DNA from: Paenibacillus hamazuiensis
GTDB lineage: Bacteria > Bacillota > Bacilli > Paenibacillales > NBRC-103111
Direction: 5' to 3'
NCBI RefSeq assembly: GCF_023276405.1
Contig: NZ_JALRMO010000001.1
Span: 3,720,001 to 3,784,000 of the forward strand
Length of the DNA: 64,000 nucleotides
Under the pieces are notes generated by a model. That model had not been told where the DNA came from. It saw only the letters and a program-made list of their open reading frames with translations, and made no database searches. Both the position numbers and the translations under genes were made by a program. Of the stretch, positions 1 to 64,000 are shown in pieces (within the stretch, counting starts at the first letter, position 1; every line of letters begins with the position of its first letter).

Positions 1-582
1 CACCGGGCCGCTGAGCGGCAGAATAATGCGGAACAAAATCGTGAACGTCCTGGCTCCGTCCATTTTCGCCGAATCCTCCAGCGCCTCCGGCAAGCTTTCG
101 AAGTAGCTTTTGATCACAAGCAGGTTGAACACGCTGATCATGACCGGCAAAATAAGCGACCACAAGCTGTTAATCAGTCCCAGGCTGCGAATGAGCAGGT
201 AATTCGGGATAATGCCCCCGTTAAACATCATCGTGAAAATGTACAGCACAAGGATCGCGCCGACGCCGGGCAAATGCCGTTTGGAAAGCGGGTAAGCGCT
301 TATGGCGGTCAGCAGAATCGATAGCAGTGTGCCAACTGCGGTTATGCCCGCCGAGACGGCGAAGGAGCGAACGAACTGGCTGGACGTGATGACATACTGC
401 ATCGTATCCAGCTGAAAGCCAATCGGAAAAATGCCGACCTTGCCGGAAACGACCGCCCATTCCTCGCTGACCGATTTGGACAGCACGTTGGCGAACGGCA
501 GCAGCGTGGCTAATGCCATCGCCGTCAATACGGTGTAGGAGAACAGATCGATGCAGCGGTCGCTTAAGCTTGTTGATTTCAT
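1..582 (-). CDS. Carbohydrate ABC transporter permease, LplC/YtcP type (3' end outside window)
   Basis: Inner-membrane permease subunit of a sugar or oligosaccharide ABC importer (MalG/LplC family). The frame is open from an ATG at 580-582 to the window edge, about 194 residues; the C-terminus is missing. Several hydrophobic segments are visible, and the EAA loop that contacts the ATPase reads EDSAKMDGARTFTILFRIILP at its core (residues about 165-185), as in this family. It lies 12 nt downstream of the partner permease, so the two are co-transcribed leftwards. A binding-protein gene would be expected just beyond the left edge. The substrate is inferred from the divergent rhamnogalacturonan lyase: probably pectin-derived oligosaccharides. 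Confidence 0.9.
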   Translation of the reverse strand, partial: MKSTSLSDRCIDLFSYTVLTAMALATLLPFANVLSKSVSEEWAVVSGKVGIFPIGFQLDTMQYVITSSQFVRSFAVSAGITAVGTLLSILLTAISAYPLSKRHLPGVGAILVLYIFTMMFNGGIIPNYLLIRSLGLINSLWSLILPVMISVFNLLVIKSYFESLPEALEDSAKMDGARTFTILFRIILPLSGPV

Positions 583-594
583 GGTTCGTCCCTC

Positions 595-1560
595 CTACCA
601 GATGCTCCGCTTCAGCAGCTTCCTGCTCAGCGTGTTGCCCAGAATGATCAGCAAAAATCCGACCACCGAGTTGAACAGCCCGACTGCGGTGCTGAAGCTG
701 TAATCCATTTTGCCGAGGCCGACGCGGTACACGTACGTTCCGATGACGTCCCCCGTCTGGTACACGACCGGGTTGTACATCGTCAAAATTTGCTCGGTGC
801 CCGCATCCAGCAAATGGCCGATCCGCAGGATGAACACAAGCACGATCGTCGGCAAAATGCCCGGCAGCGTAATGTGCCACATCTGCTTGAGGCGTCCCGC
901 CCCGTCGATCGCCGCCGCCTCATACTGCTCCTGCTCGATGCCGGCGATCGCCGCGATGAAGATGATCGCATTCCAGCCGACCTCCTTCCAGCCGGCCGTG
1001 AAAACGACCACGCTGCGGAAGTAGCGGTTGTCGAGCAAAAACGATACGGGATCGAGCCCGATCCACTGCAGGATCTGATTGACCAGCCCGCCGGACGGCG
1101 AAAGGATGTTGATAAAAAGTCCCGAGATGATCACCCACGATAAAAAGTGCGGCAGATAAATGATCGTCTGCACCGTCCGTTTGAACAGCATGCGCTTCAC
1201 TTCGTTCAGCAGCAGCGCCACGATAATGGGAATCGGAAACAGCAGGACGATTTTGTACAAGCTGATGAGCAGCGTATTTATAAATACTTGAACGAACTCG
1301 TCCGAGTAAACCAGCTTGCGGAACTGCTCGAGTCCGACCCATTTGCTTCCGCTGATCCCGTCGAAAATATTGAAATCCTGAAATGCAATCAGGATGCCGT
1401 ACATCGGGGTGTACTTGAACAGCAGCAAAAAGACCAGACCCGGCAGCAGCAGCACGTACATTTCGTAATTTTTGACGATCAGCTTCCATTTTGATTCGGA
1501 TTTAGCGGCGAAGTCCGGATGTGCCGGTTGCTGCTTCACATTCGCCGTTGTCGTTTCCAT
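595..1560 (-). CDS. Sugar ABC transporter permease, LplB type
   Basis: Partner permease (MalF/LplB family), about 321 residues with six predicted membrane spans starting near residue 32 (MYVLLLPGLVFLLLF). The EAA loop is around residue 215 (EAAAIDGAGRLKQMWHITLPG). I chose the ATG at 1558-1560 because GGAGGTGG sits 5-7 nt upstream; the upstream in-frame GTG would lie inside that ribosome site. First gene of the leftward operon and divergent from the secreted PL11 lyase at 1807, which suggests joint control and import of its products. No ATPase is present locally; this family usually uses a shared MsmX-type ATPase encoded elsewhere. Confidence 0.92.
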   Translation of the reverse strand: METTTANVKQQPAHPDFAAKSESKWKLIVKNYEMYVLLLPGLVFLLLFKYTPMYGILIAFQDFNIFDGISGSKWVGLEQFRKLVYSDEFVQVFINTLLISLYKIVLLFPIPIIVALLLNEVKRMLFKRTVQTIIYLPHFLSWVIISGLFINILSPSGGLVNQILQWIGLDPVSFLLDNRYFRSVVVFTAGWKEVGWNAIIFIAAIAGIEQEQYEAAAIDGAGRLKQMWHITLPGILPTIVLVFILRIGHLLDAGTEQILTMYNPVVYQTGDVIGTYVYRVGLGKMDYSFSTAVGLFNSVVGFLLIILGNTLSRKLLKRSIW

Positions 1561-1806
1561 CGCTACCACCTCCGCTCGTTGTAAGCCAATTATAGCCGCA
1601 ATGCGGCGCCCCGCAGTAGATGGTAAAACTTTTATTTCAGGTGGAATCCTATGGAGTTATCCGAATGATACGCCAACGCCAAAAAAATACGATACGCTCA
1701 AGAAAGTACAAGGTGCGGAAATCAGCATAATCAAAAAAATCCAATTGATGGAAAGTCTGAAATCGCTTACATTAACCTTGATTTCATAATAAAAGGAGGC
1801 TAACTT

Positions 1807-4038
1807 ATGTTCAAAGCATTCAAAGGCACGCTTCGAAAAACGGGTGTCGCCGCACTGACCTGCCTTGCGCTGGCGGCCCCCGGACTTCCGGCACAACCGG
1901 CGGCTTCGGCGGCGCAGACCGGCGGCATCTCCGCTCCGCTGCGGCAAATGGAATATTTGACCCGCGGGCCGGTGGCCGTGAAAACGGACGGCGGCGTGTT
2001 CGTCAGCTGGCGGCTGCTCGGGACCGATCCGGCGGACATCGCGTTTAACGTGTACCGCAGCGGTGCGAAGGCCAATGCTCAGCCCATCACGTCCGGCACG
2101 AACTTTTTGGATGAAGCGGGAAGTGCCGACTCGACGTACACCGTGCGTGCGGTGGTGAACGGCAAAGAGCATCCGGACTCGGAAGCCGTCTCCGTGTGGG
2201 GGGCGAATTACTTGTCGGTGCCCCTGAAAAAACCGGACGGCGGGGTTACCCCGGACGGCGTCAGCTACACGTACAACGCCAACGATGCCAGCGTCGGAGA
2301 TGTGGACGGCGACGGCACGTATGAAATTATTTTGAAATGGGATCCTTCCAATTCCAAGGATAACTCGCAGGACGGCTATACCGGAGAAGTATTCGTCGAT
2401 GCTTACAAAATGGACGGAACGCTTCTGTGGAGAATCGCGATGGGCAAAAATATACGGGCCGGAGCCCACTATACGCAGTTTCTCGTCTATGATCTGGACG
2501 GAGACGGCAAAGCCGAGGTCGCGATGAAAACCGCCGACGGCACAACGGACGGAACCGGCAAGGTGATCGGCGATCCTGCTGCCGACTACCGGAATACCAA
2601 GGGCCGCGTACTTTCCGGACCGGAATATCTTACGATTTTCGAAGGAGCCACAGGCAAAGAGCTGGCCACGACGCAGTACGATCCGCCCCGCGGCAGCATA
2701 ACGGATTGGGGGGACAACTACGGGAACCGGGTCGATCGCTTCCTCGCCTGCATCGCTTATCTTGACGGGCAGCGTCCAAGCCTCGTCATGTCGCGCGGGT
2801 ACTATACGAGGACGGTGCTCGCCGCCTACAATTGGCGCGACCGGCAGCTCAGCCAGGTATGGAGATTCGACAGCAAGGACCCGGGCAATTCCGGTTATGC
2901 CGGACAGGGCAACCACAACCTGAGCGTGGCGGATGTCGACGGGGACGGCAAAGATGAAATCATCTTCGGCGGAATGACGGTCGACGACAACGGCAAGGGG
3001 TTGTACACGACCGGAGTGGGACACGGCGACGCCCTCCACGTCGGAGACCTCAACCCGGACAGACCCGGACTCGAGGTGTTCAAAGTGATGGAATCGAGCC
3101 CGTACGGCGCTGCCGTATGGGATGCCGGGACCGGCAGCATCCAGTGGAGAGCCAATGGCACCAAGGATACGGGCCGCGGCATGTCCGCCGACATCGACCC
3201 GAGATATAAAGGGGAGGAAGTATGGGCGACCTCTGGAGTCGGACTTTATTCCGTGGACGGAACGAAAATCAGCAGCACGATCCCATCGGTCAACTTCGGC
3301 ATTTGGTGGGACGGTGACTTGCTGCGCGAGCTGCTTGACGATATCCGGATCGATAAATGGGATTATACGAATTCGAAAATGGTCAATCTATTAACCGCCG
3401 ATGGCGCCGCCTCGAATAACGGCACCAAGGCAACCCCGTCGCTGCAGGCCGACCTGTTCGGAGACTGGCGGGAAGAGGCGGTTTGGCGGACGGCGGACAG
3501 CTCCGCCCTGCGCATTTACACGACAACGGCCGTTACCGATACGCGCATCTACACGCTGATGCACGATCCGGTCTATCGGCTCGGCGTTGCCTGGCAAAAC
3601 ATCGCTTATAACCAGCCGCCTCACCCCGGCTTCTACATCGGCGACGGAATGAGCGCTCCGCCCAGGCCTTCCATCTATGTGACGATGCCGGCTTCCGTCG
3701 ATGTGCAGCCGGATACGCTGAATCTGAAAAGCAAAGGCGGCAAAAATTCGGTGACCGCCTACATTGGGCTGCCGACGGATTTTAACGCCGCCGACTTTAG
3801 CGCCTCCACCGTGAGCATGAGCGTTTACGGCGGCGGGACGCTGCCTGCACAGCTCTCCCCAGTCTCGGCCGGCGAACAGGACGGCAACGGAGCGAACGAT
3901 ATCGCCGTTAAATTCGACCGCGAGAAGCTCATCGAGGCGCTTGCCGGCCAATCCGGCGAAGTGCCGCTGACCGTAACCGGAACGCTTCGCAGCGGGCAGC
4001 GGTTTATCGGCAGCGATACGGTCAGGGTGATCCACTGA
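1807..4038 (+). CDS. Secreted rhamnogalacturonan lyase, PL11 family (YesW-like)
   Basis: Cleaves the rhamnose-galacturonate backbone of rhamnogalacturonan I by beta-elimination, outside the cell. The protein has 743 residues. An Ala/Leu-rich Sec signal peptide occupies about residues 1-36 (LAAPGLPAQPAASA end). An FN3-like lead follows (REPEAT: TRGPVAVKTDGGVFVSWRLL), then the eight-bladed propeller typical of PL11 with several calcium-binding loops of the DxDGDG type: DVDGDGTYE (~residue 162), DLDGDGKAE (~225), DVDGDGKDE (~377). The C-terminal ~100 residues form an extra beta domain (cohesin-like or linker). AAAAGGAGG lies 7 nt before the ATG. It is divergent from the ABC permeases at 595-1560, consistent with one pectin-use locus. 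Family assignment is firm; endo versus exo mode cannot be told. Confidence 0.9.
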   Translation: MFKAFKGTLRKTGVAALTCLALAAPGLPAQPAASAAQTGGISAPLRQMEYLTRGPVAVKTDGGVFVSWRLLGTDPADIAFNVYRSGAKANAQPITSGTNFLDEAGSADSTYTVRAVVNGKEHPDSEAVSVWGANYLSVPLKKPDGGVTPDGVSYTYNANDASVGDVDGDGTYEIILKWDPSNSKDNSQDGYTGEVFVDAYKMDGTLLWRIAMGKNIRAGAHYTQFLVYDLDGDGKAEVAMKTADGTTDGTGKVIGDPAADYRNTKGRVLSGPEYLTIFEGATGKELATTQYDPPRGSITDWGDNYGNRVDRFLACIAYLDGQRPSLVMSRGYYTRTVLAAYNWRDRQLSQVWRFDSKDPGNSGYAGQGNHNLSVADVDGDGKDEIIFGGMTVDDNGKGLYTTGVGHGDALHVGDLNPDRPGLEVFKVMESSPYGAAVWDAGTGSIQWRANGTKDTGRGMSADIDPRYKGEEVWATSGVGLYSVDGTKISSTIPSVNFGIWWDGDLLRELLDDIRIDKWDYTNSKMVNLLTADGAASNNGTKATPSLQADLFGDWREEAVWRTADSSALRIYTTTAVTDTRIYTLMHDPVYRLGVAWQNIAYNQPPHPGFYIGDGMSAPPRPSIYVTMPASVDVQPDTLNLKSKGGKNSVTAYIGLPTDFNAADFSASTVSMSVYGGGTLPAQLSPVSAGEQDGNGANDIAVKFDREKLIEALAGQSGEVPLTVTGTLRSGQRFIGSDTVRVIH

Positions 4039-4055
4039 GGGCAGAAGCTGGGCCT

Positions 4056-4122
4056 CCCTAAATCAGAGGGGTCCATACCCCCTAAATCAGAGGGGTCCAT
4101 ACCCTAAACCAGGGAGGTCCAC
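4056..4122. repeat. Three tandem ~24-bp units
   Basis: Unit CCTAAATCAGAGGGGTCCATA appears twice almost exactly and a third time with changes (CCTAAACCAGGGAGGTCCAC). The array leads straight into the palindromic element that starts with a similar CCTAAATCCCCC motif, so it may have arisen by slippage at that element's edge. It starts 18 nt after the lyase stop codon. Confidence 0.7.
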
Positions 4123-4368
4123 CCCCTAAATCCCCCTGCAAGGGGGACCCCAGGCGCTCGGGCGCCCTGGACCCACCCGGTAGAGGGAATGTTTGCTGCT
4201 AGTTCGCGTTTGCCGGGCATGGATTTTTTACCTTCGGGTAAAAAATCACATGCCCGGCACGCTTTGCTTTTGGAGCAGTGATGCCGAGAGCGGCTGCGTG
4301 CCTCTTGCTCGCGTTTGGCTGCACGCATTTTGCTTGTGCAAAATAGCGTGCAGCCACGCTTTACTTTT
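4123..4368 (+). repeat. Dispersed palindromic element, copy 1
   Basis: Non-coding element of about 246 bp with four ordered parts. First is a C-run/G-run hairpin (CTAAATCCCCC to GGGGGACCCC). Second is the perfect palindrome-like GGCGCTCGGGCGCC block. Third is a long hairpin at 4206-4262, between GCGTTTG and CACGC. Fourth is a long hairpin at about 4311-4360 with the same flanks, followed by TTTACTTT. Related copies occur at 5073, 39914-40190, 40875-41161 (inverted) and 51027. No open frame is conserved between copies. Confidence 0.85.
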
Positions 4369-4447
4369 CCCGGATCGGTTCCGCCAAACTCCCTCGCCAA
4401 AGGGGGGGACCGTTGATGCTACGCAATATTGTCAGGTTATCCGGGAC

Positions 4448-4637
4448 CATAGCGGAACTATAGTTCGCTAAGTAGTTCGGTTTCCGATGTTTTTGAAAAA
4501 TAGCGGAACTCAGGTGATCTATTTGCCTGTTTGCCCGATACATTTTCCATTTTTCACCGATTTAGCGCATCTCAGTTCCTCTATATTTTTCAATTTGCCT
4601 ATTTATCCGAAAATAGCGAACGTGGGTTCCGCTATGT
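4448..4637 (+). repeat. Four-box inverted-repeat element, copy A
   Basis: About 190 bp made of four 21-bp boxes spaced about 40 bp apart. The outer boxes read TAGCGGAACTATAGTTCGCTA and the inverse of TAGCGGAACCCACGTTCGCTA. The inner boxes read TAGCGGAACTCAGGTGATCTA and, inverted, TAGAGGAACTGAGATGCGCTA. The arrangement is a nested inverted repeat. It aligns end to end with the reverse complement of 45401-45588, and a diverged copy lies at 19486-19618. Non-coding. Confidence 0.85.
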
Positions 4638-5072
4638 TAAAAACTCTTACTTTAGCAGATAACAGTTCCTATATAGTAAAATGATCTAAAAATATTACAA
4701 CCATAATGATTCTGTTATGGTGTAATCTTATTGACTCGGTCCATTCGTTATTTTATGTGATATTTCGAATACAATAGTTGAATCTGACGCAAAAAGAAAA
4801 TTTATATCTAGCTCGATTTTACCGTCCTATGGCATGAATGTATATGATTTTTCATGCATAATGTTTTGTTTATCGATCCTTGCGTAACTTTTATACGATT
4901 TTTCATACATAATCCGCACGTAGAATCGTAGATAAAACCAAATCCGGAACCGGAATTACCGTTTGCTGCATTCGCGGTCCATGCATATGACGGCAATAGC
5001 GGCAAGGATGTCCGTGTCACTAGATAGTAATGTTAATTCAGGATCGCTCTACTAGTTCATTCGGTCTGCCTT
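4638..5072. other. AT-rich gene-free stretch
   Basis: No credible gene. It holds a hairpin at 4694-4726 (ATTACAACCATAA against TTATGGTGTAAT, one bulge) and a 20-bp direct repeat matching at 18 of 20 positions (4843-4862 and 4894-4913, core GATTTTTCAT). The base composition is clearly more AT-rich than the genes on either side. Confidence 0.5.
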
Positions 5073-5205
5073 GGAGGGAATGCACACCGATGGTTCGCGT
5101 TTGCCGGGCATCTTTGCTTTGAAGCGGTGATGCTGAGAGCAAGTGCGTGCCTCTTGCCCGCGTTTGGAGCGATGATGCTGGGAATAGGTACGTGCACAAA
5201 ACCTG
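5073..5205 (+). repeat. Degenerate copy of the palindromic element
   Basis: Keeps the flanks GGTTCGCGTTTGCCGGGCAT, GCGGTGATGCTGAGAGC and GTGCGTGCCTCTTGCCCGCG seen in copy 1. The returning arms of both long hairpins are deleted, so only half-stems remain. It lies just downstream of the kinase gene that ends at 5239. Confidence 0.65.
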
Positions 5206-5238
5206 CGGCTGACTGACGACTGGAAAACGTACCGACTG

Positions 5239-7080
5239 CTATCCTGCGGCCTCGGGTGTCTTATCCGTCGCTTTCAGGCGAACGGTCACGGTTGTGCCTT
5301 CGCCGGGCGCGGAGCGGACCGACACGCCGCCGTTTTCGCCCGAGAACAGCTTGATCCGTTCATTCACGTTAAACAGGCCGTATGAGCTGCCTGAGCCGTC
5401 GGAGCGTGCGGAGGGCTGCGGTTCGGTCAGGAGCCGCGCCGCCGTCTCGTCGTCCATGCCTGCGCCGTTATCGGCGACGGACAGAACCAGCTCCTGCTCC
5501 TGTTCGTCCAGCCGGGCCTCAATGCGGATGAGGCCGTTTTTCCGCTTCGCCTTGCGGATTCCGTGCAGCAGCGCATTTTCCACGATCGGCTGCAGCGTCA
5601 GCTTGGGCATGAAGAAGGCGTATACCCGCGGATCCGCCTCGACCGTAAACTCAAAGCTGTGCGGAAAACGGCTCAGCTGAATCTCCAAATACACTTTCGC
5701 CAAATTCAGCTCGTCCTCTACGCTGACCGTATCCTTGCCTTTGTTCAGGCTGAGCCGGAAATATTTCGCCAAGGCGTCGATCATTTGACTGATGTCATGC
5801 GCGCCCCGACCTACGGCGATCCAGTTGATCGTATCGAGCGTATTGTACAAAAAATGCGGGTTGATTTGCGCCTGCAGCGCGCGCAGCTGGGCTTCCCGCT
5901 CCTGCATTTTCGACCGGTACGCCTCCTCCATCATCTCCCGCACCTTGACGATCAGGTGGTCGACGCTTCGCTCCAGCACATTGATTCCGCCGTCGGCCGC
6001 AGCGTGACGTTCGTCCAGATGCTCGATGCCCTCCCGGCGAATGGCCCGGATGACAAGCTGCACCCGCCGGTTCATGCTGCGGATGATAAACGCCAGCAGC
6101 AGGAAGACGAGCAGCAGGAACAGCACCGATACGCCCAGCAGCGTGGCCGCGCCGGAGAATCGGTTCAGCTTGAGCGCCTGCCGCGAAATATCGTCCGCCG
6201 GCACCTCGGCAAGCAGCTTCCACCCGGTGGAACGGATCGTCGTAAATATCGTATAGGTCGCGTCCAACCCGGACATCGTTTTCACGATGCCCTCCTGCGT
6301 GGAGCGGATCGTCTGCTCTACCCCGGGGGCAATCCCCTTTTGACCGATCAGCGCTCTGTCCGCATGGGTAACGATGGTGCCGTCCGCGTCGACAATATAG
6401 ACACGGTTTTCACCGGACAGCTTTACCTCGGTCATAATGTCGAGAACGGCTTGCTCCTTCACATCGATCACAAGCAATCCCAACATCCGGTCAAAATTGT
6501 CCGGATCCCGCAGCATGCGGGCACTCGAAATCACATAAGTGTCGTCGCGGTCGATGTAATGCTCCAAATACGCGCCTGACCAGACGATCGACCCCCCTGC
6601 TTCCACCACGCGTGCGTACCACGGACGGCTCAGCACGCTGCTCAGCGGGAAAAAGTTGATTTTTTCGCCCGAATACAAGTTCGAATCGTCCATAAACACC
6701 CGCACCCGGAAAATGTTGTCGTTGGCCTGCGCGCTGTCGATCAGGGGTCGGAAATTTTTCAGGTTCGTGAGCGGATCGCTGCTGTCGGCAGCTTTTATAT
6801 AGGCATACAGGTTCGGGTTCATAAACAGCGCGTTGGAAATCTCCTGAATCCTGCCCAGCTGGCCCGTCAGGTTGATTCCAGTTTGCTTGATCGTTTGCAG
6901 CATGCTGCGGGTCACTTCTTCCTCAAGCCATGCCGTCGTCCGCTGCTGGTAAAAATAAAGCACCGCAAGCGAGGGAAGCAAAATGATGAGCACATAGGCC
7001 AAAAGCCAATACCTCGCCGCTGCGAAGCCTTGGGCAAGCATCAGCAGATGGCGGAAGCTTCTTCGGAAAAACGGCCTCAT
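5239..7080 (-). CDS. YesM-type sensor histidine kinase
   Basis: Membrane kinase of 613 residues that senses an extracellular signal and phosphorylates the regulator encoded just upstream. It has TM1 at about residues 22-45, an extracellular Cache-type region to about 300, TM2 at about 308-332, then HAMP. The His_kinase core follows with phospho-acceptor His in NPHFLYNTLDTI (~413). The ATPase domain has N-box PIVENALLHGI, G1 DNGAGM and GLFNVNERI. It follows the response-regulator stop by 13 nt, so the pair is one operon. By family analogy and position it probably controls a sugar-use gene set such as the nearby lyase and ABC genes. The ligand is unknown. Confidence 0.93.
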   Translation of the reverse strand: MRPFFRRSFRHLLMLAQGFAAARYWLLAYVLIILLPSLAVLYFYQQRTTAWLEEEVTRSMLQTIKQTGINLTGQLGRIQEISNALFMNPNLYAYIKAADSSDPLTNLKNFRPLIDSAQANDNIFRVRVFMDDSNLYSGEKINFFPLSSVLSRPWYARVVEAGGSIVWSGAYLEHYIDRDDTYVISSARMLRDPDNFDRMLGLLVIDVKEQAVLDIMTEVKLSGENRVYIVDADGTIVTHADRALIGQKGIAPGVEQTIRSTQEGIVKTMSGLDATYTIFTTIRSTGWKLLAEVPADDISRQALKLNRFSGAATLLGVSVLFLLLVFLLLAFIIRSMNRRVQLVIRAIRREGIEHLDERHAAADGGINVLERSVDHLIVKVREMMEEAYRSKMQEREAQLRALQAQINPHFLYNTLDTINWIAVGRGAHDISQMIDALAKYFRLSLNKGKDTVSVEDELNLAKVYLEIQLSRFPHSFEFTVEADPRVYAFFMPKLTLQPIVENALLHGIRKAKRKNGLIRIEARLDEQEQELVLSVADNGAGMDDETAARLLTEPQPSARSDGSGSSYGLFNVNERIKLFSGENGGVSVRSAPGEGTTVTVRLKATDKTPEAAG

Positions 7081-7093
7081 TCGGCATCCCCCT

Positions 7094-8713
7094 TCAAATG
7101 ACTTGATCGCGGTAAGTGCTCGGGGTGAAACCTGTGTGTTTTTTGAAAATTTTGCTGAAATGGCTCGGATCGGAATAACCTACCGCCTCGGATACCTCGT
7201 AAAATTTGCGGCTCGGGTCACGCAGCAGCTCCTTCGCTTTCTCGATGCGCACCTTCGTCAAATATTCGTACACCGTCTCGCCCGTCTCCTGCTTGAACAG
7301 GAGGCTGACATATGTCGGGCTCAAGTAGACGCTTTCCGCTATATCCGCCACCGTGATGTTTTCCGCATAGCGAGTATCCATGACAGCCCGGATCCGCTCG
7401 ATCACGTTGCGCGATTTGCCGCTGCGCTTCTCGCGGATTTGCCCGCATACTTGAACCAGATGCGATTCAAGCAATCTGTGCAAATCGTCGATCGTTTCGA
7501 GCCGGAATACGCGGTCAAGCAGTTCGTTCTCCCCATCCTCGATGCTGGGGCACCGCACGTTCAGCTCCAGCAGCAGCCGGTTCGACAGCAAAATGATTTG
7601 CAGCCCGGCGTTGCGCGCATAACGGAAGCCGTCCCGGCGGTTTTTCGCGAGCTGTACGAACAACTCGCCAAGCTGCTCCGACAACAGCCCGGGATCCGCC
7701 GCCTTCAGCGCGGACAGCAGCCGGTCGCTTGCGGCCTGATCGAACCGGTTAGGGTGCTCTTCGTCCTGCTTCAGGCTGTCCATCGTGATGATCCGGTTTT
7801 TGCCGAGATACCATTTATGATCGGCCGCTTCCTTCGCCTGGCCGTAAGAGGCAGGCAGAGCGGACAACCGCGGCGCCTGCTCGCCGATGCCGATCGTTAC
7901 GCTGAGCTTGAGCCATTTTTGCAAATTGCCGCGAATGTCTTCGGCCAGCACGAACAGCATGTCCTCCGGATGCTCGAGCGCATCGTCCTTGCGCAAAATG
8001 CCGACATATTCGCCGTTTTGATGCTCGAATGCGTACCCGCTCATATGCCGGTCGATCAGCTCCTGGCACACGTTGAGCACCGCATAGGACAAGAGCTGCC
8101 GGTCCCGCTCCGAGCGAGTCTCCACGATATCGGCGCTGTCGTCGATACGAACGACGATGACCCAATAAGCCGCTTCCGGCGGGAGCTCGAGCCCGAGAAA
8201 CTGCAACCTCTCCTGCACCCGCTCCGGCTGCGCTATGCCGTCCCGGATGACGGACATAAGAAACTTCTCGCGCAATAGCGGCATACTTTGCGTCAGCTTG
8301 ACCTGCATGTCGCTGACGAGCGCCCGCTGCCTCTCTTCCTCCTGCAGCGTGCCGACGACCCGCTCGATCACCGCCCGCAGCTCCTGCATGTTGACAGGTT
8401 TGAAAATATAATCCACGGCATCGACCTGCAGTGCCGATTTCAAATATTCCGCGTCATCGTGACCGCTGACGAACACAATTTTCGTTTGCGGAAAGCTCGC
8501 ACGGATTTCCGACGCCATCGTTATGCCGTCCATGTTCAGCATGCGTACATCCGTCAGCACGATGTCCGGGCGAATCCGCCGGACCTCCTCGAGGCCCGTA
8601 TCCCCATCATCCGCTTCCCCGGCAACCGCGATGCCGAATTCGCTCCAATCCAGATAATGGCGCAGCCCGTAACGGACCGTCGGCTCGTCGTCCACTATGA
8701 TCAGCTTGTACAT
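7094..8713 (-). CDS. Response regulator, receiver plus AraC DNA-binding domain (YesN-like)
   Basis: Cytoplasmic transcription factor of 539 residues. The receiver domain (1-120) has acidic pair DDE (~9-11), phospho-acceptor Asp in VLTDVRM (~55) and Lys in IFKPVN (~105). A long middle region (~150-400) has no clear motif. The AraC/XylS domain at about 435-535 carries two helix-turn-helix units (VADIAESVYLSPTYVSLLFK and SEAVGYSDPSHFSKIFKKHTG). It is the first gene of the two-gene operon with the kinase at 5239-7080. Expected to activate carbohydrate genes when phosphorylated. Confidence 0.93.
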   Translation of the reverse strand: MYKLIIVDDEPTVRYGLRHYLDWSEFGIAVAGEADDGDTGLEEVRRIRPDIVLTDVRMLNMDGITMASEIRASFPQTKIVFVSGHDDAEYLKSALQVDAVDYIFKPVNMQELRAVIERVVGTLQEEERQRALVSDMQVKLTQSMPLLREKFLMSVIRDGIAQPERVQERLQFLGLELPPEAAYWVIVVRIDDSADIVETRSERDRQLLSYAVLNVCQELIDRHMSGYAFEHQNGEYVGILRKDDALEHPEDMLFVLAEDIRGNLQKWLKLSVTIGIGEQAPRLSALPASYGQAKEAADHKWYLGKNRIITMDSLKQDEEHPNRFDQAASDRLLSALKAADPGLLSEQLGELFVQLAKNRRDGFRYARNAGLQIILLSNRLLLELNVRCPSIEDGENELLDRVFRLETIDDLHRLLESHLVQVCGQIREKRSGKSRNVIERIRAVMDTRYAENITVADIAESVYLSPTYVSLLFKQETGETVYEYLTKVRIEKAKELLRDPSRKFYEVSEAVGYSDPSHFSKIFKKHTGFTPSTYRDQVI

Positions 8714-8792
8714 CGGCCATCCGCCTCCTTGTAACCGCTTTTTTCAATTATACAAGATAACCGCGTATTGCCGCGCAGAAAATTAAGGCAGG

Positions 8793-8828
8793 AAAAGCCA
8801 AGCAGCCGCATAACGGCAAGCTTGGCTT
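8793..8828 (-). terminator. Likely terminator after the FAD oxidoreductase
   Basis: Perfect 9-bp stem (AAGCCAAGC at 8795 against GCTTGGCTT at 8820). On the minus strand it is followed by TTTTCC, placed 27 nt past the oxidoreductase stop. Confidence 0.6.
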
Positions 8829-8854
8829 ATATGGTACGATGCCGAAGCCGCATC

Positions 8855-10258
8855 CTAATGGTTCTCGCTGTCGTATTGAACGGCACCGGAAACGACCGCC
8901 GCCGCCACCTCCGATGCTTGACCCGGATGCTCGCCGAGCCATGCCCCCTGCTCAATCAGCCTGCGCTGCAGCTGCGGCACCGAAATATCGCGGAAGCCGC
9001 CGCCGGTTCCGCTCAGCATCGCCGCCGCCGTACCGGCCGCCTGCCCCATGGCGAAGCAGTTCGGCATGACGCGCAGCGAGCCCTGCACCGGACGGTCGGA
9101 CGAGACGGAGCGGCCGGCGACGATCAGGTTGGAGCGGCCCTGCGGGAGCATGCAGCGGTAAGGAACGCCGTGCGACTGTCCTTTCGGCAGGTGCTTGATG
9201 ACCATCGTGCTGCCAGCGTTCGCCAAATGAATATCGATGAAATACGAATTCCGCGCAATATCGTCCGCAAACGTCCGCATCGACAAAAAATCTTCGACAA
9301 CCAGCGTATAATCCCCGACTATGCGGCGCGTCTCCCGTATGCCGATTTGATCGCCGGAATGGATCAAGTGTACGTTCTCAAAGCCGGGCACATATTTGCG
9401 CAAAAACCGGATTTGCCGGTCGATCAGCTTCCGCCCTTCGATAGCGGCCCGGGACAAATCTTCCGCCTTCGTCCCGTCGATGCCGAAAATATGGCCGAAG
9501 TTGAAGCCCGCCACCGTATCGGAAATCCAGGCGACGCCCGAGATCCGTTTTCGTCCTTCCGGCAAATCGCCGTTTTGCTGCGCTTCCACGACCGTTTTTT
9601 CCAGCTGGCCGCCTTGTCCTGTCTCCTGAAGGAATTGATCGAACCGCTGCTTGTCGGCCCCAGTCACGAGATAACACATCGTTCCCGGCTGCAGCTCGCC
9701 CTGCTCTCCGCCGACGTGGAACGGCACTCCCGCCAGCGCCGCCAAATCCGCATCGCCCGAGGCATCGATGTACAGCTTCGCCTGTACGACCGAACGACCG
9801 GTTTTGTTGCTGATGACAATGCCTGCAATACGGTCGCCTTCAAGCAGCACCTGATCCGCAAACGTATGGAACAGAATTTTCGCGCCGCTCGCCAGCACCT
9901 CTTCGTCGTACATGCGTTTAAGCGTTTCCACGTCGATCGGTACCCAGTCGAGCTTCTCCTTATATCTGCCCAGGAACCAGCCTCCTGAAGCCAGCTTCAT
10001 CTTTTCCAGAAGCTCCAGCCCGATGCCGCGGATAACCGGTTTTTCCCCGTCCGTATAAGGGCAAAAAGCCGGGACGAGCGCAGCCGTGCCCATGCCTCCC
10101 AAGTACCCTCTTTGCTCGATCAGCAGCGTATCCGCTCCGTTCCGCGCAGCCGCAATAGCCGCGGCAACACCGGATGCCCCGCCTCCGACGACCACGACAT
10201 CGGGGGTATACGATACCGGCAGCTGCTGCTGCGGAATCATCACCGTCGCTTTTTCCAT
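8855..10258 (-). CDS. FAD-dependent oxidoreductase (FAD_oxidored family)
   Basis: About 467 residues. An N-terminal Rossmann fold binds FAD: VVVGGGASGVAAAIAAARNG at about residues 20-39, then an acidic strand end (LLIEQRGYLGG). A conserved YIDASGDADLA motif lies near residue 170, and the C-terminal FAD-contact segment contains RSVSSDRPVQGSLRVMP. I chose the ATG at 10256-10258 because GAAGGAGG stands 7 nt upstream; a longer start has no such site. The substrate is unknown. Relatives are often found beside sugar-use genes. It is divergent from a LacI regulator at 10418, its probable controller. Confidence 0.85.
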   Translation of the reverse strand: MEKATVMIPQQQLPVSYTPDVVVVGGGASGVAAAIAAARNGADTLLIEQRGYLGGMGTAALVPAFCPYTDGEKPVIRGIGLELLEKMKLASGGWFLGRYKEKLDWVPIDVETLKRMYDEEVLASGAKILFHTFADQVLLEGDRIAGIVISNKTGRSVVQAKLYIDASGDADLAALAGVPFHVGGEQGELQPGTMCYLVTGADKQRFDQFLQETGQGGQLEKTVVEAQQNGDLPEGRKRISGVAWISDTVAGFNFGHIFGIDGTKAEDLSRAAIEGRKLIDRQIRFLRKYVPGFENVHLIHSGDQIGIRETRRIVGDYTLVVEDFLSMRTFADDIARNSYFIDIHLANAGSTMVIKHLPKGQSHGVPYRCMLPQGRSNLIVAGRSVSSDRPVQGSLRVMPNCFAMGQAAGTAAAMLSGTGGGFRDISVPQLQRRLIEQGAWLGEHPGQASEVAAAVVSGAVQYDSENH

Positions 10259-10417
10259 AGTTGACGCCTCCTTCGTTTTTCTCAAACATTTCGCCTCTTC
10301 ACCTTCATTATAGAAGGCTGGCTCTGCGGCTCCAGTTTCATTTTTGTTTAACTAAAAAGGCGAACGTGATACGATGAAGGCAGTTATCGTAAACGGAATG
10401 GAGAGGAGGCGGCGGGA

Positions 10418-11461
10418 ATGCCGGTCCGCAAGGCGGTTACGTTGAAAACGATAGCGAAAGAGCTCGGCCTCACCGTACAAACGGTATCGAAGGCGCTCAA
10501 AGGCAAACCCGGCATGTCCGAGGCGACGCGGCGGCTCGTCGCGCAAACGGCCGAACGGCTCGGCTACTACACGATGGAGCAAATACGCAGCCTGAAGGCG
10601 GAGCATATCGCTCCGTATCCGAACGGGCGAAGCCGTTTTTTGCTCGTGCAGACCGAGGAATCGGTCGATTACAACCGTCTGCTGCTCGAAGGGCTGCACG
10701 CGCGCTTCGCGGCCTTCGGCCATCAAATCGATACGCTGCTGCTGCCGAAAAACATCAAAGAAGCCGCCATGCCCGAATGGATCGAGCACAGCGGCATGGA
10801 GTTCGCCGACGGCATTTTCATCGCTCCGAGCATCGTGCCGCAAGCTTGGGAGCGGCCGTTGTTCAGCCTGTCCATGCCGCGCATACTGCTCAGCTTCCCG
10901 CCGCCCGGGACAAAGCTCGACAGCGTCATCTGGGACGTTTACGAGGCGACGTGGCAGTCCGTCGCCCATTTGCGGCAAACAGGGCACAGACGGATCATGT
11001 ATGTCGGGGACATTCACGTGCAGCGCGGCTTTTTCCTGCGCTGGCAGGCGTTCTGCCACGCGATGGGCGAGTTCGGGTGCGAGGTCGATGCGACCGCCCA
11101 TTCGACCGGCCCGCGAAGCGCGCAAACAAACTGGCTGGACGAGCTGCGGGAGCTGATCAAGCGCGAGAACCCCGATGCGATTATTTGCGGCATCAATGGC
11201 GAGGTGCCTCCGGTCTACCGGTTGTGTGCGGAGCTTGGGCTGCGCATTCCGGAAGACGTATCGTTCATCGGCTTCCTCAACGAGCGCAGCGAGGAGCTGC
11301 CCGGGCTGACCCGCCCGCTGCTGCCGATCCGCGAGACCGGCTACCGCGCGGCGGACCGGATGCTGTGGCGGATCGCCAACCCGACCTTGCCCTACGAGCA
11401 CATCCGCATCCAAGGCGGTTTCCATGCAGGCGGTACGACAATGACACGGCCGGAGGAATAA
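10418..11461 (+). CDS. LacI-family transcriptional regulator
   Basis: DNA-binding repressor of 347 residues. The helix-turn-helix is at about 8-30 (TLKTIAKELGLTVQTVSKAL), followed by the hinge (GMSEATRRLVAQTAERLGY). A periplasmic-binding-protein-like effector domain covers about 65-340. AGAGGAGG lies 9 nt before the ATG. It reads away from the FAD oxidoreductase across a 159-bp gap, so it probably controls that gene and itself. The effector sugar is not identifiable from sequence. Confidence 0.9.
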   Translation: MPVRKAVTLKTIAKELGLTVQTVSKALKGKPGMSEATRRLVAQTAERLGYYTMEQIRSLKAEHIAPYPNGRSRFLLVQTEESVDYNRLLLEGLHARFAAFGHQIDTLLLPKNIKEAAMPEWIEHSGMEFADGIFIAPSIVPQAWERPLFSLSMPRILLSFPPPGTKLDSVIWDVYEATWQSVAHLRQTGHRRIMYVGDIHVQRGFFLRWQAFCHAMGEFGCEVDATAHSTGPRSAQTNWLDELRELIKRENPDAIICGINGEVPPVYRLCAELGLRIPEDVSFIGFLNERSEELPGLTRPLLPIRETGYRAADRMLWRIANPTLPYEHIRIQGGFHAGGTTMTRPEE

Positions 11462-11488
11462 CGCGAGGCCACCATGAATCACACGAAA

Positions 11489-11514
11489 CGGCATCATATA
11501 ACAAGATGATGCCG
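11489..11514. terminator. Hairpin between convergent genes
   Basis: 9-bp perfect stem CGGCATCAT against ATGATGCCG with an 8-nt loop, 28 nt after the LacI stop. No T-run on either side, so terminator function is only likely. Confidence 0.4.
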
Positions 11515-11599
11515 TCCGGCTTCGCAAGATAAGGCTGCAGCCCGCGGGGAAATGGCCGTAGCGAACAGCACCGGCTTCTTCCGCTCCTTCAGGCCCGAA

Positions 11600-12616
11600 T
11601 CACCGGACTTCGCTCATAAGCAATCGCTTAAGCTGATCGTCAATGAACTTCGAATCGTCCGGGCTGATGCCGCGGCCGGCAAAATGTCCCCAGTTTGATT
11701 CGATCGGCACGAAAGCGGCATCCGGTATACATTTCGCTTCAAACTCGCTTTCTTCCGTATGGAAATACATATCGCTGCTCACCGGCATCACCAACGTACG
11801 CGCCTTGATGCTGCCGAGAGCTTTTGCGAAGTCGCCGTTGTAGACAGGATTGGCGCTGATATCGGCATGCTGCCCCGTCCGCAGCATCGCAAGCAAGTTA
11901 TTCGCATCGACGCCGGCAAAGTTTCGATCCCAGAATCCGGCGAGAAAATCCTCGAGTGTCCGGTAGCCTAATTGACAGTAAAGCTCCTCGCGGTAAAATG
12001 CCGGAGACAAACCCCAACCGGCATAGACGCGTCCCACCGCCCGCAAACCGCTTGCCGGCGGCTCGCCGTAATCTCCGCCATGCCAAGCGGCGTCCGCCAA
12101 TAAAGGTGCCTTGACGCCCTCCAGAAATACGTAAGTATGAGGCCACGTTTTTGCAGTTCCGGCAAACGGAGCCAATCTCTCGACCATTTCCGGATAACCT
12201 GCGCCCCATTGGAAAGCCTGCATGGCGCCCATCGACCAACCTGTCACCAGAGCAATTTTCCTTATGCCGAACTTTTCCGTCACGAGCCGATGCTGCAGAC
12301 GGACATTATCGAATACGGTCACATGAGGAAATCGGGCCCTGTCAAAAGGAGGCCTGGCATTGCTCGGAGACGTCGACAGGCCGTTGCCCAGCAGGTTCGG
12401 AACGATGATAAAATAACGTTCCGGATCCAGCGCTTTTCCGGGGCCGATCAGCCATTCGTTCTGGTAATGCTGATCCGCCAATGCCGTAGGGTATACGATC
12501 GCATTGCTTTTATCGTCGTTCAGTTTGCCATAGGTTTTGTACGCCAAAATAACGTCCGGCAGGAGCACGCCCGACTGGAGCGCAACCTCGCCCAATTCAT
12601 AAATTTCGTAGTCCAT
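11600..12616 (-). CDS. MetX-like alpha/beta hydrolase (homoserine acetyltransferase family)
   Basis: 338 residues in the alpha/beta-hydrolase fold. The nucleophile elbow reads GWSMGAMQAFQWG (Ser ~125), where true homoserine acetyltransferases usually have GGSMGGMQ. The acid lies near PVSSDMYF (~290), and the catalytic His is in SNWGHFAG near the C-terminus. The ATG at 12614 has GAAGAGGG about 6 nt upstream; the ATG two codons earlier is too close. It may be a hydrolase or acyltransferase of unknown substrate rather than a methionine-pathway enzyme: no other met gene is near, and the elbow residues differ. Divergent from a LysR regulator. Confidence 0.8.
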   Translation of the reverse strand: MDYEIYELGEVALQSGVLLPDVILAYKTYGKLNDDKSNAIVYPTALADQHYQNEWLIGPGKALDPERYFIIVPNLLGNGLSTSPSNARPPFDRARFPHVTVFDNVRLQHRLVTEKFGIRKIALVTGWSMGAMQAFQWGAGYPEMVERLAPFAGTAKTWPHTYVFLEGVKAPLLADAAWHGGDYGEPPASGLRAVGRVYAGWGLSPAFYREELYCQLGYRTLEDFLAGFWDRNFAGVDANNLLAMLRTGQHADISANPVYNGDFAKALGSIKARTLVMPVSSDMYFHTEESEFEAKCIPDAAFVPIESNWGHFAGRGISPDDSKFIDDQLKRLLMSEVR

Positions 12617-12759
12617 CGCCATTCCCTCTTCAAAATGAAATTCGAAGCAACCGTGCGCACGATTTTTTCGTGTTTTCATTGTATAATAGAGAGGTCGTCA
12701 GAAAAATTAATCATAATTGATCATATGGTTCAAAATCTTTGAAAGTGAAGTGATACCGA

Positions 12760-13653
12760 ATGGATCTTCGCCAACTTGTCACCTTCCGGACCGTCGCCTC
12801 GACGCTAAACTTCAGCCGCGCCGCCGATGCATTGAATTACGTTCCCTCGAATGTATCGATGCAAATGCAGGCGCTGGAGGAGGAGCTCGGAGTACGTCTG
12901 ATCGACCGGCTTGGCAAACAGCTGGTACTTACCGACGCCGGCAAAAGGTTTCTCGGGTACGCCGAGCAGGCTTTGAACTTGTTGGACGAAGCGAAAGAAC
13001 GCTTGAGCGATGACGGCCGTTTGACCGGTACCGTGACGGTAAGCGCCAACGAAGTGCTGTGCGCATACCGGCTCCCTGCCCTGTTCCGCCGTTTCCGCGA
13101 GCAGTTTCCCGGGGTGCGCCTCCTGTTTCGTCCGTTTCCGAGCGACTATCTGAAGCAAAGTCTTTGCGACGGAAAAACGGACGTCGTTTTTTTGCTGGAT
13201 GAACCGCTTCGTTCGACCGGCATATCAAGCGAACCGCTCATCGCCGAACCGTTTCGCCTTTTTGCCGCTCCGAATCACCCTTCGCTTCAGGTAAACAAAC
13301 TGCTTCCGGAGCACTTTCGCAACGAAATGTTTTTGGTAAACGAAAAAGGCTGCACCTACCGCACGTTGTTCGACCGGATGCTGCTGAAGGAAGGGATCGA
13401 CAGCATGGAAACGTTGGAATTCGGCAGCGCGGAAGCGATCAAGCAGTGCGCGATGGCCGGAATAGGAATCGCTTTCCTTCCCGAAATCTCTGCCGCCGCG
13501 GAGCTGGAACGGGGAGATCTGGCCGTGCTTCCGTGGGAAATGCCCGATCTTCACATCGTCACGCAAATGCTTTGGCACAAGGAAAAATGGCTTTCGCCCG
13601 CAATCGCCGCATTTCTGGATACGGCGCGAGAAATGTTAGCGATGCAGAAGTGA
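12760..13653 (+). CDS. LysR-family transcriptional regulator
   Basis: 297 residues. N-terminal winged helix-turn-helix at 1-62 (LVTFRTVASTLNFSRAADAL and VSMQMQALEEELGVRLIDR), then a two-lobed effector-binding domain from about 88. Divergent from the MetX-like hydrolase at 11600-12616 with a 143-bp gap, the usual arrangement for a LysR protein controlling its neighbour. Its TGA stop directly abuts the stop of the convergent DUF1697 gene. Confidence 0.92.
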   Translation: MDLRQLVTFRTVASTLNFSRAADALNYVPSNVSMQMQALEEELGVRLIDRLGKQLVLTDAGKRFLGYAEQALNLLDEAKERLSDDGRLTGTVTVSANEVLCAYRLPALFRRFREQFPGVRLLFRPFPSDYLKQSLCDGKTDVVFLLDEPLRSTGISSEPLIAEPFRLFAAPNHPSLQVNKLLPEHFRNEMFLVNEKGCTYRTLFDRMLLKEGIDSMETLEFGSAEAIKQCAMAGIGIAFLPEISAAAELERGDLAVLPWEMPDLHIVTQMLWHKEKWLSPAIAAFLDTAREMLAMQK

Positions 13654-14214
13654 TCAATGTTTCATCCCGGCAGCCAACTGGACAAGTTTGTTCATCGTAT
13701 TCCAGTTCCGCACGGTCGCCGGGACACCTAGCTTCTGAATATTAACGGCAAGTTTGGAATCACGGATGCTGTGCCTGAACAGCAGGTATACATCGCGGCC
13801 CTCGATATGGTATAAATCGTCCCCATTATTCGCGCCTGCCAGCTTCTCGATTCCGGTAACAGGGGGAGCTTCCGGCAGCGTAGCCACATAAAAGCTCTCT
13901 CCTTGGCAAGTGGCGGCCGCCTCCGCCAAGAGCGATTCCGGGAAAGGGCAGCCCGCGATAATCTTCGCCAGTTCCTCGGCCGTCCGCATAACCACCGTCA
14001 GCGTAATCCCGAACACCGTCGCAATCTCCTGCTCTATTCGCCTGCGCAAAGCGAGCTCGTCATCCTCCGATTCAAAAAGGACATTCCCGCTTTGTATGTA
14101 CGTTTGCACGCGGGCCAGTCCGATGTTTTCAAGCGCCGCCTTAAGTTCGGCCATCTTGATTTTATTTTTGCCGCCTACATTGATGCCCCGCAGCAATGCG
14201 ATGTAAATTGCCAT
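13654..14214 (-). CDS. DUF1697 family protein
   Basis: 186 residues, uncharacterised family (alpha/beta fold). The family signature opens the protein: MAIYIALLRGINVGGKNKIKM, then LKAALENIGL and VQTYIQSGNVLFES. I chose the ATG at 14212-14214 because the family starts with the YxALLRGINVGG strand; an upstream ATG 7 codons earlier is also possible. No function is known. The stop codon forms TGATCA with the stop of the convergent LysR gene. Confidence 0.85.
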   Translation of the reverse strand: MAIYIALLRGINVGGKNKIKMAELKAALENIGLARVQTYIQSGNVLFESEDDELALRRRIEQEIATVFGITLTVVMRTAEELAKIIAGCPFPESLLAEAAATCQGESFYVATLPEAPPVTGIEKLAGANNGDDLYHIEGRDVYLLFRHSIRDSKLAVNIQKLGVPATVRNWNTMNKLVQLAAGMKH

Positions 14215-14374
14215 GTGGATCCCCGCTTTCCGCATGCCGCTCCGTTCGGCCGGATTCGGCTTTATTTTACCTGGATGATTATAATATAACGCTAACAGGG
14301 AGTATAGTAAAAATGCGTCATCCGGCCCGGCGGAATCGGCCAGAGGAGCTGACTGTCTCCATGTAAAAACAAGA

Positions 14375-14424
14375 AACAGAGCGACAGGGAACGAAAAAGT
14401 TCCGCCATCGCTCTGTTGTTTTCA
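14375..14424 (-). terminator. Terminator of the siderophore-binding lipoprotein gene
   Basis: Stem ACAGAGCGA against TCGCTCTGT with an inner GGAAC/GTTCC stem; on the minus strand it is followed by TTCTTGTTTTT. It lies 48 nt past the gene's stop. Confidence 0.7.
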
Positions 14425-14471
14425 TTGCCGCCTGATTATTCTGGGTATAAAGGAACCGCCGCTTGCCGGAA

Positions 14472-15470
14472 TTACTTGATATCGTAAATCTTATACAGCT
14501 GGTCGAGCAGCAGGTTGGCCGCTCTTACGCCGCCGGCCGTATTCCAGATCGCATCGTCCACCTTGATCGCTTTGCCGTTTTTTACGACATTGAGATTTTT
14601 CCACAGCGGATCGTTGATCCATTCTTCCTCCGTCTTGCTCGCCTTGCTGTCGCCAGTCTCGTACGTGAAGTAGAACAGCCGGTCCGCGTCGACCTCCGGA
14701 AGACGTTCCTTTGTAATCTCATCGGCGAACGTTTCCTTGCTTTTCGTAGCCGGACGCGCGATACCGATCTCCTTGAAAATAACGCCCGTAAACGTGTCGG
14801 AATAGTAAATCCGCGTTTTGCCGGCCATGAAACGGACGACCGATACGGTCTCCTTCAGCTTGTCGCCGGCTTTCGAACGGAAATCGGCGATACGCTTGTC
14901 AAAGTCGGCGATGATCTTTTCACCTTCGGCTTGCTTGTTCAGCGCTTCGGCATACAAACGGAAGTTCGTTTTCCACTCGCCGCGCAGCGTCTCCGATTCG
15001 ATCGTAGGCGCAATTGCCTTGAGCTGCTCGTAAATTTTCTCGTTCCGCAATTTGTTGCCGATAATCAGATCGGGTTTGAGGCTGGCGATCAGCTCCATGT
15101 TCGGCTGGCTCTCTTCGCCGACCATCGTTACTCCGTTCATGTCGTTTTTGATATGCTCATACCAAGGGTTGCCCGTCCATGATCTCACGGCCCCGACCGG
15201 CTTGACGCCGAGCGCCAGCAGCGCTTCGGTGCCCTCGTTCGTCAAAATGACGACCCGCTGAGGCGTACCCTTAATCTCCGTTTCGCCCATCGCGTGTTTG
15301 ATTTTGCGCACGGCGTCGTTCGACGCAGCCGCTCCTTCCGTTTTGCCGCCCTGCTGAGCCGGTGTTGGTTCGGCCGCTCGGCCGCATCCCGACAACAAAG
15401 AAATCGCCAGCAGGCAGACGATCGCCCACAGCGACGTGCGCTTCCAATTATGTAATGCCTGATTCATCAT
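14472..15470 (-). CDS. Ferric-siderophore ABC transporter, substrate-binding lipoprotein
   Basis: 332 residues, FhuD/FecB-type (peripla_BP_2). The lipoprotein signal ends in SLLSGCG (Cys ~27). The core contains the family motifs GTPQRVVIL (~75), LLALGVKPVG, LKPDLIIGN and the helical backbone linker. It captures an iron-loaded siderophore and hands it to the permeases encoded divergently at 15671-17715. GGAGGGG stands 9 nt before the ATG at 15468-15470; the longer open frame upstream runs through the Fur box and is not coding. A perfect Fur box 40 nt upstream shows iron repression. The exact siderophore cannot be told. Confidence 0.92.
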   Translation of the reverse strand: MMNQALHNWKRTSLWAIVCLLAISLLSGCGRAAEPTPAQQGGKTEGAAASNDAVRKIKHAMGETEIKGTPQRVVILTNEGTEALLALGVKPVGAVRSWTGNPWYEHIKNDMNGVTMVGEESQPNMELIASLKPDLIIGNKLRNEKIYEQLKAIAPTIESETLRGEWKTNFRLYAEALNKQAEGEKIIADFDKRIADFRSKAGDKLKETVSVVRFMAGKTRIYYSDTFTGVIFKEIGIARPATKSKETFADEITKERLPEVDADRLFYFTYETGDSKASKTEEEWINDPLWKNLNVVKNGKAIKVDDAIWNTAGGVRAANLLLDQLYKIYDIK

Positions 15471-15510
15471 GTAAAAAAACCCCTCCGCCATTTTCTGTAT
15501 ACATTCGAAG

Positions 15511-15525
15511 TGATAATGATTATCA
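15511..15525. promoter_or_regulatory. Fur box, perfect 7-1-7
   Basis: TGATAATGATTATCA matches the Bacillus Fur consensus at every position. It lies about 40 bp upstream of the lipoprotein start on the minus strand. Confidence 0.92.
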
Positions 15526-15574
15526 TTCCATGAAGTAATATACCTTTTACGGAGGGAGATTGTCAATCATTAAA

Positions 15575-15589
15575 TGATAATGATTTTCA
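15575..15589. promoter_or_regulatory. Second Fur box, for the permease operon
   Basis: TGATAATGATTTTCA matches the 7-1-7 consensus at 13 of 14 positions, about 80 bp before the rightward permease gene. With the box at 15511 the divergent promoters are both iron-controlled. Confidence 0.82.
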
Positions 15590-15670
15590 AACTCATTGAC
15601 GAACCGCGAAATTTCTCCTAAAATGTTAAACAAATCGAACTTTTTCTTACTTCATAGACAGGAAGATCTT

Positions 15671-16681
15671 ATGCCAAATCCTTCTACCGCTTTTATCCGC
15701 CATAAATCGTTCGGACTGATCGCATTGGCCGCCCTGTTCGCCGTCTCGGTCGCCTGCAGCATCATCTTCGGCGTTACGGATATCCCGTTATCCCGCATCA
15801 TCGAATCGTATACGGCATTCAACGGCTCGAACGAACATCTGATCATCCGCACCGCCCGGGTGCCGCGGGCGCTGATCGCCGCCTGCGTCGGCGCGAGCCT
15901 GGCCGTGGCCGGCGCGCTCATGCAGGCGGTCACGCGCAATCCGCTCGCTTCGCCGAGCCTGCTTGGCATCAACGCGGGCGCGGCATTCTTCATCGTCGTG
16001 GCTGCGTCGTATTTCGAGGTGAACGGGCTGCGCTCGTTCACCTGGGTTGCGCTCAGCGGTGCGGCCTTCGGCGCGCTGCTCGTTTACATCCTCGGGTCGG
16101 TCGGCCGCGACGGCATGACCCCCGTCAAGGTGACGCTGGCCGGTGCCGCCGTCACCGCATTTTTCGCTTCGCTCACGCAGGGCATCCTGCTGTCGAGCGG
16201 CAAAATGTTCGACCAGGTATTGTACTGGCTGGTCGGCTCGGTCGCCGGTCGGGACGTGCAGATGCTCGTCTCGGTCTTTCCTTACATCGCCGCCGGCCTG
16301 ATATGCGCGCTGCTGCTCTCCGGGCAGATGAACGCGCTGGCGCTCGGCGACGACGTCGCGAAAGGGCTCGGGCAGCGCACCGCGCTTGTCAAAGGCGCAG
16401 CCGCGCTCGTCATCGTGCTGCTTGCCGGCAGCTCGGTGGCCGTCGCCGGCCCGATCGCCTTCGTCGGCATCATCGTTCCGCATGCGGCGAGATATTTGGT
16501 CGGCAGCGACCATCGCTGGCTGCTGCCTTACTGTGCCGTCCTTGGCGGCCTTTTGCTCGTTACCGCCGATCTCGGCTCCCGCTTCATCGCCATGCCCAAG
16601 GAAGTGCCGGTGGGCGTCATGACCGCGCTGATCGGCGTTCCCTTCTTCGTTTATTTGGCCAGAGGAGGGGTAAGCCGATGA
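15671..16681 (+). CDS. Ferric-siderophore ABC transporter permease 1 (FecCD family)
   Basis: 336 residues, about nine or ten membrane spans. Family motifs: [23 protein letters not shown] (~65-87), [17 protein letters not shown], and near the end [23 protein letters not shown]. The ATG at 15671 has AGGAAG upstream and gives the usual length; the longer frame upstream has no ribosome site. It overlaps the next permease by four bases (ATGA), so translation is coupled. Pairs with the second permease to form the channel. Confidence 0.92.
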
Positions 16682-17715
16682 GCAAATATTCAACCTTCCG
16701 GGGACGCGCTTTTTCATACCTGGTCAGCAAAAAGGTCATCGGGATCACCCTGCTGCTGCTCGCTGCGAATGCGGCCGTTGCCGTCATCAGCACGGGAATC
16801 GGCAGCGTGTTCATCCATCCGCTCGATGTGGTCAAAACGCTGCTTGGCGGCGGCACCGATACGAATGCGATGATCATTTTCAAGCTGCGCCTGCCGCGCA
16901 TCGTCACGGCGCTTCTCGTCGGCTCGTCGCTTGCGGTTGCCGGCGCGGTGCTGCAGGGCATGATCCGCAATCCGCTCGCGTCGCCGGACACGGTCGGGAT
17001 TACCGGAGGCGCCGTGCTCGGCGCGGTCAGCTTCTTTTTCTTCGGAGCCGGCAAAGCGCCGATCGACCTGCTGCCGCTTTGCGCCATCATCGGCGCCCTT
17101 GCCATTACGGCGATCATTTACACGTTCGCCTGGAAGCGCGGCGTTTCCCCGCTGCGGCTCGTGCTGATCGGCATCGGCTTCGCTTCGGCGCTCAGCGCCG
17201 TCACGTATATGCTGCTGATTTCGGGGCCGCTCGTACTTGCCGCCAAATCGCTTACTTTTATGACCGGAAGCATCTACGGGGTATCCTGGGAAAAAGATGT
17301 GATCACTCTGCTCCCCTGGGTTGCCGTGCTGCTGCCCCTTACATTGCTGCAGGCCCGGAACGTCAATCTGCAGGAGCTCGGCGACGATGTCGGCACAGGG
17401 CTCGGCGGCCGCATCCAGGGCCAGCGAGCGCTGCTTTTGCTGCTCAGTGTCGGCCTTGCCGGCGCTGCCGTATCGATCGGCGGGGCGATCGGCTTCATCG
17501 GTCTGATGGCTCCGCACCTCGCCCGCAAATTGGTCGGACCGGCGTTCGGCGGCGTGCTGCCGGTCGGCGCCTTGTGCGGCTCGCTCATCTTATTGCTCGC
17601 CGATTTGGTGGCGCGATCGGCGTTCGCGCCGCTCGACATTCCCGCCGGCGTTTTTACCGCGGCGATCGGAGCGCCATTTTTCGTTTACTTGCTGTACCGG
17701 CAACAAAGGACATAA
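16678..17715 (+). CDS. Ferric-siderophore ABC transporter permease 2 (FecCD family)
   Basis: 345 residues. Motifs [40 protein letters not shown] and [20 protein letters not shown] mark the family. I chose the ATG at 16678-16680 because it overlaps the stop of permease 1 in ATGA and has GGAGGGG just upstream. A longer frame reading back to 16303 is an out-of-frame shadow of permease 1. Second half of the importer's membrane channel. Confidence 0.93.
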
Positions 17716-17753
17716 AAACCAACGACCGAACACGGATGAAAAGAGGGAACGCC

Positions 17754-18584
17754 ATGTCTTCGCTCGAAACCAAACAGCTCGGATTATCCTACGGCAACGC
17801 CGTTATTTTTGAAAACCTGAACCTGACGCTGCCGGACAACCAAATTACCGTTTTCATCGGCAGCAACGGCTGCGGCAAATCGACTTTGCTCCGCTCGATC
17901 GCAAGGCTGCTGAAGCCCCATACGGGGAGCGTCATTCTCGACGGACAAAGCATCGCCACACTGCCGACCAAGGAGGTGGCCAAAAAACTCGCCATCCTGC
18001 CGCAAGGGCCTGTCGCCCCGGAAGGCTTGACCGTGCTTCAGCTCGTGAAGCAAGGGCGTTATCCGTACCAAAGCTGGCTGCAGCAGTGGTCGCAGGAGGA
18101 TGAGCACGCGGTCCGCTCCGCATTGGAAGCGACACGTCTAACGGCGCTTGCCGAGCGGACGGTCGACTCTTTGTCGGGCGGTCAGCGGCAGCGCGCCTGG
18201 ATCGCGATGACGCTGGCGCAGGATACGGGCACGATTTTGCTTGACGAGCCGACGACATATCTCGATTTGACCCACCAAATCGAAGTATTGGATCTGCTGT
18301 TCGAGCTGAACGCGAAGCAGCGGCGCACCATCGTTATGGTGCTGCACGACATCAATCTGGCGTGCCGTTACGCCCACCATCTGGTCGCCATCAAAAACGG
18401 CGCCGTTTACGCCCAGGGCAAGCCGGAGGAAGTGGTGACGCAGCAGCTCATCCGCGACGTATTCGAGCTCGATTGCCAGGTCATTCCGGATCCGCTGTTC
18501 GGGTCGCCTCTTTGCATCCCGCACGGAAAAGGAAGAAAGATTGCCGCCGGCGCCAGTCCCGAGCTTGAACAAATTTTAGCCTAA
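17754..18584 (+). CDS. Ferric-siderophore ABC transporter ATPase (FhuC/FecE type)
   Basis: 276 residues. Walker [10 protein letters not shown] (~35), Q-loop LPQGPVAP, signature [17 protein letters not shown] (~143), Walker [12 protein letters not shown], and switch His in [15 protein letters not shown] lies 5 nt before the ATG at 17754. It energises the two permeases encoded upstream. Because the second siderophore importer (54594-57578) has no ATPase gene, this subunit could serve both, as YusV does for several importers in Bacillus subtilis; that sharing is inference. Confidence 0.93.
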
Positions 18585-18598
18585 GGGAGTCGTTCCGC

Positions 18599-19369
18599 AT
18601 GCTGATGATGCCCCTCGACCTGAATTTGCATGAAAAATTCCATATACGCACCGGCGCGCTTCCATCCGATACCGACTATTACGATGTGAGCTCCAGGGAG
18701 GACGTGGCCCGGCTGCTGGAAAAGTTCTCCGGAGTCGTCGGTTCGACCCGCGACGTCGTGACCGGCTCGCTTTTCGTGAAGCGGTATTGTGCGCTGCTGG
18801 CCGGTGCCGTGTATGCGTATTTGCACCTCGGAACGGCGCTGAACATATCGCCGGGCAACCTGAAGCTGGAGCTTAGCGGCGGCGGCTCGCTGCGGTTTCA
18901 CCTGAAGGTTCTCGAGCACCCGGAACTGACAGGCGCAGCGCTGGATCGGCATGAAAAAATACGGCGATATGCGACTCACTTATACACCGAAAACGCCATC
19001 CCGTTGTTCGGGCATATTATCGCGCTGACGGGCATTCAGGAAACGACGTTATGGGCGACCTTGTCCTATCTGCTCGCTTATTGGAAAAAAGAATGGACGC
19101 GCACATTGGAAGGGGAGCGGCTGCAAGCGTTTTGGGCCGATTACGCGCAGCTGACGGTCGGTGCGGACGGAAGCTGCTTCAGCTGCGTTATCAACCCGCT
19201 GACGGCGGAGTTTCCCGTTTTCCAGGCTCCGGACGATCCGGACATCAAGATCATGCTGCGGAGCAAATGCTGCCTGAATTACTGTGCGGGCAAGGGCCAA
19301 TATTGCTATACTTGTCCGGGTTTGACCGACGAGGCGAGAGTTCAGCGGTACAAGGAAGTGCATGGGTAA
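18599..19369 (+). CDS. FhuF-like [2Fe-2S] ferric-siderophore reductase
   Basis: 256 residues, 14 nt after the ATPase gene and in the same direction, so the last gene of the importer operon. The C-terminal cysteines follow the FhuF pattern CC-x10-C-x2-C exactly (CCLNYCAGKGQYCYTC, about 221-236), which binds a [2Fe-2S] cluster. The remainder is only loosely like FhuF. The expected role is to reduce Fe(III) from the imported siderophore in the cytoplasm. An extra Cys in the x10 spacer (third after the CC pair) could also affect the cluster. Codons 3 and 4 are also ATG, so the exact start is uncertain by a few residues. Confidence 0.85.
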   Translation: MLMMPLDLNLHEKFHIRTGALPSDTDYYDVSSREDVARLLEKFSGVVGSTRDVVTGSLFVKRYCALLAGAVYAYLHLGTALNISPGNLKLELSGGGSLRFHLKVLEHPELTGAALDRHEKIRRYATHLYTENAIPLFGHIIALTGIQETTLWATLSYLLAYWKKEWTRTLEGERLQAFWADYAQLTVGADGSCFSCVINPLTAEFPVFQAPDDPDIKIMLRSKCCLNYCAGKGQYCYTCPGLTDEARVQRYKEVHG

Positions 19370-19390
19370 GCTCCCCCCTAAAAATCGATG

Positions 19391-19430
19391 GGGCACCCGG
19401 CATCCCCCCATGGGGACGCTGGGTGCCCTT
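19391..19430. terminator. Hairpin after the siderophore operon
   Basis: GGGCACCC at 19391 pairs with GGGTGCCC at 19421 through a GC-rich inner stem. No T-run. It separates the convergent reductase and beta-amylase genes. Confidence 0.45.
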
Positions 19431-19485
19431 AGCCATGTGGCCGGGTTAGATCCGATTATGCTCCCTCCGGCCTCCTCCGGTTTCA

Positions 19486-19618
19486 TAAAGGAACTGCAGT
19501 GCGCTAAAATGCCCATTTCGAGTAGTTTGCCGCGAATAAAGGAAGTCCGGTGCGTTATTTGCAAGTTTTGCCGAAACTCACGTCATTTTCCCCGATTTAG
19601 CGAATCTCAGTTCCTTTC
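19486..19618 (-). repeat. Diverged, shorter copy of the four-box element
   Basis: Contains the boxes AAAGGAACTGCAGTGCGCTA, AAAGGAAGTCCGGTGCGTTA and, inverted, GATTTAGCGAATCTCAGTTCC, but lacks the outer TAGCG boxes of copies A and B. It ends two bases before the beta-amylase stop. Confidence 0.65.
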
Positions 19619-19620
19619 CC

Positions 19621-21285
19621 CTACCAATTGATCGTATACGTCGTTCCCGCCGTCGGAGTGGTCCACTTGTTGTTGTCGCCGGGCTCCCACTCTTTCAGCG
19701 CGCCGGAGGACGTTTTCGTTATCGCCTTGAATTCGTAATAGCGGCTTGCTCCGATATACGCGGTGCCGCGCCAGTCCGCGGTAGCGCTGTTATAGGTCAG
19801 CTTGAACGGATACAAGCCGGTTGTCCAGTTGCCCATCTCCCAACGCGAGCCGGTGATGTAGACGGAATCGCCGCTGGCGGTCGGCGCATTTTTCACGATA
19901 AACGTAACCGGAATCGGAGTCATCGCAATCGCATCGCGGAAATAATCGAGATTGGACGTTTTGCTGCCGTCGGGATTGACCACGTCGCCTATGCGCAGCA
20001 GCGTAAAGCCGCTGAAATTGTAGTTGAACAGCATTTCCGCCACGTTCTGGTATTGGCCGACGTCACCGATAGACAGCGCGTTTTCCCCGTTGAGGCGAAT
20101 GCCTTTTTGGTTGGCCAGATTGGCTACCTGAATGACGAGCGATTTCGGAGCCGAGTAATACGGCGAAACATACGCGTTATCGTCATTCATTTCCAGGCAG
20201 GTAAAGGTGAGGTCCAAACCGGCGGCCTTGAAAGCGTCGAGCAGCGTGCTGTAATTGTAGTAACCGGCGCCGTATTCGGCGGCATGCGGCATGGACGGGC
20301 TGTTCATGAGCCAATGAATACCCGCAATCTTCGCCCCGATCGGAACGCCGAACACGGAATCGAAACGGGCATGCGCTTTGGCCGCAATTGCTTTCACATG
20401 TTTTTCTAACACGCCTTGGTACCAGGTTAAAAAGTCTTTGCCGTACGCCGTTTTGTAGCCGTTAATAAAGAAATTGTCGCCGTCGGTCGGCGGGCTGATC
20501 TGGCTAAAGGCGGTCAAACTCGTTCCCCAGGCGCTGTTCACCGCGGAAATCGTGCCGTATTTCGTTTGCATCGCGCTGCGGAAGTCCTGTTTCGCCGTTT
20601 CCGTGTACGCCTGAAGCTTGCCGCGGGCCGGATATTGAAAACCGTCGCTGCCGTTATAGGAAGGGAACCGCAGCTCGCCGGCCGGCCCGCCGGATAAGTA
20701 AATTTTCGCAATGATGTCCTTGTATCCGCTGAAATTGGCGGCAAACGAAGCGTACAGCTCGTCGTACTGAACAGCCGTTCCGCTCCACCATGGCGACAGC
20801 GTTTCGGTATTGTAATAGCCTGTCTCGCTGCGCTGGGTCAGTTGATCCTGGGTACCCTTGCTCCATATCCAGGAAGGCAGCGGTACATTGCAGTTATCCC
20901 CGACATTGCCTCCGCATTGGTGCGTCGACAGAATCGGAACCCATTTCAATCCGGCAGCCCTCACCGTATCGGCGTACGTTTTGTAATAAGACCAATCGAA
21001 CTGGTTGTCCGCGTTCTTCTCGACATCACCCCACCAAACGTCGGTGGTCAGGGCATAAACGTTGTTGTTTTTCAGCGTGATCAACTGGTTTTTGAAGGCG
21101 TTCCAATCCGTAATTTTCGTAAGCGGGGCCATGACGTAGGCCTTGTAGGAGCTGTTTATCGAAGAGGCTGACGCGGCTCCCGGCGTAAGCAGCAAAGTCA
21201 AAGCGAGGATCAGGCAGACAGCGGAAATGAAGCAGCGTTTGAGAAGCGGCTGACGCCTGGTGACGTTCATGGACGAATGGGACAT
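19621..21285 (-). CDS. Secreted beta-amylase, GH14 with C-terminal CBM20
   Basis: 554 residues. Releases beta-maltose from the non-reducing ends of starch outside the cell. Signal peptide at about 1-42 (FISAVCLILALTLLLTPGAASA). The GH14 barrel follows with VYALTTDVWWGDVE (~80-93), catalytic acid Glu in GGPAGELRFPSY (~212) and base Glu in RLNGENALS (~407). A starch-binding CBM20 domain makes up the last ~100 residues (SVYITGSRWEMGNW, YYEFKAITK). AAGGAGG is 7 nt before the ATG at 21283-21285. Monocistronic. The size and modules match Paenibacillus/Bacillus beta-amylases. Confidence 0.95.
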   Translation of the reverse strand: MSHSSMNVTRRQPLLKRCFISAVCLILALTLLLTPGAASASSINSSYKAYVMAPLTKITDWNAFKNQLITLKNNNVYALTTDVWWGDVEKNADNQFDWSYYKTYADTVRAAGLKWVPILSTHQCGGNVGDNCNVPLPSWIWSKGTQDQLTQRSETGYYNTETLSPWWSGTAVQYDELYASFAANFSGYKDIIAKIYLSGGPAGELRFPSYNGSDGFQYPARGKLQAYTETAKQDFRSAMQTKYGTISAVNSAWGTSLTAFSQISPPTDGDNFFINGYKTAYGKDFLTWYQGVLEKHVKAIAAKAHARFDSVFGVPIGAKIAGIHWLMNSPSMPHAAEYGAGYYNYSTLLDAFKAAGLDLTFTCLEMNDDNAYVSPYYSAPKSLVIQVANLANQKGIRLNGENALSIGDVGQYQNVAEMLFNYNFSGFTLLRIGDVVNPDGSKTSNLDYFRDAIAMTPIPVTFIVKNAPTASGDSVYITGSRWEMGNWTTGLYPFKLTYNSATADWRGTAYIGASRYYEFKAITKTSSGALKEWEPGDNNKWTTPTAGTTYTINW

Positions 21286-21392
21286 AAATAACCTCCTTGG
21301 GGATATTTTTTCTCGAACCACCGTAAAAAGGAAACGGTCGAATGCGGGCAAGAAACTTGATGCATCACCCCACAATCCATCATTTATTCGGA

Positions 21393-21406
21393 TGTAAGCA
21401 CTTACG
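21393..21406. promoter_or_regulatory. Possible CcpA (cre)-like or other operator
   Basis: TGTAAGCACTTACG, a palindrome (GTAAG/CTTAC) resembling amylase cre sites but with CA in place of the central CG. About 110 bp upstream of the beta-amylase start. Evidence is weak. Confidence 0.35.
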
Positions 21407-21587
21407 AATACATCATAATGAATCCGCGCCTTAGCAGGCTACCCAAAGTATTGTTCAAAATGGTGGAAAATATTGTGATGTCCCTGCATCACCACGCACG
21501 AAAAAAACAGGTTGAATGAGAATGTACGTTCGTGTATACTGGGTGTTACAAACATTTGTGTGATAAGCTGTAATAAGGAGCTTCCGG

Positions 21588-22838
21588 ATGCGCCATTTCA
21601 ATCCCTCTTTGACATTGACCGCCGAACAGGCAAGACATTTTATTTTGGCTTATCAAGGCTTGCTGACGAATCGCCGCTTCGAGGGCAAGCAAGGAATACT
21701 CGCATTTGTAAGACGGGTTGGATGCCTGCAGTTCGACCCGCTTAATGTCGTCGGATATAATCAGCAATTGGTGCTGCAGTCCCGCGTCCCCGGCTTTCGG
21801 CCGGAAATGCTTGAGGAGCTGCTATACGAGGATCGGGAGCTGATCGACGGATGGGACAAAAACATGTCTATTTACCTGCGGGAGGATTGGCCTTGTTTCA
21901 GCAGAATCCGGAATGCGGCTAAAATCAGACTGGAAGATAAGCCTCATTTAAAAAAAGTCGTTCCCCAAGTCATGGAAAGATTGCAGGCGGAAGGTCCGCT
22001 GTCATCGGCGGATCTGGAATACGACGAAGTGGTCGATTGGTCATGGGCGCCGACCCGCTTGGCCCGCGCCGTGCTTGAAAGCATGTATTTCATAGGCGAT
22101 TTGCTCATTCATCATAAAGCCCGGACCCGGAAGGTTTACGATTTGGCAAGCCGGCTGCTGCCTGCGGATTGCCTTATGGCCCCGGATCCGAATCCGTCCC
22201 AGGATTCATACTGGGAATGGTACGTCCTGCGCCGGGTCGGCGCCATCGGGATGCTTTGGAACAAGTCGGGAGACGCCTGGCTCGGCATTTCCGGCATGAA
22301 GAGCAGCGTGCGAAACGATGCTTTTCAAAGACTGAAGGACATGGGGAGATTGATTGAGGTTCAGGTGGAAGGAATAGAACCCCCATTTTACATCCGGTCG
22401 GAGGATGTCCCGCTTCTGCAGGAAGTCATCCGCTGGAAGAAGGACGACGTTCCGGCGCGCGCGTTTGTATTGGCACCGCTGGATAATATGCTGTGGGACC
22501 GGAAGCTGATCAAGCTGCTGTTCGCATTCGATTACCGCTGGGAAGTGTACAAGCCGGCCGCCGAGCGGCAATTCGGCTACTATGTGCTTCCGGTCATGTG
22601 CGAAGACCGGTTTGTCGGCCGCTTCGAGCCCGGCATGGACAAAAAGAACAAGCAGCTCGTCATTAAAAACTGGTGGTGGGAACCGGAGGTCCCCAAAACG
22701 GAGCGATTGTTCGGCCTGCTGCGGGAATGCTTCGAGCAATTCATGCATTTCACAGGCGCGAAATCCGTTCGTTTGGAAGAGCCGCTGACGAGCGAGGAAC
22801 AGTCCGGTTTGGACTGGCTGAGCCCCCTTACCCGTTAG
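21588..22838 (+). CDS. YcaQ-family winged-helix protein (HTH_42), putative crosslink-repair DNA glycosylase
   Basis: 416 residues of tandem winged-helix units. The family's catalytic Q-x-D motif is present as GCLQFDPLNVV near residue 45. The C-terminal half has the conserved FVLAPLDNMLWDRKLIKLLF and a later DYRWEVY / FGYYVLPV block. E. coli YcaQ unhooks DNA interstrand crosslinks; by homology this may do similar work in the cytoplasm. AAGGAG lies 7 nt before the ATG. Single gene between two leftward transcription units. Confidence 0.85.
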   Translation: MRHFNPSLTLTAEQARHFILAYQGLLTNRRFEGKQGILAFVRRVGCLQFDPLNVVGYNQQLVLQSRVPGFRPEMLEELLYEDRELIDGWDKNMSIYLREDWPCFSRIRNAAKIRLEDKPHLKKVVPQVMERLQAEGPLSSADLEYDEVVDWSWAPTRLARAVLESMYFIGDLLIHHKARTRKVYDLASRLLPADCLMAPDPNPSQDSYWEWYVLRRVGAIGMLWNKSGDAWLGISGMKSSVRNDAFQRLKDMGRLIEVQVEGIEPPFYIRSEDVPLLQEVIRWKKDDVPARAFVLAPLDNMLWDRKLIKLLFAFDYRWEVYKPAAERQFGYYVLPVMCEDRFVGRFEPGMDKKNKQLVIKNWWWEPEVPKTERLFGLLRECFEQFMHFTGAKSVRLEEPLTSEEQSGLDWLSPLTR

Positions 22839-22918
22839 GTACCGCTTGCCGCCGGCGCGGCCAGGAACGATGGTCGCATAATAGTTTGGAGGCGGCTTGA
22901 CGCATGCGGTTGGGAGGT

Positions 22919-24583
22919 CTAACGTCCACCCTGCCCCGTCTCCCGGTACCACTCATTCACCTCTGCGGTCACGTCGTCCCCGCCAAGCCGGCGCCACTGC
23001 TCCACGAACGTGTCGAACGATTCAAGAGGCTCTTTGCCATAGACGATTTTGAGGAACGTTTCTTTCTCCATTTTTTTCAAAAGCGGCCATTTGCTTTGCA
23101 TCGCCGGCGTATTCGGCCCTACATATTCGTCTTTTTGCGCATACTTCGCCTGAATGTCGCTGACGATGAGACCTTCAAGAAACGTACGTGATGTCGTTGA
23201 GGCCAATCTTTTCTCATACGGGGTTGAGATTTGGCCTTGGTATACCCTTCGCTCGATGCTCTCGCCTTTAAGGACGTTCGGAGGGGCGCTTCCCGGGCCA
23301 ACCATTAAAAAATTGGAGATGGTGTAGATCGCCCCGGGAAAATCGAAGACGGGCTCTCCATCCTTCATGATATAATCGTAGCCTTCCGCGAAACCGTAGG
23401 CGAATTCGGACTCCGGATCCTCGATCAGCGCGCCGTATACTTTGTCCCAATACAGCATGACCGCGTCCATATGCTCAAAGCCTTTGCGGAATATATAACT
23501 GCCGTACGAAAGACGTGTGCCCAATCTGCCGATTTTGCCGCCCGGTCCTGCCGGAAAGGGAATCGGCTTGACGACGGCGTCCGGCATCGTACCCTTCATA
23601 TCCGATAGCGGCCAACCGCCCATCCAACCCGGGCCGGAAATAATGCCCGCCGCCCCTGACGTAAACAGGGATGCCGCTTGCTGCTCGTCGTGAATGCCGA
23701 AATCTTTATCGATATACCCTCGACGATACCATTCGTTCAAATGGCCCAGCGCGGTTTTGATTTCCGGCCGGACGGAGCCGTAAGCGAGCGTACCGTCATT
23801 CATGCGGTTCCATTGATACGGCTGATCGCCGTAAGCGCCGTACAGAAAACTGGCATTGCCCATCCAGGAATTCAGATTGTTTTTCCCCGCAAAGGCGAGC
23901 CCGACCGTATCCTTGACGCCGTTCCCGTCCGGATCGCCGTTCGTAAACGCGTCCATGACCACTTCCAGCTCGTCCAGTGTGACCGGCACGTTCAAATGCA
24001 GCTTGTCCAGCCAATCCTGGCGAATCCACAAAATGGGATCGCCGACCTTCGCATCGGAAATTTGCGGCATTCCCCACAATTTCCCTTTCAAAGCGACCGT
24101 TCGCCATACGTCGGGATTTTTTTCGTACGCCTCTTTGACCCGTGGGGATGCATAAGCGGCAAAGGCATCGGCGACATCCATAATCTTGCCCGATTCAACC
24201 ATTTGGGGAAGCAGCTCCGGCAAATCGTGATTCGTGACGAACAAAACGTCGGGCAACTCTTCACCGCCGCTCAAGGCAAGTTTGATTTTGGTCGCCATCG
24301 CTCCGTTCTGGTCGGCAACGATCCACTTGTTTTGCTGAATAATCCCGAGTTTTTGCCGGGCCCAACGGGTGATCGGATTATCGTCCACCGTATCGCCGAA
24401 TTTCAGTGAATCGGAATCCCGGAGCGCCCTGGCCGTCGTGATCACGACGGGAGGATCGAATTGGCCGTTGACGAGGCGGGAAGCTCCCGCTTGCCCGCCC
24501 TCCGAAGAGCTTTCCCTGCATCCGGCAGCAACCAGAGAGAGCAGCGCGGCAGCAGCCATACCGCCTATCCATTTGCGTTTCAT
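22919..24583 (-). CDS. Orphan extracellular solute-binding lipoprotein (ABC sugar type)
   Basis: 554 residues, LplA-like family 1 binding protein. Lipoprotein signal SLVAAGC (Cys ~22). It includes a calcium-loop-like NGDPDGNGVKDT (~210). Its ATG overlaps the stop of the receiver-kinase fusion gene (ATGA), so it is translationally coupled to a two-component system, and no permease gene follows. It may therefore capture a ligand for the neighbouring membrane kinase rather than, or as well as, feeding a transporter encoded elsewhere. The family call is firm; the sensing role is inference. Confidence 0.85.
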   Translation of the reverse strand: MKRKWIGGMAAAALLSLVAAGCRESSSEGGQAGASRLVNGQFDPPVVITTARALRDSDSLKFGDTVDDNPITRWARQKLGIIQQNKWIVADQNGAMATKIKLALSGGEELPDVLFVTNHDLPELLPQMVESGKIMDVADAFAAYASPRVKEAYEKNPDVWRTVALKGKLWGMPQISDAKVGDPILWIRQDWLDKLHLNVPVTLDELEVVMDAFTNGDPDGNGVKDTVGLAFAGKNNLNSWMGNASFLYGAYGDQPYQWNRMNDGTLAYGSVRPEIKTALGHLNEWYRRGYIDKDFGIHDEQQAASLFTSGAAGIISGPGWMGGWPLSDMKGTMPDAVVKPIPFPAGPGGKIGRLGTRLSYGSYIFRKGFEHMDAVMLYWDKVYGALIEDPESEFAYGFAEGYDYIMKDGEPVFDFPGAIYTISNFLMVGPGSAPPNVLKGESIERRVYQGQISTPYEKRLASTTSRTFLEGLIVSDIQAKYAQKDEYVGPNTPAMQSKWPLLKKMEKETFLKIVYGKEPLESFDTFVEQWRRLGGDDVTAEVNEWYRETGQGGR

Positions 24584-25680
24584 GCCCGCTCCCCTTCCTG
24601 CGGCTCGTCAAACGGCAGCGAAATGGACAACCTGGTACCCCTAGGCTCATCCGTAGCGGCGATATCAACCGTCCCACCCAGTCTGCATACCCGCTCATTC
24701 ATCGCTTTCAGACCGAATCCCGGTTTTGAACTGTCGTATGGCACTCCGTCATTCCACAACGCAAAATGAAGCCGGTCCCCGGCGTCACCGCCCGCATGCA
24801 GCTCAAATTCGAAGCGGGAAGCTTTGCCGTGGCGGATGCCGTTCGTCAGCCCTTCCTGCAGTGCGTGGCAGATCGCCTTCCTGACCGGAGGCTTCACCTG
24901 AGATAACGGCGGCGTTATCCGGCATGTAACGCGGATGTCGGCAGCACGTTCCGTCGTTCGGATTAAATGAAGCAAAGCGCTTTCCAGATCGGTTTCCGTG
25001 TCCGACTGCTGAATGGTCTGTACCGCCGCCCGGATGCTGTCCAAGCTTTTCCGCACCAGGTCCTGTGAAAAATCGAGCCGCTGCAAGCCTTCATCTTTAT
25101 TTTTGGCGAGAAGCCGCTTGGCCGCTTCGATCTGCACCAGCGTCGTCGTCAGCGTATGTCCCACCAAGTCATGGATATCCGCGGCGATGCGGCTACGTTC
25201 TTCGTGGATCGACGATTCCGCAAGCGTTTGAGCCAATAGCAGGTCCGCCTTCAGCTGCTCGAGCTCGATGCGCAGCGCCTCGGCCTCCGGCTCTTCCTGG
25301 ATGCGCTGCTTGCGCCGCTGCACGATGCGGCTCAAGGAGGCAAGCAGCGCTTCGTCACGGACCGGTTTGATCAAATAGTCGACCGCCTGCAGCTCGATAG
25401 CCCGCTTCGCGTATTCAAATTCGGCATAGCCGGTCACCAGCAAACAATCGATATCGCCGCAGCGCAGCTTGGCCTGTTCGATCAGCTCCAACCCCGACAT
25501 GCCGGGCATCCGAATATCCGTCAGCAAAATGTCCACCTTATGCCGTTCCAGAACGCTGAGCGCTTCCATCCCCGAAAATGCCGTATAAATGCAGGTCACA
25601 TCGTATTGTTCCCATGGAATGGTCGTGGCGAGACTTTCCACCAGATGCTTGTGATCATCCACAATTAAAATCGAGAACAT
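24580..25680 (-). CDS. Receiver-histidine kinase fusion (REC + HisKA_3 + HATPase)
   Basis: 366 residues with reversed domain order. The receiver domain comes first (acidic DD 8-9, phospho-acceptor D55 in LLTDIRMPG, K105). A coiled-coil linker spans about 120-160. A NarX/DesK-type HisKA_3 dimerisation domain has His170 in AADIHDLVGHTL. The HATPase has N-box ALQEGLTNGIRHG and GFGLKAMNERV. It has no membrane segment and no DNA-binding domain, although in its position after a YesM kinase an AraC-type regulator is normal. It starts 9 nt after the kinase at 25690-27435 and overlaps the binding-lipoprotein gene. Probably a phosphorelay intermediate or a response-controlled kinase; its downstream target is unknown. 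Confidence 0.9.
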   Translation of the reverse strand: MFSILIVDDHKHLVESLATTIPWEQYDVTCIYTAFSGMEALSVLERHKVDILLTDIRMPGMSGLELIEQAKLRCGDIDCLLVTGYAEFEYAKRAIELQAVDYLIKPVRDEALLASLSRIVQRRKQRIQEEPEAEALRIELEQLKADLLLAQTLAESSIHEERSRIAADIHDLVGHTLTTTLVQIEAAKRLLAKNKDEGLQRLDFSQDLVRKSLDSIRAAVQTIQQSDTETDLESALLHLIRTTERAADIRVTCRITPPLSQVKPPVRKAICHALQEGLTNGIRHGKASRFEFELHAGGDAGDRLHFALWNDGVPYDSSKPGFGLKAMNERVCRLGGTVDIAATDEPRGTRLSISLPFDEPQEGERA

Positions 25681-25689
25681 GCGATTGCC

Positions 25690-27435
25690 CTACCTTTCTT
25701 TCGCAAAATGTGGAAGCTCATCTTTAACGCGCCACTGAAGAACGACCCGGAGGCCTCCCGATGCGACGGTTTCGATAAATAATCCGGCATCCTCGCCGAA
25801 ATGGTAACGAAGCCGCTGGTTGACGTTCCAAAGCCCGCAGCTTTGCCCCGGTTCCCCGGCCGCCTGCAGCCGTTCCCGCAGCTCCGACGCTTCGGACGCC
25901 GTCATCCCGACCCCGTTATCTTCTACGATAACCCGCAAAATGTCCTGCTCGTCTGCACCTGTAATATATATTTGTCCGGCTTCGGATTTGGGTTCGATAC
26001 CGTGGACGATCGCATTTTCCACAATCGGTTGGATGAGGAGCCGCGGGATCGTCATATCCAGCATGGAATCGGGAAGATTCGTCTCGTAATGGATTTTGCC
26101 GAGCTGGCAGTTCATCACTTCGACATACGACGTGACAAAAGCGAGCTCTTCCCGGACCGTCGTGACCATCCGGTCGTTGCGTGTCGTGTATCTGTAGTAG
26201 TCAGCCAGATTATGAGCCATCGAGACGATCGGGGGTGTGCGGTTCAGTTTGGCCATGCTGACGATAAACGCCAGGCTGTTGTACAAAAAATGCGGGTTGA
26301 TCTGCGACTGCAGCTGCTTCATAACCGCTTCCTTCGCGCGAATGTCGCCAAGGTATACTTTTTCGACCAAATGCTGGATTTCCGCGGCCATCTCGTTAAA
26401 CTGCGCTACGAGCAGCTGAAAATCGCGGTTTTGCTTAGCCGTAATCCGTGCGGAAAAACGTCCCTGCTTCAATTGGAGCACACTTTGCGTGAGCGATCGG
26501 ATCGGCACTTGAACATGAGTATATAGAAGAAAAGCTGCGACAACCCCAAACAGCAGCAAAAGCCCGGAGGTGAAGTAAAACAGATGCTTGCTGCCCGTGA
26601 CCGGCGCCAAAATGTCCTGCAGCGGCACATAGTCGACGAGTGTCCAGCCCAGTTTTTCCGAGGGGAACAAATAGATAAGATACTGTTTGTTATGCAGCCG
26701 GATAATGTCTTGATTTTTTAATCGGCTGTTCTCACCGATATTATAAGAGCGAATAATTTCCTGCACCGTCGGCTCATCCGATGAAGAGTTCAGCAAATAT
26801 TCCCCGGGCGACCTGTAGAAAAAAGGATCGTTGTTGCCTTTCGTTTTGAAGCTGTTGAGCAGGGAGACGATATTGTCCTCCATCAAGTTCACTTCGACGA
26901 CGATGGACGTTTTGCTTAAGTCGGCAGCGCCTGAGGATGACGGACCGACGAAGTAACGGGTGAACGCTCTTTTGGTGAGGCCGCCGACCGGCACGCTGCG
27001 CAGCGTCCAGCCTGTGCTGAGGCGATCGGTCAAATCTTTCTCGCTATAGGATACAGGCGTTTGCGAGGAAACGGCCAGCTTCAAAGCCGGGAAATAGACG
27101 CTGATCCGGTTCATCCACGAGGTCGACAGGCTGAACAATCCCAGCTTCCGTTCGATGGTCCCGACCATCGCCGTGTAATCGTAGCCGTTCGCCGGAACGG
27201 CCCCTGCCGCGAGCTCGGCAAAATCGGGGTCTTTGGTAACGATATTGGCGTAAACGGACACCTGCTCCATCGTTTCCTCGATAACGTTCAAGTAATGCGA
27301 CAGCCGGTTGCGGTTGGCGATATTGATCTGCTCTTCGACCACCTGCGTGCTCTTCTGATTTGAATATAAATAAATGACGATAACCGGAGCCATCAGCGCG
27401 AATATGAGCAGTATCATTTTTGTAATCAGATTCAT
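25690..27435 (-). CDS. YesM-type sensor histidine kinase
   Basis: 581 residues. TM1 at 5-25, an extracellular sensor region, TM2 at about 283-305, HAMP, then His_kinase with SQINPHFLYNSLAFIV (His ~380) and an HATPase with PIVENAIVHGIEP, DNGVGM and GLWNVNQRL. CAGGTGG lies before the ATG. It is followed at 9 nt by the receiver-kinase fusion, its probable phospho-transfer partner, and then by the binding lipoprotein. It is also 65 bp downstream of another complete kinase/regulator pair, so cross-talk is possible. Confidence 0.92.
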   Translation of the reverse strand: MNLITKMILLIFALMAPVIVIYLYSNQKSTQVVEEQINIANRNRLSHYLNVIEETMEQVSVYANIVTKDPDFAELAAGAVPANGYDYTAMVGTIERKLGLFSLSTSWMNRISVYFPALKLAVSSQTPVSYSEKDLTDRLSTGWTLRSVPVGGLTKRAFTRYFVGPSSSGAADLSKTSIVVEVNLMEDNIVSLLNSFKTKGNNDPFFYRSPGEYLLNSSSDEPTVQEIIRSYNIGENSRLKNQDIIRLHNKQYLIYLFPSEKLGWTLVDYVPLQDILAPVTGSKHLFYFTSGLLLLFGVVAAFLLYTHVQVPIRSLTQSVLQLKQGRFSARITAKQNRDFQLLVAQFNEMAAEIQHLVEKVYLGDIRAKEAVMKQLQSQINPHFLYNSLAFIVSMAKLNRTPPIVSMAHNLADYYRYTTRNDRMVTTVREELAFVTSYVEVMNCQLGKIHYETNLPDSMLDMTIPRLLIQPIVENAIVHGIEPKSEAGQIYITGADEQDILRVIVEDNGVGMTASEASELRERLQAAGEPGQSCGLWNVNQRLRYHFGEDAGLFIETVASGGLRVVLQWRVKDELPHFAKER

Positions 27436-27500
27436 AAGTCCACCTGTTTCAGGACGTTTGCTTCAACTATAACCGATTATACCGGGATTGACGAGAGTGT

Positions 27501-28277
27501 TTACTTCGTTTCCGCACTTGACGGGCCCGCAGCGGATAACTGATTCTCCTTGCGGTATTCGGAAGGTGTCTGGCCCATCGTTCTTTTGTATGTGTTGCTG
27601 AAATACGAGACGTCCGTGTAGCCGAGCCGCTCGGCGATTTCCGAGATGCGCAGCGACGTTTTGGCGAGCAGCCGCTTCGCCTCCTCCATGCGCAGCGTCA
27701 GCACGTAATCGACAAAATTCGTTTTCATCTGCAGCTTGAACAGCTGGCTCAAATAACTCGCGTTCAAATGCACGTGAGCGGCCGCTTCCTGCAGGGTGAT
27801 TTCTCCGGGCATGCGCTCCTTGATCAGCCGCACGACCTGCTCGACTGCGGAAAGCTCGGCGGGGTCCCGTTCGACGTGCGCTTCCGCCGGCCTGCTTTCG
27901 CGCTGGTGCAGCCTTTTTTGCAGACGCTGCAGCGACGTCTTCATATCGCCGACTTCGATCGGTTTGAGCAAGTAGTCGCAGACGCCGGCCCGCAGCGCAG
28001 ATTGCACCAGCTCAAAATCGTCATGACCGGTGATGATCACCACATCCTGCTCGGGCCGCTCCTCCTGCAGCTGGCGGGCGAGCTCCATGCCCCCCATCAC
28101 CGGCATCCGGATATCGGTCAGCACTACGTCGGCATCATGCTGTTTTAACCAATCGAGAGCTTCAAGCCCGTTCGCGCATTCATGAACGACCTGGAACGGC
28201 ATGCCGGTTTTTTCAATAATCCGCTTAAGCGAAACCCGCACCCAACGTTCATCTTCGACCAGCAGTACGGTATGCAT
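27501..28277 (-). CDS. Response regulator with AraC DNA-binding domain (short form)
   Basis: 258 residues: receiver at 1-120 (DDE-like acidic pair VEDE at 7-10, Asp in VVLTDIRMP ~54, Lys in LLKPIE ~104), then directly an AraC domain (ITLQEAAAHVHLNASYLSQL and ISEIAERLGYTDVSYFSNTYK). It lacks the ~250-residue middle region seen in the regulator at 7094-8713. Encoded 48 nt after its kinase (28326-30152), and probably controls the TRAP transporter and pectin genes upstream. Confidence 0.92.
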   Translation of the reverse strand: MHTVLLVEDERWVRVSLKRIIEKTGMPFQVVHECANGLEALDWLKQHDADVVLTDIRMPVMGGMELARQLQEERPEQDVVIITGHDDFELVQSALRAGVCDYLLKPIEVGDMKTSLQRLQKRLHQRESRPAEAHVERDPAELSAVEQVVRLIKERMPGEITLQEAAAHVHLNASYLSQLFKLQMKTNFVDYVLTLRMEEAKRLLAKTSLRISEIAERLGYTDVSYFSNTYKRTMGQTPSEYRKENQLSAAGPSSAETK

Positions 28278-28325
28278 GCAATCGCCTCCAAACTAACATT
28301 ATTCCAAAATTTTCCTGTAAACTTT

Positions 28326-30152
28326 CTAATAATACGGCAGCACGATATCTACAGTGGTACCGCCCTCGGGACGGCTTTCGATCGAAAGTCCGTATTCGCC
28401 GCCGCATAAATGCCGGATGCGCCTGTGGACGTTGGTTATCCCGATGTGGCTATCGTCCGGCGCACCGTCAATCTGCTGCAGCTTGCTCTGGATGTCCTTC
28501 AACCGCTCCGGATCGATCCCGCTTCCCGTATCGGCAACCCGAACGCAGTAAGCGGTGTCCGAAAGACGATGCGCCGTCACGGTGATCTGCGTTTTCGCCG
28601 AATTCGGCTCGATGCCGTGAACGACGGAATTCTCTACGATCGGCTGCAGCGAAAAACGCACCATCGGCTGGACGAGGGCCCACTCCGGGACGTCGAGCCG
28701 GTACTCCAGCTTTTCTTCAAAGCGGTATTTCTGAATCCGCAAATACATTTCACAGACGCCGATTTCGCTGCGAAGCGGAACGGTCGGCGCCGTTTCCTTC
28801 AAATTGTAACGAAGCAGCTTGGCGACCGCGAGCGACATGTCCGCAATATGGTCCATGTCGTGCTCCAGCGCCATTCCCCGGATTGTCTCCAGCGAGTTGT
28901 ACAAAAAATGCGGATTGATCTGCGACTGGAGCATCTTCAGTTCCGTTTCCGTCTGCCGCAGCGACATTTCGGTTTCCTTCAGCTTGGAAAAGTAAATTTC
29001 GTCCAGCAGCTCCTTCAGCCGCCCGACCATCGCGTTGAAGCCGCGAGCCAACAAGCCGATCTCATCCCGCGACTCGACGGCGATCTGCGTGCTGAAATCG
29101 CCGATTTCGACCCGCTTCATATATTGCTGCAGCCGCCGAATCCTCCGGATCAGGCTCGATGCGAACAGCACTCCGAGCACATAAGCGACAAACAGCGTGA
29201 TCGCCGTCGTCCAAAAAATCGTCCTGCCGATATAGCTGATGTTATGGATCAAATCCTTATAAGGCCGCGAAATCACCAGCGTCCAGCCGAGAAACCATGA
29301 ATGGCTGTACGTCAAAAAGCTGCCCTGCTCCGATAGCAGCGATCCGCTGTCCTGATCAAGCAGCGTGGTCGCGTGCTCCTCCGTCGCCTGTTTACCGAGC
29401 AGACGAACGTCGGGGTGATACACATAGTGGCCCTGCCTATCCAAGATGACCATCATCCCGCTGCGACCGACCGTCACTTTGTCCGCGATATCCTGAAATC
29501 TTTTGAAATTGATGTCGGTAATGATCATGCCGATCGGCTGCAGCGTATACGGGCTGAAAATGCGCCGTACGACGGAGAGCACAGGCTCCTGCTGCCCCAT
29601 CACGTTGACGTATCTGCTGATGAGCGTCAGCTCTCCGTTCATCGGCACGGCGGAATACCAGTACTGTTCGATGACGTCGCCGACCGGCTCGGTGCTTTTG
29701 ATGCCGGACGTATCGATGATTTGTATGTTGTCCAAAATGACCGCAATGCCGGTTATATCGGAACGGGAATAGGCGGCATTTTGCAGCAGTTGCTGAATTT
29801 CGCTGCGGATTCCGCTTTGCTCCACCTCTTCCCGGGTACGCATCCGCAAAAAACGGTTCATATCCGGGTGGTTCATAATTTTCAGCGTCTGAATTTCCAA
29901 ATCGCGGACGTAATATTCGACATGGGTTTTGACCTGCTCCATAATTTGCAGGCTGTATTCCTGCGCTTCCTTCTCCATCACTTCCGATGAACGCTGGTAG
30001 GAAATGGTGCCGACCGCGAGCATCGGGATCAAAATCAGCAGCGCGGAAAATACGAACAGCTTGACGGAAAGCGGCTGATCGACCAAGAGCAATATCCGCA
30101 TCCATTTGCCAAGCAGCCGGTTATTTTTGTTTATCAACCGTTCTCTCCCCAT
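28326..30152 (-). CDS. YesM-type sensor histidine kinase
   Basis: About 608 residues. TM1 near 30-52, an extracellular dCache-like region, TM2 near 305-330, HAMP, His in SQINPHFLYNSLETI (~428), and an HATPase with PIVENSVVHGIEPN, DTGSGI and GITNVHRRI. Encoded downstream of the TRAP-transporter genes and upstream of its regulator. The start is uncertain: the ATG at 30150-30152 has its G-rich site too close, whereas a TTG at 30135-30137 has GGGGAGA at a normal distance, which would shorten the protein by five residues. Confidence 0.91.
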   Translation of the reverse strand: MGRERLINKNNRLLGKWMRILLLVDQPLSVKLFVFSALLILIPMLAVGTISYQRSSEVMEKEAQEYSLQIMEQVKTHVEYYVRDLEIQTLKIMNHPDMNRFLRMRTREEVEQSGIRSEIQQLLQNAAYSRSDITGIAVILDNIQIIDTSGIKSTEPVGDVIEQYWYSAVPMNGELTLISRYVNVMGQQEPVLSVVRRIFSPYTLQPIGMIITDINFKRFQDIADKVTVGRSGMMVILDRQGHYVYHPDVRLLGKQATEEHATTLLDQDSGSLLSEQGSFLTYSHSWFLGWTLVISRPYKDLIHNISYIGRTIFWTTAITLFVAYVLGVLFASSLIRRIRRLQQYMKRVEIGDFSTQIAVESRDEIGLLARGFNAMVGRLKELLDEIYFSKLKETEMSLRQTETELKMLQSQINPHFLYNSLETIRGMALEHDMDHIADMSLAVAKLLRYNLKETAPTVPLRSEIGVCEMYLRIQKYRFEEKLEYRLDVPEWALVQPMVRFSLQPIVENSVVHGIEPNSAKTQITVTAHRLSDTAYCVRVADTGSGIDPERLKDIQSKLQQIDGAPDDSHIGITNVHRRIRHLCGGEYGLSIESRPEGGTTVDIVLPYY

Positions 30153-30193
30153 TCTCCCCGGTTCGTAAACGCTTTATTTTTTAATGATACTAC

Positions 30194-30222
30194 AAAAAGG
30201 AGGCCCAGCGAGAGCCCCCTTC
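30194..30222 (-). terminator. Terminator after the TRAP transporter genes
   Basis: On the minus strand GGGGGCTC pairs imperfectly with TGGGCCTCC around a TCGC loop and is followed by TTTTTG. It lies 25 nt after the DctP-type stop and separates the transporter from the kinase. Confidence 0.7.
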
Positions 30223-30246
30223 ATGTTTTATTATTTTCCAAAAAAG

Positions 30247-31293
30247 TTACTTCCGCGCTTTATCGATCGCGTCGAGCTGCTCCTTGAATTCGCCGCGGTA
30301 CTTGTCGATAACCGGCTTCACCGCATCCTGCCAAGGCTTGAGGTCCTTCACTTCGACAACCGTTACGCCGGCGGCGCGAACTTTATCTTCGGATTTTTTC
30401 TCGAACGCCTTCCACTGTTCGCGCTGGTAACTAACGGATTCGGCAGCGGCATCCTTGATCGCTTTTTTGTCTTCGTCGGACAATTTATCCCAGGTGACCT
30501 TGCTCACCATCAGCACTTCCGGCACCCGTTGGTGGCCGTCCAAAATGATCGTTTTCGCCACTTGGTAATGGTTCGACGTATCGTAGCTCGGCCAGTTGTT
30601 TTCCGCTGCGTCGATAACGCCGGTTTGCAGTGAGCTGAACACGTCGCCATAAGGCATCGGCGTTGCGCTTGCACCCAGTGCGGAAATGAGGTCAATGTTC
30701 ACTTTGTTTTGGATGACGCGGATTTTTTGTCCCTTCACGTCGGCGATGGAATTCAGCGGCTTGCGGGAATAGAAGTGGCGCGCGCCGGAATCGTAGTAGG
30801 CCAGACCGATCATTTTCGAAGCGCTCAGGCCGTCCAACAGCTTGGTTCCGTCGGCGCTTTGCAAAAACTTCCACTCATGCTGTTCGTTGTCGAAAATATA
30901 CGGCAGGCTGAATACGCCGAGCGCTTTGTTGAACTCCGCGAGCGGTCCGGAGCTGACGCGGGTAAACTCAATCGCGCCGAGCTGCACCTGCTCGATAACC
31001 GCTTTTTCCTCACCGAGCTGAGCGGACGGGAATACGTCGATTTTGATGCGGCCGTTCGTTTTTTGCCCAACGAGCTCGGCGAACTTCTTGTCTCCCATCG
31101 TCGTCGGGTAATCCGGCGGATGTGTTTCCGCAAGACGGAACGTGTAGGTCGCTTTTTTCTCTTCCGTCTTTGCAGCGCCTCCCGCGGCAGGTGTGCCTGT
31201 CCCTGACTGCGTACCACCGCAGCCGGCGAGTACGACGCCCGCTGCCATAACGGTGGAAACAATCGTCAGCAATGCTTTTCCTTTCATTTTCAT
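30247..31293 (-). CDS. TRAP transporter substrate-binding lipoprotein (DctP family)
   Basis: 348 residues. Lipoprotein signal ends GVVLAGCGG (Cys ~25). The DctP core includes FRLAETHPPDYPTT, GRIKIDVFPSAQLG, and the conserved Arg/Asn substrate-contact region IRVIQNKVNIDLISALGASATPMP. Binds an organic acid outside the membrane for the DctQM channel. Because pectin methylesterase and GH43 genes lie next to it, a uronate or short oligogalacturonide is the likely substrate (inference). Third gene of the Q-M-P operon, 93 nt after M. Confidence 0.92.
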   Translation of the reverse strand: MKMKGKALLTIVSTVMAAGVVLAGCGGTQSGTGTPAAGGAAKTEEKKATYTFRLAETHPPDYPTTMGDKKFAELVGQKTNGRIKIDVFPSAQLGEEKAVIEQVQLGAIEFTRVSSGPLAEFNKALGVFSLPYIFDNEQHEWKFLQSADGTKLLDGLSASKMIGLAYYDSGARHFYSRKPLNSIADVKGQKIRVIQNKVNIDLISALGASATPMPYGDVFSSLQTGVIDAAENNWPSYDTSNHYQVAKTIILDGHQRVPEVLMVSKVTWDKLSDEDKKAIKDAAAESVSYQREQWKAFEKKSEDKVRAAGVTVVEVKDLKPWQDAVKPVIDKYRGEFKEQLDAIDKARK

Positions 31294-31386
31294 ACCCCTT
31301 CTCCCCTTCGATTCATAATTGGATTATATAGTAAGCAGCCATGATGTCATAGCTGTGAAGCACGACTATAAGCCGGAGCCTTTTTC

Positions 31387-32676
31387 TTATTTGCCGTACA
31401 AATGAGGCAGCCACAGCGATATGCCCGGTATATAGGTAATCAGAAGCAATACGACGCACATCGCCAGGAAAAACGGCAGCGAAGCCTTGGTCGCCTGATT
31501 GACGGATACTTTGCCGATGGCGCAGCCGATGAAAAGCACGGTGCCGACCGGCGGCGTAATAAGCCCGATGCCGCAGTTCAAAATCAGGATGATGCCGAAA
31601 TGCACAGGATCGATGCCAAGCTGGGTAACGACCGGCAGCAGGATCGGTGTCATGATCAAAATCATCGGCGCCATATCCATCGGGAAGCCAAGCAGCAGAA
31701 GCAAAATATTTATCAGCAGCAAAATGACGAGCGGATTGCTGGAAATGTTCAGGAACAAGTCGCTGACGAGCGTCGGAATTTTGAGATAAGCCAAAATCCA
31801 CCCGAACGCGTCGGAAGCGGCAATCAGGAACAGCACCATCGCTACGGTACGGAATGTCCGCTTCAATACAACCCAGAACCGGCTGAGCGGCACATCGCGA
31901 TAAATGAAGAAGGTCAGCACGAACGCATAAGCGCAGGCGATCGCTCCGGCTTCCGTCGCCGTAAACCATCCGGTCAAAATGCCGCCGAGGATGATGACCC
32001 CGGTCATGAGCGACAGCAGGCCGTCGCGAACGATTTTCGGCACTTCTTTCCATGTGATCGGATCTCCCTTCGCATACTGCCGTTTGCGGGCGATGACGTA
32101 GGAGACGATCATCAACACCAACAGCAAGCATAACCCGGGCACGATGCCGCCTAAAAACAAGCTGGAGATGGATACGCCGCCCGCTGCGATCGAATACAGC
32201 ACCAGGTTATGGCTCGGCGGTACGACAACGCCTTGGATGGATGCCGATGTCGTGACGGCAACGGCGTAATCGGCGTCGTAGCCTTTCTTCTTCATCGCCG
32301 GAATGAGCACGGAGCCGACCGACGATACGTCCGCCGCGGCGGAGCCGGAAATGTTGCCGAAGAACATGCAGGCGACGCAGTTCACCATGGCGAGACCGCC
32401 GCGCATCGTCCCGACGAAAAGCTGCGCCAGGTTAACCAGCCGCAACGCCATGCCGCCTTCGCTCATAATTTGGCCGGCGAGAATAAAAAACGGAATCGTC
32501 AGCATCGGAAACGAATTCATGCCCTGAATCATGCGCTGTCCGACGACGACCCACGGAATATCGAGGTACATCAGCGTGATCAGCGTAGAGCCTGCGAGCG
32601 TGATCGAGATCGGAAAGCGAAGCACGATTAACGCGATAAAACTGACAACTAATATGATGATTGCAGCGGTGTTCAT
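31387..32676 (-). CDS. TRAP transporter large permease (DctM family)
   Basis: 429 residues with about twelve membrane spans. Family motifs: GQRMIQGMNSFPMLTIPFFILAG at about 45-67, MFFGNISGSAAADVSSVGS, VVPPSHNLVLYS, and LILNCGIGLITPPVGTVLF near the end. Carries the Na+-coupled transport path. Its ATG overlaps the stop of the small permease gene by four bases. Works with the Q and P subunits on either side. Confidence 0.94.
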   Translation of the reverse strand: MNTAAIIILVVSFIALIVLRFPISITLAGSTLITLMYLDIPWVVVGQRMIQGMNSFPMLTIPFFILAGQIMSEGGMALRLVNLAQLFVGTMRGGLAMVNCVACMFFGNISGSAAADVSSVGSVLIPAMKKKGYDADYAVAVTTSASIQGVVVPPSHNLVLYSIAAGGVSISSLFLGGIVPGLCLLLVLMIVSYVIARKRQYAKGDPITWKEVPKIVRDGLLSLMTGVIILGGILTGWFTATEAGAIACAYAFVLTFFIYRDVPLSRFWVVLKRTFRTVAMVLFLIAASDAFGWILAYLKIPTLVSDLFLNISSNPLVILLLINILLLLLGFPMDMAPMILIMTPILLPVVTQLGIDPVHFGIILILNCGIGLITPPVGTVLFIGCAIGKVSVNQATKASLPFFLAMCVVLLLITYIPGISLWLPHLYGK

Positions 32677-33176
32677 TTTGTCGCTTCCTCCTCGATGCCG
32701 TGATGGCGAATCGTATTCACCCCGATAAATTGGAGGAACGAATACACGCAGATCATAATCCCGGTCAGCGGCATCACGACATACATGACGCTTGTGGGCA
32801 GCTTGGTCGCCGGGAGCGTCGATTCATTCATCAATTCGGTAAACTGCCATCCGTTGACGATCAGATACAGCCCAAACGCGAAAATGCTGGCGTCGATGAC
32901 TTTGTCGAGCACCTTGTTAACGACTGCCGGGAAAAAGTTCGTGACGCTGTCCATCGCCATGTGCAGCTTCTCCCGGAATCCGATGGCGATGCCCATAAAC
33001 GAAAACCATACCATCAGCAGCAGCGTTACTTCCTCCGACCAAAAAAATACATAGTTGAACAGCTTGCGCGTAATCACCTGGACGAAGACGATGATCGTCA
33101 TCGATGTCAGCGCGATCAGCGCGAAGTTTTCAAAAAAGCTGTCAATAGCCAGCAGCACTCTTTTTATAAGTGCCAT
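32673..33176 (-). CDS. TRAP transporter small permease (DctQ family)
   Basis: 167 residues with four membrane spans, including the family segment FVQVITRKLFNYVFFWSEEVTLLLMVWFSFMG (~30-60). Partner of the DctM channel. First gene of the TRAP operon, with GGAGAGATCAG before the ATG. A candidate promoter and a cre-like site stand just upstream, and a strong terminator upstream of those separates it from the pectinesterase gene. Confidence 0.93.
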   Translation of the reverse strand: MALIKRVLLAIDSFFENFALIALTSMTIIVFVQVITRKLFNYVFFWSEEVTLLLMVWFSFMGIAIGFREKLHMAMDSVTNFFPAVVNKVLDKVIDASIFAFGLYLIVNGWQFTELMNESTLPATKLPTSVMYVVMPLTGIMICVYSFLQFIGVNTIRHHGIEEEATK

Positions 33177-33194
33177 CTGATCTCTCCCCCTCCG

Positions 33195-33227
33195 TGAAAG
33201 CGTTTTTTTCTGTATGAATGTATTGTA
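33195..33227 (-). promoter_or_regulatory. Candidate TRAP promoter -10 with downstream cre-like site
   Basis: On the minus strand TACAAT (33222-33227) is a good -10. About 14 nt downstream is AAAAAACGCTTTCA (33195-33208), close to the CcpA cre consensus with mismatches at one end. A cre in the leader would give catabolite repression by roadblock. No convincing -35 is seen. Confidence 0.45.
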
Positions 33228-33305
33228 ATGGCTTCCTGTCCGGTCTAAAACGGAAGTGATTTTAGGTTTTTTTGTAATTTTTTTAGATATTCTAAAGTTT
33301 GCCCC

Positions 33306-33345
33306 AAAAAAAGGAGGCCCTCCGTCTTTTCAGACTCGGACCTCC
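33306..33345 (-). terminator. Terminator of the pectinesterase gene
   Basis: On the minus strand a GGAGG..GTCT / AGAC..CCTCC stem with a GAAA loop is followed by seven T. It ends the upstream transcription unit before the TRAP promoter. Confidence 0.85.
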
Positions 33346-33362
33346 CGATTCGCAATTGCCGT

Positions 33363-34259
33363 TTAATATTTCCAAAAATCCGCCGCACCGAAAATCCGTT
33401 CCGCCGTCAGCGCGGCGGCTTCTTCATCGGTCAGCCGCTTCGCCCAACCGGCCCTCCGCTCCATGCCGCCTCCGGGACCGGAACTGCCGTATTCGGCGAA
33501 TCGGGCCGTACGCTCGTTGTCCGGGTTTCTCCAGTTGTCCCAGCCCTCCGCCTTTATATGCGCATCCATCCACGTGTCGATGAAGACGGTTTGCCCGAAC
33601 GGACGCCAAGGCCGCGCGAGAAACACGGTTTGCTCCGCCGCCGGCCCGGTCAGCCTGCAGCCGCGGAAAATATAACCGTACTCCGTATGTTCCGTCGTCG
33701 AAGGGGCCGCTATGTAGCCTCCGCGGAGCGATGAAATCTCGCACTCCTCGAACACCGCCGTCGCCGCTCCGAAAATAAAGTCGACATGGCCTTCGATGAA
33801 GCAGCTTTTGTAATACTGCCTGCCCTTCGCCGTATACAGCGTATCCTGGTTGCCGAGCATCCGGCAGCCGTCAAAAACGAGGCGATCTCCCGACGCATAC
33901 ACCGCCACAGCCTGTCCGATCGCTTCGCCATACCCAGCCGTATTGCGGATTGTCACATTTTCCACGCGGACATCGTCCGCGGCAACCGTAAATACGGCCG
34001 TACCGAAGGTGCCGAGCTCGCGCCCGTCCGCCGCTTTCATTTTCGCATACAGCCCGTACGAAATGATCGTATGCTCCCTGCTTTCTCCGACGAAACGGAT
34101 CATCGGCTTATTGTCGGGCACAATCACCCGCTCCTCGTACAGGCCGTTTTTGATGAAAATTTCCTGCAGCTCCTCCTGATGCACCCGGACATCGTCCACC
34201 GCCGCCTGAATGCTCGTAAAATCTCCGCTTCCATCCTTGGCTACTATTCTTCTTCTCAT
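33363..34259 (-). CDS. Pectin methylesterase, CE8 family, cytoplasmic
   Basis: 298 residues. De-esterifies methyl-galacturonate units. The CE8 beta-helix motifs are all present: GYGEAIGQAVAVY (~125), GNQDTLY (~148), the catalytic Asp in GHVDFIFGAA (~167), and LARPWRPFGQTVF (~229) with the substrate Arg/Trp. No signal peptide, so it acts on imported oligomers, in keeping with the ABC and TRAP transporters on both sides. GAGGAGGAG precedes the ATG. The upstream gap holds a 308-bp inverted repeat that separates it from the GH43 gene. Confidence 0.93.
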   Translation of the reverse strand: MRRRIVAKDGSGDFTSIQAAVDDVRVHQEELQEIFIKNGLYEERVIVPDNKPMIRFVGESREHTIISYGLYAKMKAADGRELGTFGTAVFTVAADDVRVENVTIRNTAGYGEAIGQAVAVYASGDRLVFDGCRMLGNQDTLYTAKGRQYYKSCFIEGHVDFIFGAATAVFEECEISSLRGGYIAAPSTTEHTEYGYIFRGCRLTGPAAEQTVFLARPWRPFGQTVFIDTWMDAHIKAEGWDNWRNPDNERTARFAEYGSSGPGGGMERRAGWAKRLTDEEAAALTAERIFGAADFWKY

Positions 34260-34279
34260 TCCTTACTCCTCCTCTCATT

Positions 34280-34587
34280 GGGCAAATAATCCGCCGCCGG
34301 CGTGCGGTTTTTATGGTATTGAAGTTGAATTTGCCTTTGAATTTGATAAAAGTGTGTTCAAAAAAGCGAGCGAAGGAGTTTAGGGGTATGCTGAAGGAGC
34401 GCAAGCGTTCGCCTTTGAGATCGTAAATTTACCACAAAGGTAAATTCAAATATTTACGATCTCAAGAGCGACCGGAAGCATACCCCTACTCCGTAGCGAC
34501 GCGCCTTTTTTGAACACGCTCAAAAATAATGCGGCGAATTCAAATTCCCGCCAGCAAAAAACGATTCCTTAGGCGGATTATTTGCCC
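34280..34587. repeat. MITE-like nested inverted repeat
   Basis: Perfect 16-bp ends GGGCAAATAATCCGCC (34280-34295) and its reverse complement (34572-34587). Inside lie further paired blocks: GTGTTCAAAAAA with TTTTTTGAACAC, TAGGGGTATGCT with AGCATACCCCTA, and a central TGAGATCGTAAAT with ATTTACGATCTCA. No open frame. The right end overlaps the last codons of the GH43 gene and the left end lies about 20 bp before the pectinesterase start. Confidence 0.85.
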
Positions 34588-36107
34588 CCCTCATACCTGA
34601 ACCAATCGAAATCGGCATGAATTCTCCTGCCCGAACCGCCGCTTCCCGCATATAAGCCGACCATCGTGCCGGTGAACGCTTTTTTCTCCCGTGTCCCTTC
34701 ATCGCTGAGAAAGGTCGCGTCATCGATCCTGCCGACCGGATGCCACTCCCGTTCATCCGTGCTGTAATAAAACGTCCGCGCTTCGCGCTCCGTCACAACT
34801 TTCAAATACACCGGGCCAGCCAATTCGGGCAAAAACTGTTCGCTGACCGTCGAAATCGTTCGCGCGCGGTTTTCGATCAGCCTGATTTTCAAGCCGTCGT
34901 CATACATGAGCGCCAGCTTGATGAAGCAGCGCGAATCGTAATAGCAGACAAGTCCCGCCTGTTCCCCGTTATGGCGCGGCTCGAATTCCACCTTCAGGCT
35001 GGCGGTATATTTATGGTGCCGCTCGCGCCGCACCAGCACGTTTTGCGCGTCGATGCTGTCGAGGTCGGCGTCCGCTGTCCAGATGCGCACATGTCCGGGC
35101 CGTTCCGTCAAGGACCAGTTTTCGTCGTACGGGTTGCGCGCGAACTGCCAATGAAACGGCAGCCGGGCATCGTCGAAATCGTCGATGGCAGGCTCGCCGT
35201 ACGGTACGGTCTGCAGCATGGGCGCCCGCTGCGTTTCGCTTGGCCCATTGCCCTCATTCACCCGAAACCAGCCGTCCTCGGTCCACTGCACCGGCTCTAA
35301 AAACGTTTCCCTGCCGAGCGTGCAAAATCCGCCGTTCAGCGGTCGGCCGCCCAAATGTACGATCCACCATTCGCCATTCTGCGTCTGTACCAGCTTACCG
35401 TGACCGGCCCTTTGAATAGCCGCCTTAGGGTCGTTTTGCGTATGCACCGGATTAAACGGGCACGGCTCGTATTCGCCGAACAAGGAAGACGAGCGGGCCA
35501 CCGTGATGCAGTGGCCGTATTCCGTGCCTCCCTCGGCTAAAATGACATAATAATAGCCGTCTTTGTACAGCAGATGCGGCCCTTCCGGCGAATGCCGCCC
35601 CGTTCCCGGCCAAAGCAGCACGGGTTCCCCGACCGCTCGCTCGCAATCTTCGCTCAGCCGCTGAATCCATGCCCCGCCTCCGCCATACACCATATAATGG
35701 GTGCCGTCGACATCCACAAAATGCGAAGGATCGAGCCCCTTTTCGTTCAGCACCACCGGCCGGGAATACGAGCCTTCCGGAGTCCGCGACTTGACCATGA
35801 TGTTTTGCCGTCCCATCCCGTGCAGCCGAAGTGTCGCAAAAATATAATACGTCCCGTCATGGTAAGAAATGTCCGGCGCCCAAATGCCGAACGAGTCCGG
35901 CAAATCCCGCAGAGGCAAATCCTCGCTTCGCGTCAGGGCGTGGCCGATATATTCCCAATGGACGAGATCTTTGGAATGAGAAATGACAATTCCGGGGAAA
36001 AATTGAAATGTGGAATTGACCAAATAATAATCTTCCTTGGCCCGGACAATCGAAGGGTCCGGATGAAACCCGGGCAAAATCGGGTTGTTGTATGTGGGGT
36101 TATCCAA
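34578..36107 (-). CDS. GH43 family glycosidase (beta-xylosidase/arabinofuranosidase type)
   Basis: 509 residues. A five-bladed propeller domain (1-310) has the catalytic base Asp in PILPGFHPDPSIV (~16), the second Asp in FGIWAPDISYHDG (~97) and the acid Glu in SPEGPHLLYKDG (~178). A C-terminal concanavalin-like domain (~330-505; DUF1349/GH43-C2) follows. No signal peptide, so it removes xylose or arabinose from imported oligosaccharides. The start must be a TTG (36105-36107): the conserved NPILPGFHPDPS begins a few codons later and no ATG exists before it; AAGGAG stands 10 nt upstream. The last codons form part of the 34280-34587 repeat. Confidence 0.92.
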   Translation of the reverse strand: MDNPTYNNPILPGFHPDPSIVRAKEDYYLVNSTFQFFPGIVISHSKDLVHWEYIGHALTRSEDLPLRDLPDSFGIWAPDISYHDGTYYIFATLRLHGMGRQNIMVKSRTPEGSYSRPVVLNEKGLDPSHFVDVDGTHYMVYGGGGAWIQRLSEDCERAVGEPVLLWPGTGRHSPEGPHLLYKDGYYYVILAEGGTEYGHCITVARSSSLFGEYEPCPFNPVHTQNDPKAAIQRAGHGKLVQTQNGEWWIVHLGGRPLNGGFCTLGRETFLEPVQWTEDGWFRVNEGNGPSETQRAPMLQTVPYGEPAIDDFDDARLPFHWQFARNPYDENWSLTERPGHVRIWTADADLDSIDAQNVLVRRERHHKYTASLKVEFEPRHNGEQAGLVCYYDSRCFIKLALMYDDGLKIRLIENRARTISTVSEQFLPELAGPVYLKVVTEREARTFYYSTDEREWHPVGRIDDATFLSDEGTREKKAFTGTMVGLYAGSGGSGRRIHADFDWFRYEGGK

Positions 36108-36165
36108 CGTAACTCATCTCCTTAATGTCGGCATGGATGAATCTTGAAGCGCAAAAACGGCCCGT

Positions 36166-36196
36166 CCGGCTGCCCGGGAAAACCCGATGCAGCCGG
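36166..36196 (-). terminator. Hairpin between the ABC permease and GH43 genes
   Basis: CCGGCTGC pairs with GCAGCCGG around a GGGTTTTCCC inner stem; on the minus strand GGCCGTTTTT follows a few bases later. Possibly partial termination within the run. Confidence 0.5.
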
Positions 36197-36217
36197 CAGA
36201 GCCAGTTTTCACATGTG

Positions 36218-37099
36218 TTAACCTTTAATCGAACCGACCAGAGCACCTTTGGCAAAATATTTTTGCAGGAACGGATATGCGATCAGGATCGGCAAGGTCG
36301 AGACGACGATAACCGCCATCTTGATCGTTTGCTCCGGCGGCTTGACGAAGTCGTCGCCCATTCCGGAAGTATCCGCGGCAAGACCGCTTGCCATGATGAC
36401 GATTTGGCGCAGCAGTACCTGAATCGGCCATTTGTCGGCGTCGTTTAAATACATGATCGCGCTGAAGAAGTTGTTCCAGTAGGTCACTGCATAGAACAGC
36501 GAAATTGTGGCGATCGCCGGCATCGAAAGCGGGATAACGATTCTGAATAAGATGCCGAAGTCGTTGCAGCCGTCGATTTTGGCGGATTCCTCCAACCCGT
36601 CCGGCAGGTTTTGGAAAAAGCTGCGCATGATGATCAGGTTGAACGCGTTGATCGCCGTCGGCAAAATAAGCGCCATATACGAATCGATCAGTCCCATCGC
36701 TTTCACGACGATAAAGGTCGGAATCAAACCGCCGTTAAACAGCATCGTAAATACGATCATCAGATTGATCGCCTTGCGGCCGTCCAAATCTCTTCTCGTC
36801 AAGCCGTAAGCCATCAGCGCCGTAAGCACCATGCTGATCGCCGTACCGCCTACGGTAATTCCGACCGATACGCCGAGTGCGCGGAAAATCGTGCTGGTGG
36901 ACAAAATATACTCGTACGCCTTTAGGCTGTATTCCGTCGGAATAAGCAGAAACGGCTTGCGCGTCAGCTCCTCCACCGTCGCGAACGATGTCATGACGAC
37001 GTGCAGAAACGGAATGAACATCGCAATGGCGATGAGCGCCAGAAGCAGTATGTTAACTGCGTCGAACAACCGGCTGCCGAAGTTTTTATCTTGAACCAT
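36218..37099 (-). CDS. Carbohydrate ABC transporter permease, LplC/YtcP type
   Basis: 293 residues, six membrane spans. EAA loop ESAKIDGCNDFGILFRIVIP (~186-205). FTMLFNGGLIPTFIV and the C-terminal PFLQKYFAKGALVGSIKG are family hallmarks. Last gene of the binding protein-LplB-LplC set, 28 nt after the partner permease. By position it imports hemicellulose or pectin oligosaccharides that the downstream GH43 and CE8 enzymes process. Confidence 0.94.
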   Translation of the reverse strand: MVQDKNFGSRLFDAVNILLLALIAIAMFIPFLHVVMTSFATVEELTRKPFLLIPTEYSLKAYEYILSTSTIFRALGVSVGITVGGTAISMVLTALMAYGLTRRDLDGRKAINLMIVFTMLFNGGLIPTFIVVKAMGLIDSYMALILPTAINAFNLIIMRSFFQNLPDGLEESAKIDGCNDFGILFRIVIPLSMPAIATISLFYAVTYWNNFFSAIMYLNDADKWPIQVLLRQIVIMASGLAADTSGMGDDFVKPPEQTIKMAVIVVSTLPILIAYPFLQKYFAKGALVGSIKG

Positions 37100-37127
37100 G
37101 ATGTTTCTCCTTTCACCCTATACCGGC

Positions 37128-38084
37128 TTAATAAACGCCTTCTTCGCCAAACTTTTTGGCCAAACGGTTGGACAGCATGACCAGTGCGAGCCCGACAAAC
37201 GATTTGAAGAAACCTACCGCCGTACTGTAGCTGAACTGCCCTTGCTTCAAACCGGTTGTATAAACGTAGGTGTCCAAAATTTCGGCGACATTCCGGTTCA
37301 TAGAATTGAGCAGCAGGTAAACGTGTTCGAAGCTGAGATCGAGAACGTTGCCCACTCTTAGGATGAGCAGGACGATAATGACGCTGCGGATCGAAGGCAA
37401 GGTGATGTGCCAAATTTGGCGGAATCTCCCTGCGCCGTCCATCCTGGCCGCTTCGTACAGACCCGGATCGATCGCCGCCATCGCCGCGAGATAAATGATC
37501 GTTCCCCAGCCGGCTTCCCTCCAGATAACCTGGATGATGTACATCGGATGGAACCATTCCGGGCTCATCAGGAAATTGATTTTTTCGAAGCCCATCGCTT
37601 GCAGCATTTCGTTGATAAAACCGCCGTCCAGCGTCAGCATAACGAACGAAATCGATACGATGATAACCCATGAAATAAAGTGCGGGATATAAATGATCGT
37701 TTGCACGAACCTTTTGAAAAACGCATTGGACACTTCGTTCAGCATGACCGCCAATATAATCGGCACCGGGAAATAAAACAGGATGTTGAACACGAACAAG
37801 ACGAGGGTGTTTTTAAATATGACCCAAAATTCCGGTTCGGAAAACAATCTCTGAAAATGCTTGAGTCCTACCCACTCGCTGCCCAGGATGCCTTTGTACG
37901 GCTGATAATCCTGAAACGAGATGACAAGGCCCCACATCGGCACATATTTGAAGATGATAAAGTAAATGAGACCCGGTAATATCATCAAATACATGTACCG
38001 GTTGCGGATGATTCGTTTCATCAGCGAGCTGCTCGGATTGGAAGCCGTCACCGCTGATTGCTGTACCGCTGAGCTGTTCATCAT
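37128..38084 (-). CDS. Sugar ABC transporter permease, LplB type
   Basis: 318 residues, six membrane spans from about residue 30 (YLMILPGLIYFIIFKYVPMWG). EAA loop EAARMDGAGRFRQIWHITLPS (~208-228). A paralogue of the permease at 595-1560 with the same C-terminal SNRLAKKFGEEG-like tail. Encoded after the binding protein, with a strong hairpin in between that probably lowers permease expression relative to the binding protein. Confidence 0.94.
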   Translation of the reverse strand: MMNSSAVQQSAVTASNPSSSLMKRIIRNRYMYLMILPGLIYFIIFKYVPMWGLVISFQDYQPYKGILGSEWVGLKHFQRLFSEPEFWVIFKNTLVLFVFNILFYFPVPIILAVMLNEVSNAFFKRFVQTIIYIPHFISWVIIVSISFVMLTLDGGFINEMLQAMGFEKINFLMSPEWFHPMYIIQVIWREAGWGTIIYLAAMAAIDPGLYEAARMDGAGRFRQIWHITLPSIRSVIIVLLILRVGNVLDLSFEHVYLLLNSMNRNVAEILDTYVYTTGLKQGQFSYSTAVGFFKSFVGLALVMLSNRLAKKFGEEGVY

Positions 38085-38136
38085 TCATTCTTCCTCTCTG
38101 GTAAAGGATCGCAAGGCGAAACCGTCAGGATCGGAA

Positions 38137-38172
38137 GAAGGAAGGGCTGCCGAAAAGCAGCAGCCTTCCTTC
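38137..38172 (-). terminator. Attenuating hairpin between binding-protein and permease genes
   Basis: Thirteen-base stem GAAGGAAGGCTGC against GCAGCCCTTCCTTC (one bulge) with a short loop, and no long T-run. Such hairpins commonly protect the binding-protein mRNA or reduce read-through. Confidence 0.7.
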
Positions 38173-38185
38173 ATTCCTGTCCCGA

Positions 38186-39718
38186 TTATTTCTTTGCGTT
38201 TTTGTATGCCGCGTTGTATTCTTCGATGATTTTTGCGCCGCCGTCGTCCTGCCATTTTTTGATGGCAGCCTGGAAGCCTTTCTCGTCAAGATTGCCTGTC
38301 ATGAACTTGTAAGTTGCGTCTTTGATGATATCTTGCAGCCTTGCGCCTTTTTCGTTGTAAGTCTTGGAATCCAGCGAATAAGTCGGGTCGGAAATGCCGT
38401 ATTTGTTTGCTTCGAGAGCAAGCTTCTCCGCTTTTTCGCGAACCGGGATCGTGTATTTCGCCGGAGTTACGTTTGTCGTATCTGCAAGCGCGATGCTTTG
38501 GTATGCCTTCACGTCTTTTTCATACAATTTGTTGTCTGTGGAAGGTACGATTTTGCCGTCCTGCTTCGTGTAGTTCGTTCCTTCGATACCGTATTTCAAC
38601 AAGTCGGCTACAGCCGGGTCAAGGAATTTATCATAGAACGCCAAGATTTGCTTCAATTCTTTTTCCGATTTTACCGCCGATTTTGGGAATACGACGAGCG
38701 TACCGTAGCCCGGAAGAGCCCAAGTCGCCGGTTTGCCGTCCGGTCCGTTAATCGCGCTTACGACGTCATATTGAGCTTCTTTGACGTTTTTGGACGTTTT
38801 GTCCTGCATCGATTCGGAGTCCGGCATGGAGCCGATGTACATGCCCGCTCTTCCTGTGTACATCAGGTTCGTTTGGTCCGTTTTGCTCGTTACCGGGAAG
38901 TCCTGGTTGATCAAACCTTCGTCGCGAAGCTTTTTGATGAACTTCATCGTATCCATATAACCTTTGGTCATGAAATCCGGCACGAGGCTGCCGTTTTCCA
39001 CACCCCAGCCGTTCGGAGTGCCGAACCACATGCTGAGCGTTCTGAAGGAGCCGTATACAAGGTCGTTGCGGTCGGCGAGACCGATCGTTTTGCCGCCGCC
39101 GGCGAGATCGGCTTCCTTGAATTTTTTCAGCATATTATAGATGTCGTCCGTCGTTTTCGGAGCTTGCAGCCCGAGTTTGTCCGCCCAGTCCTTGCGGTAA
39201 ATGAGACCTTGGCGGGTCAGCGGTCTTTCCTGATACAAGGAGTAAATTTTGCCGTCAACCGCTGTGTTCTTGAGTACGTCCGGGTTCAGCTTGCTGAGGT
39301 TCGGGTAATCTTTCAAATAAGGCCCGATTTCCCAGAACTGCCCGTTTTTCATAGCATCCCGCAAAAGTATGAAGGAAGTTTGGTTTTTAATGTAAGCGGC
39401 TTGCGGCAGCGAGCCCGTCGCAAAAGCGGCCTGGAACTTCTCGTCGTAGGAGCCGTCCGGCACCCATTGGAATTCGATTTTCGTCCCGGTCTTCTCTTCA
39501 AGCACTTTTTTTACATTATCTGAAGGAACTTCCGGGGCTTGCAGGTTCGCCATAATCGTAATTTTCGCAAGCGGCTCAAGCTTTCCGTTATCTTGGCCGG
39601 ATGCGCCGGTATTCGCCTGCCCTGCATCTTTGCTGCTGCATCCTGCGAGCGCGGTCGTCGCCAGCATCGCGGTGCAGATTACCGTCGCCATTTTGGCGCG
39701 TGTCGATAATTGTTTCAT
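38186..39718 (-). CDS. Sugar ABC transporter substrate-binding lipoprotein (LplA/YtcQ type)
   Basis: 510 residues. Lipoprotein signal LATTALAGCSS (Cys ~26). The binding-protein fold includes the family block EIGPYLKDYPNL (~125) and ERPLTRQGLIYRKDW (~160). First gene of the ABC operon (binding protein, LplB, LplC). Its close paralogue at 41252-42793 lies across the palindromic element, which suggests local duplication. Likely ligand: a plant oligosaccharide, judged from GH43 and CE8 downstream. Confidence 0.93.
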   Translation of the reverse strand: MKQLSTRAKMATVICTAMLATTALAGCSSKDAGQANTGASGQDNGKLEPLAKITIMANLQAPEVPSDNVKKVLEEKTGTKIEFQWVPDGSYDEKFQAAFATGSLPQAAYIKNQTSFILLRDAMKNGQFWEIGPYLKDYPNLSKLNPDVLKNTAVDGKIYSLYQERPLTRQGLIYRKDWADKLGLQAPKTTDDIYNMLKKFKEADLAGGGKTIGLADRNDLVYGSFRTLSMWFGTPNGWGVENGSLVPDFMTKGYMDTMKFIKKLRDEGLINQDFPVTSKTDQTNLMYTGRAGMYIGSMPDSESMQDKTSKNVKEAQYDVVSAINGPDGKPATWALPGYGTLVVFPKSAVKSEKELKQILAFYDKFLDPAVADLLKYGIEGTNYTKQDGKIVPSTDNKLYEKDVKAYQSIALADTTNVTPAKYTIPVREKAEKLALEANKYGISDPTYSLDSKTYNEKGARLQDIIKDATYKFMTGNLDEKGFQAAIKKWQDDGGAKIIEEYNAAYKNAKK

Positions 39719-39913
39719 CTCTCTGGACCTCCTAAATGGGTTCGTTGTCGGTTATGTTTTTTGTTTGCCACGCCCTCATTTAATCATTAAATATGAATTC
39801 CGTGAATAATCACTGTCTCATGACCGGAACGGAAAAAGCCTTATATATCAAGGGTTTACGGGTGAATCAGAGATAATGATTATGAGTGTAACCCGCCCGC
39901 CGTCCCCTTGGTC

Positions 39914-40190
39914 TCCCCCCTAAATCCCCCCACTGGGGGGACCCCAGGCGCTCGGGCGCCCTGGACCCGCCCGCAGTACGAGACTGCTCGCTGCTAGTTC
40001 GCGTGTGTCGGGAATGGCTTTTTTGCTGTTTGGCAAAAAAGCCTATTCCCGACACGCTGCACGTTTGGTGCGATGCCTTAGGAGAAGGGTGCGTGCCTCG
40101 GGCTCGCGTATGTCCGGCACGATTCGGCTGACGCCGAATTGGTGCCGGATACGCTCATCTTTAGTTCTCTCGTGCCGCGTTTACTTCACT
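39914..40190 (+). repeat. Palindromic element, left arm (copy 2)
   Basis: Same ordered parts as the element at 4123: CTAAATCCCCC/GGGGGG hairpin, GGCGCTCGGGCGCC block, and two long hairpins (40001-40056 and 40106-40154) each closed by GCGTnTG and ACGC. It is mirrored by the right arm at 40875-41161 around the tandem array. Confidence 0.85.
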
Positions 40191-40874
40191 GAGAGCGGCT
40201 GTTTTGCCGCTCTCGGCGCTCTCCGACGGGCAGCCTGGAGCCTGAGAGCCGTTTTTACCGGCTCTCGGATCGCTCCCTCGCCCCTGGCGTCGCGCTTTCC
40301 GCCCCGAGAGCGGCTTTTTCCGCTCTCGGCGCTCTCCGACGGGCAGCCTGGAGCCTGAGAGCCGTTTTTACCGGCTCTCGGATCGCTCCCTCGCCCCCAG
40401 CGTCGCGCTTTCCGACCTGAGAGCGGCTTTGTGCCGCTCTCGGCGCTCTCCGACGGGCAGCCTAGAGCCTGAAAGCCGTTTTTACCGGCTCTCGGATCGC
40501 TCCCTCGCCCCTAGCGTCGCGCTTTCCGACCCGAGAGCGGCTTTTTCCGCTCTCGGCGCTCTCCGAAGGGCAGCCTGGAGCCTGAAAGCCGTTTTTACCG
40601 GCTCTCGGATCGCTCCCTCGCCCCCAGCGTCGCGCTTTCCGCCCCCGAGAGCGGCTTTTTCCGCTCTCGGCGCTCTCCGACGGGCAACCTGGAGCCTGAG
40701 AGCCGTTTTTACCGGCTCTCGGATCGCTCCCTCGCCCCTGGCGTCGCACTTTCCACCCCGAGAGCGGCTGTTTTGCCGCTCTCGGCGCTCTCCGACGGGC
40801 ATCTTGGCTCCCGAGAGCCGATTTTACCGGCTCTCAGATCGCTCCCTCGCCCCCAGCGTCGCTCCTGCTTCCCC
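40191..40874. repeat. Six tandem ~114-bp units, each with two hairpins
   Basis: Units begin at 40191, 40306, 40419, 40533, 40647 and 40760 (period 113-115). Each unit has hairpin 1 (GAGAGCGGC with GCCGCTCTC, loop TTTT or TTTG), a conserved GGCGCTCTCCGACGGGCAGC, hairpin 2 (GAGAGCCG TTTTTA CCGGCTCTC) and a GATCGCTCCCTCGCCCC tail. Differences between units fall mostly in the loops and the tail. The period is not a fixed multiple of three and no frame is maintained, so it is not coding. Confidence 0.92.
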
Positions 40875-41161
40875 GAGAGTAAAGCGTGTCCTGCATCAGT
40901 TTTTGCGCCAGCAAAAACGATGCCGGACATACGCGAGCCCGAGGCACGTATCTGCTCCTTAGGCATCGCACCGAAAGTAAAGCGTGTCGGGGCATAGGCT
41001 TTTTACCCGAAGGTAAAAAAGCCATGCCCCGACAGACGCGACCTAGAAGCAAGCAGTCCCGTGCTGCGGGCGGGTCCAGGGCGCCCGAGCGCCTTAAGGG
41101 CTTTGCGGAGCAAAGCCGGCTACGGAAGCCTGGGGTCCCCCCGTGGGGGGATTTAGGGGGG
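40875..41161 (-). repeat. Palindromic element, right arm (copy 3, inverted)
   Basis: Reverse complement of the element type: two long hairpins, the GGGCGCCCGAGCGCC block and the GGGGGG...CCCCCC-end. It carries an extra ~35-bp insert with GGGCTTTGCGGAGCAAAGCC (itself a hairpin) between the GCGCC block and the end hairpin. With the left arm it makes a 1.25-kb inverted structure. Confidence 0.85.
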
Positions 41162-41204
41162 CAATCTGATTTAGGGGAGGGGAAAGGCTGCCCACAACAA
41201 ATAA

Positions 41205-41227
41205 GCGCCAGACATCAAGTCTGACGC
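41205..41227 (-). terminator. Weak terminator of the orphan binding-protein gene
   Basis: GCGTCAGAC pairs with GTCTGGCGC around a short loop; TTATTTGTT follows on the minus strand. It lies 24 nt past the stop codon. Confidence 0.55.
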
Positions 41228-41251
41228 GGGAATAATCATTTTCTCAGCTGC

Positions 41252-42793
41252 TTATCGGTTGATCGACTGCGCTTTCAGTTTTGCGTACGCTTCGTTGTAC
41301 TCTTCGATGATGTTGGAGCCGCCTTTGCGCTCCCAGTTGACGATTTCGCTTCTGAAGCCCGCGGCGTCGATCCGGCCAAGCATATAGTTGTAGGTGGCAT
41401 TATAGATGATCTGCCACAGCTCGGCGCCGGTCGAATCGTAGGTCGGCGAAGTCAGATTTTCCGTCGGATTGCGGATCAGCATGTTGTTGTTGTCCGCAGT
41501 CAGCCGGTCCGCCATCACGAAAAGAGGATCCTGGCCTTCCTCGTGGATTTTTAAAATGGCCGGATTGCTCAAATTCGCAATCAGCAGCGCTTCGAGCGGC
41601 ATTACATCGGCATTGCGGGATTCGTTCGCTTTTTTGATAATCAGCGCCTTGCCGTCCTTGACGGTGTAATGAACGCCCTGAATGCCGTACTGAAGAAGGT
41701 TGCTTGCATCCGGCTTCATCAGCCGGTCATAAAACGCCAGTATGCTTCGCAGCTCTTCCTCCGTTTTGATCGCTTTTTTGGAAAACATGAACAATCCACT
41801 GAAGCTTTCGATCGACCAAACGCCGTAGCCTTTCGGACCCAAGATGCGGTTGGCGAGCGTCAGCTCGGCCTGGGGATTGATTTTCGTCATCTCGTCGGAC
41901 AGCTTGGGCGCGTCCTGCATCGTCCCGATCACCGCTCCCGCCTTGCCGCTGATCAGCATATAACGCTGCACCTGCTTGCTCGTTACGGGGAAATCTTTGT
42001 TGATCAGCCCGTCGTCATACAGCTTTTTCATATAATTCATCGTGTTCATATATTCCGGCGTCGCAAAATCGGGAATAAATTTCCCTTCCTGCAGCGCCCA
42101 GCCGTTCGGCGTACCGAAATAAGAGCTGAGCGTCTTGAAAGCGCCGAAAATGAGATCGCTCCGGTCGGCAAGCCCGACCGTATCCTGGCGTCCATTGCCG
42201 TCCGGGTCTCCATACGTAAACTGCTTCAATACGTTGTACAGTTCGTCCAAACTGCCCGGAGGCTTTAAGCCCAGCTTGTCCAGCCAATCCTTGCGAAGGA
42301 TGATGCCCTGCCGGGAAGGAGGCCGCTCCGCGTACAGTCCGTACAGTTTGCCGTCGATGGTCGTTTCCTCTAAAATGCTTTTATTCAGCGTTTTCAAATT
42401 CGGATATAAATCGAGATAAGGGCCGATCTCCCAAAACATGTTGGAGCGGATCGCATTTTTGACGAAAACATAATCGGTTTGGCTGACAAAGGTCACCTTT
42501 TTTAACGAATTCGTTTCGATTGCATTGATCATCCGGTCCCGGTATATATCGTTCGGCACCCATTCGATATTCAAAGCGGTCCCGGTCATTTTTTGCAGAG
42601 CCTCGATAAGATCGTTGTTCGGAGGTTTGGACTGATGAAGCGGCACCATGATGCTGATCGTGTTATCTGTATCCCGTTTCGCCGCCGGTGTCGGCTGATC
42701 ATCGCTGCAACCGCTTGCGAGCAGCGCAATAACGGTCAGCAGGCAAAACGTCCGCACGCAGAACGAACGGAGCATATTTTTCCTTATCGACAT
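41252..42793 (-). CDS. Orphan sugar-binding lipoprotein, paralogue of 38186-39718
   Basis: 513 residues. Lipoprotein signal ALLASGCSD (Cys ~29). Closely related blocks to the neighbour: EIGPYLDLYPNL, ERPPSRQGIILRKDW, GLADRSDL. It also has a calcium-loop-like GDPDGNGRQDT that the paralogue lacks. No permease gene follows; a repeat element does. Divergent across 184 bp from a membrane-spanning AraC regulator. It may share the permeases at 36218-38084 with a different sugar, or act as a co-sensor for the regulator; neither is shown. Confidence 0.9.
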   Translation of the reverse strand: MSIRKNMLRSFCVRTFCLLTVIALLASGCSDDQPTPAAKRDTDNTISIMVPLHQSKPPNNDLIEALQKMTGTALNIEWVPNDIYRDRMINAIETNSLKKVTFVSQTDYVFVKNAIRSNMFWEIGPYLDLYPNLKTLNKSILEETTIDGKLYGLYAERPPSRQGIILRKDWLDKLGLKPPGSLDELYNVLKQFTYGDPDGNGRQDTVGLADRSDLIFGAFKTLSSYFGTPNGWALQEGKFIPDFATPEYMNTMNYMKKLYDDGLINKDFPVTSKQVQRYMLISGKAGAVIGTMQDAPKLSDEMTKINPQAELTLANRILGPKGYGVWSIESFSGLFMFSKKAIKTEEELRSILAFYDRLMKPDASNLLQYGIQGVHYTVKDGKALIIKKANESRNADVMPLEALLIANLSNPAILKIHEEGQDPLFVMADRLTADNNNMLIRNPTENLTSPTYDSTGAELWQIIYNATYNYMLGRIDAAGFRSEIVNWERKGGSNIIEEYNEAYAKLKAQSINR

Positions 42794-42900
42794 GGCAACC
42801 TCCCCATAGAATGCGTCACTGTTCTTGAATTATACACGAAAACCATAGAGGAACAAAACGACCATTCCCGCCTCGAAAAGATTTTGGAAGCAACCTGACA

Positions 42901-42930
42901 TTGCTCTGGCCTATAGGAAATTGGTACAAT
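42901..42930 (+). promoter_or_regulatory. Candidate promoter of the membrane AraC regulator
   Basis: -35 TTGCTC (42901) and -10 TACAAT (42925) with an 18-bp spacer, 48 bp before the start codon. Confidence 0.45.
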
Positions 42931-42977
42931 ACAATCTGTTGACATTTTTCCACATTTTCTGAAAAGGAGGGGTACTC

Positions 42978-45290
42978 ATGCGCAACCAAAGCTATTTAAG
43001 GAAACTGGTCGTGTTCGGTTGCATTTTGTGTACGCTTCCTGTCATTTTTTTCGGCATCTTTTCTTATCTGAGATCGTCCGCGGAAATTCAAAAGCACGTC
43101 AACCGCGGCCAGCAGCAGCTGCTCTCGCAAATGAACTCCAACGTCGAGCAGACGCTGCGCACGGTAAACCATGCGCTCAATCAGGTGGTTAACTCCTCCG
43201 TCATGTATAAAGTGCTGAACGAGCCTTTCTCGGCCAACGATTTTATTTTATACAAAGATCTGAGAAAAGAAATGAGCGGCGCGCAGTCGACCTATACGAA
43301 AGTCGAGGACGTCGTCGTCGTCAATACGAAGCAAAACTGGATGATCAAAAACTCCGGCTTTTATAAGTTCGACGAATATTTGCATCACTCGCAAATCGCC
43401 AATCAGATGCTTTTGCCGAATCCGACATCCTGGGTGCTGAATCCGAGCATTTGGTTTTACAGCGAGGAAAGAGCGAACTCCGCGGCATGCCCTTATACGA
43501 TCAGTCTGGTGAAAAAGCTGCCGGACCAAAGTCTGGACAAATTCGGGCTCGCCTATGCCAACATTCCGACCTGCAGTCTTTCGGAGCTGCTGAATTACAC
43601 GCCGCGGGAATCCGAAACGGTGATGATTTTGGACGATCAGGAGCGTATCATATACCACTCCAATCCGGCCATGATCGGCAAATACGCGATCGACACCGGA
43701 TTTATTCGCGATGCTTCGATTTTGTCCGAGCCAACGGGCCAGTTCCGGACGGAACTCGATGGAGAGCCGTATTCCGCCACATATATCCGATCTTCTTTTA
43801 ACAATTGGGTATACTTATCCATCATATCGATCGACAGCCTGACGCAGGAATCGAAAAAAATCGGCCGCTACACCATACTCGTCTGCCTCATGATTGTGGC
43901 GGTATTTACAGTGATCGCCTGGCTCGGCTCGCGGCAAATGTACACCCCGATCCGGCAACTGCTGGGACAGATCGGCGGCAGATCGCCGCAAAACGAAGGC
44001 CGTTCGATCAATGAATTTGAGATCATCAGCTCGGGCGTACAGGACTTGTTCAGGTCGAAAACGGAGCTTGAGCATGAAGTGAACCGCCATTTGCAGCAAG
44101 CTTGCACCTTTTTCCTGATCAAAATGTTTCAAGGTGTCATCCGCCGCAAAGATTTGATGGAGAAGTTGGAGCAGTTCGGCTTCAGCGAAAAAATCGCCGA
44201 ATGGCGCGTGATGTCGGTCATCGCGCTGCAAATCGATACGCTGGAAAATACGCGTTATGAGAAGGAAGATACGGATCTTTTAATGTTCGCCATCAACAAC
44301 ATCATCGAGGAGCTGATCCCGCCCGAAGTCCGCTTTCCGCCGCTGTCCATCGATCATACGCAGGTGACGCTGATCGGAGGAAAAACCGAAGACCGCGGCG
44401 AATGGAGCAGCTACATTTATTCGATTACGGAATCTATTCAGCATACGGTGAAGGAAGTACTCGGCCTGCGCATCAGCATCGGCATCAGCCTTCCTTTTAC
44501 CGATCCGAAAAACGCTTCTATCGCGTACAAGGAAGGGCTCGAGGCGCTTAAGCACCGGATTCACCTCGGGGAAGGCGTCATCATCCAATATGCGAACATC
44601 AATGCCGGCAAACACCAGCACAACCTCGATTATCCGTTCCTGACCGAAAGCGAGCTGTTCGACGCGATCGTACTGGCGGAGGAGGATAAAGCGAGAGCTC
44701 TGCTGAAGCATTTCATGAACGTCGTGTTCGGCCACTCGCTTTCTCCGCAGGAATACCAGGTTCCGATGTTCCGGCTGCTGAACAATCTGATGGTCATGAT
44801 GCAGGAGGCCGGCGTACCGTTAACCCAGCTGCATTCGGGCCAAGAATCGCTGTATGAGGAACTGAACGAGCTGCCGATCGCCATGGAAATCGAAGGATGG
44901 TTCTGGAACCGCGTCATTTTGCCGCTTATCGGCATTTTCAGAGACAGGCAAAACTCGCAGTACCAGAACATTTCCGAAAAAATCATCGATATGATCCATA
45001 AAAATTACGATAAAGATCTCACCATCGAGCAGTGCGCCAAGGAGCTGCATTACAACGCCAACTATTTGAGCGGCGTATTCCGCAAAGAAACGAACCAGAC
45101 CTTCAGCGAATATTTATCCGCTTACCGGTTTAGTATGGCCAAAAAGTGGCTCACCACCACGGACATGACGATCAAAGACATCGCCGAAAAGCTGCAGTAC
45201 GGCAATTCGCAAAACTTTATCCGCTCCTTCCGCAAGCAGGAGGGCGTCACCCCGGGGCAATACCGCGAGACATATCGGAGCACCAGGTAG
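42978..45290 (+). CDS. Membrane-bound AraC-family regulator with extracellular sensor
   Basis: 770 residues, a one-component system. TM1 at 9-30, an extracellular region of about 260 residues, TM2 at about 296-316, a cytoplasmic middle part, and a C-terminal AraC domain (~670-768) with LTIEQCAKELHYNANYLSGV and IKDIAEKLQYGNSQNFIRSF. Binds DNA while anchored in the membrane, probably in response to a sugar outside. AAAAGGAGGGG precedes the ATG. Divergent from the orphan binding lipoprotein, its most likely target. Confidence 0.92.
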   Translation: MRNQSYLRKLVVFGCILCTLPVIFFGIFSYLRSSAEIQKHVNRGQQQLLSQMNSNVEQTLRTVNHALNQVVNSSVMYKVLNEPFSANDFILYKDLRKEMSGAQSTYTKVEDVVVVNTKQNWMIKNSGFYKFDEYLHHSQIANQMLLPNPTSWVLNPSIWFYSEERANSAACPYTISLVKKLPDQSLDKFGLAYANIPTCSLSELLNYTPRESETVMILDDQERIIYHSNPAMIGKYAIDTGFIRDASILSEPTGQFRTELDGEPYSATYIRSSFNNWVYLSIISIDSLTQESKKIGRYTILVCLMIVAVFTVIAWLGSRQMYTPIRQLLGQIGGRSPQNEGRSINEFEIISSGVQDLFRSKTELEHEVNRHLQQACTFFLIKMFQGVIRRKDLMEKLEQFGFSEKIAEWRVMSVIALQIDTLENTRYEKEDTDLLMFAINNIIEELIPPEVRFPPLSIDHTQVTLIGGKTEDRGEWSSYIYSITESIQHTVKEVLGLRISIGISLPFTDPKNASIAYKEGLEALKHRIHLGEGVIIQYANINAGKHQHNLDYPFLTESELFDAIVLAEEDKARALLKHFMNVVFGHSLSPQEYQVPMFRLLNNLMVMMQEAGVPLTQLHSGQESLYEELNELPIAMEIEGWFWNRVILPLIGIFRDRQNSQYQNISEKIIDMIHKNYDKDLTIEQCAKELHYNANYLSGVFRKETNQTFSEYLSAYRFSMAKKWLTTTDMTIKDIAEKLQYGNSQNFIRSFRKQEGVTPGQYRETYRSTR

Positions 45291-45400
45291 CGCCCCCTCC
45301 CTTCCCCCCAATGTTGACGGGTTGACAGGCATGGACGAAATTGAGGGTTGAACCATAGAAGACCGCATGACACTAGGAACAGTTAATGTCGGTTATAAAA

Positions 45401-45588
45401 ATAGCGGAACCCACGTTCGCTATTCTAGGAAAAATGGACACGTCGAAAAAATAGAGGAACTGAGATGTGCTAAGTCGGTGAAAAATGGCTTGAGGAGTGG
45501 AGAAACAGACAAATAGCGCACCTGAGTTCCTCTAATTTCCAAAAATATCGGAAATCGACCCAATTAGCGAACCATAGTTCCGCTATGT
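45401..45588 (-). repeat. Four-box inverted-repeat element, copy B
   Basis: About 188 bp. Its reverse complement aligns with copy A at 4448-4637 along the whole length, including TAGCGGAACTATGGTTCGCTA at one end and the inverse of TAGCGGAACCCACGTTCGCTA at the other. The boxes are conserved and the spacers diverged. Lies in a 455-bp gene-free gap after the AraC gene. Confidence 0.85.
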
Positions 45589-45745
45589 TCCCGCCTAACC
45601 TGACAACATTGCCCCTCCCCCTAAACAAGATGACAGAGCGTCACAAAGAGGAATGAAAATGGGAGCCATCGTCTATTTTCCCATCCCCCCCACACATAGG
45701 GACCCCAAGCAACAAAAAAACCCGGCTGAAAAAGCAAGTATTTAC

Positions 45746-46978
45746 TTAATTTACATGCGCACCCTTACACAAAACCGGTATGGCCGCGGCTATAAGGATC
45801 ATCCCCATAAAAGCGGGTGCGGCATGACCGAGTGATACATAGATTTGACCTCCAATGACAGGCCCGATCATTCTTGCCAAAGCCTGAATAGATTGGCTGC
45901 CTCCTTGAATCCTTCCTTGCTCGCCAGCATCGACAGACTTGGAAAGCATCCCGTTGAATGAAGGCCCAAAGATCGAATCGCCAAAACCAAATATAATCAT
46001 TCCGGCGATAATAAGAGGATAGAACGAGAACAAAGCCGATGCTGCAATAAGACTGTAGCCTACAATCTCCGAAACCATTCCAAGAATGGCTATCTGTTTA
46101 TCGCCAAGTTTTAGCAAAAGCTTTGGCATTATGAAACCTTGGGAAACGATGTCCTGGAAGCCGATAATTGAAAACATAAGTCCGATTAGTGCAGGCTTCC
46201 AACTGAAAGTATCCACTGTAAATTGTGAAAAAACGGCCTGTAAAGATCCGTTCGGTATCCAAAGTAGGAACGCTGAGACAAGCAGCCACTTTAAATTTCT
46301 CATAGTAAGTACGTTGGCAAGCTGTGTAAATGGATTCAGTCTTACAAAGGTAATCTCTTTCAGTCTGTTATTCTTGTCAAGGCTCTCAGGCATATATAAG
46401 ATTCCAAAAACAACATTCAATAAAGTTATGATAGCTCCAAAATACATTGGCGCAGAATAACCAAACTTGGCAAGTAATCCGCCCAAAGTTGGGCCAATGA
46501 CGGTGCCTGCGCCTACAACCGCACTCATCCATCCAAAATATTTGGTTCTCTGTTCCGGAGAAGTGATGTCTGCAAAATAGGCGAAGATGGTGCTTATGCT
46601 CCCGCCTGTTATACCTTCAATGATGCGTCCGGCAAATAGTACCCATAACGCCCCTCCTATCCCAAAAATGAAGTACCCGACTGCAGAACCCAAAAGGCAT
46701 ACTAAGAGCAATGGACGACGGCCATATTTGTCGCTCAAAGCTCCGATTCCGGGGGCCGCTAAAAATACGCAGACTGCATAGACAGAGGTCAGCAGCGTGA
46801 CAACTACAGCTTGATCTCCCGGATTGTTTATATAAGGCTGCACTAAGAACGGGACGACAGGAGCTATGATACTGAAGCCTATTCCGCAAAGAAACACAGA
46901 CATAAGACCGAAGATTAAAGCCTTTTTATCCACGGCTTGTTCTGTGTTCCGTTCATTGTTTGATCTAAATTTGAACAC
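45746..46978 (-). CDS. MFS multidrug/tetracycline-type efflux transporter
   Basis: 410 residues with twelve predicted membrane spans. Motif A between spans 2 and 3 reads GALSDKYGRRPLLL (~78-91) and the antiporter motif C is AVVGAGTVIGPTLGG (~152-166). Exports drugs or metabolites in exchange for protons; the substrate is unknown. The start is GTG with GAGGGGAG 7 nt upstream. The gene is AT-richer than its neighbours. Encoded after a MarR regulator, whose probable operator overlaps this gene's promoter. Confidence 0.88.
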   Translation of the reverse strand: MFKFRSNNERNTEQAVDKKALIFGLMSVFLCGIGFSIIAPVVPFLVQPYINNPGDQAVVVTLLTSVYAVCVFLAAPGIGALSDKYGRRPLLLVCLLGSAVGYFIFGIGGALWVLFAGRIIEGITGGSISTIFAYFADITSPEQRTKYFGWMSAVVGAGTVIGPTLGGLLAKFGYSAPMYFGAIITLLNVVFGILYMPESLDKNNRLKEITFVRLNPFTQLANVLTMRNLKWLLVSAFLLWIPNGSLQAVFSQFTVDTFSWKPALIGLMFSIIGFQDIVSQGFIMPKLLLKLGDKQIAILGMVSEIVGYSLIAASALFSFYPLIIAGMIIFGFGDSIFGPSFNGMLSKSVDAGEQGRIQGGSQSIQALARMIGPVIGGQIYVSLGHAAPAFMGMILIAAAIPVLCKGAHVN

Positions 46979-47016
46979 TTCTATTCTCCCCTCAAAAGTT
47001 TAGGTTTTGATTCCAC

Positions 47017-47057
47017 GGAAACAAATTTATCGTATCACATTTTTGTTTCCTTGTCAC
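47017..47057 (-). promoter_or_regulatory. MFS promoter with flanking inverted-repeat operator
   Basis: On the minus strand -35 GTGACA (47052-47057), 17-bp spacer, -10 TACGAT (47029-47034). GGAAACAAA (47017-47025) and its inverse TTTGTTTCC (47042-47050) flank the -10, a layout suited to repression by the adjacent MarR protein. Confidence 0.6.
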
Positions 47058-47069
47058 CAAAATAACAGC

Positions 47070-47107
47070 AAAAAAAACGCAGCCCGTTCTCCATAGAGCC
47101 CGGCTGC
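47070..47107 (-). terminator. Terminator of the MarR gene
   Basis: GCAGCC pairs with GGCTGC (with further G-C pairs inside) and is followed by eight T on the minus strand. The MFS promoter lies just downstream, so the two genes can be expressed separately. Confidence 0.85.
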
Positions 47108-47134
47108 CTGTGGTTTCATTTTCGTTATTCAAAT

Positions 47135-47608
47135 TTATTCCGACTTCATATCTATACCTTGTTTCTTTATTTCCGCATCCAAATGCCTGCTATACTTTTC
47201 CAAGAAGCTAAGCATGCCGTCAAATTGTTCCTCGGTTACTTGCTCAAATATGACCTTATCCCGCTTTCGAAACTCTTCGTGCAGTTCCTCATGGATTTTA
47301 TAAATGACTTTCCCTTGCTCCGTAATCCTAAAATAGATTTCTTTCTTGTTATCCGGCTTCTGGTAGCTTTCGATAAGGCCTTTTTTTATGAGCTTCTGAG
47401 TTAGTTTACTTATGGCACCGCGAGTCATATAAAAAGCCTCCGCAAGTTTTGTCACGTTGGAATCTGCATTTTTTCCGATGTATTCGATACAGTGTACTTC
47501 CGAAGGCTTATACCCCTTAAGACTGTCTTCCATTTTAAATTTATTAAGGTAAACCATTTTGTTGAATAAGTCCCTGAAAACCGTCTTGACCTGATCTTCT
47601 TTGTTCAT
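47135..47608 (-). CDS. MarR-family transcriptional regulator
   Basis: 157 residues. Winged helix-turn-helix at about 45-110 (NVTKLAEAFYMTRGAISKLTQKLIKKG, then the wing KPDNKKEIYFRIT) between dimerisation helices. GGGAGG precedes the ATG. AT-rich like the MFS gene downstream, and together they look like a small acquired efflux module. Predicted to repress the MFS promoter. Confidence 0.92.
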   Translation of the reverse strand: MNKEDQVKTVFRDLFNKMVYLNKFKMEDSLKGYKPSEVHCIEYIGKNADSNVTKLAEAFYMTRGAISKLTQKLIKKGLIESYQKPDNKKEIYFRITEQGKVIYKIHEELHEEFRKRDKVIFEQVTEEQFDGMLSFLEKYSRHLDAEIKKQGIDMKSE

Positions 47609-47795
47609 GGCCTATCCTCCCACCTGTTGGTGCATAACAAACTCGGTATGTTTTATCCATAGGATTATAAATCAGAGGCGGTAAGTGTGAAAAGGGTTCA
47701 CATTTCCCGCACGGAAAAAAGATAAAGTTAAGTGGTATATTTATTATAAGCAACACGGCATAAAAAATCATTCCCAAGCCATTTTATGGCATATT

Positions 47796-47838
47796 AAAAA
47801 GCTCTCCCGTTGGTCTTACGACCTGGGGAGAGCCTTTT
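47796..47838. terminator. Bidirectional terminator
   Basis: GCTCTCCC pairs with GGGAGAGC. AAAAA precedes and TTTTT follows, so it works on both strands. It ends the beta-galactosidase gene. Confidence 0.9.
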
Positions 47839-47866
47839 TGGCTTGGGATGAGGTCTTTGGTTGGCG

Positions 47867-50992
<3,126 letters not shown>

Positions 50993-51026
50993 TTAGGCTG
51001 AATATGACTATATTCATGTGATGGAG

Positions 51027-51271
51027 CCCCTAAATCCCCCTGGTAGGGGGACCCCAGGCGCTTGCGCCCTGGACCCGCCCTGTAGGAGAGGCTGCCCGCT
51101 GCTGGTTCGCGTATGCCCTGCATGGATTTTTTGCTTTCAGGCAAAAAATCCTATTCCGGGCACGCTGTACTTTTTGCGCGATGCCTTAGGGGTGACGACG
51201 TGCCACGGGGTCGCGTTTGTCCGCCATGGTTTGCTGGCGCAACCCTATGTCGGACACGCTTTACTGTACTT
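51027..51271 (+). repeat. Dispersed palindromic element, copy 4
   Basis: Same order as copy 1: CCTAAATCCCCC/GGGGG hairpin, GGCGCTTGCGCC block, long hairpin at 51109-51165, GCGATGCCTTAGGGG linker, second long hairpin at 51213-51259, then TTTACTGTACTT. The linker GCGATGCCTTAGG is shared with the 40-kb copies. The rest of the gap to 51457 holds only the TetR promoter. Confidence 0.85.
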
Positions 51272-51384
51272 ATTGGAGTAAGTCATTCCGGGAAAACACA
51301 TCAAATTAGGCCCTGCGAGCGGGGCTGGTCAAAGTAAGGTCTACGATGACTAAAAGACAGATCAATTGGACCCGCTGGAAGTCC

Positions 51385-51413
51385 TTGCATTTTTGTCGTC
51401 GACGTGATAATAT
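51385..51413 (+). promoter_or_regulatory. TetR gene promoter
   Basis: -35 TTGCAT (51385-51390), exact 17-bp spacer, -10 TAATAT (51408-51413). The operator palindrome starts five bases downstream. Confidence 0.65.
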
Positions 51414-51417
51414 TTGT

Positions 51418-51433
51418 TTGAACGTTCATTCAA
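51418..51433. promoter_or_regulatory. TetR operator 1
   Basis: TTGAACGTTCATTCAA, centred on TGAACGTTCA and overlapping the predicted transcription start of the TetR gene. Nearly identical to the site before the MMPL gene. Confidence 0.7.
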
Positions 51434-51457
51434 TTTTTGTTGAGCAAGGAGGGCTCT

Positions 51458-52066
51458 ATGCCGGAAAACGATAAGCGTGAAAAAATTATCGCCGCCGCCT
51501 ACCAACTTCTCGCCGAGAAAGGATACGACCAGGCGTCCACGAAGGAAATCGCGCGCGCTGCCGGCGTAGCTCAAGGTTTGATCAACTATTACTTTCCGAG
51601 CAAAGACTTGTTATTTGCCGAAGTGTTCAAAAACGAAACGATCAAATATTGCGAGTCCATGCCGCAACTTCAAAGCTACGCGCAAAAAGAGCTCTCGCTT
51701 CAATCGATTAAAGAGATGCTGAACGTGCCAAAAACACGGGCCATTAATGAACCTTCGATGCTTAAGCTTCGTTACGAGCTGTTCGCCATCGGTCTGCGCA
51801 ATCCGGCCGTATCGGAAAATTTGAAGGATGCGCTCGCCTGGAAACGGGATCACGTGAAGAAGCTGATCGAGTCGATTCTCCATCTTCCGGAGGAACAGTC
51901 CCGCCCGCTCGCCGCGATTCTTCGGGCCGCATTCGACGGTCTCGGCTTGCAGAAGCTGAGCGATCCCGACTTCGATTACGACGAAGCCTACGATACGCTC
52001 GCACTAATTATCGAGTCCTACCTGGAGAAATTGAGAAAATCGTCGGGCGAAATCAATCAAAGATGA
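51458..52066 (+). CDS. TetR-family transcriptional regulator
   Basis: 202 residues. N-terminal helix-turn-helix at about 8-52 (IIAAAYQLLAEKGYDQASTKEIARAAGVAQGLINYYFPSKDLL), then a helical ligand domain. AAGGAGGG lies 5 nt before the ATG at 51458. Matching palindromes before this gene and before the downstream MMPL gene indicate autorepression and control of the pump. The inducer is unknown. Confidence 0.92.
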   Translation: MPENDKREKIIAAAYQLLAEKGYDQASTKEIARAAGVAQGLINYYFPSKDLLFAEVFKNETIKYCESMPQLQSYAQKELSLQSIKEMLNVPKTRAINEPSMLKLRYELFAIGLRNPAVSENLKDALAWKRDHVKKLIESILHLPEEQSRPLAAILRAAFDGLGLQKLSDPDFDYDEAYDTLALIIESYLEKLRKSSGEINQR

Positions 52067-52120
52067 GTGACAAACTTAATTGAGCGTCATTTGGCGCTAC
52101 TCTTTTTTAGATGATATTGT

Positions 52121-52136
52121 TTGAACGTTCAATCAA
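52121..52136. promoter_or_regulatory. TetR operator 2
   Basis: TTGAACGTTCAATCAA, with a perfect 12-bp core TTGAACGTTCAA, 54 bp before the MMPL start. Shares TTTGAACGTTCA with operator 1. Confidence 0.75.
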
Positions 52137-52189
52137 ATGCATTGTACATAATCGACAATCGGACATGGTCCGCATTTAAGGAGGCTTCC

Positions 52190-54445
52190 ATGAACCCAAC
52201 ACCCCTCGAACCCTCGCAAAAACGTTTGAATTCGGCAGCGGCGGAAAATAACGATCCCCGCATGCGCCGTCTCGGCAGGATGATCGTGCGAAGACGCCGA
52301 ATGCTGCTTATCGCCTGCGTCATTTTCATGGTCCTGTTCGGTGCTGTCGGGGCCGGGACGCTCGGCGCGCTTTCGTTATCCCGCTTTGACGTGCCCGGTT
52401 CGGAATCCGACAAAGCATCGCAGCTGCTGCACGAGCAGTTCAACACGGGAAATCCGAACCTGCTCTTGCTTGTCACCGCCAAAAATGGAGATGTGGACAG
52501 CGCCGAGGCTGCCCAAGCCGGACAGGCGATCGCCCGGGAGCTTGCCGCGCAGCCGGGCGTAAATGAAGTAACTTCGTATTGGTCGCACCGGGAAAGCAAG
52601 GTGCTGCGGAGCAATGACGGCAGGAAAGCGGTCGTTCTCGCGTGGATGGAAGGAAACGCCACTGAAGTTCGCAGTAAGCTGACCGAGCTGACTCCGCGAT
52701 TTTTCCGGGAAAACGATACGATCAAAGTAGAGGTTGGGGGCTCGGACGAAGTGTTTCGTCAGGTCGGAGATCAGTCGAGAAAAGATTTTGTCCGTGCGGA
52801 GCTCGTCATATTGCCTTCGGTTTTATTGCTGCTCATTCTCGTATACCGCCGCTTGTCTCCAGCTCTGCTCACGATCGGCATCGGGTTGTTTTCCGTGCTC
52901 GGCACGCTGGCCGCTCTTCGCGGCATTACCCCATTCGTCATGGTATCCACATTCGCGGCGAATCTTACCCTTGTCATGGGTTTGGCGCTCGGCATCGATT
53001 ACAGCTTGTTCGTCATCACGCGGTTCAGAGAAGAGCTTGCCAAGGGAAAGACCGTTCCGGACGCCGTCGTCAAAACCGTCGAAACGGCCGGCCGGACCGT
53101 GCTCTTCAGCGGCCTGACCGTCGCGGTATCCTTATCCGTGCTGATGATCTTCCCGTTCCCGTTTCTTCGCTCGTTTGCCTACGCAGGGTTTCTCGTCGTG
53201 CTGACCGCGGCCATCGGCGCGGTTTTGATCCTGCCCGCGGCGCTGGCCGTCTTGGGACATCGCGTCGTCCGCGGCGGTAAGATGCAATCGCAAGCCGACC
53301 ATCTGTCCGGGCAAAAGGGATTTTGGTACCGGACAACGATGCAGGTAATGAAAAGGCCCGCGATCTCCGCGGCAACCGCACTGGTTATCCTGCTTGTCAT
53401 CGGCTCCCCGTTCCTGGACGTCCGCTTCGGCTTGCCGGATGAACGCGTGCTGCCGGAAACGGCTTCCAGCCGTATCGTGCAGCAGCAAATTCGCGACGGC
53501 TTCGTCGCGGAGGAAGATGATGCCGTCCGCATTGTCGCCCCTTCGATCGGCAGCGCGGCAAGCCGGATGCAGCAAATCGAGAAGTACAGCGCCGAGCTGT
53601 CAAAAGTGGAAGGCGTCCACCAGGTCGATTCTTTGGCCGGCTCGTTTGCAGGCGGCCGTAAAATCTTGGAGCCGAGCGATTATTCCCGCCGGTTTGCGTC
53701 GGGAACGGCAACCTGGATAGCCGTCATTCCGAGCGAAACGGCTTTGCGGGCGGATATGACGCAGCTCGTGCGCGAAATACGGTCGCAGCAAGCTCCGTTC
53801 GAGGTTCTTGTCGGCGGGTATCCGGCGGAGCTTACCGATTTTCGGGACTTGCTGCTGGATAATCTGCCGGTTGCCGGCGCGCTGATCGTCGCCGTCACCT
53901 TCGTCATTTTGTTTTTGATGAGCGGCAGTCTGCTGATCCCGCTGAAAGCGACGGTACTTAACCTGCTCAGCCTGTCCGTAATGTTCGGCTCTCTCGTTTG
54001 GATTTTTCAAAACGGGAATCTTTCCGACGTTCTCGGGTTCACCCCGCTTGGCCGTTTGGAACCGAGCATCCCGATTCTTATGTTTTGCATCGCGTACGGG
54101 TTATCGATGGATTACGAGGTGTTTATTTTATCGCGGATTAAGGAGGAATACGACCGCACCGGGGACAATACCGAAGCCGTGGCGGTCGGCATTCAGCGCA
54201 GCGCCCCGCTCGTTTCGGCGGCGGCGGGCATCATGGCGCTGTCGTTCGCCGCATACGCTGCCGGCGAGATCGTGTTTTTGCAAATGCTCGGTGTCGGGAT
54301 GGCGCTTGCCGTTGTCGTCGACGCTACGCTCATTCGGGCCGTTTTGGCGCCCGCGTTCATGAAGCTGGCCGGGAAGGCGAACTGGTGGGCGCCGGCTGCG
54401 CTGAAGCCGTTTTACCGGCGGTTTAACCTGAGTGAAGCCGAGTAG
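52190..54445 (+). CDS. MMPL-family (RND-type) membrane transporter
   Basis: 751 residues, twelve membrane spans in two repeats (spans 2-6 near 230-400, spans 8-12 near 570-730) with two extracytoplasmic loops. The membrane part includes VMGLALGIDYSLFVITRFREE and its repeat MFCIAYGLSMDYEVFILSRIKEEY, whose Asp-Tyr pair is the proton relay of the family. Exports a lipid or hydrophobic compound; the substrate is not known. AAGGAGG is 5 nt before the ATG at 52190. Controlled by the TetR gene just upstream through operator 2. Confidence 0.92.
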   Translation: MNPTPLEPSQKRLNSAAAENNDPRMRRLGRMIVRRRRMLLIACVIFMVLFGAVGAGTLGALSLSRFDVPGSESDKASQLLHEQFNTGNPNLLLLVTAKNGDVDSAEAAQAGQAIARELAAQPGVNEVTSYWSHRESKVLRSNDGRKAVVLAWMEGNATEVRSKLTELTPRFFRENDTIKVEVGGSDEVFRQVGDQSRKDFVRAELVILPSVLLLLILVYRRLSPALLTIGIGLFSVLGTLAALRGITPFVMVSTFAANLTLVMGLALGIDYSLFVITRFREELAKGKTVPDAVVKTVETAGRTVLFSGLTVAVSLSVLMIFPFPFLRSFAYAGFLVVLTAAIGAVLILPAALAVLGHRVVRGGKMQSQADHLSGQKGFWYRTTMQVMKRPAISAATALVILLVIGSPFLDVRFGLPDERVLPETASSRIVQQQIRDGFVAEEDDAVRIVAPSIGSAASRMQQIEKYSAELSKVEGVHQVDSLAGSFAGGRKILEPSDYSRRFASGTATWIAVIPSETALRADMTQLVREIRSQQAPFEVLVGGYPAELTDFRDLLLDNLPVAGALIVAVTFVILFLMSGSLLIPLKATVLNLLSLSVMFGSLVWIFQNGNLSDVLGFTPLGRLEPSIPILMFCIAYGLSMDYEVFILSRIKEEYDRTGDNTEAVAVGIQRSAPLVSAAAGIMALSFAAYAAGEIVFLQMLGVGMALAVVVDATLIRAVLAPAFMKLAGKANWWAPAALKPFYRRFNLSEAE

Positions 54446-54541
54446 ACAGGGCTCTCTTAAACACGATGCCAGCCAGACGCTGTGACGCAAGATTGTGCTA
54501 GTGGTTGGCGCCATGCTGAAGCAGGCAAAATCCGCTTACAC

Positions 54542-54589
54542 AAAGCCAAAAAGGAGAACGCACTTCCGCACGCCTCCGATTTTGGCTTT
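54542..54589. terminator. Bidirectional terminator between MMPL and FecCD genes
   Basis: AAAGCCAAAA pairs with TTTTGGCTTT, with an inner AGGAG/CTCC stem. Lies 96 nt after the MMPL stop and 4 nt after the permease stop. Confidence 0.75.
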
Positions 54590-54593
54590 ACTT

Positions 54594-55598
54594 TTACGCA
54601 TCCCGGTGAAGGAGGACCCCTTTGCGGCTTTGCCTGCGGAGCAGCGCCAAAAAATACGGCGCACCGATGACTGCGCAAACGATGCCGGCAGGAACCTCCT
54701 TGGGCACGATCAGGACCCGCCCGATCAAGTCGGCGGCCAGCACCAGCATCGCCCCCGAATAAGCGGCAAGCGGCAGCAGCAGCCTGTGTCGGGGACCGAC
54801 CAGACGCCGGGCCATATGCGGCGCAATCAGGCCGACAAAGCCGATCGCGCCGGCCACTGCCGTGCAGACGCCGGTGATGAGCACGGCGCAGATCAGCAGC
54901 ACGATGCGGGTGCGCCCGACCTGCAAGCCAAGCGATTCGGCCGCATCCGGCCCGAGGCTTAAGATGTCGAGCCTGCGGGCAAGCAGGAAGACGATGGGCA
55001 GCAGCGGCAGCAGCCAGCAAGCCAGCGCGATGACATGTTCCCAGCCTCTGCCCCACAGGCTGCCGGCCAGCCACAGCAGAGCCGTATTCGCGTCGGAGGC
55101 ATTTTTCACGGTAATGTATTGGATTCCTGCAGTAAATATCGCGCTGATCCCGATGCCGCTGAGTGCCAGCGCAACCGGATTCATCCGCTTGCCCGCAGAC
55201 AAAGCGAGCAGCAGCAGCCCGGCGAGTCCCGCTCCCGCGAATGCAGCAAACGGCAACACCCCCGGGGCCGCCTTCGGGAAAAGCAGGATAAACAGCGAAG
55301 CCGCAAGCCCCGCTCCTTTGGTCAAACCGATCACGTCGGGTGACACGAGCGGATTGCGGATCATCCCCTGAAGCAGCGTGCCCGCCACTGCAAGGCCGGC
55401 CCCTACAAGAATGCCCGTAATGATCCGGGGCAAGCGGAATTGCTGCAAAATGATTTGCATCGGCCCTTCCTCCACCCCCGTGAGGCTAAGCCAAACTTCC
55501 CCCGGGCTAATTCGGACCGCACCGACGCCCATGCTGACGATGGCCAATACCAGCAGCACAGCTACGAGTCCGGAGCCGACGGTTATATATCGCATCAT
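54594..55598 (-). CDS. Ferric-siderophore ABC transporter permease (FecCD family), second system
   Basis: 334 residues. RLPRIITGILVGAGLAVAGTLLQ, IRNPLVSPDVIGLTKGA and GAIGFVGLIAPHMARRLVGP mark the family. Its ATG overlaps the stop of the partner permease gene (ATGA). Last gene of the operon: a terminator follows directly and no ATPase gene is present, unlike the 15.6-18.6 kb system. Confidence 0.93.
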   Translation of the reverse strand: MMRYITVGSGLVAVLLVLAIVSMGVGAVRISPGEVWLSLTGVEEGPMQIILQQFRLPRIITGILVGAGLAVAGTLLQGMIRNPLVSPDVIGLTKGAGLAASLFILLFPKAAPGVLPFAAFAGAGLAGLLLLALSAGKRMNPVALALSGIGISAIFTAGIQYITVKNASDANTALLWLAGSLWGRGWEHVIALACWLLPLLPIVFLLARRLDILSLGPDAAESLGLQVGRTRIVLLICAVLITGVCTAVAGAIGFVGLIAPHMARRLVGPRHRLLLPLAAYSGAMLVLAADLIGRVLIVPKEVPAGIVCAVIGAPYFLALLRRQSRKGVLLHRDA

Positions 55599-56620
55599 TC
55601 CGTCTGCCTCCCTTTTCGGACCAAATACAAAAAGTACGGTGCACCGATCGCTGCCGTAACAATGCCGACCGGAGATTCAAATGGAAACGAAACGAACCGC
55701 GAAGCGATGTCCGCATAGACGAGCAAAATGGCCCCGAACAGCGCCGAAACGGGAATGAGCCGCCAATGATCTATTCCGACGAGATATCTGGAAATATGAG
55801 GAACGATCAACCCGACAAAACCGATCGGCCCCGCTACGGAAACGGAAGCCCCCGCCAGCACGACAACGACGATGCCTGCCAGCGCCCGAACATATGTCAT
55901 TCTTACGCCGATTCCTTTGGCCACCTCGTCTCCAAGTCCAAGCGCATTCATCGAGCGTGACAGCAAAACGGCTGCAAGCAGCCCGGCGGCAGACCAGGGA
56001 AGCACGGAGCGAACGTCGTTCCAATCCGCGCTATCCACCGCCCCGGCCATCCAAAACAACACGTTTTGCGTTTTGTTGTCAAATAACACGATAATCCCTT
56101 CGGTAAGCGCCGACAGCAGCATGGCGACGGTCATTCCGGCGAGCGCCAGCTTCACCGGCGTAAAGCTTCCGCCGCCGGACGCGACAAAGTAAACGATCGC
56201 CGCCCCTAAAGCCGCACCAAGGAAGGCGCACCAGGACAGCTGCAGCGGCGTCAGCATCGGGTAAAAGACGACCGAGCCGACGACGACAAGCGCCGCCCCC
56301 GAATTGATCCCGAATATTTGCGGGGAGGCGAGCGGGTTGCGGGTCACCGCCTGCATCAGCACGCCGGCCACCGCAAGATTGGCCCCGACAAGCGCTGCAA
56401 GCAGCGCCCTGGGCAGACGCAGCGTATATACAATCAGCTGCTGCTTCGTTTCCCTTGCTCCGGTAACGGCGCTCCATATGTCTTCGAATGTGATCGCCGA
56501 CGAACCGAACTTCATGCTAAGCAGCATGCCTGCAGCCCATAAAACAAGACCGGTCAGAAGGATGGCTCCGGTCCTGACGATGTTCAAGTTGCGATTTCTT
56601 GTGACTGTAACGGGCTCCAC
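55595..56620 (-). CDS. Ferric-siderophore ABC transporter permease (FecCD family), second system
   Basis: 341 residues. Motifs [40 protein letters not shown] and GPIGFVGLIVPHISRYLVGIDHW. The start is GTG with AAGGAAGGG upstream. It follows the binding-lipoprotein gene by 16 nt and overlaps the next permease. The two form the channel of a second iron importer. Confidence 0.93.
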   Translation of the reverse strand: MEPVTVTRNRNLNIVRTGAILLTGLVLWAAGMLLSMKFGSSAITFEDIWSAVTGARETKQQLIVYTLRLPRALLAALVGANLAVAGVLMQAVTRNPLASPQIFGINSGAALVVVGSVVFYPMLTPLQLSWCAFLGAALGAAIVYFVASGGGSFTPVKLALAGMTVAMLLSALTEGIIVLFDNKTQNVLFWMAGAVDSADWNDVRSVLPWSAAGLLAAVLLSRSMNALGLGDEVAKGIGVRMTYVRALAGIVVVVLAGASVSVAGPIGFVGLIVPHISRYLVGIDHWRLIPVSALFGAILLVYADIASRFVSFPFESPVGIVTAAIGAPYFLYLVRKGRQTE

Positions 56621-56636
56621 GGGTCCAAACCCTTCC

Positions 56637-57578
56637 TTATTTCTTGCCGTAAAGAAGCTGCAGCGCTTCTCCGGCTATCGTTTCCGCGGAAATGACGCCT
56701 CTGGACAAGGACCATACTCTGCGGTCCACTTCGAATACCTGGTTGTTTTTCACGGCGCTGATTTGGGACCAGAGCGGGTTGTTTTTCCACTCATCCACAA
56801 TCGTTTTCTCCCCGCCCGTCATGAGGAACATCACGTCCGGGTTGGCTTGCACAAGCTGCTCCAGCGTTATTTTCGGGTACGCCTCGTTGCTTTGAATCGC
56901 ATCCTTGTAGCCAAGCTGCTCGAGCAGCGACCCGGCGTAGGCTCTGGACGTATGAGCGAAAAATCCGGTACTGTTCGCAACAGCAGGCAAAACGGTCCGT
57001 TTCTCGTCTTTCGGCATTTTTTGCTTCAGTGCGTTCATCGCTGTCTGGTGGTCAGCCAGCTTTTTTTGAGCCGCATCCTTGGCATTTAGAGCCTCGGCAA
57101 TTACGGCAAAAGCGTCCATGTTTTCTTTATAATCGGACCCGAGGCTTTTCAAAACGATCGTCGGGGCAATTTGCCCGAGTTTGTCATACACTTCCTTGTG
57201 TCGGCTCAAATCGGCGATGATCAAATCCGGCTTCAGCGATGCGATCAGCTCGAAATTCACCTCGTACCGCGAGCCGATCGACGTGTATTTGCCGATTTTT
57301 TGCCGGATCGGTTCGATGATGTTGTTCGCGTCTCCGTCATCGGCGACCCCAACCGGAGTAACACCCACGGTTGCAAGCGCGTCGACAAAAGAAAATTCCA
57401 AAGCGACAACCCGTTGGGGCGTGCCTTTAACAGACGTTTCTCCAAGCTCATGTTTCACCTTTCGCTCCGAGTCTTTTCCGCTCGTATTCTCTTGAACGGC
57501 CGGTGTTACGGCAGGCTTGGAAGAGCACCCCGATATAACCAAAAATAACGAAACTAAAATCATGGCAGCGAATCTCAT
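56637..57578 (-). CDS. Ferric-siderophore substrate-binding lipoprotein, second system
   Basis: 313 residues, peripla_BP_2 family. Lipoprotein signal FLVISGCSS (Cys ~18). Core motifs GTPQRVVALEF (~58), ASLKPDLIIAD and the VFEVDRRVWSLSRG end. Resembles the Bacillus citrate/schizokinen-type binding proteins, but the ligand cannot be fixed. AAGGGGG precedes the ATG. First gene of a three-gene operon (lipoprotein, two permeases) under two Fur boxes. Confidence 0.92.
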   Translation of the reverse strand: MRFAAMILVSLFLVISGCSSKPAVTPAVQENTSGKDSERKVKHELGETSVKGTPQRVVALEFSFVDALATVGVTPVGVADDGDANNIIEPIRQKIGKYTSIGSRYEVNFELIASLKPDLIIADLSRHKEVYDKLGQIAPTIVLKSLGSDYKENMDAFAVIAEALNAKDAAQKKLADHQTAMNALKQKMPKDEKRTVLPAVANSTGFFAHTSRAYAGSLLEQLGYKDAIQSNEAYPKITLEQLVQANPDVMFLMTGGEKTIVDEWKNNPLWSQISAVKNNQVFEVDRRVWSLSRGVISAETIAGEALQLLYGKK

Positions 57579-57607
57579 GTAAAAGGCCCCCTTGCTTTCT
57601 TAGACAA

Positions 57608-57648
57608 CGATAATCATTCTCATCGAGATTAAATGATAATAGTTATCA
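57608..57648. promoter_or_regulatory. Two Fur boxes before the second siderophore operon
   Basis: TGATAATAGTTATCA (57634-57648) matches the 7-1-7 consensus at 13 of 14 positions, and CGATAATCATTCTCA (57608-57622) matches at 12 of 14. Both lie within 70 bp of the lipoprotein start. Confidence 0.88.
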
Positions 57649-57738
57649 TTATCGTTTGTCAACAAGTTTTTCCAATGGCGCTGAGGCGCTTCTCTTCGAC
57701 GGCTGCCTTGTGCTGCCATAGTTAAATGCAGATGAAAA

Positions 57739-57773
57739 ATCCCCGAGACTGCCCATGGCAAATACTCGGGGAT
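57739..57773 (-). terminator. Terminator of the GH44 gene
   Basis: ATCCCCGAG pairs perfectly with CTCGGGGAT and TTTTT follows on the minus strand, 8 nt past the stop codon. Confidence 0.88.
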
Positions 57774-57780
57774 GCTTATC

Positions 57781-60700
57781 TTACGGCTGAGACGGCGACG
57801 CGCTAAGCACGATATGCGCAACCGTTAATTTGGGGATGTTTAAGGTGAACGTGTTGCCGCTGATCGATGTTATGCCTTCTCTTTCCGTAATTTGCGGGCT
57901 GTTGCTGTCATATGCCCACACTTTTGCCGAAGTGTAGCTTTTGTCTCCGGCGATGGTGAACGCCGCGTTCATGTCGTAATCGAAATTTTTGTTGATCGCG
58001 ATGATATGCAGGTTGTTGTCGTCGTCTTTGTAAACGGAGCTGTAAACGGAGCTGTTCTCCACATCCGTCGTTTCCGCCTTCACTTTCGTATCGCCGTACT
58101 TGGAGTTGTTGCCGTCATAGTTATTGTATATTTTCGCTGCCGCACTCGAGTAGGCCGTTTTTTCCGGCGCGATCATTTTCCAGTAATTGGCCATGTACAC
58201 GCCGTATTTGCCGAAAATGCCCAGCACATCAGCCATCGCGATGCCGCCGGAAATGTTGTCCTCGCCGCCGTAATTGTATTCGGTGAATGCAAGTTTTGTC
58301 CCCGGATTGTACATATCGATCGACTGCTTGATTCTTGGAATAAGAGGCAGGTAAGAGCTGTAGCTCTCGCCGATCCAGCTTGTTTCGATATAGCTCGGAT
58401 CCCAAAGCGATCTCGGTGCTTGCACGCGTGCTTTGTGCGTCTCCAGGTTATTTTGCACGTACGGGTTGGAAATGCGGACGCCGCCGCCCGTCGCTTCCGG
58501 ATACCAGTGCAGATCGAGCGCATCAAGCAGTCTCCGGTTGGTTTTCTCGGATTCGATCCGCAGTTTGTCAAGGTAATAATCGAGATACCAGCTGTAGCTT
58601 CCTTTGATCGTATCCCATTCCGCTTGATTGTCCATCATCAAATATTCACTGAAGCCGTACGATACCGGGCCGAACATTTCGACCGTCGGGTCAATGTTTT
58701 TCACCGCTTTCGCGAGTTCGATCGATTTGTTCAGCACTTCGACGCCTTTGGTCTGAGCCGGGTGCATATATTTGTGATTCTCAGCCCACAAAGCGGGCTC
58801 ATTGTCGATCTCGAAGCCTTTGACGCCGGTAGCCGTCGATGCTTTACCGTATTTGCTTACGATCAGGTTGACGAATTCATCCATGTATACGTAATTGTCG
58901 TTCAAATCCGGAGTCAGGCTGAACGGAGCGCCTTTCACCGGTTTTACTTCGACCCAACGGGAAGAAGGCGCGTTTTCAGTGACCGATGTGTTGTCTTTAT
59001 CCTTGGCGACATAACCGGCCGTTTGCAGCGTCAAGAGCGAATAGGAGCCTTTGCTGAGCGAACGCTCGTGGAAAGCCGTCGCTCCGATGCCCGGGATGTC
59101 CCACTTCGACCGGTCCATAATATTGCCGAAAAACCACGGCACATACCCATCGCTGCGCCAGTTATCGTCTTTGCCGGCGTTGGATGCGTTGTTTTCCCAG
59201 TTGTACGTCGACATCCGGTTTCCGCCCATCCGGCGAGCCGTCCAGTTTTCCGTACCTGTCAGCTCGTCGTTCGTACCGTAAATGTACGGGCTGATCGGCG
59301 CTTTTTCCGCGGTCGGGTCGATATTGAAGTTTACGTTAAAGGTGCCGGTTGGCACAAAAATCGTACTCAGCTTGAGCAGCTCGCTCCAAGCCCCTTCCGT
59401 GCTGCCGTCTCTGGCCCGGACGCGGTACGTATGCTGCGAGCCCGATGTCAGACCGCTGTGCGTGTAATAGGTGGTTAGTCCGTTTGCGAAAACCGCTCCG
59501 TCCACTTCGATGTCATAACCGGTAATATCTTCGTCCAGCTTCGCCCAGGTGATTTTGATCGACGTTTCCGACCGCTCGGCTCTGACGTTGCTTGGTGCCG
59601 GCAGCACCTGCTCACCGGTTGTTTTAACCGTTAACGTGGAGCTCCACACACTGAATTTGCCGTCCCGGACGGCCCTTACCTTATACGTATGCTTCGTTCC
59701 CGTCCGCAGCCATTCATGAAGGTATGATGGGGATGTTACCTGATACGTGCTGCCGTCCGCATAAACTTCATATCCTGTTGCCCCTTCCACAGGGTCCCAA
59801 GCGAGCCTAATCGATGTATCGGCGGGCGTCGCCTTAATGTTGGCCGGGAAAGCCGGCATGTCGAGCAGAACCGGCTCGGTTCCCCAGACGCGGGTGCCGG
59901 CGATATACCCGGGCGCCTTCTCCGTCGCGGTATAACTTGGCGCGTTCAAAAAAGAATAATCGTTCGATTGGTTGAAAACGGACCAGTCGGTTTTATTGAA
60001 CCATGTCGATACCGTTGCGTAAGAACCGGCATTAAGCGTGCCTGCCTGATCTTTAAAGCGAATTTCCAAATAATAGTCGGCATCCGCGGACGGAATCGGC
60101 ATTTTCACGAATTTCGTCGTGACGTTCGATTTCGTTATGGTGCTCCAGAAGTCTACCGCAAGCGACGCTTCCGAATCGATATTAAAGTAATATCGGGCCG
60201 TCAGGTCCTTTAAGTTTAGCGCCGTGCTGCCTGTATTTTCGAATTTAAAAGCGACCGAAGGCTGCTGCGTATTCGTGCTTGAGCTTGTTTCCAGGCTGAT
60301 TTTGAGAGCCGGCGCAGCCGAAGGTGCCTTTGTTTTCACCGTAACGGCTGAGCTCCAGTCGCTAATCCCGGTTGCCGTTTTTGCACGGACCCGGTACGTA
60401 TGCTGCGTATCGGCTTTCAAGCCCGTATGGGCGTAAGATGAGGAAGCCGTCTGGACGATAGCGCCGTCCGCCTCAAGCTCGTAAAGCGTCGCGCCGGAGA
60501 CGGCGTCCCAAGTGAGCGTAATCGTCGTTTCCTCCGCAGCGGCCCTAATGTTGCCCGGAACGGGAACGTTTTGCGGCGGTTCGTTTGCAACGGTAAACTG
60601 CGCTGCGCTGCGGTTCAGGCTGTAAGTCTCGGAACGGTCCGGCTTATAGATGGCGATCTCGACCTGATACGCACCTTGTGGAGCATCCGCAGGGACGGTC

Positions 60701-61359
60701 CAGCTTACCGGGAACGTCTTCGGCTGACCCGCTTCGAATGTCGCGCTGAACGGCGTTGTCAAAGCTTTCGAGCCGTCCGGACGGATCAAGCTGATCTCCG
60801 CCAGCGCGCTGGCATAAGTGCTCGCGGTTACGGTTGCGGCAACAACGACGTTTCCGCCCGGCTGGACGTAATCCGGAGCCGCTTCGGCGCTGCTCGTGAA
60901 GCTGAGCACCGGTGCGCCTTTCGTCACCGTCACATTTGTCGCCCCTGCCTGCCACGTATACATACCGTTCCAACCTGCGCCGAACAAACCGAAGCTGACG
61001 ATGTATTTGCCCTCCGGCAGAGCAGCCGGCACGTTCCACGTAAAAGGCACCGCCTTTTTTTCACCCGCGTTTAATTTCACGTTATCGGTGAACACCTGAT
61101 GCACTTTTTTCAGCGAGGCGTCGAATATTTCCAAGTCGACGAGAATGGACGTAGTTTCGGAAGAAGTGACGTACACATTGAAGCCCGCCGTTCCCCCTGC
61201 CGCTACCGTGGACGGCAACGCCTCCGCTGATGTTTGAAAAGCTGGCGCTGCAGCGGCGCGTTCAGGCAGCTGCATCAAGACAAAGCTTTGCAGAACCAGT
61301 ACGGCGGCAAGCAACAGCGCCATGAAGCGTCTTCCGCCGCTTTTTTGCAAATAAGACAT
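57781..61359 (-). CDS. Secreted multimodular GH44 endoglucanase/xyloglucanase
   Basis: 1192 residues. Signal peptide at 1-40 (ends PERAAAAPA). Two Ig-like domains follow (~45-250), then FN3 (~262-345), a CBM3 cellulose-binding module (~352-492; YYFNIDSEASLAVDFW, YYLEIRFKDQAG), two more FN3 domains (~500-665) and the C-terminal GH44 catalytic domain (~675-1185). Its acid/base Glu is in GFEIDNEPALW and its nucleophile Glu in LAFTEYNYGGED. Cuts beta-1,4-glucan backbones such as cellulose or xyloglucan outside the cell. GAGAGGAG precedes the ATG at 61357. The catalytic module at the C-terminus, behind the CBM, is unusual for GH44. Confidence 0.93.
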   Translation of the reverse strand: MSYLQKSGGRRFMALLLAAVLVLQSFVLMQLPERAAAAPAFQTSAEALPSTVAAGGTAGFNVYVTSSETTSILVDLEIFDASLKKVHQVFTDNVKLNAGEKKAVPFTWNVPAALPEGKYIVSFGLFGAGWNGMYTWQAGATNVTVTKGAPVLSFTSSAEAAPDYVQPGGNVVVAATVTASTYASALAEISLIRPDGSKALTTPFSATFEAGQPKTFPVSWTVPADAPQGAYQVEIAIYKPDRSETYSLNRSAAQFTVANEPPQNVPVPGNIRAAAEETTITLTWDAVSGATLYELEADGAIVQTASSSYAHTGLKADTQHTYRVRAKTATGISDWSSAVTVKTKAPSAAPALKISLETSSSTNTQQPSVAFKFENTGSTALNLKDLTARYYFNIDSEASLAVDFWSTITKSNVTTKFVKMPIPSADADYYLEIRFKDQAGTLNAGSYATVSTWFNKTDWSVFNQSNDYSFLNAPSYTATEKAPGYIAGTRVWGTEPVLLDMPAFPANIKATPADTSIRLAWDPVEGATGYEVYADGSTYQVTSPSYLHEWLRTGTKHTYKVRAVRDGKFSVWSSTLTVKTTGEQVLPAPSNVRAERSETSIKITWAKLDEDITGYDIEVDGAVFANGLTTYYTHSGLTSGSQHTYRVRARDGSTEGAWSELLKLSTIFVPTGTFNVNFNIDPTAEKAPISPYIYGTNDELTGTENWTARRMGGNRMSTYNWENNASNAGKDDNWRSDGYVPWFFGNIMDRSKWDIPGIGATAFHERSLSKGSYSLLTLQTAGYVAKDKDNTSVTENAPSSRWVEVKPVKGAPFSLTPDLNDNYVYMDEFVNLIVSKYGKASTATGVKGFEIDNEPALWAENHKYMHPAQTKGVEVLNKSIELAKAVKNIDPTVEMFGPVSYGFSEYLMMDNQAEWDTIKGSYSWYLDYYLDKLRIESEKTNRRLLDALDLHWYPEATGGGVRISNPYVQNNLETHKARVQAPRSLWDPSYIETSWIGESYSSYLPLIPRIKQSIDMYNPGTKLAFTEYNYGGEDNISGGIAMADVLGIFGKYGVYMANYWKMIAPEKTAYSSAAAKIYNNYDGNNSKYGDTKVKAETTDVENSSVYSSVYKDDDNNLHIIAINKNFDYDMNAAFTIAGDKSYTSAKVWAYDSNSPQITEREGITSISGNTFTLNIPKLTVAHIVLSASPSQP

Positions 61360-61472
61360 GATTTGTTCTCCTCTCTTCAATTTCAAGTGACGAGTCATAT
61401 CCTACCGCAATTTTCAAAGCAATACTGTTTGACAATTCACATTTTCAGGAAATAGTTCTATCGTCGCAAAAG

Positions 61473-62285
61473 TCATAAAAAACATTCCAGCAGCTGGTAA
61501 TAGCGAATTTTGGCTTGATCGACGTTGGCGATGCCGTATTCCCGATAAAATTCGGAGAGGTATTCCTCTCCGTAATTACGAACAATGCTTTTGGCCGCCA
61601 CCGCCAGGTCGAAATATTTGTCCGCCAACCCGCAGCTGCCCAAGTCGATGAAACCGCTGATTCGTCCGTCCTGCACCATGACGTTTGGCATGCTGTAGTC
61701 ACCGTGATTGACGACGACTTCGTCTTCCATCTCCGTCCTGCCTGCTTCGAGCCGGTCAAAAAGGCGTTCCGGCTCCTGACCCGGATATTTTTCACCAAGG
61801 TGTTCCAGGTCCAGCGTCCCGTTCAACAAGTTATCTCTCGCGATGGCAAGCCGGGTGCTCAGCGTATGATTGAAAGGGCAATCTTCCGCCGGCAAGCGGT
61901 GAAAGCTCTTCAATCCTTGCGCCGCAAGGCGTACGAGACCGGAAAGATCGCCCCCCCACCGCGCTTTGTCAGCCGCATCGAAACCGGCCACCGCCGTGCT
62001 GACCATGTATTCGAAACCGGCTGCTTCGTCGTAAAACAATACCCGCGGAGCAGATATTTTTCCCTCCAGCCAATCCATCCGCAGCTTCGCCGCAAACAGC
62101 GGCTCCCGGCTCGGTACCGGACATATTTTCAGAAATGCCGCCGATCCGTCCTGCTGATCAAGCCGATATGTGGAGGCTCCGGAGTAAGGAGCGTAGATAG
62201 GCGACCAAACGCACGCTTCCGTCATCCGCTTCAGCTTCTCCGGCATATGCTGCCGCCATGGTTGATACTGATCGTTATTCATCAT
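61473..62285 (-). CDS. Aminoglycoside phosphotransferase-like kinase (APH family)
   Basis: 270 residues. Kinase motifs: Lys in AAFLKICPV (~50), catalytic Asp in NHGDYSMPNVM (~190), and the metal-binding FIDLGSCGLADKYFDLA (~207), all in APH(3')-like positions. May phosphorylate an aminoglycoside or another small molecule; resistance cannot be inferred from sequence. The ATG at 62283-62285 overlaps the stop of the small upstream gene, so the two are coupled. Confidence 0.85.
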   Translation of the reverse strand: MMNNDQYQPWRQHMPEKLKRMTEACVWSPIYAPYSGASTYRLDQQDGSAAFLKICPVPSREPLFAAKLRMDWLEGKISAPRVLFYDEAAGFEYMVSTAVAGFDAADKARWGGDLSGLVRLAAQGLKSFHRLPAEDCPFNHTLSTRLAIARDNLLNGTLDLEHLGEKYPGQEPERLFDRLEAGRTEMEDEVVVNHGDYSMPNVMVQDGRISGFIDLGSCGLADKYFDLAVAAKSIVRNYGEEYLSEFYREYGIANVDQAKIRYYQLLECFL

Positions 62286-62602
62286 TTGCCCCCCAGCCAC
62301 GATCCGCTCATGGACCAAGCAAGTATATTTTTCCTGAATTCTATCAACTCTTCCTCGGATCCGAAAATGATTATGCCGGAATAACCCGAAGATCCCGGGT
62401 CCAGCAGTTGACCGATTATCTCTTCATCCAGATAAGGGTTTCCTGCTATAAACTCGTCGATTTCCCGATCGGTCGGCTCGCCCTCGATAAATCTGTCCGG
62501 GCCGCCGCGATTGTCGCTTACCGCCTTTCGGCGCTGCTCCATCGAATGCTCCATGATCTCCGAGACAATGCCCCGCAGATCGGCTGCAGTCAGCTGCTTC
62601 AT
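62282..62602 (-). CDS. Small protein of unknown function
   Basis: 106 residues, acidic, soluble, with no motif I recognise. Starts MKQLTAADLRGIVSE with AAAGGA upstream. The longer open frame extending to 62737 has no ribosome site at its start. Its stop overlaps the start of the APH-like gene (AAATGATG), so they form an operon and may act together. Confidence 0.75.
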   Translation of the reverse strand: MKQLTAADLRGIVSEIMEHSMEQRRKAVSDNRGGPDRFIEGEPTDREIDEFIAGNPYLDEEIIGQLLDPGSSGYSGIIIFGSEEELIEFRKNILAWSMSGSWLGGK

Positions 62603-62642
62603 TGTCCTTTCGCACCTCTTTGAATCTGCGAATCTATTAAAG

Positions 62643-63395
62643 CTATCCGGCCGACTTACTGAAGGAATAGGCAAACTCCGCCCGGCGGACAGCCAGTTCG
62701 AAAAGCTCGACGTCCGGCATCGCCCGCTGCTTGGCAACGCGGATGACCTTCTCGATATCGTAGCTGACGCGGCGGATTTGCACGCTCATATTTGCACCTT
62801 GAATATCTACGATCGAGTAACTGGCGCGATTATCCCCGTCAAAAGGGAGGCCGATGCTTCCGCAATTCACGATCGTTCTGCCCCCGGCGTTTCGCGTAAA
62901 CGCATGATGAATATGCCCGAAGCATACGAGCCGGGTCGCTTCGTGCCGATGGAGAGCAGCCAGCTCCTCCGGCGGCGCCCACGGCCAAACGATTTTGGCC
63001 AGCGCTCCCGGCGCGGCATGATAAAGCTCCGTCTGCATATCGTCTGCAAAAAAAGTATGTTCCGCCGGCCAGCCGCCGATCCATCTCTGCTCCGCCGACG
63101 ACAGAAGCCGTTTGTTGTATTCGAACGATCTGACGTTCATCGCTTCCTTGTCGTTTTTCGGCTGCCAATCGGAAACCTCGGCATACCTCGCAAAATAATC
63201 GTCGTGGTTTCCGCGGATCGACACAAGCGGGTTGAGCCCGCTTAGCAGCTCGGCGCATTCCGCCGGCTGAGGCCCGCGCATCACCAAATCGCCGAGAAAA
63301 ACGACGGCATCCGGACTTTGTTCCCGCAAATCGCGAATGACCTCTTCAAACGCAACGGCATTTCCATGTGTATCCGAAATCATGGCAAGACGCAT
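62643..63395 (-). CDS. Metallophosphoesterase (YfcE/MJ0936-like)
   Basis: 250 residues. The five metal-binding blocks of the calcineurin-like fold are present: ISDTHGN (~5-11), FLGDLVMRG (~38), RGNHDDY (~69), a middle His, and CFGHIHHAF (~160). Hydrolyses phosphomonoesters or diesters; the physiological substrate is unknown. GAAGGAG stands 9 nt before the ATG at 63393. It ends 40 nt before the small unknown gene, so may be co-transcribed with it. Confidence 0.88.
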   Translation of the reverse strand: MRLAMISDTHGNAVAFEEVIRDLREQSPDAVVFLGDLVMRGPQPAECAELLSGLNPLVSIRGNHDDYFARYAEVSDWQPKNDKEAMNVRSFEYNKRLLSSAEQRWIGGWPAEHTFFADDMQTELYHAAPGALAKIVWPWAPPEELAALHRHEATRLVCFGHIHHAFTRNAGGRTIVNCGSIGLPFDGDNRASYSIVDIQGANMSVQIRRVSYDIEKVIRVAKQRAMPDVELFELAVRRAEFAYSFSKSAG

Positions 63396-63497
63396 TGTAC
63401 CGGCTCCTTCTGCAACCGAATGGAAACGATTATAGGCGCAGGAATATAATTCCATGGATTATTATACCGAATGTACGTTCGTTTCTCAAGGGACCGT

Positions 63498-64000
63498 TTA
63501 TGAAAACATTTTGTTCAGCACCGGTATTCGCCTTATATCTTTGCTTCGCAGCGTTTTCGTCGCGATCAGGGCGCTAACGTATACGAGGAAAGCCATGCCC
63601 GCCGAAGCGGCCACATCCCATGCGAGCTGAACCCCCGAATTTCGCAAAAAAGCAAACGTCGCCTGTCCGCAAAGCGCTGTCGCCGCGAGGCAAATCCCTA
63701 CCTTGGCCAAATAACGCGCGTCCACGGAAAACCCGATGTAACCGGATACCGAAAAAAAGTTAAGCAAGGTGATGACGCAAATGCCGAAATTCATGCCGAG
63801 CGCCACGCCGTAAATCCCCCAATGCGAGCCGAAAATGTAAATCGCGATCGCTTTGAGCAGCGTCGCCATGATGAAGTTCCACATCGCCGTCTTGATTTTG
63901 CCGAGACCAAGCAGAATAGCGTGAAGCGGAGCTTCGAAATATTGCAGAAAATATACCGGCGCCAGCAGCTTTAGCAAATTGCCCGCCTCCGGCGCACGGT
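63498..64000 (-). CDS. SpoVB-family polysaccharide flippase, 5' part outside window
   Basis: The last ~167 residues of a MATE-like membrane protein (MviN/SpoVB group); the frame is open at the window edge. Seen: EAGNLLKLLAPVYFLQYFEAPLHAILLGLGKIK, then about five further membrane spans and a short charged C-terminus. The family moves lipid-linked sugars (peptidoglycan or spore cortex precursors) across the membrane. Supports a spore-forming Bacillota host. Confidence 0.8.
   Translation of the reverse strand, partial: RAPEAGNLLKLLAPVYFLQYFEAPLHAILLGLGKIKTAMWNFIMATLLKAIAIYIFGSHWGIYGVALGMNFGICVITLLNFFSVSGYIGFSVDARYLAKVGICLAATALCGQATFAFLRNSGVQLAWDVAASAGMAFLVYVSALIATKTLRSKDIRRIPVLNKMFS

Follow-up and report, generated by a model that had tools for sequence, protein, structure and literature searches.

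Positions 39914 to 41161 of a 64,000-nucleotide window of the Paenibacillus hamazuiensis genome (the window being the whole stretch of DNA analyzed) form a composite in which two outward-facing copies of an interspersed repeat bracket six 113/114-bp hairpin units of an unrelated array. The evidence taken together makes it probable that the repeat is a non-autonomous, BOX-like modular mobile element, that its copies spread as DNA via exposed lagging-strand template, and that they are moved in trans by an enzyme other than a Y1 transposase.

Repeat finding and direct reading confirmed the position and general organization given in a preliminary description of this DNA, which had reported inverted arms around a six-unit array. 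The arms pair at 39915 to 39944 with 41132 to 41161 (90% complementary), at 39946 to 40050 with 40990 to 41094 (81%), and at 40092 to 40119 with 40921 to 40948 (100%). They had been described as alike, and both do carry a head and two hairpins, but only the right arm has an extra GGCTTTGC hairpin. The tandem array contains 5.9 copies with a register spacing of 113, 113, 114, 114, and 113, and each unit has two hairpins, GAGAGCGG/CCGCTCTC and GAGAGCCG/CGGCTCTC, with one mismatch in some. The array has 12 hairpins in all, and by reading there are 4 more in the left arm and 5 in the right. Strong self-complementarity had also been claimed, and folding as single-stranded DNA agreed: positions 39914 to 40200 scored z -8.4 against dinucleotide shuffles (0 of 200 as good), and the array, 40191 to 40862, scored z -9.1 (0 of 20 as good). 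Most of the spacings between units are not divisible by 3, so open reading frames running through the array are not credible, and protein coding was rejected there.

Genome matches of the head identified each arm as one copy of the interspersed repeat (Table 1). The array is a different repeat; a version 67 to 70% identical occurs alone at ~1.401 Mb, and at 3.169 Mb a sequence matching at 73% lies beside other heads. Extra CCCCTAAATC-like boxes were seen ~20 bp outside the head, separated by ~10 variable bases, at window positions 4056 to 4122 and 41162 to 41180 and at loci L131, L135, L137, and L155.

Table 1. Repeat features located in the window
Feature	Position	Strand	Evidence
Left head: CCCCCCTAAATC, C-run hairpin, GGCGC hairpin, CCTGGACC	39914..39969	+	Covariance-model match 39915-39969, 78.8 bits; head alignment
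Left hairpin 1, CGCG...ACACGC frame	40000..40057	+	Reading, folding; frame as in first-hairpin alignment
Left hairpin 2	40105..40154	+	Reading, folding
Six 113/114-bp tandem units, two hairpins each	40191..40862	no strand	Repeat finding, blastn, folding
Right hairpin 2, inverted copy	40884..40935	-	Reading
Right hairpin 1, inverted copy	40982..41040	-	Reading
Right head with extra GGCTTTGC hairpin insert	41071..41161	-	Covariance-model match, 55.5 bits; reading
Second CCCCTAAATC box, 18 nt outside right head	41162..41180	-	Reading; upstream box seen at other copies too
Single-head, two-hairpin copy of the repeat	4121..4369	+	Reading, covariance model
Tandem ~22-24 bp CCCTAAATC boxes before the 4121 copy	4056..4122	+	Repeat finding, reading
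Single-head, two-hairpin copy of the repeat	51025..51265	+	Reading, covariance model

When the window element was compared with its own 8.80-Mb genome, 167 blastn matches were obtained. The end motif CCCCTAAATCCCC occurred in 108 exact copies, a count for which the control was void because the motif is identical when read backwards. A covariance model detected at least 148 head matches (E ≤ 0.01), 147 on the chromosome and 1 on contig 2, of which the weakest (E of 0.003 to 0.006) may be remnants; an interrupted real head at 7.016 Mb (L088/L349) falls outside this set. From these matches, 147 entered the orientation count and 146 entered copy parsing and the neighbor-gene analysis. Contig 2 itself (25 kb; L341 and L342), which carries one repeat copy, has genes that look chromosomal rather than plasmid-like by eye, and it may be an unplaced piece.

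Copies of the repeat begin with a sharp C-rich head (CCCCCTAAATCCCCC...), followed by a linker and then by ~96-bp hairpin-plus-linker units that each end in CACGCTTTAC. The head is ~53 nt long, or ~90 nt where the GGCTTTGC hairpin is inserted, and the number of units per copy is most often 2 and reaches 16. Recognized tails numbered two in 73 of the 146 parsed copies, one in 24, none in 25, and 3 to 16 in 24, counts that rest on a fuzzy motif and include a value of 13 at 3797348 that is inflated about twofold. Within one long array of the repeat the units are nearly identical, which argues that array growth is local. The left end of the copies is sharp and the right end fades past TTTACT; no target consensus was found at the ends of the 146 parsed copies, and among 121 copies the left/right match (mean of 4.01 versus 4.12 when shuffled) gave no sign of a target-site duplication, although old insertions could hide one. 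At L139, L147, and L150, heads are cut at or near GGCGC and continue into a common unrelated sequence (AATGTTGTCAGGTTAA or close to it), probably a nested insertion.

Several candidate origins were rejected. A 2.7-kb head pair (1355672+/1358357-) encloses open reading frames that look ordinary by eye, with ~400 bp between two stretches left unread, which argues against an autonomous element between those two heads, and no mover for the repeat was found. Plasmid, phage, or viral origin was rejected, since distant blastn searches of plasmids and phages returned no match to the element and the exact head pattern was not found in viral contigs. Rfam 15 gave no match in the window at the gathering threshold; at five loci searched at E ≤ 0.5 it gave no head or hairpin family, and apart from the T-box leader of L280 the sole hit was far below its cut-off. 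No such family is described in the titles and opening abstract lines of the open-licence papers listed on Paenibacillus repeats, and in open-licence literature the exact head motif appeared in a single paper, which concerns a human gene.

The composite lies between two lipoprotein paralogues that are 41% identical, and these had been thought possibly duplicated around it. The regulator gene of the window was found at ten named loci, all in Paenibacillus, and these were compared: no head was found in any, and 8 have both paralogues side by side, which speaks against local duplication around the element. Of the other two, L307 ends at a contig boundary and L303 has a single paralogue in the ~6.3 kb available. 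Absence from relatives, which had been proposed to speak against the element, is real at this site but is taken here as a sign of insertion; the orthologous proteins are only 46 to 82% identical, too diverged to show the insertion junction itself. Among the origins offered earlier, a mobile parasitic element fits best, given at least 148 head matches, patchy copy number, and empty sites. The suggestion of a non-coding RNA source keeps a part, in that transcribed copies may have an RNA effect beside this better-fitting mobile reading.

The orientation of the copies was compared with the direction of the replication fork. Replichores were set from dnaA at 6.861 Mb and from the GC skew of sampled flanks, which flips near 2.0 to 2.5 Mb and between 6.5 and 7.0 Mb. 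By this assignment, 132 of 147 chromosomal heads have their G-rich strand as the lagging-strand template. Because genes are also biased in orientation, replication and transcription were separated using the neighboring genes, with both neighbors confidently called by our own codon-score script for 95 of 146 copies. Where both neighbors were on the leading strand, 55 copies agreed with replication and 5 opposed it; convergent neighbors gave 20 and 5, divergent neighbors 4 and 0, and neighbors both on the lagging strand, a sparse class, 6 and 0. Not one of the 95 copies followed two codirectional genes against replication. In six relatives the bias was absent, with 15 of 33 heads following replication, a total that leaves out two G034 heads, one G068 head, and one on G016 contig 2, uses some rounded contig sizes, and includes many heads in outward pairs that cancel by construction. 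The bias in P. hamazuiensis may therefore be due to a single burst, or to selection, in its own lineage.

The hairpins keep their fold while their sequence changes. In an alignment of 63 first hairpins from this genome, 94.5% of cells were paired, double-change cells numbered 139 versus 30 in shuffles, and 16 of 21 pairs were changed on both sides; in slid controls pairing fell to 32 to 46%. The stems covary strongly, and both pairing and the conserved frame, CGCGTTTGTC...GACACGCTTTAC, are kept. Relatives have a similar frame with different stems. For example, beside nrdB, genomes G121 and G124 are 99% identical over 250 nt outside the head and 98% identical in head plus linker, yet 62% identical in the hairpin, for which the folding energies are -35.5 and -51.5 kcal/mol, respectively; this was the most extreme contrast among 15 pairs. 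A third version of the hairpin stands at this site in G126. Hairpin identity was 77% for G124/G126 and 88% for G119/G125, compared to 90% and 93% outside. G121, G124, and G126 have the stem base GTACCCC in common; it is the distal part of the stem that is replaced. In G027 and G029 (L036, L037, L041, and L045), tandem GCTTTGCGGAGCAAAGC hairpins resemble the hairpin inserted in some heads of P. hamazuiensis.

These nrd sites lie in and around an operon whose genes we take, from their protein sequences, to be nrdA and nrdB. The gap between the two genes was surveyed at 15 loci, after 15 of 30 genomes with only distant NrdB paralogues were left out, and it held a codirectional copy at 7, an inverted copy at 1 (G108), and none at 7. 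Among the 7 codirectional copies, those of G109, G113, and G018 have degenerate heads, and the G094 locus is cut by a contig end. In another set of 17 genomes, chosen for having heads and including two of those with a codirectional copy, the head adjoins the start of nrdB, at no more than ~50 nt in 16 and at ~115 nt in one. By position, the operon is on the lagging strand in both G108 and G100; the inverted copy of G108 fits replication, and the copy in G100 follows the genes, not replication. Since the nrdA-nrdB copy runs in most cases in the direction of the genes, selection may be what maintains it.

Beyond P. hamazuiensis, heads were found in 43 of 104 family genomes and 8 of 22 genera (E ≤ 0.001), several genera being represented by one weak match, and copy number is patchy among relatives. 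An even draw of 398 phylum genomes produced 7 matches at E ≤ 1e-4: this genome, five from one other family of the same order, and one that is marginal. Composite forms recur as well. Outward head pairs surround an unrelated tandem hairpin array at one locus shared by G107, G097, G112, and G113, and again in G057, and G016 has two head pairs with other DNA between the heads. One of the latter (L280:344-1558) is built around a T-box leader (RF00230, E of 3e-22) and recalls the BOX/T-box composite of pneumococcus.

Heads of the repeat are themselves the target of an IS110 element. At 11 loci (L343 to L353), CCCCCTAAA is followed by 1,606 bp identical in all 11 and then by AATC (ACTC in one); 9 copies are within a head and 2 interrupt the box that adjoins one, and all 11 share the insertion nucleotide and the orientation. 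Every copy has a longest open stretch of 336 codons, with more coding-like sequence in another frame, and the open reading frame matches PF01548 (DEDD_Tnp_IS110; E of 8.2e-26) and PF02371 (Transposase_20; E of 3.2e-13). Six further heads are interrupted at the same position by an insert whose ends are nearly those of the IS and whose length is 61 bp in the five cases measured. These short inserts (L220, L222, L225, L229, L236, and L341:16490) are likely a miniature derivative of the IS110 element with the same target. A script classed the 146 heads as 9 with the IS, 4 with the short insert, and 133 plain, with a wrong match in its L341 row; the first two counts are below the 11 and 6 found by direct reading, owing to a narrow window and to heads outside the 146. 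The 5' non-coding region of the IS contains both target halves, GGGATTT and CCCCCTAAA, on two sides of a predicted stem, and the target 7-mers occur nowhere else in the IS. Words from the element's own ends, the donor, recur elsewhere and so prove little. As judged from sequence and by analogy, a putative bridge RNA here would match the bridge-RNA logic of IS621, an element that lands in REPs according to the portion of the source consulted (PMC11208160).

From a repeat that is interspersed, structured, and fork-oriented in this genome, we infer the remaining steps of its spread. Copies would spread as DNA, probably at times when the lagging-strand template leaves the G-rich strand single-stranded and able to fold, and movement would occur in trans by an enzyme other than a Y1 transposase. 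Tandem units would grow through local duplication, and stems could stay paired via selection for folding, fold-back copying of one arm from the other, or both. A bolder proposal, regarded as unlikely, is that the hairpins are actively rewritten, both arms being replaced together while the frame (CGCGT..CGT / ACACGCTT) stays fixed. Either a dedicated enzyme or templated fold-back synthesis on single-stranded DNA at the fork would do this, yielding a self-complementary hypervariable cassette. In this proposal the same single-stranded state of the lagging strand would also serve as the intermediate in transposition, and the repeat would represent a new class of mobile DNA that is independent of Y1.

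A role at the RNA level accounts for part of the same evidence. If transcribed copies ended transcripts, or processed them in an RNase III-like manner, or protected them, the fold would be selected and not the sequence, and the nrdA-nrdB copy would be the ancestral functional site. The strong stem covariation suits such a cis-acting element, as do the 55 of 95 copies in sense with both neighbors, the heads adjoining the nrdB start in 17 genomes, and the codirectional copies at 7 of 15 loci. This reading is nevertheless judged unlikely, as orientation follows replication in 6 of 6 cases where genes disagree, the G108 copy runs the other way and no copy is present at 7 of 15 such sites, and no Rfam family matched a head or hairpin unit. 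A lone hairpin would work both ways round, so the inverted G108 copy leaves room for an RNA role of the stems. That the IS110 element or its putative bridge-RNA recombinase disperses the hairpin repeat is considered very unlikely: the IS in its eleven identical copies and the related short insert in six heads share one nucleotide, and the IS non-coding region carries both target halves, but 133 of 146 heads are plain by script, the heads serve as the IS target, and no IS-like ends were seen on the repeat. The pattern fits a parasite landing on the repeat, as IS621 does on REPs in what was seen of that report (PMC11208160), and the best reading is that the IS is a user of the repeat and not clearly its mover.

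Mobilization in trans by a Y1 (HUH) transposase, as a REP/REPIN or IS200/IS605-type element, would be consistent with the hairpins, the intergenic position, the lagging-strand orientation bias, and the lack of target duplication, and this genome has four Y1 matches, while of the 12 head-bearing relatives tested 4 have Y1 genes. This explanation is largely refuted and highly improbable, however, because PF01797 is absent in the other 8 (G001, G118, and G121 to G126), among them the sister species with 30 heads, and a Y1 match is present in 5 of 8 head-free genomes. In addition, no head or tail motif lies within 1.5 kb of the four Y1 genes of P. hamazuiensis, and there is no conserved GTAG/GTGG foot. 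Highly repetitive DNA could also point to an assembly or collapse artifact, but the locus is inside an 8.77-Mb contig, the repeat is present in 43 of 104 family assemblies, and stems and arrays differ between assemblies where read, leaving this explanation next to no probability.

A mobile repeat of this kind would add a large family, present in two families of the window's order, to the few modular bacterial repeats known. It also offers a case where replication and transcription direction are separable as causes of orientation bias, and nrd operons that are nearly identical yet differ in their hairpins, all well paired, allow a direct test of how perfect palindromes arise. The repeat head, which has taken up eleven identical insertions in this genome, is a natural target for a recombinase of the bridge-RNA type, and one that is precise and, as it appears, recent.

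Among known systems, the closest in organization is BOX of S. pneumoniae, which the portion of the source consulted describes as modular and hairpin-forming, with >100 copies and a variable middle module, and as judged parasitic with its mover unproven (PMC3049150). Both families are modular interspersed hairpins in more than 100 copies, and the head, 1 to 16 units, and tail seen here are a likeness of layout that does not bear on homology; stems here differ in sequence between copies and species. The same part of that paper places 60.8% of BOX elements on the leading strand, compared to a replication-strand share of 90% here, and reports one composite with a T-box leader (PMC3049150). Also different here are the outward two-head composites around other arrays and the lack of a detectable target-site duplication in 121 copies. 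REP/REPIN elements with RAYT are likewise palindromic, extragenic, high in copy number, and found in tandem clusters, as far as the consulted parts of the sources go (PMC3116915, PMC6006769, PMC3733652), and those parts agree that REPs too serve as landing sites of IS110-type elements; the repeat here differs in occurring without Y1 in eight carriers, in its long C-rich head, and in having no GTAG foot. Compared to CGTC-tagged REPs without a known transposase, the consensus here is TTTGTC, with TTCGTCC common at that place in relatives. A classical MITE with terminal inverted repeats is approached by the outward head pairs of some genomes, but most copies in this genome have one head, and no duplication of the target was seen. 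Integron attC sites, like the hairpins of this repeat, fold into hairpins in which the base is conserved and the tip varies. The IS110-family element here, with the repeat head as its target and both target halves in its 5' non-coding region, resembles IS110/IS621 elements and their REP targets, to judge from the part of the source consulted (PMC11208160), but here the IS is a passenger on the repeat, and the repeat itself is no IS110.
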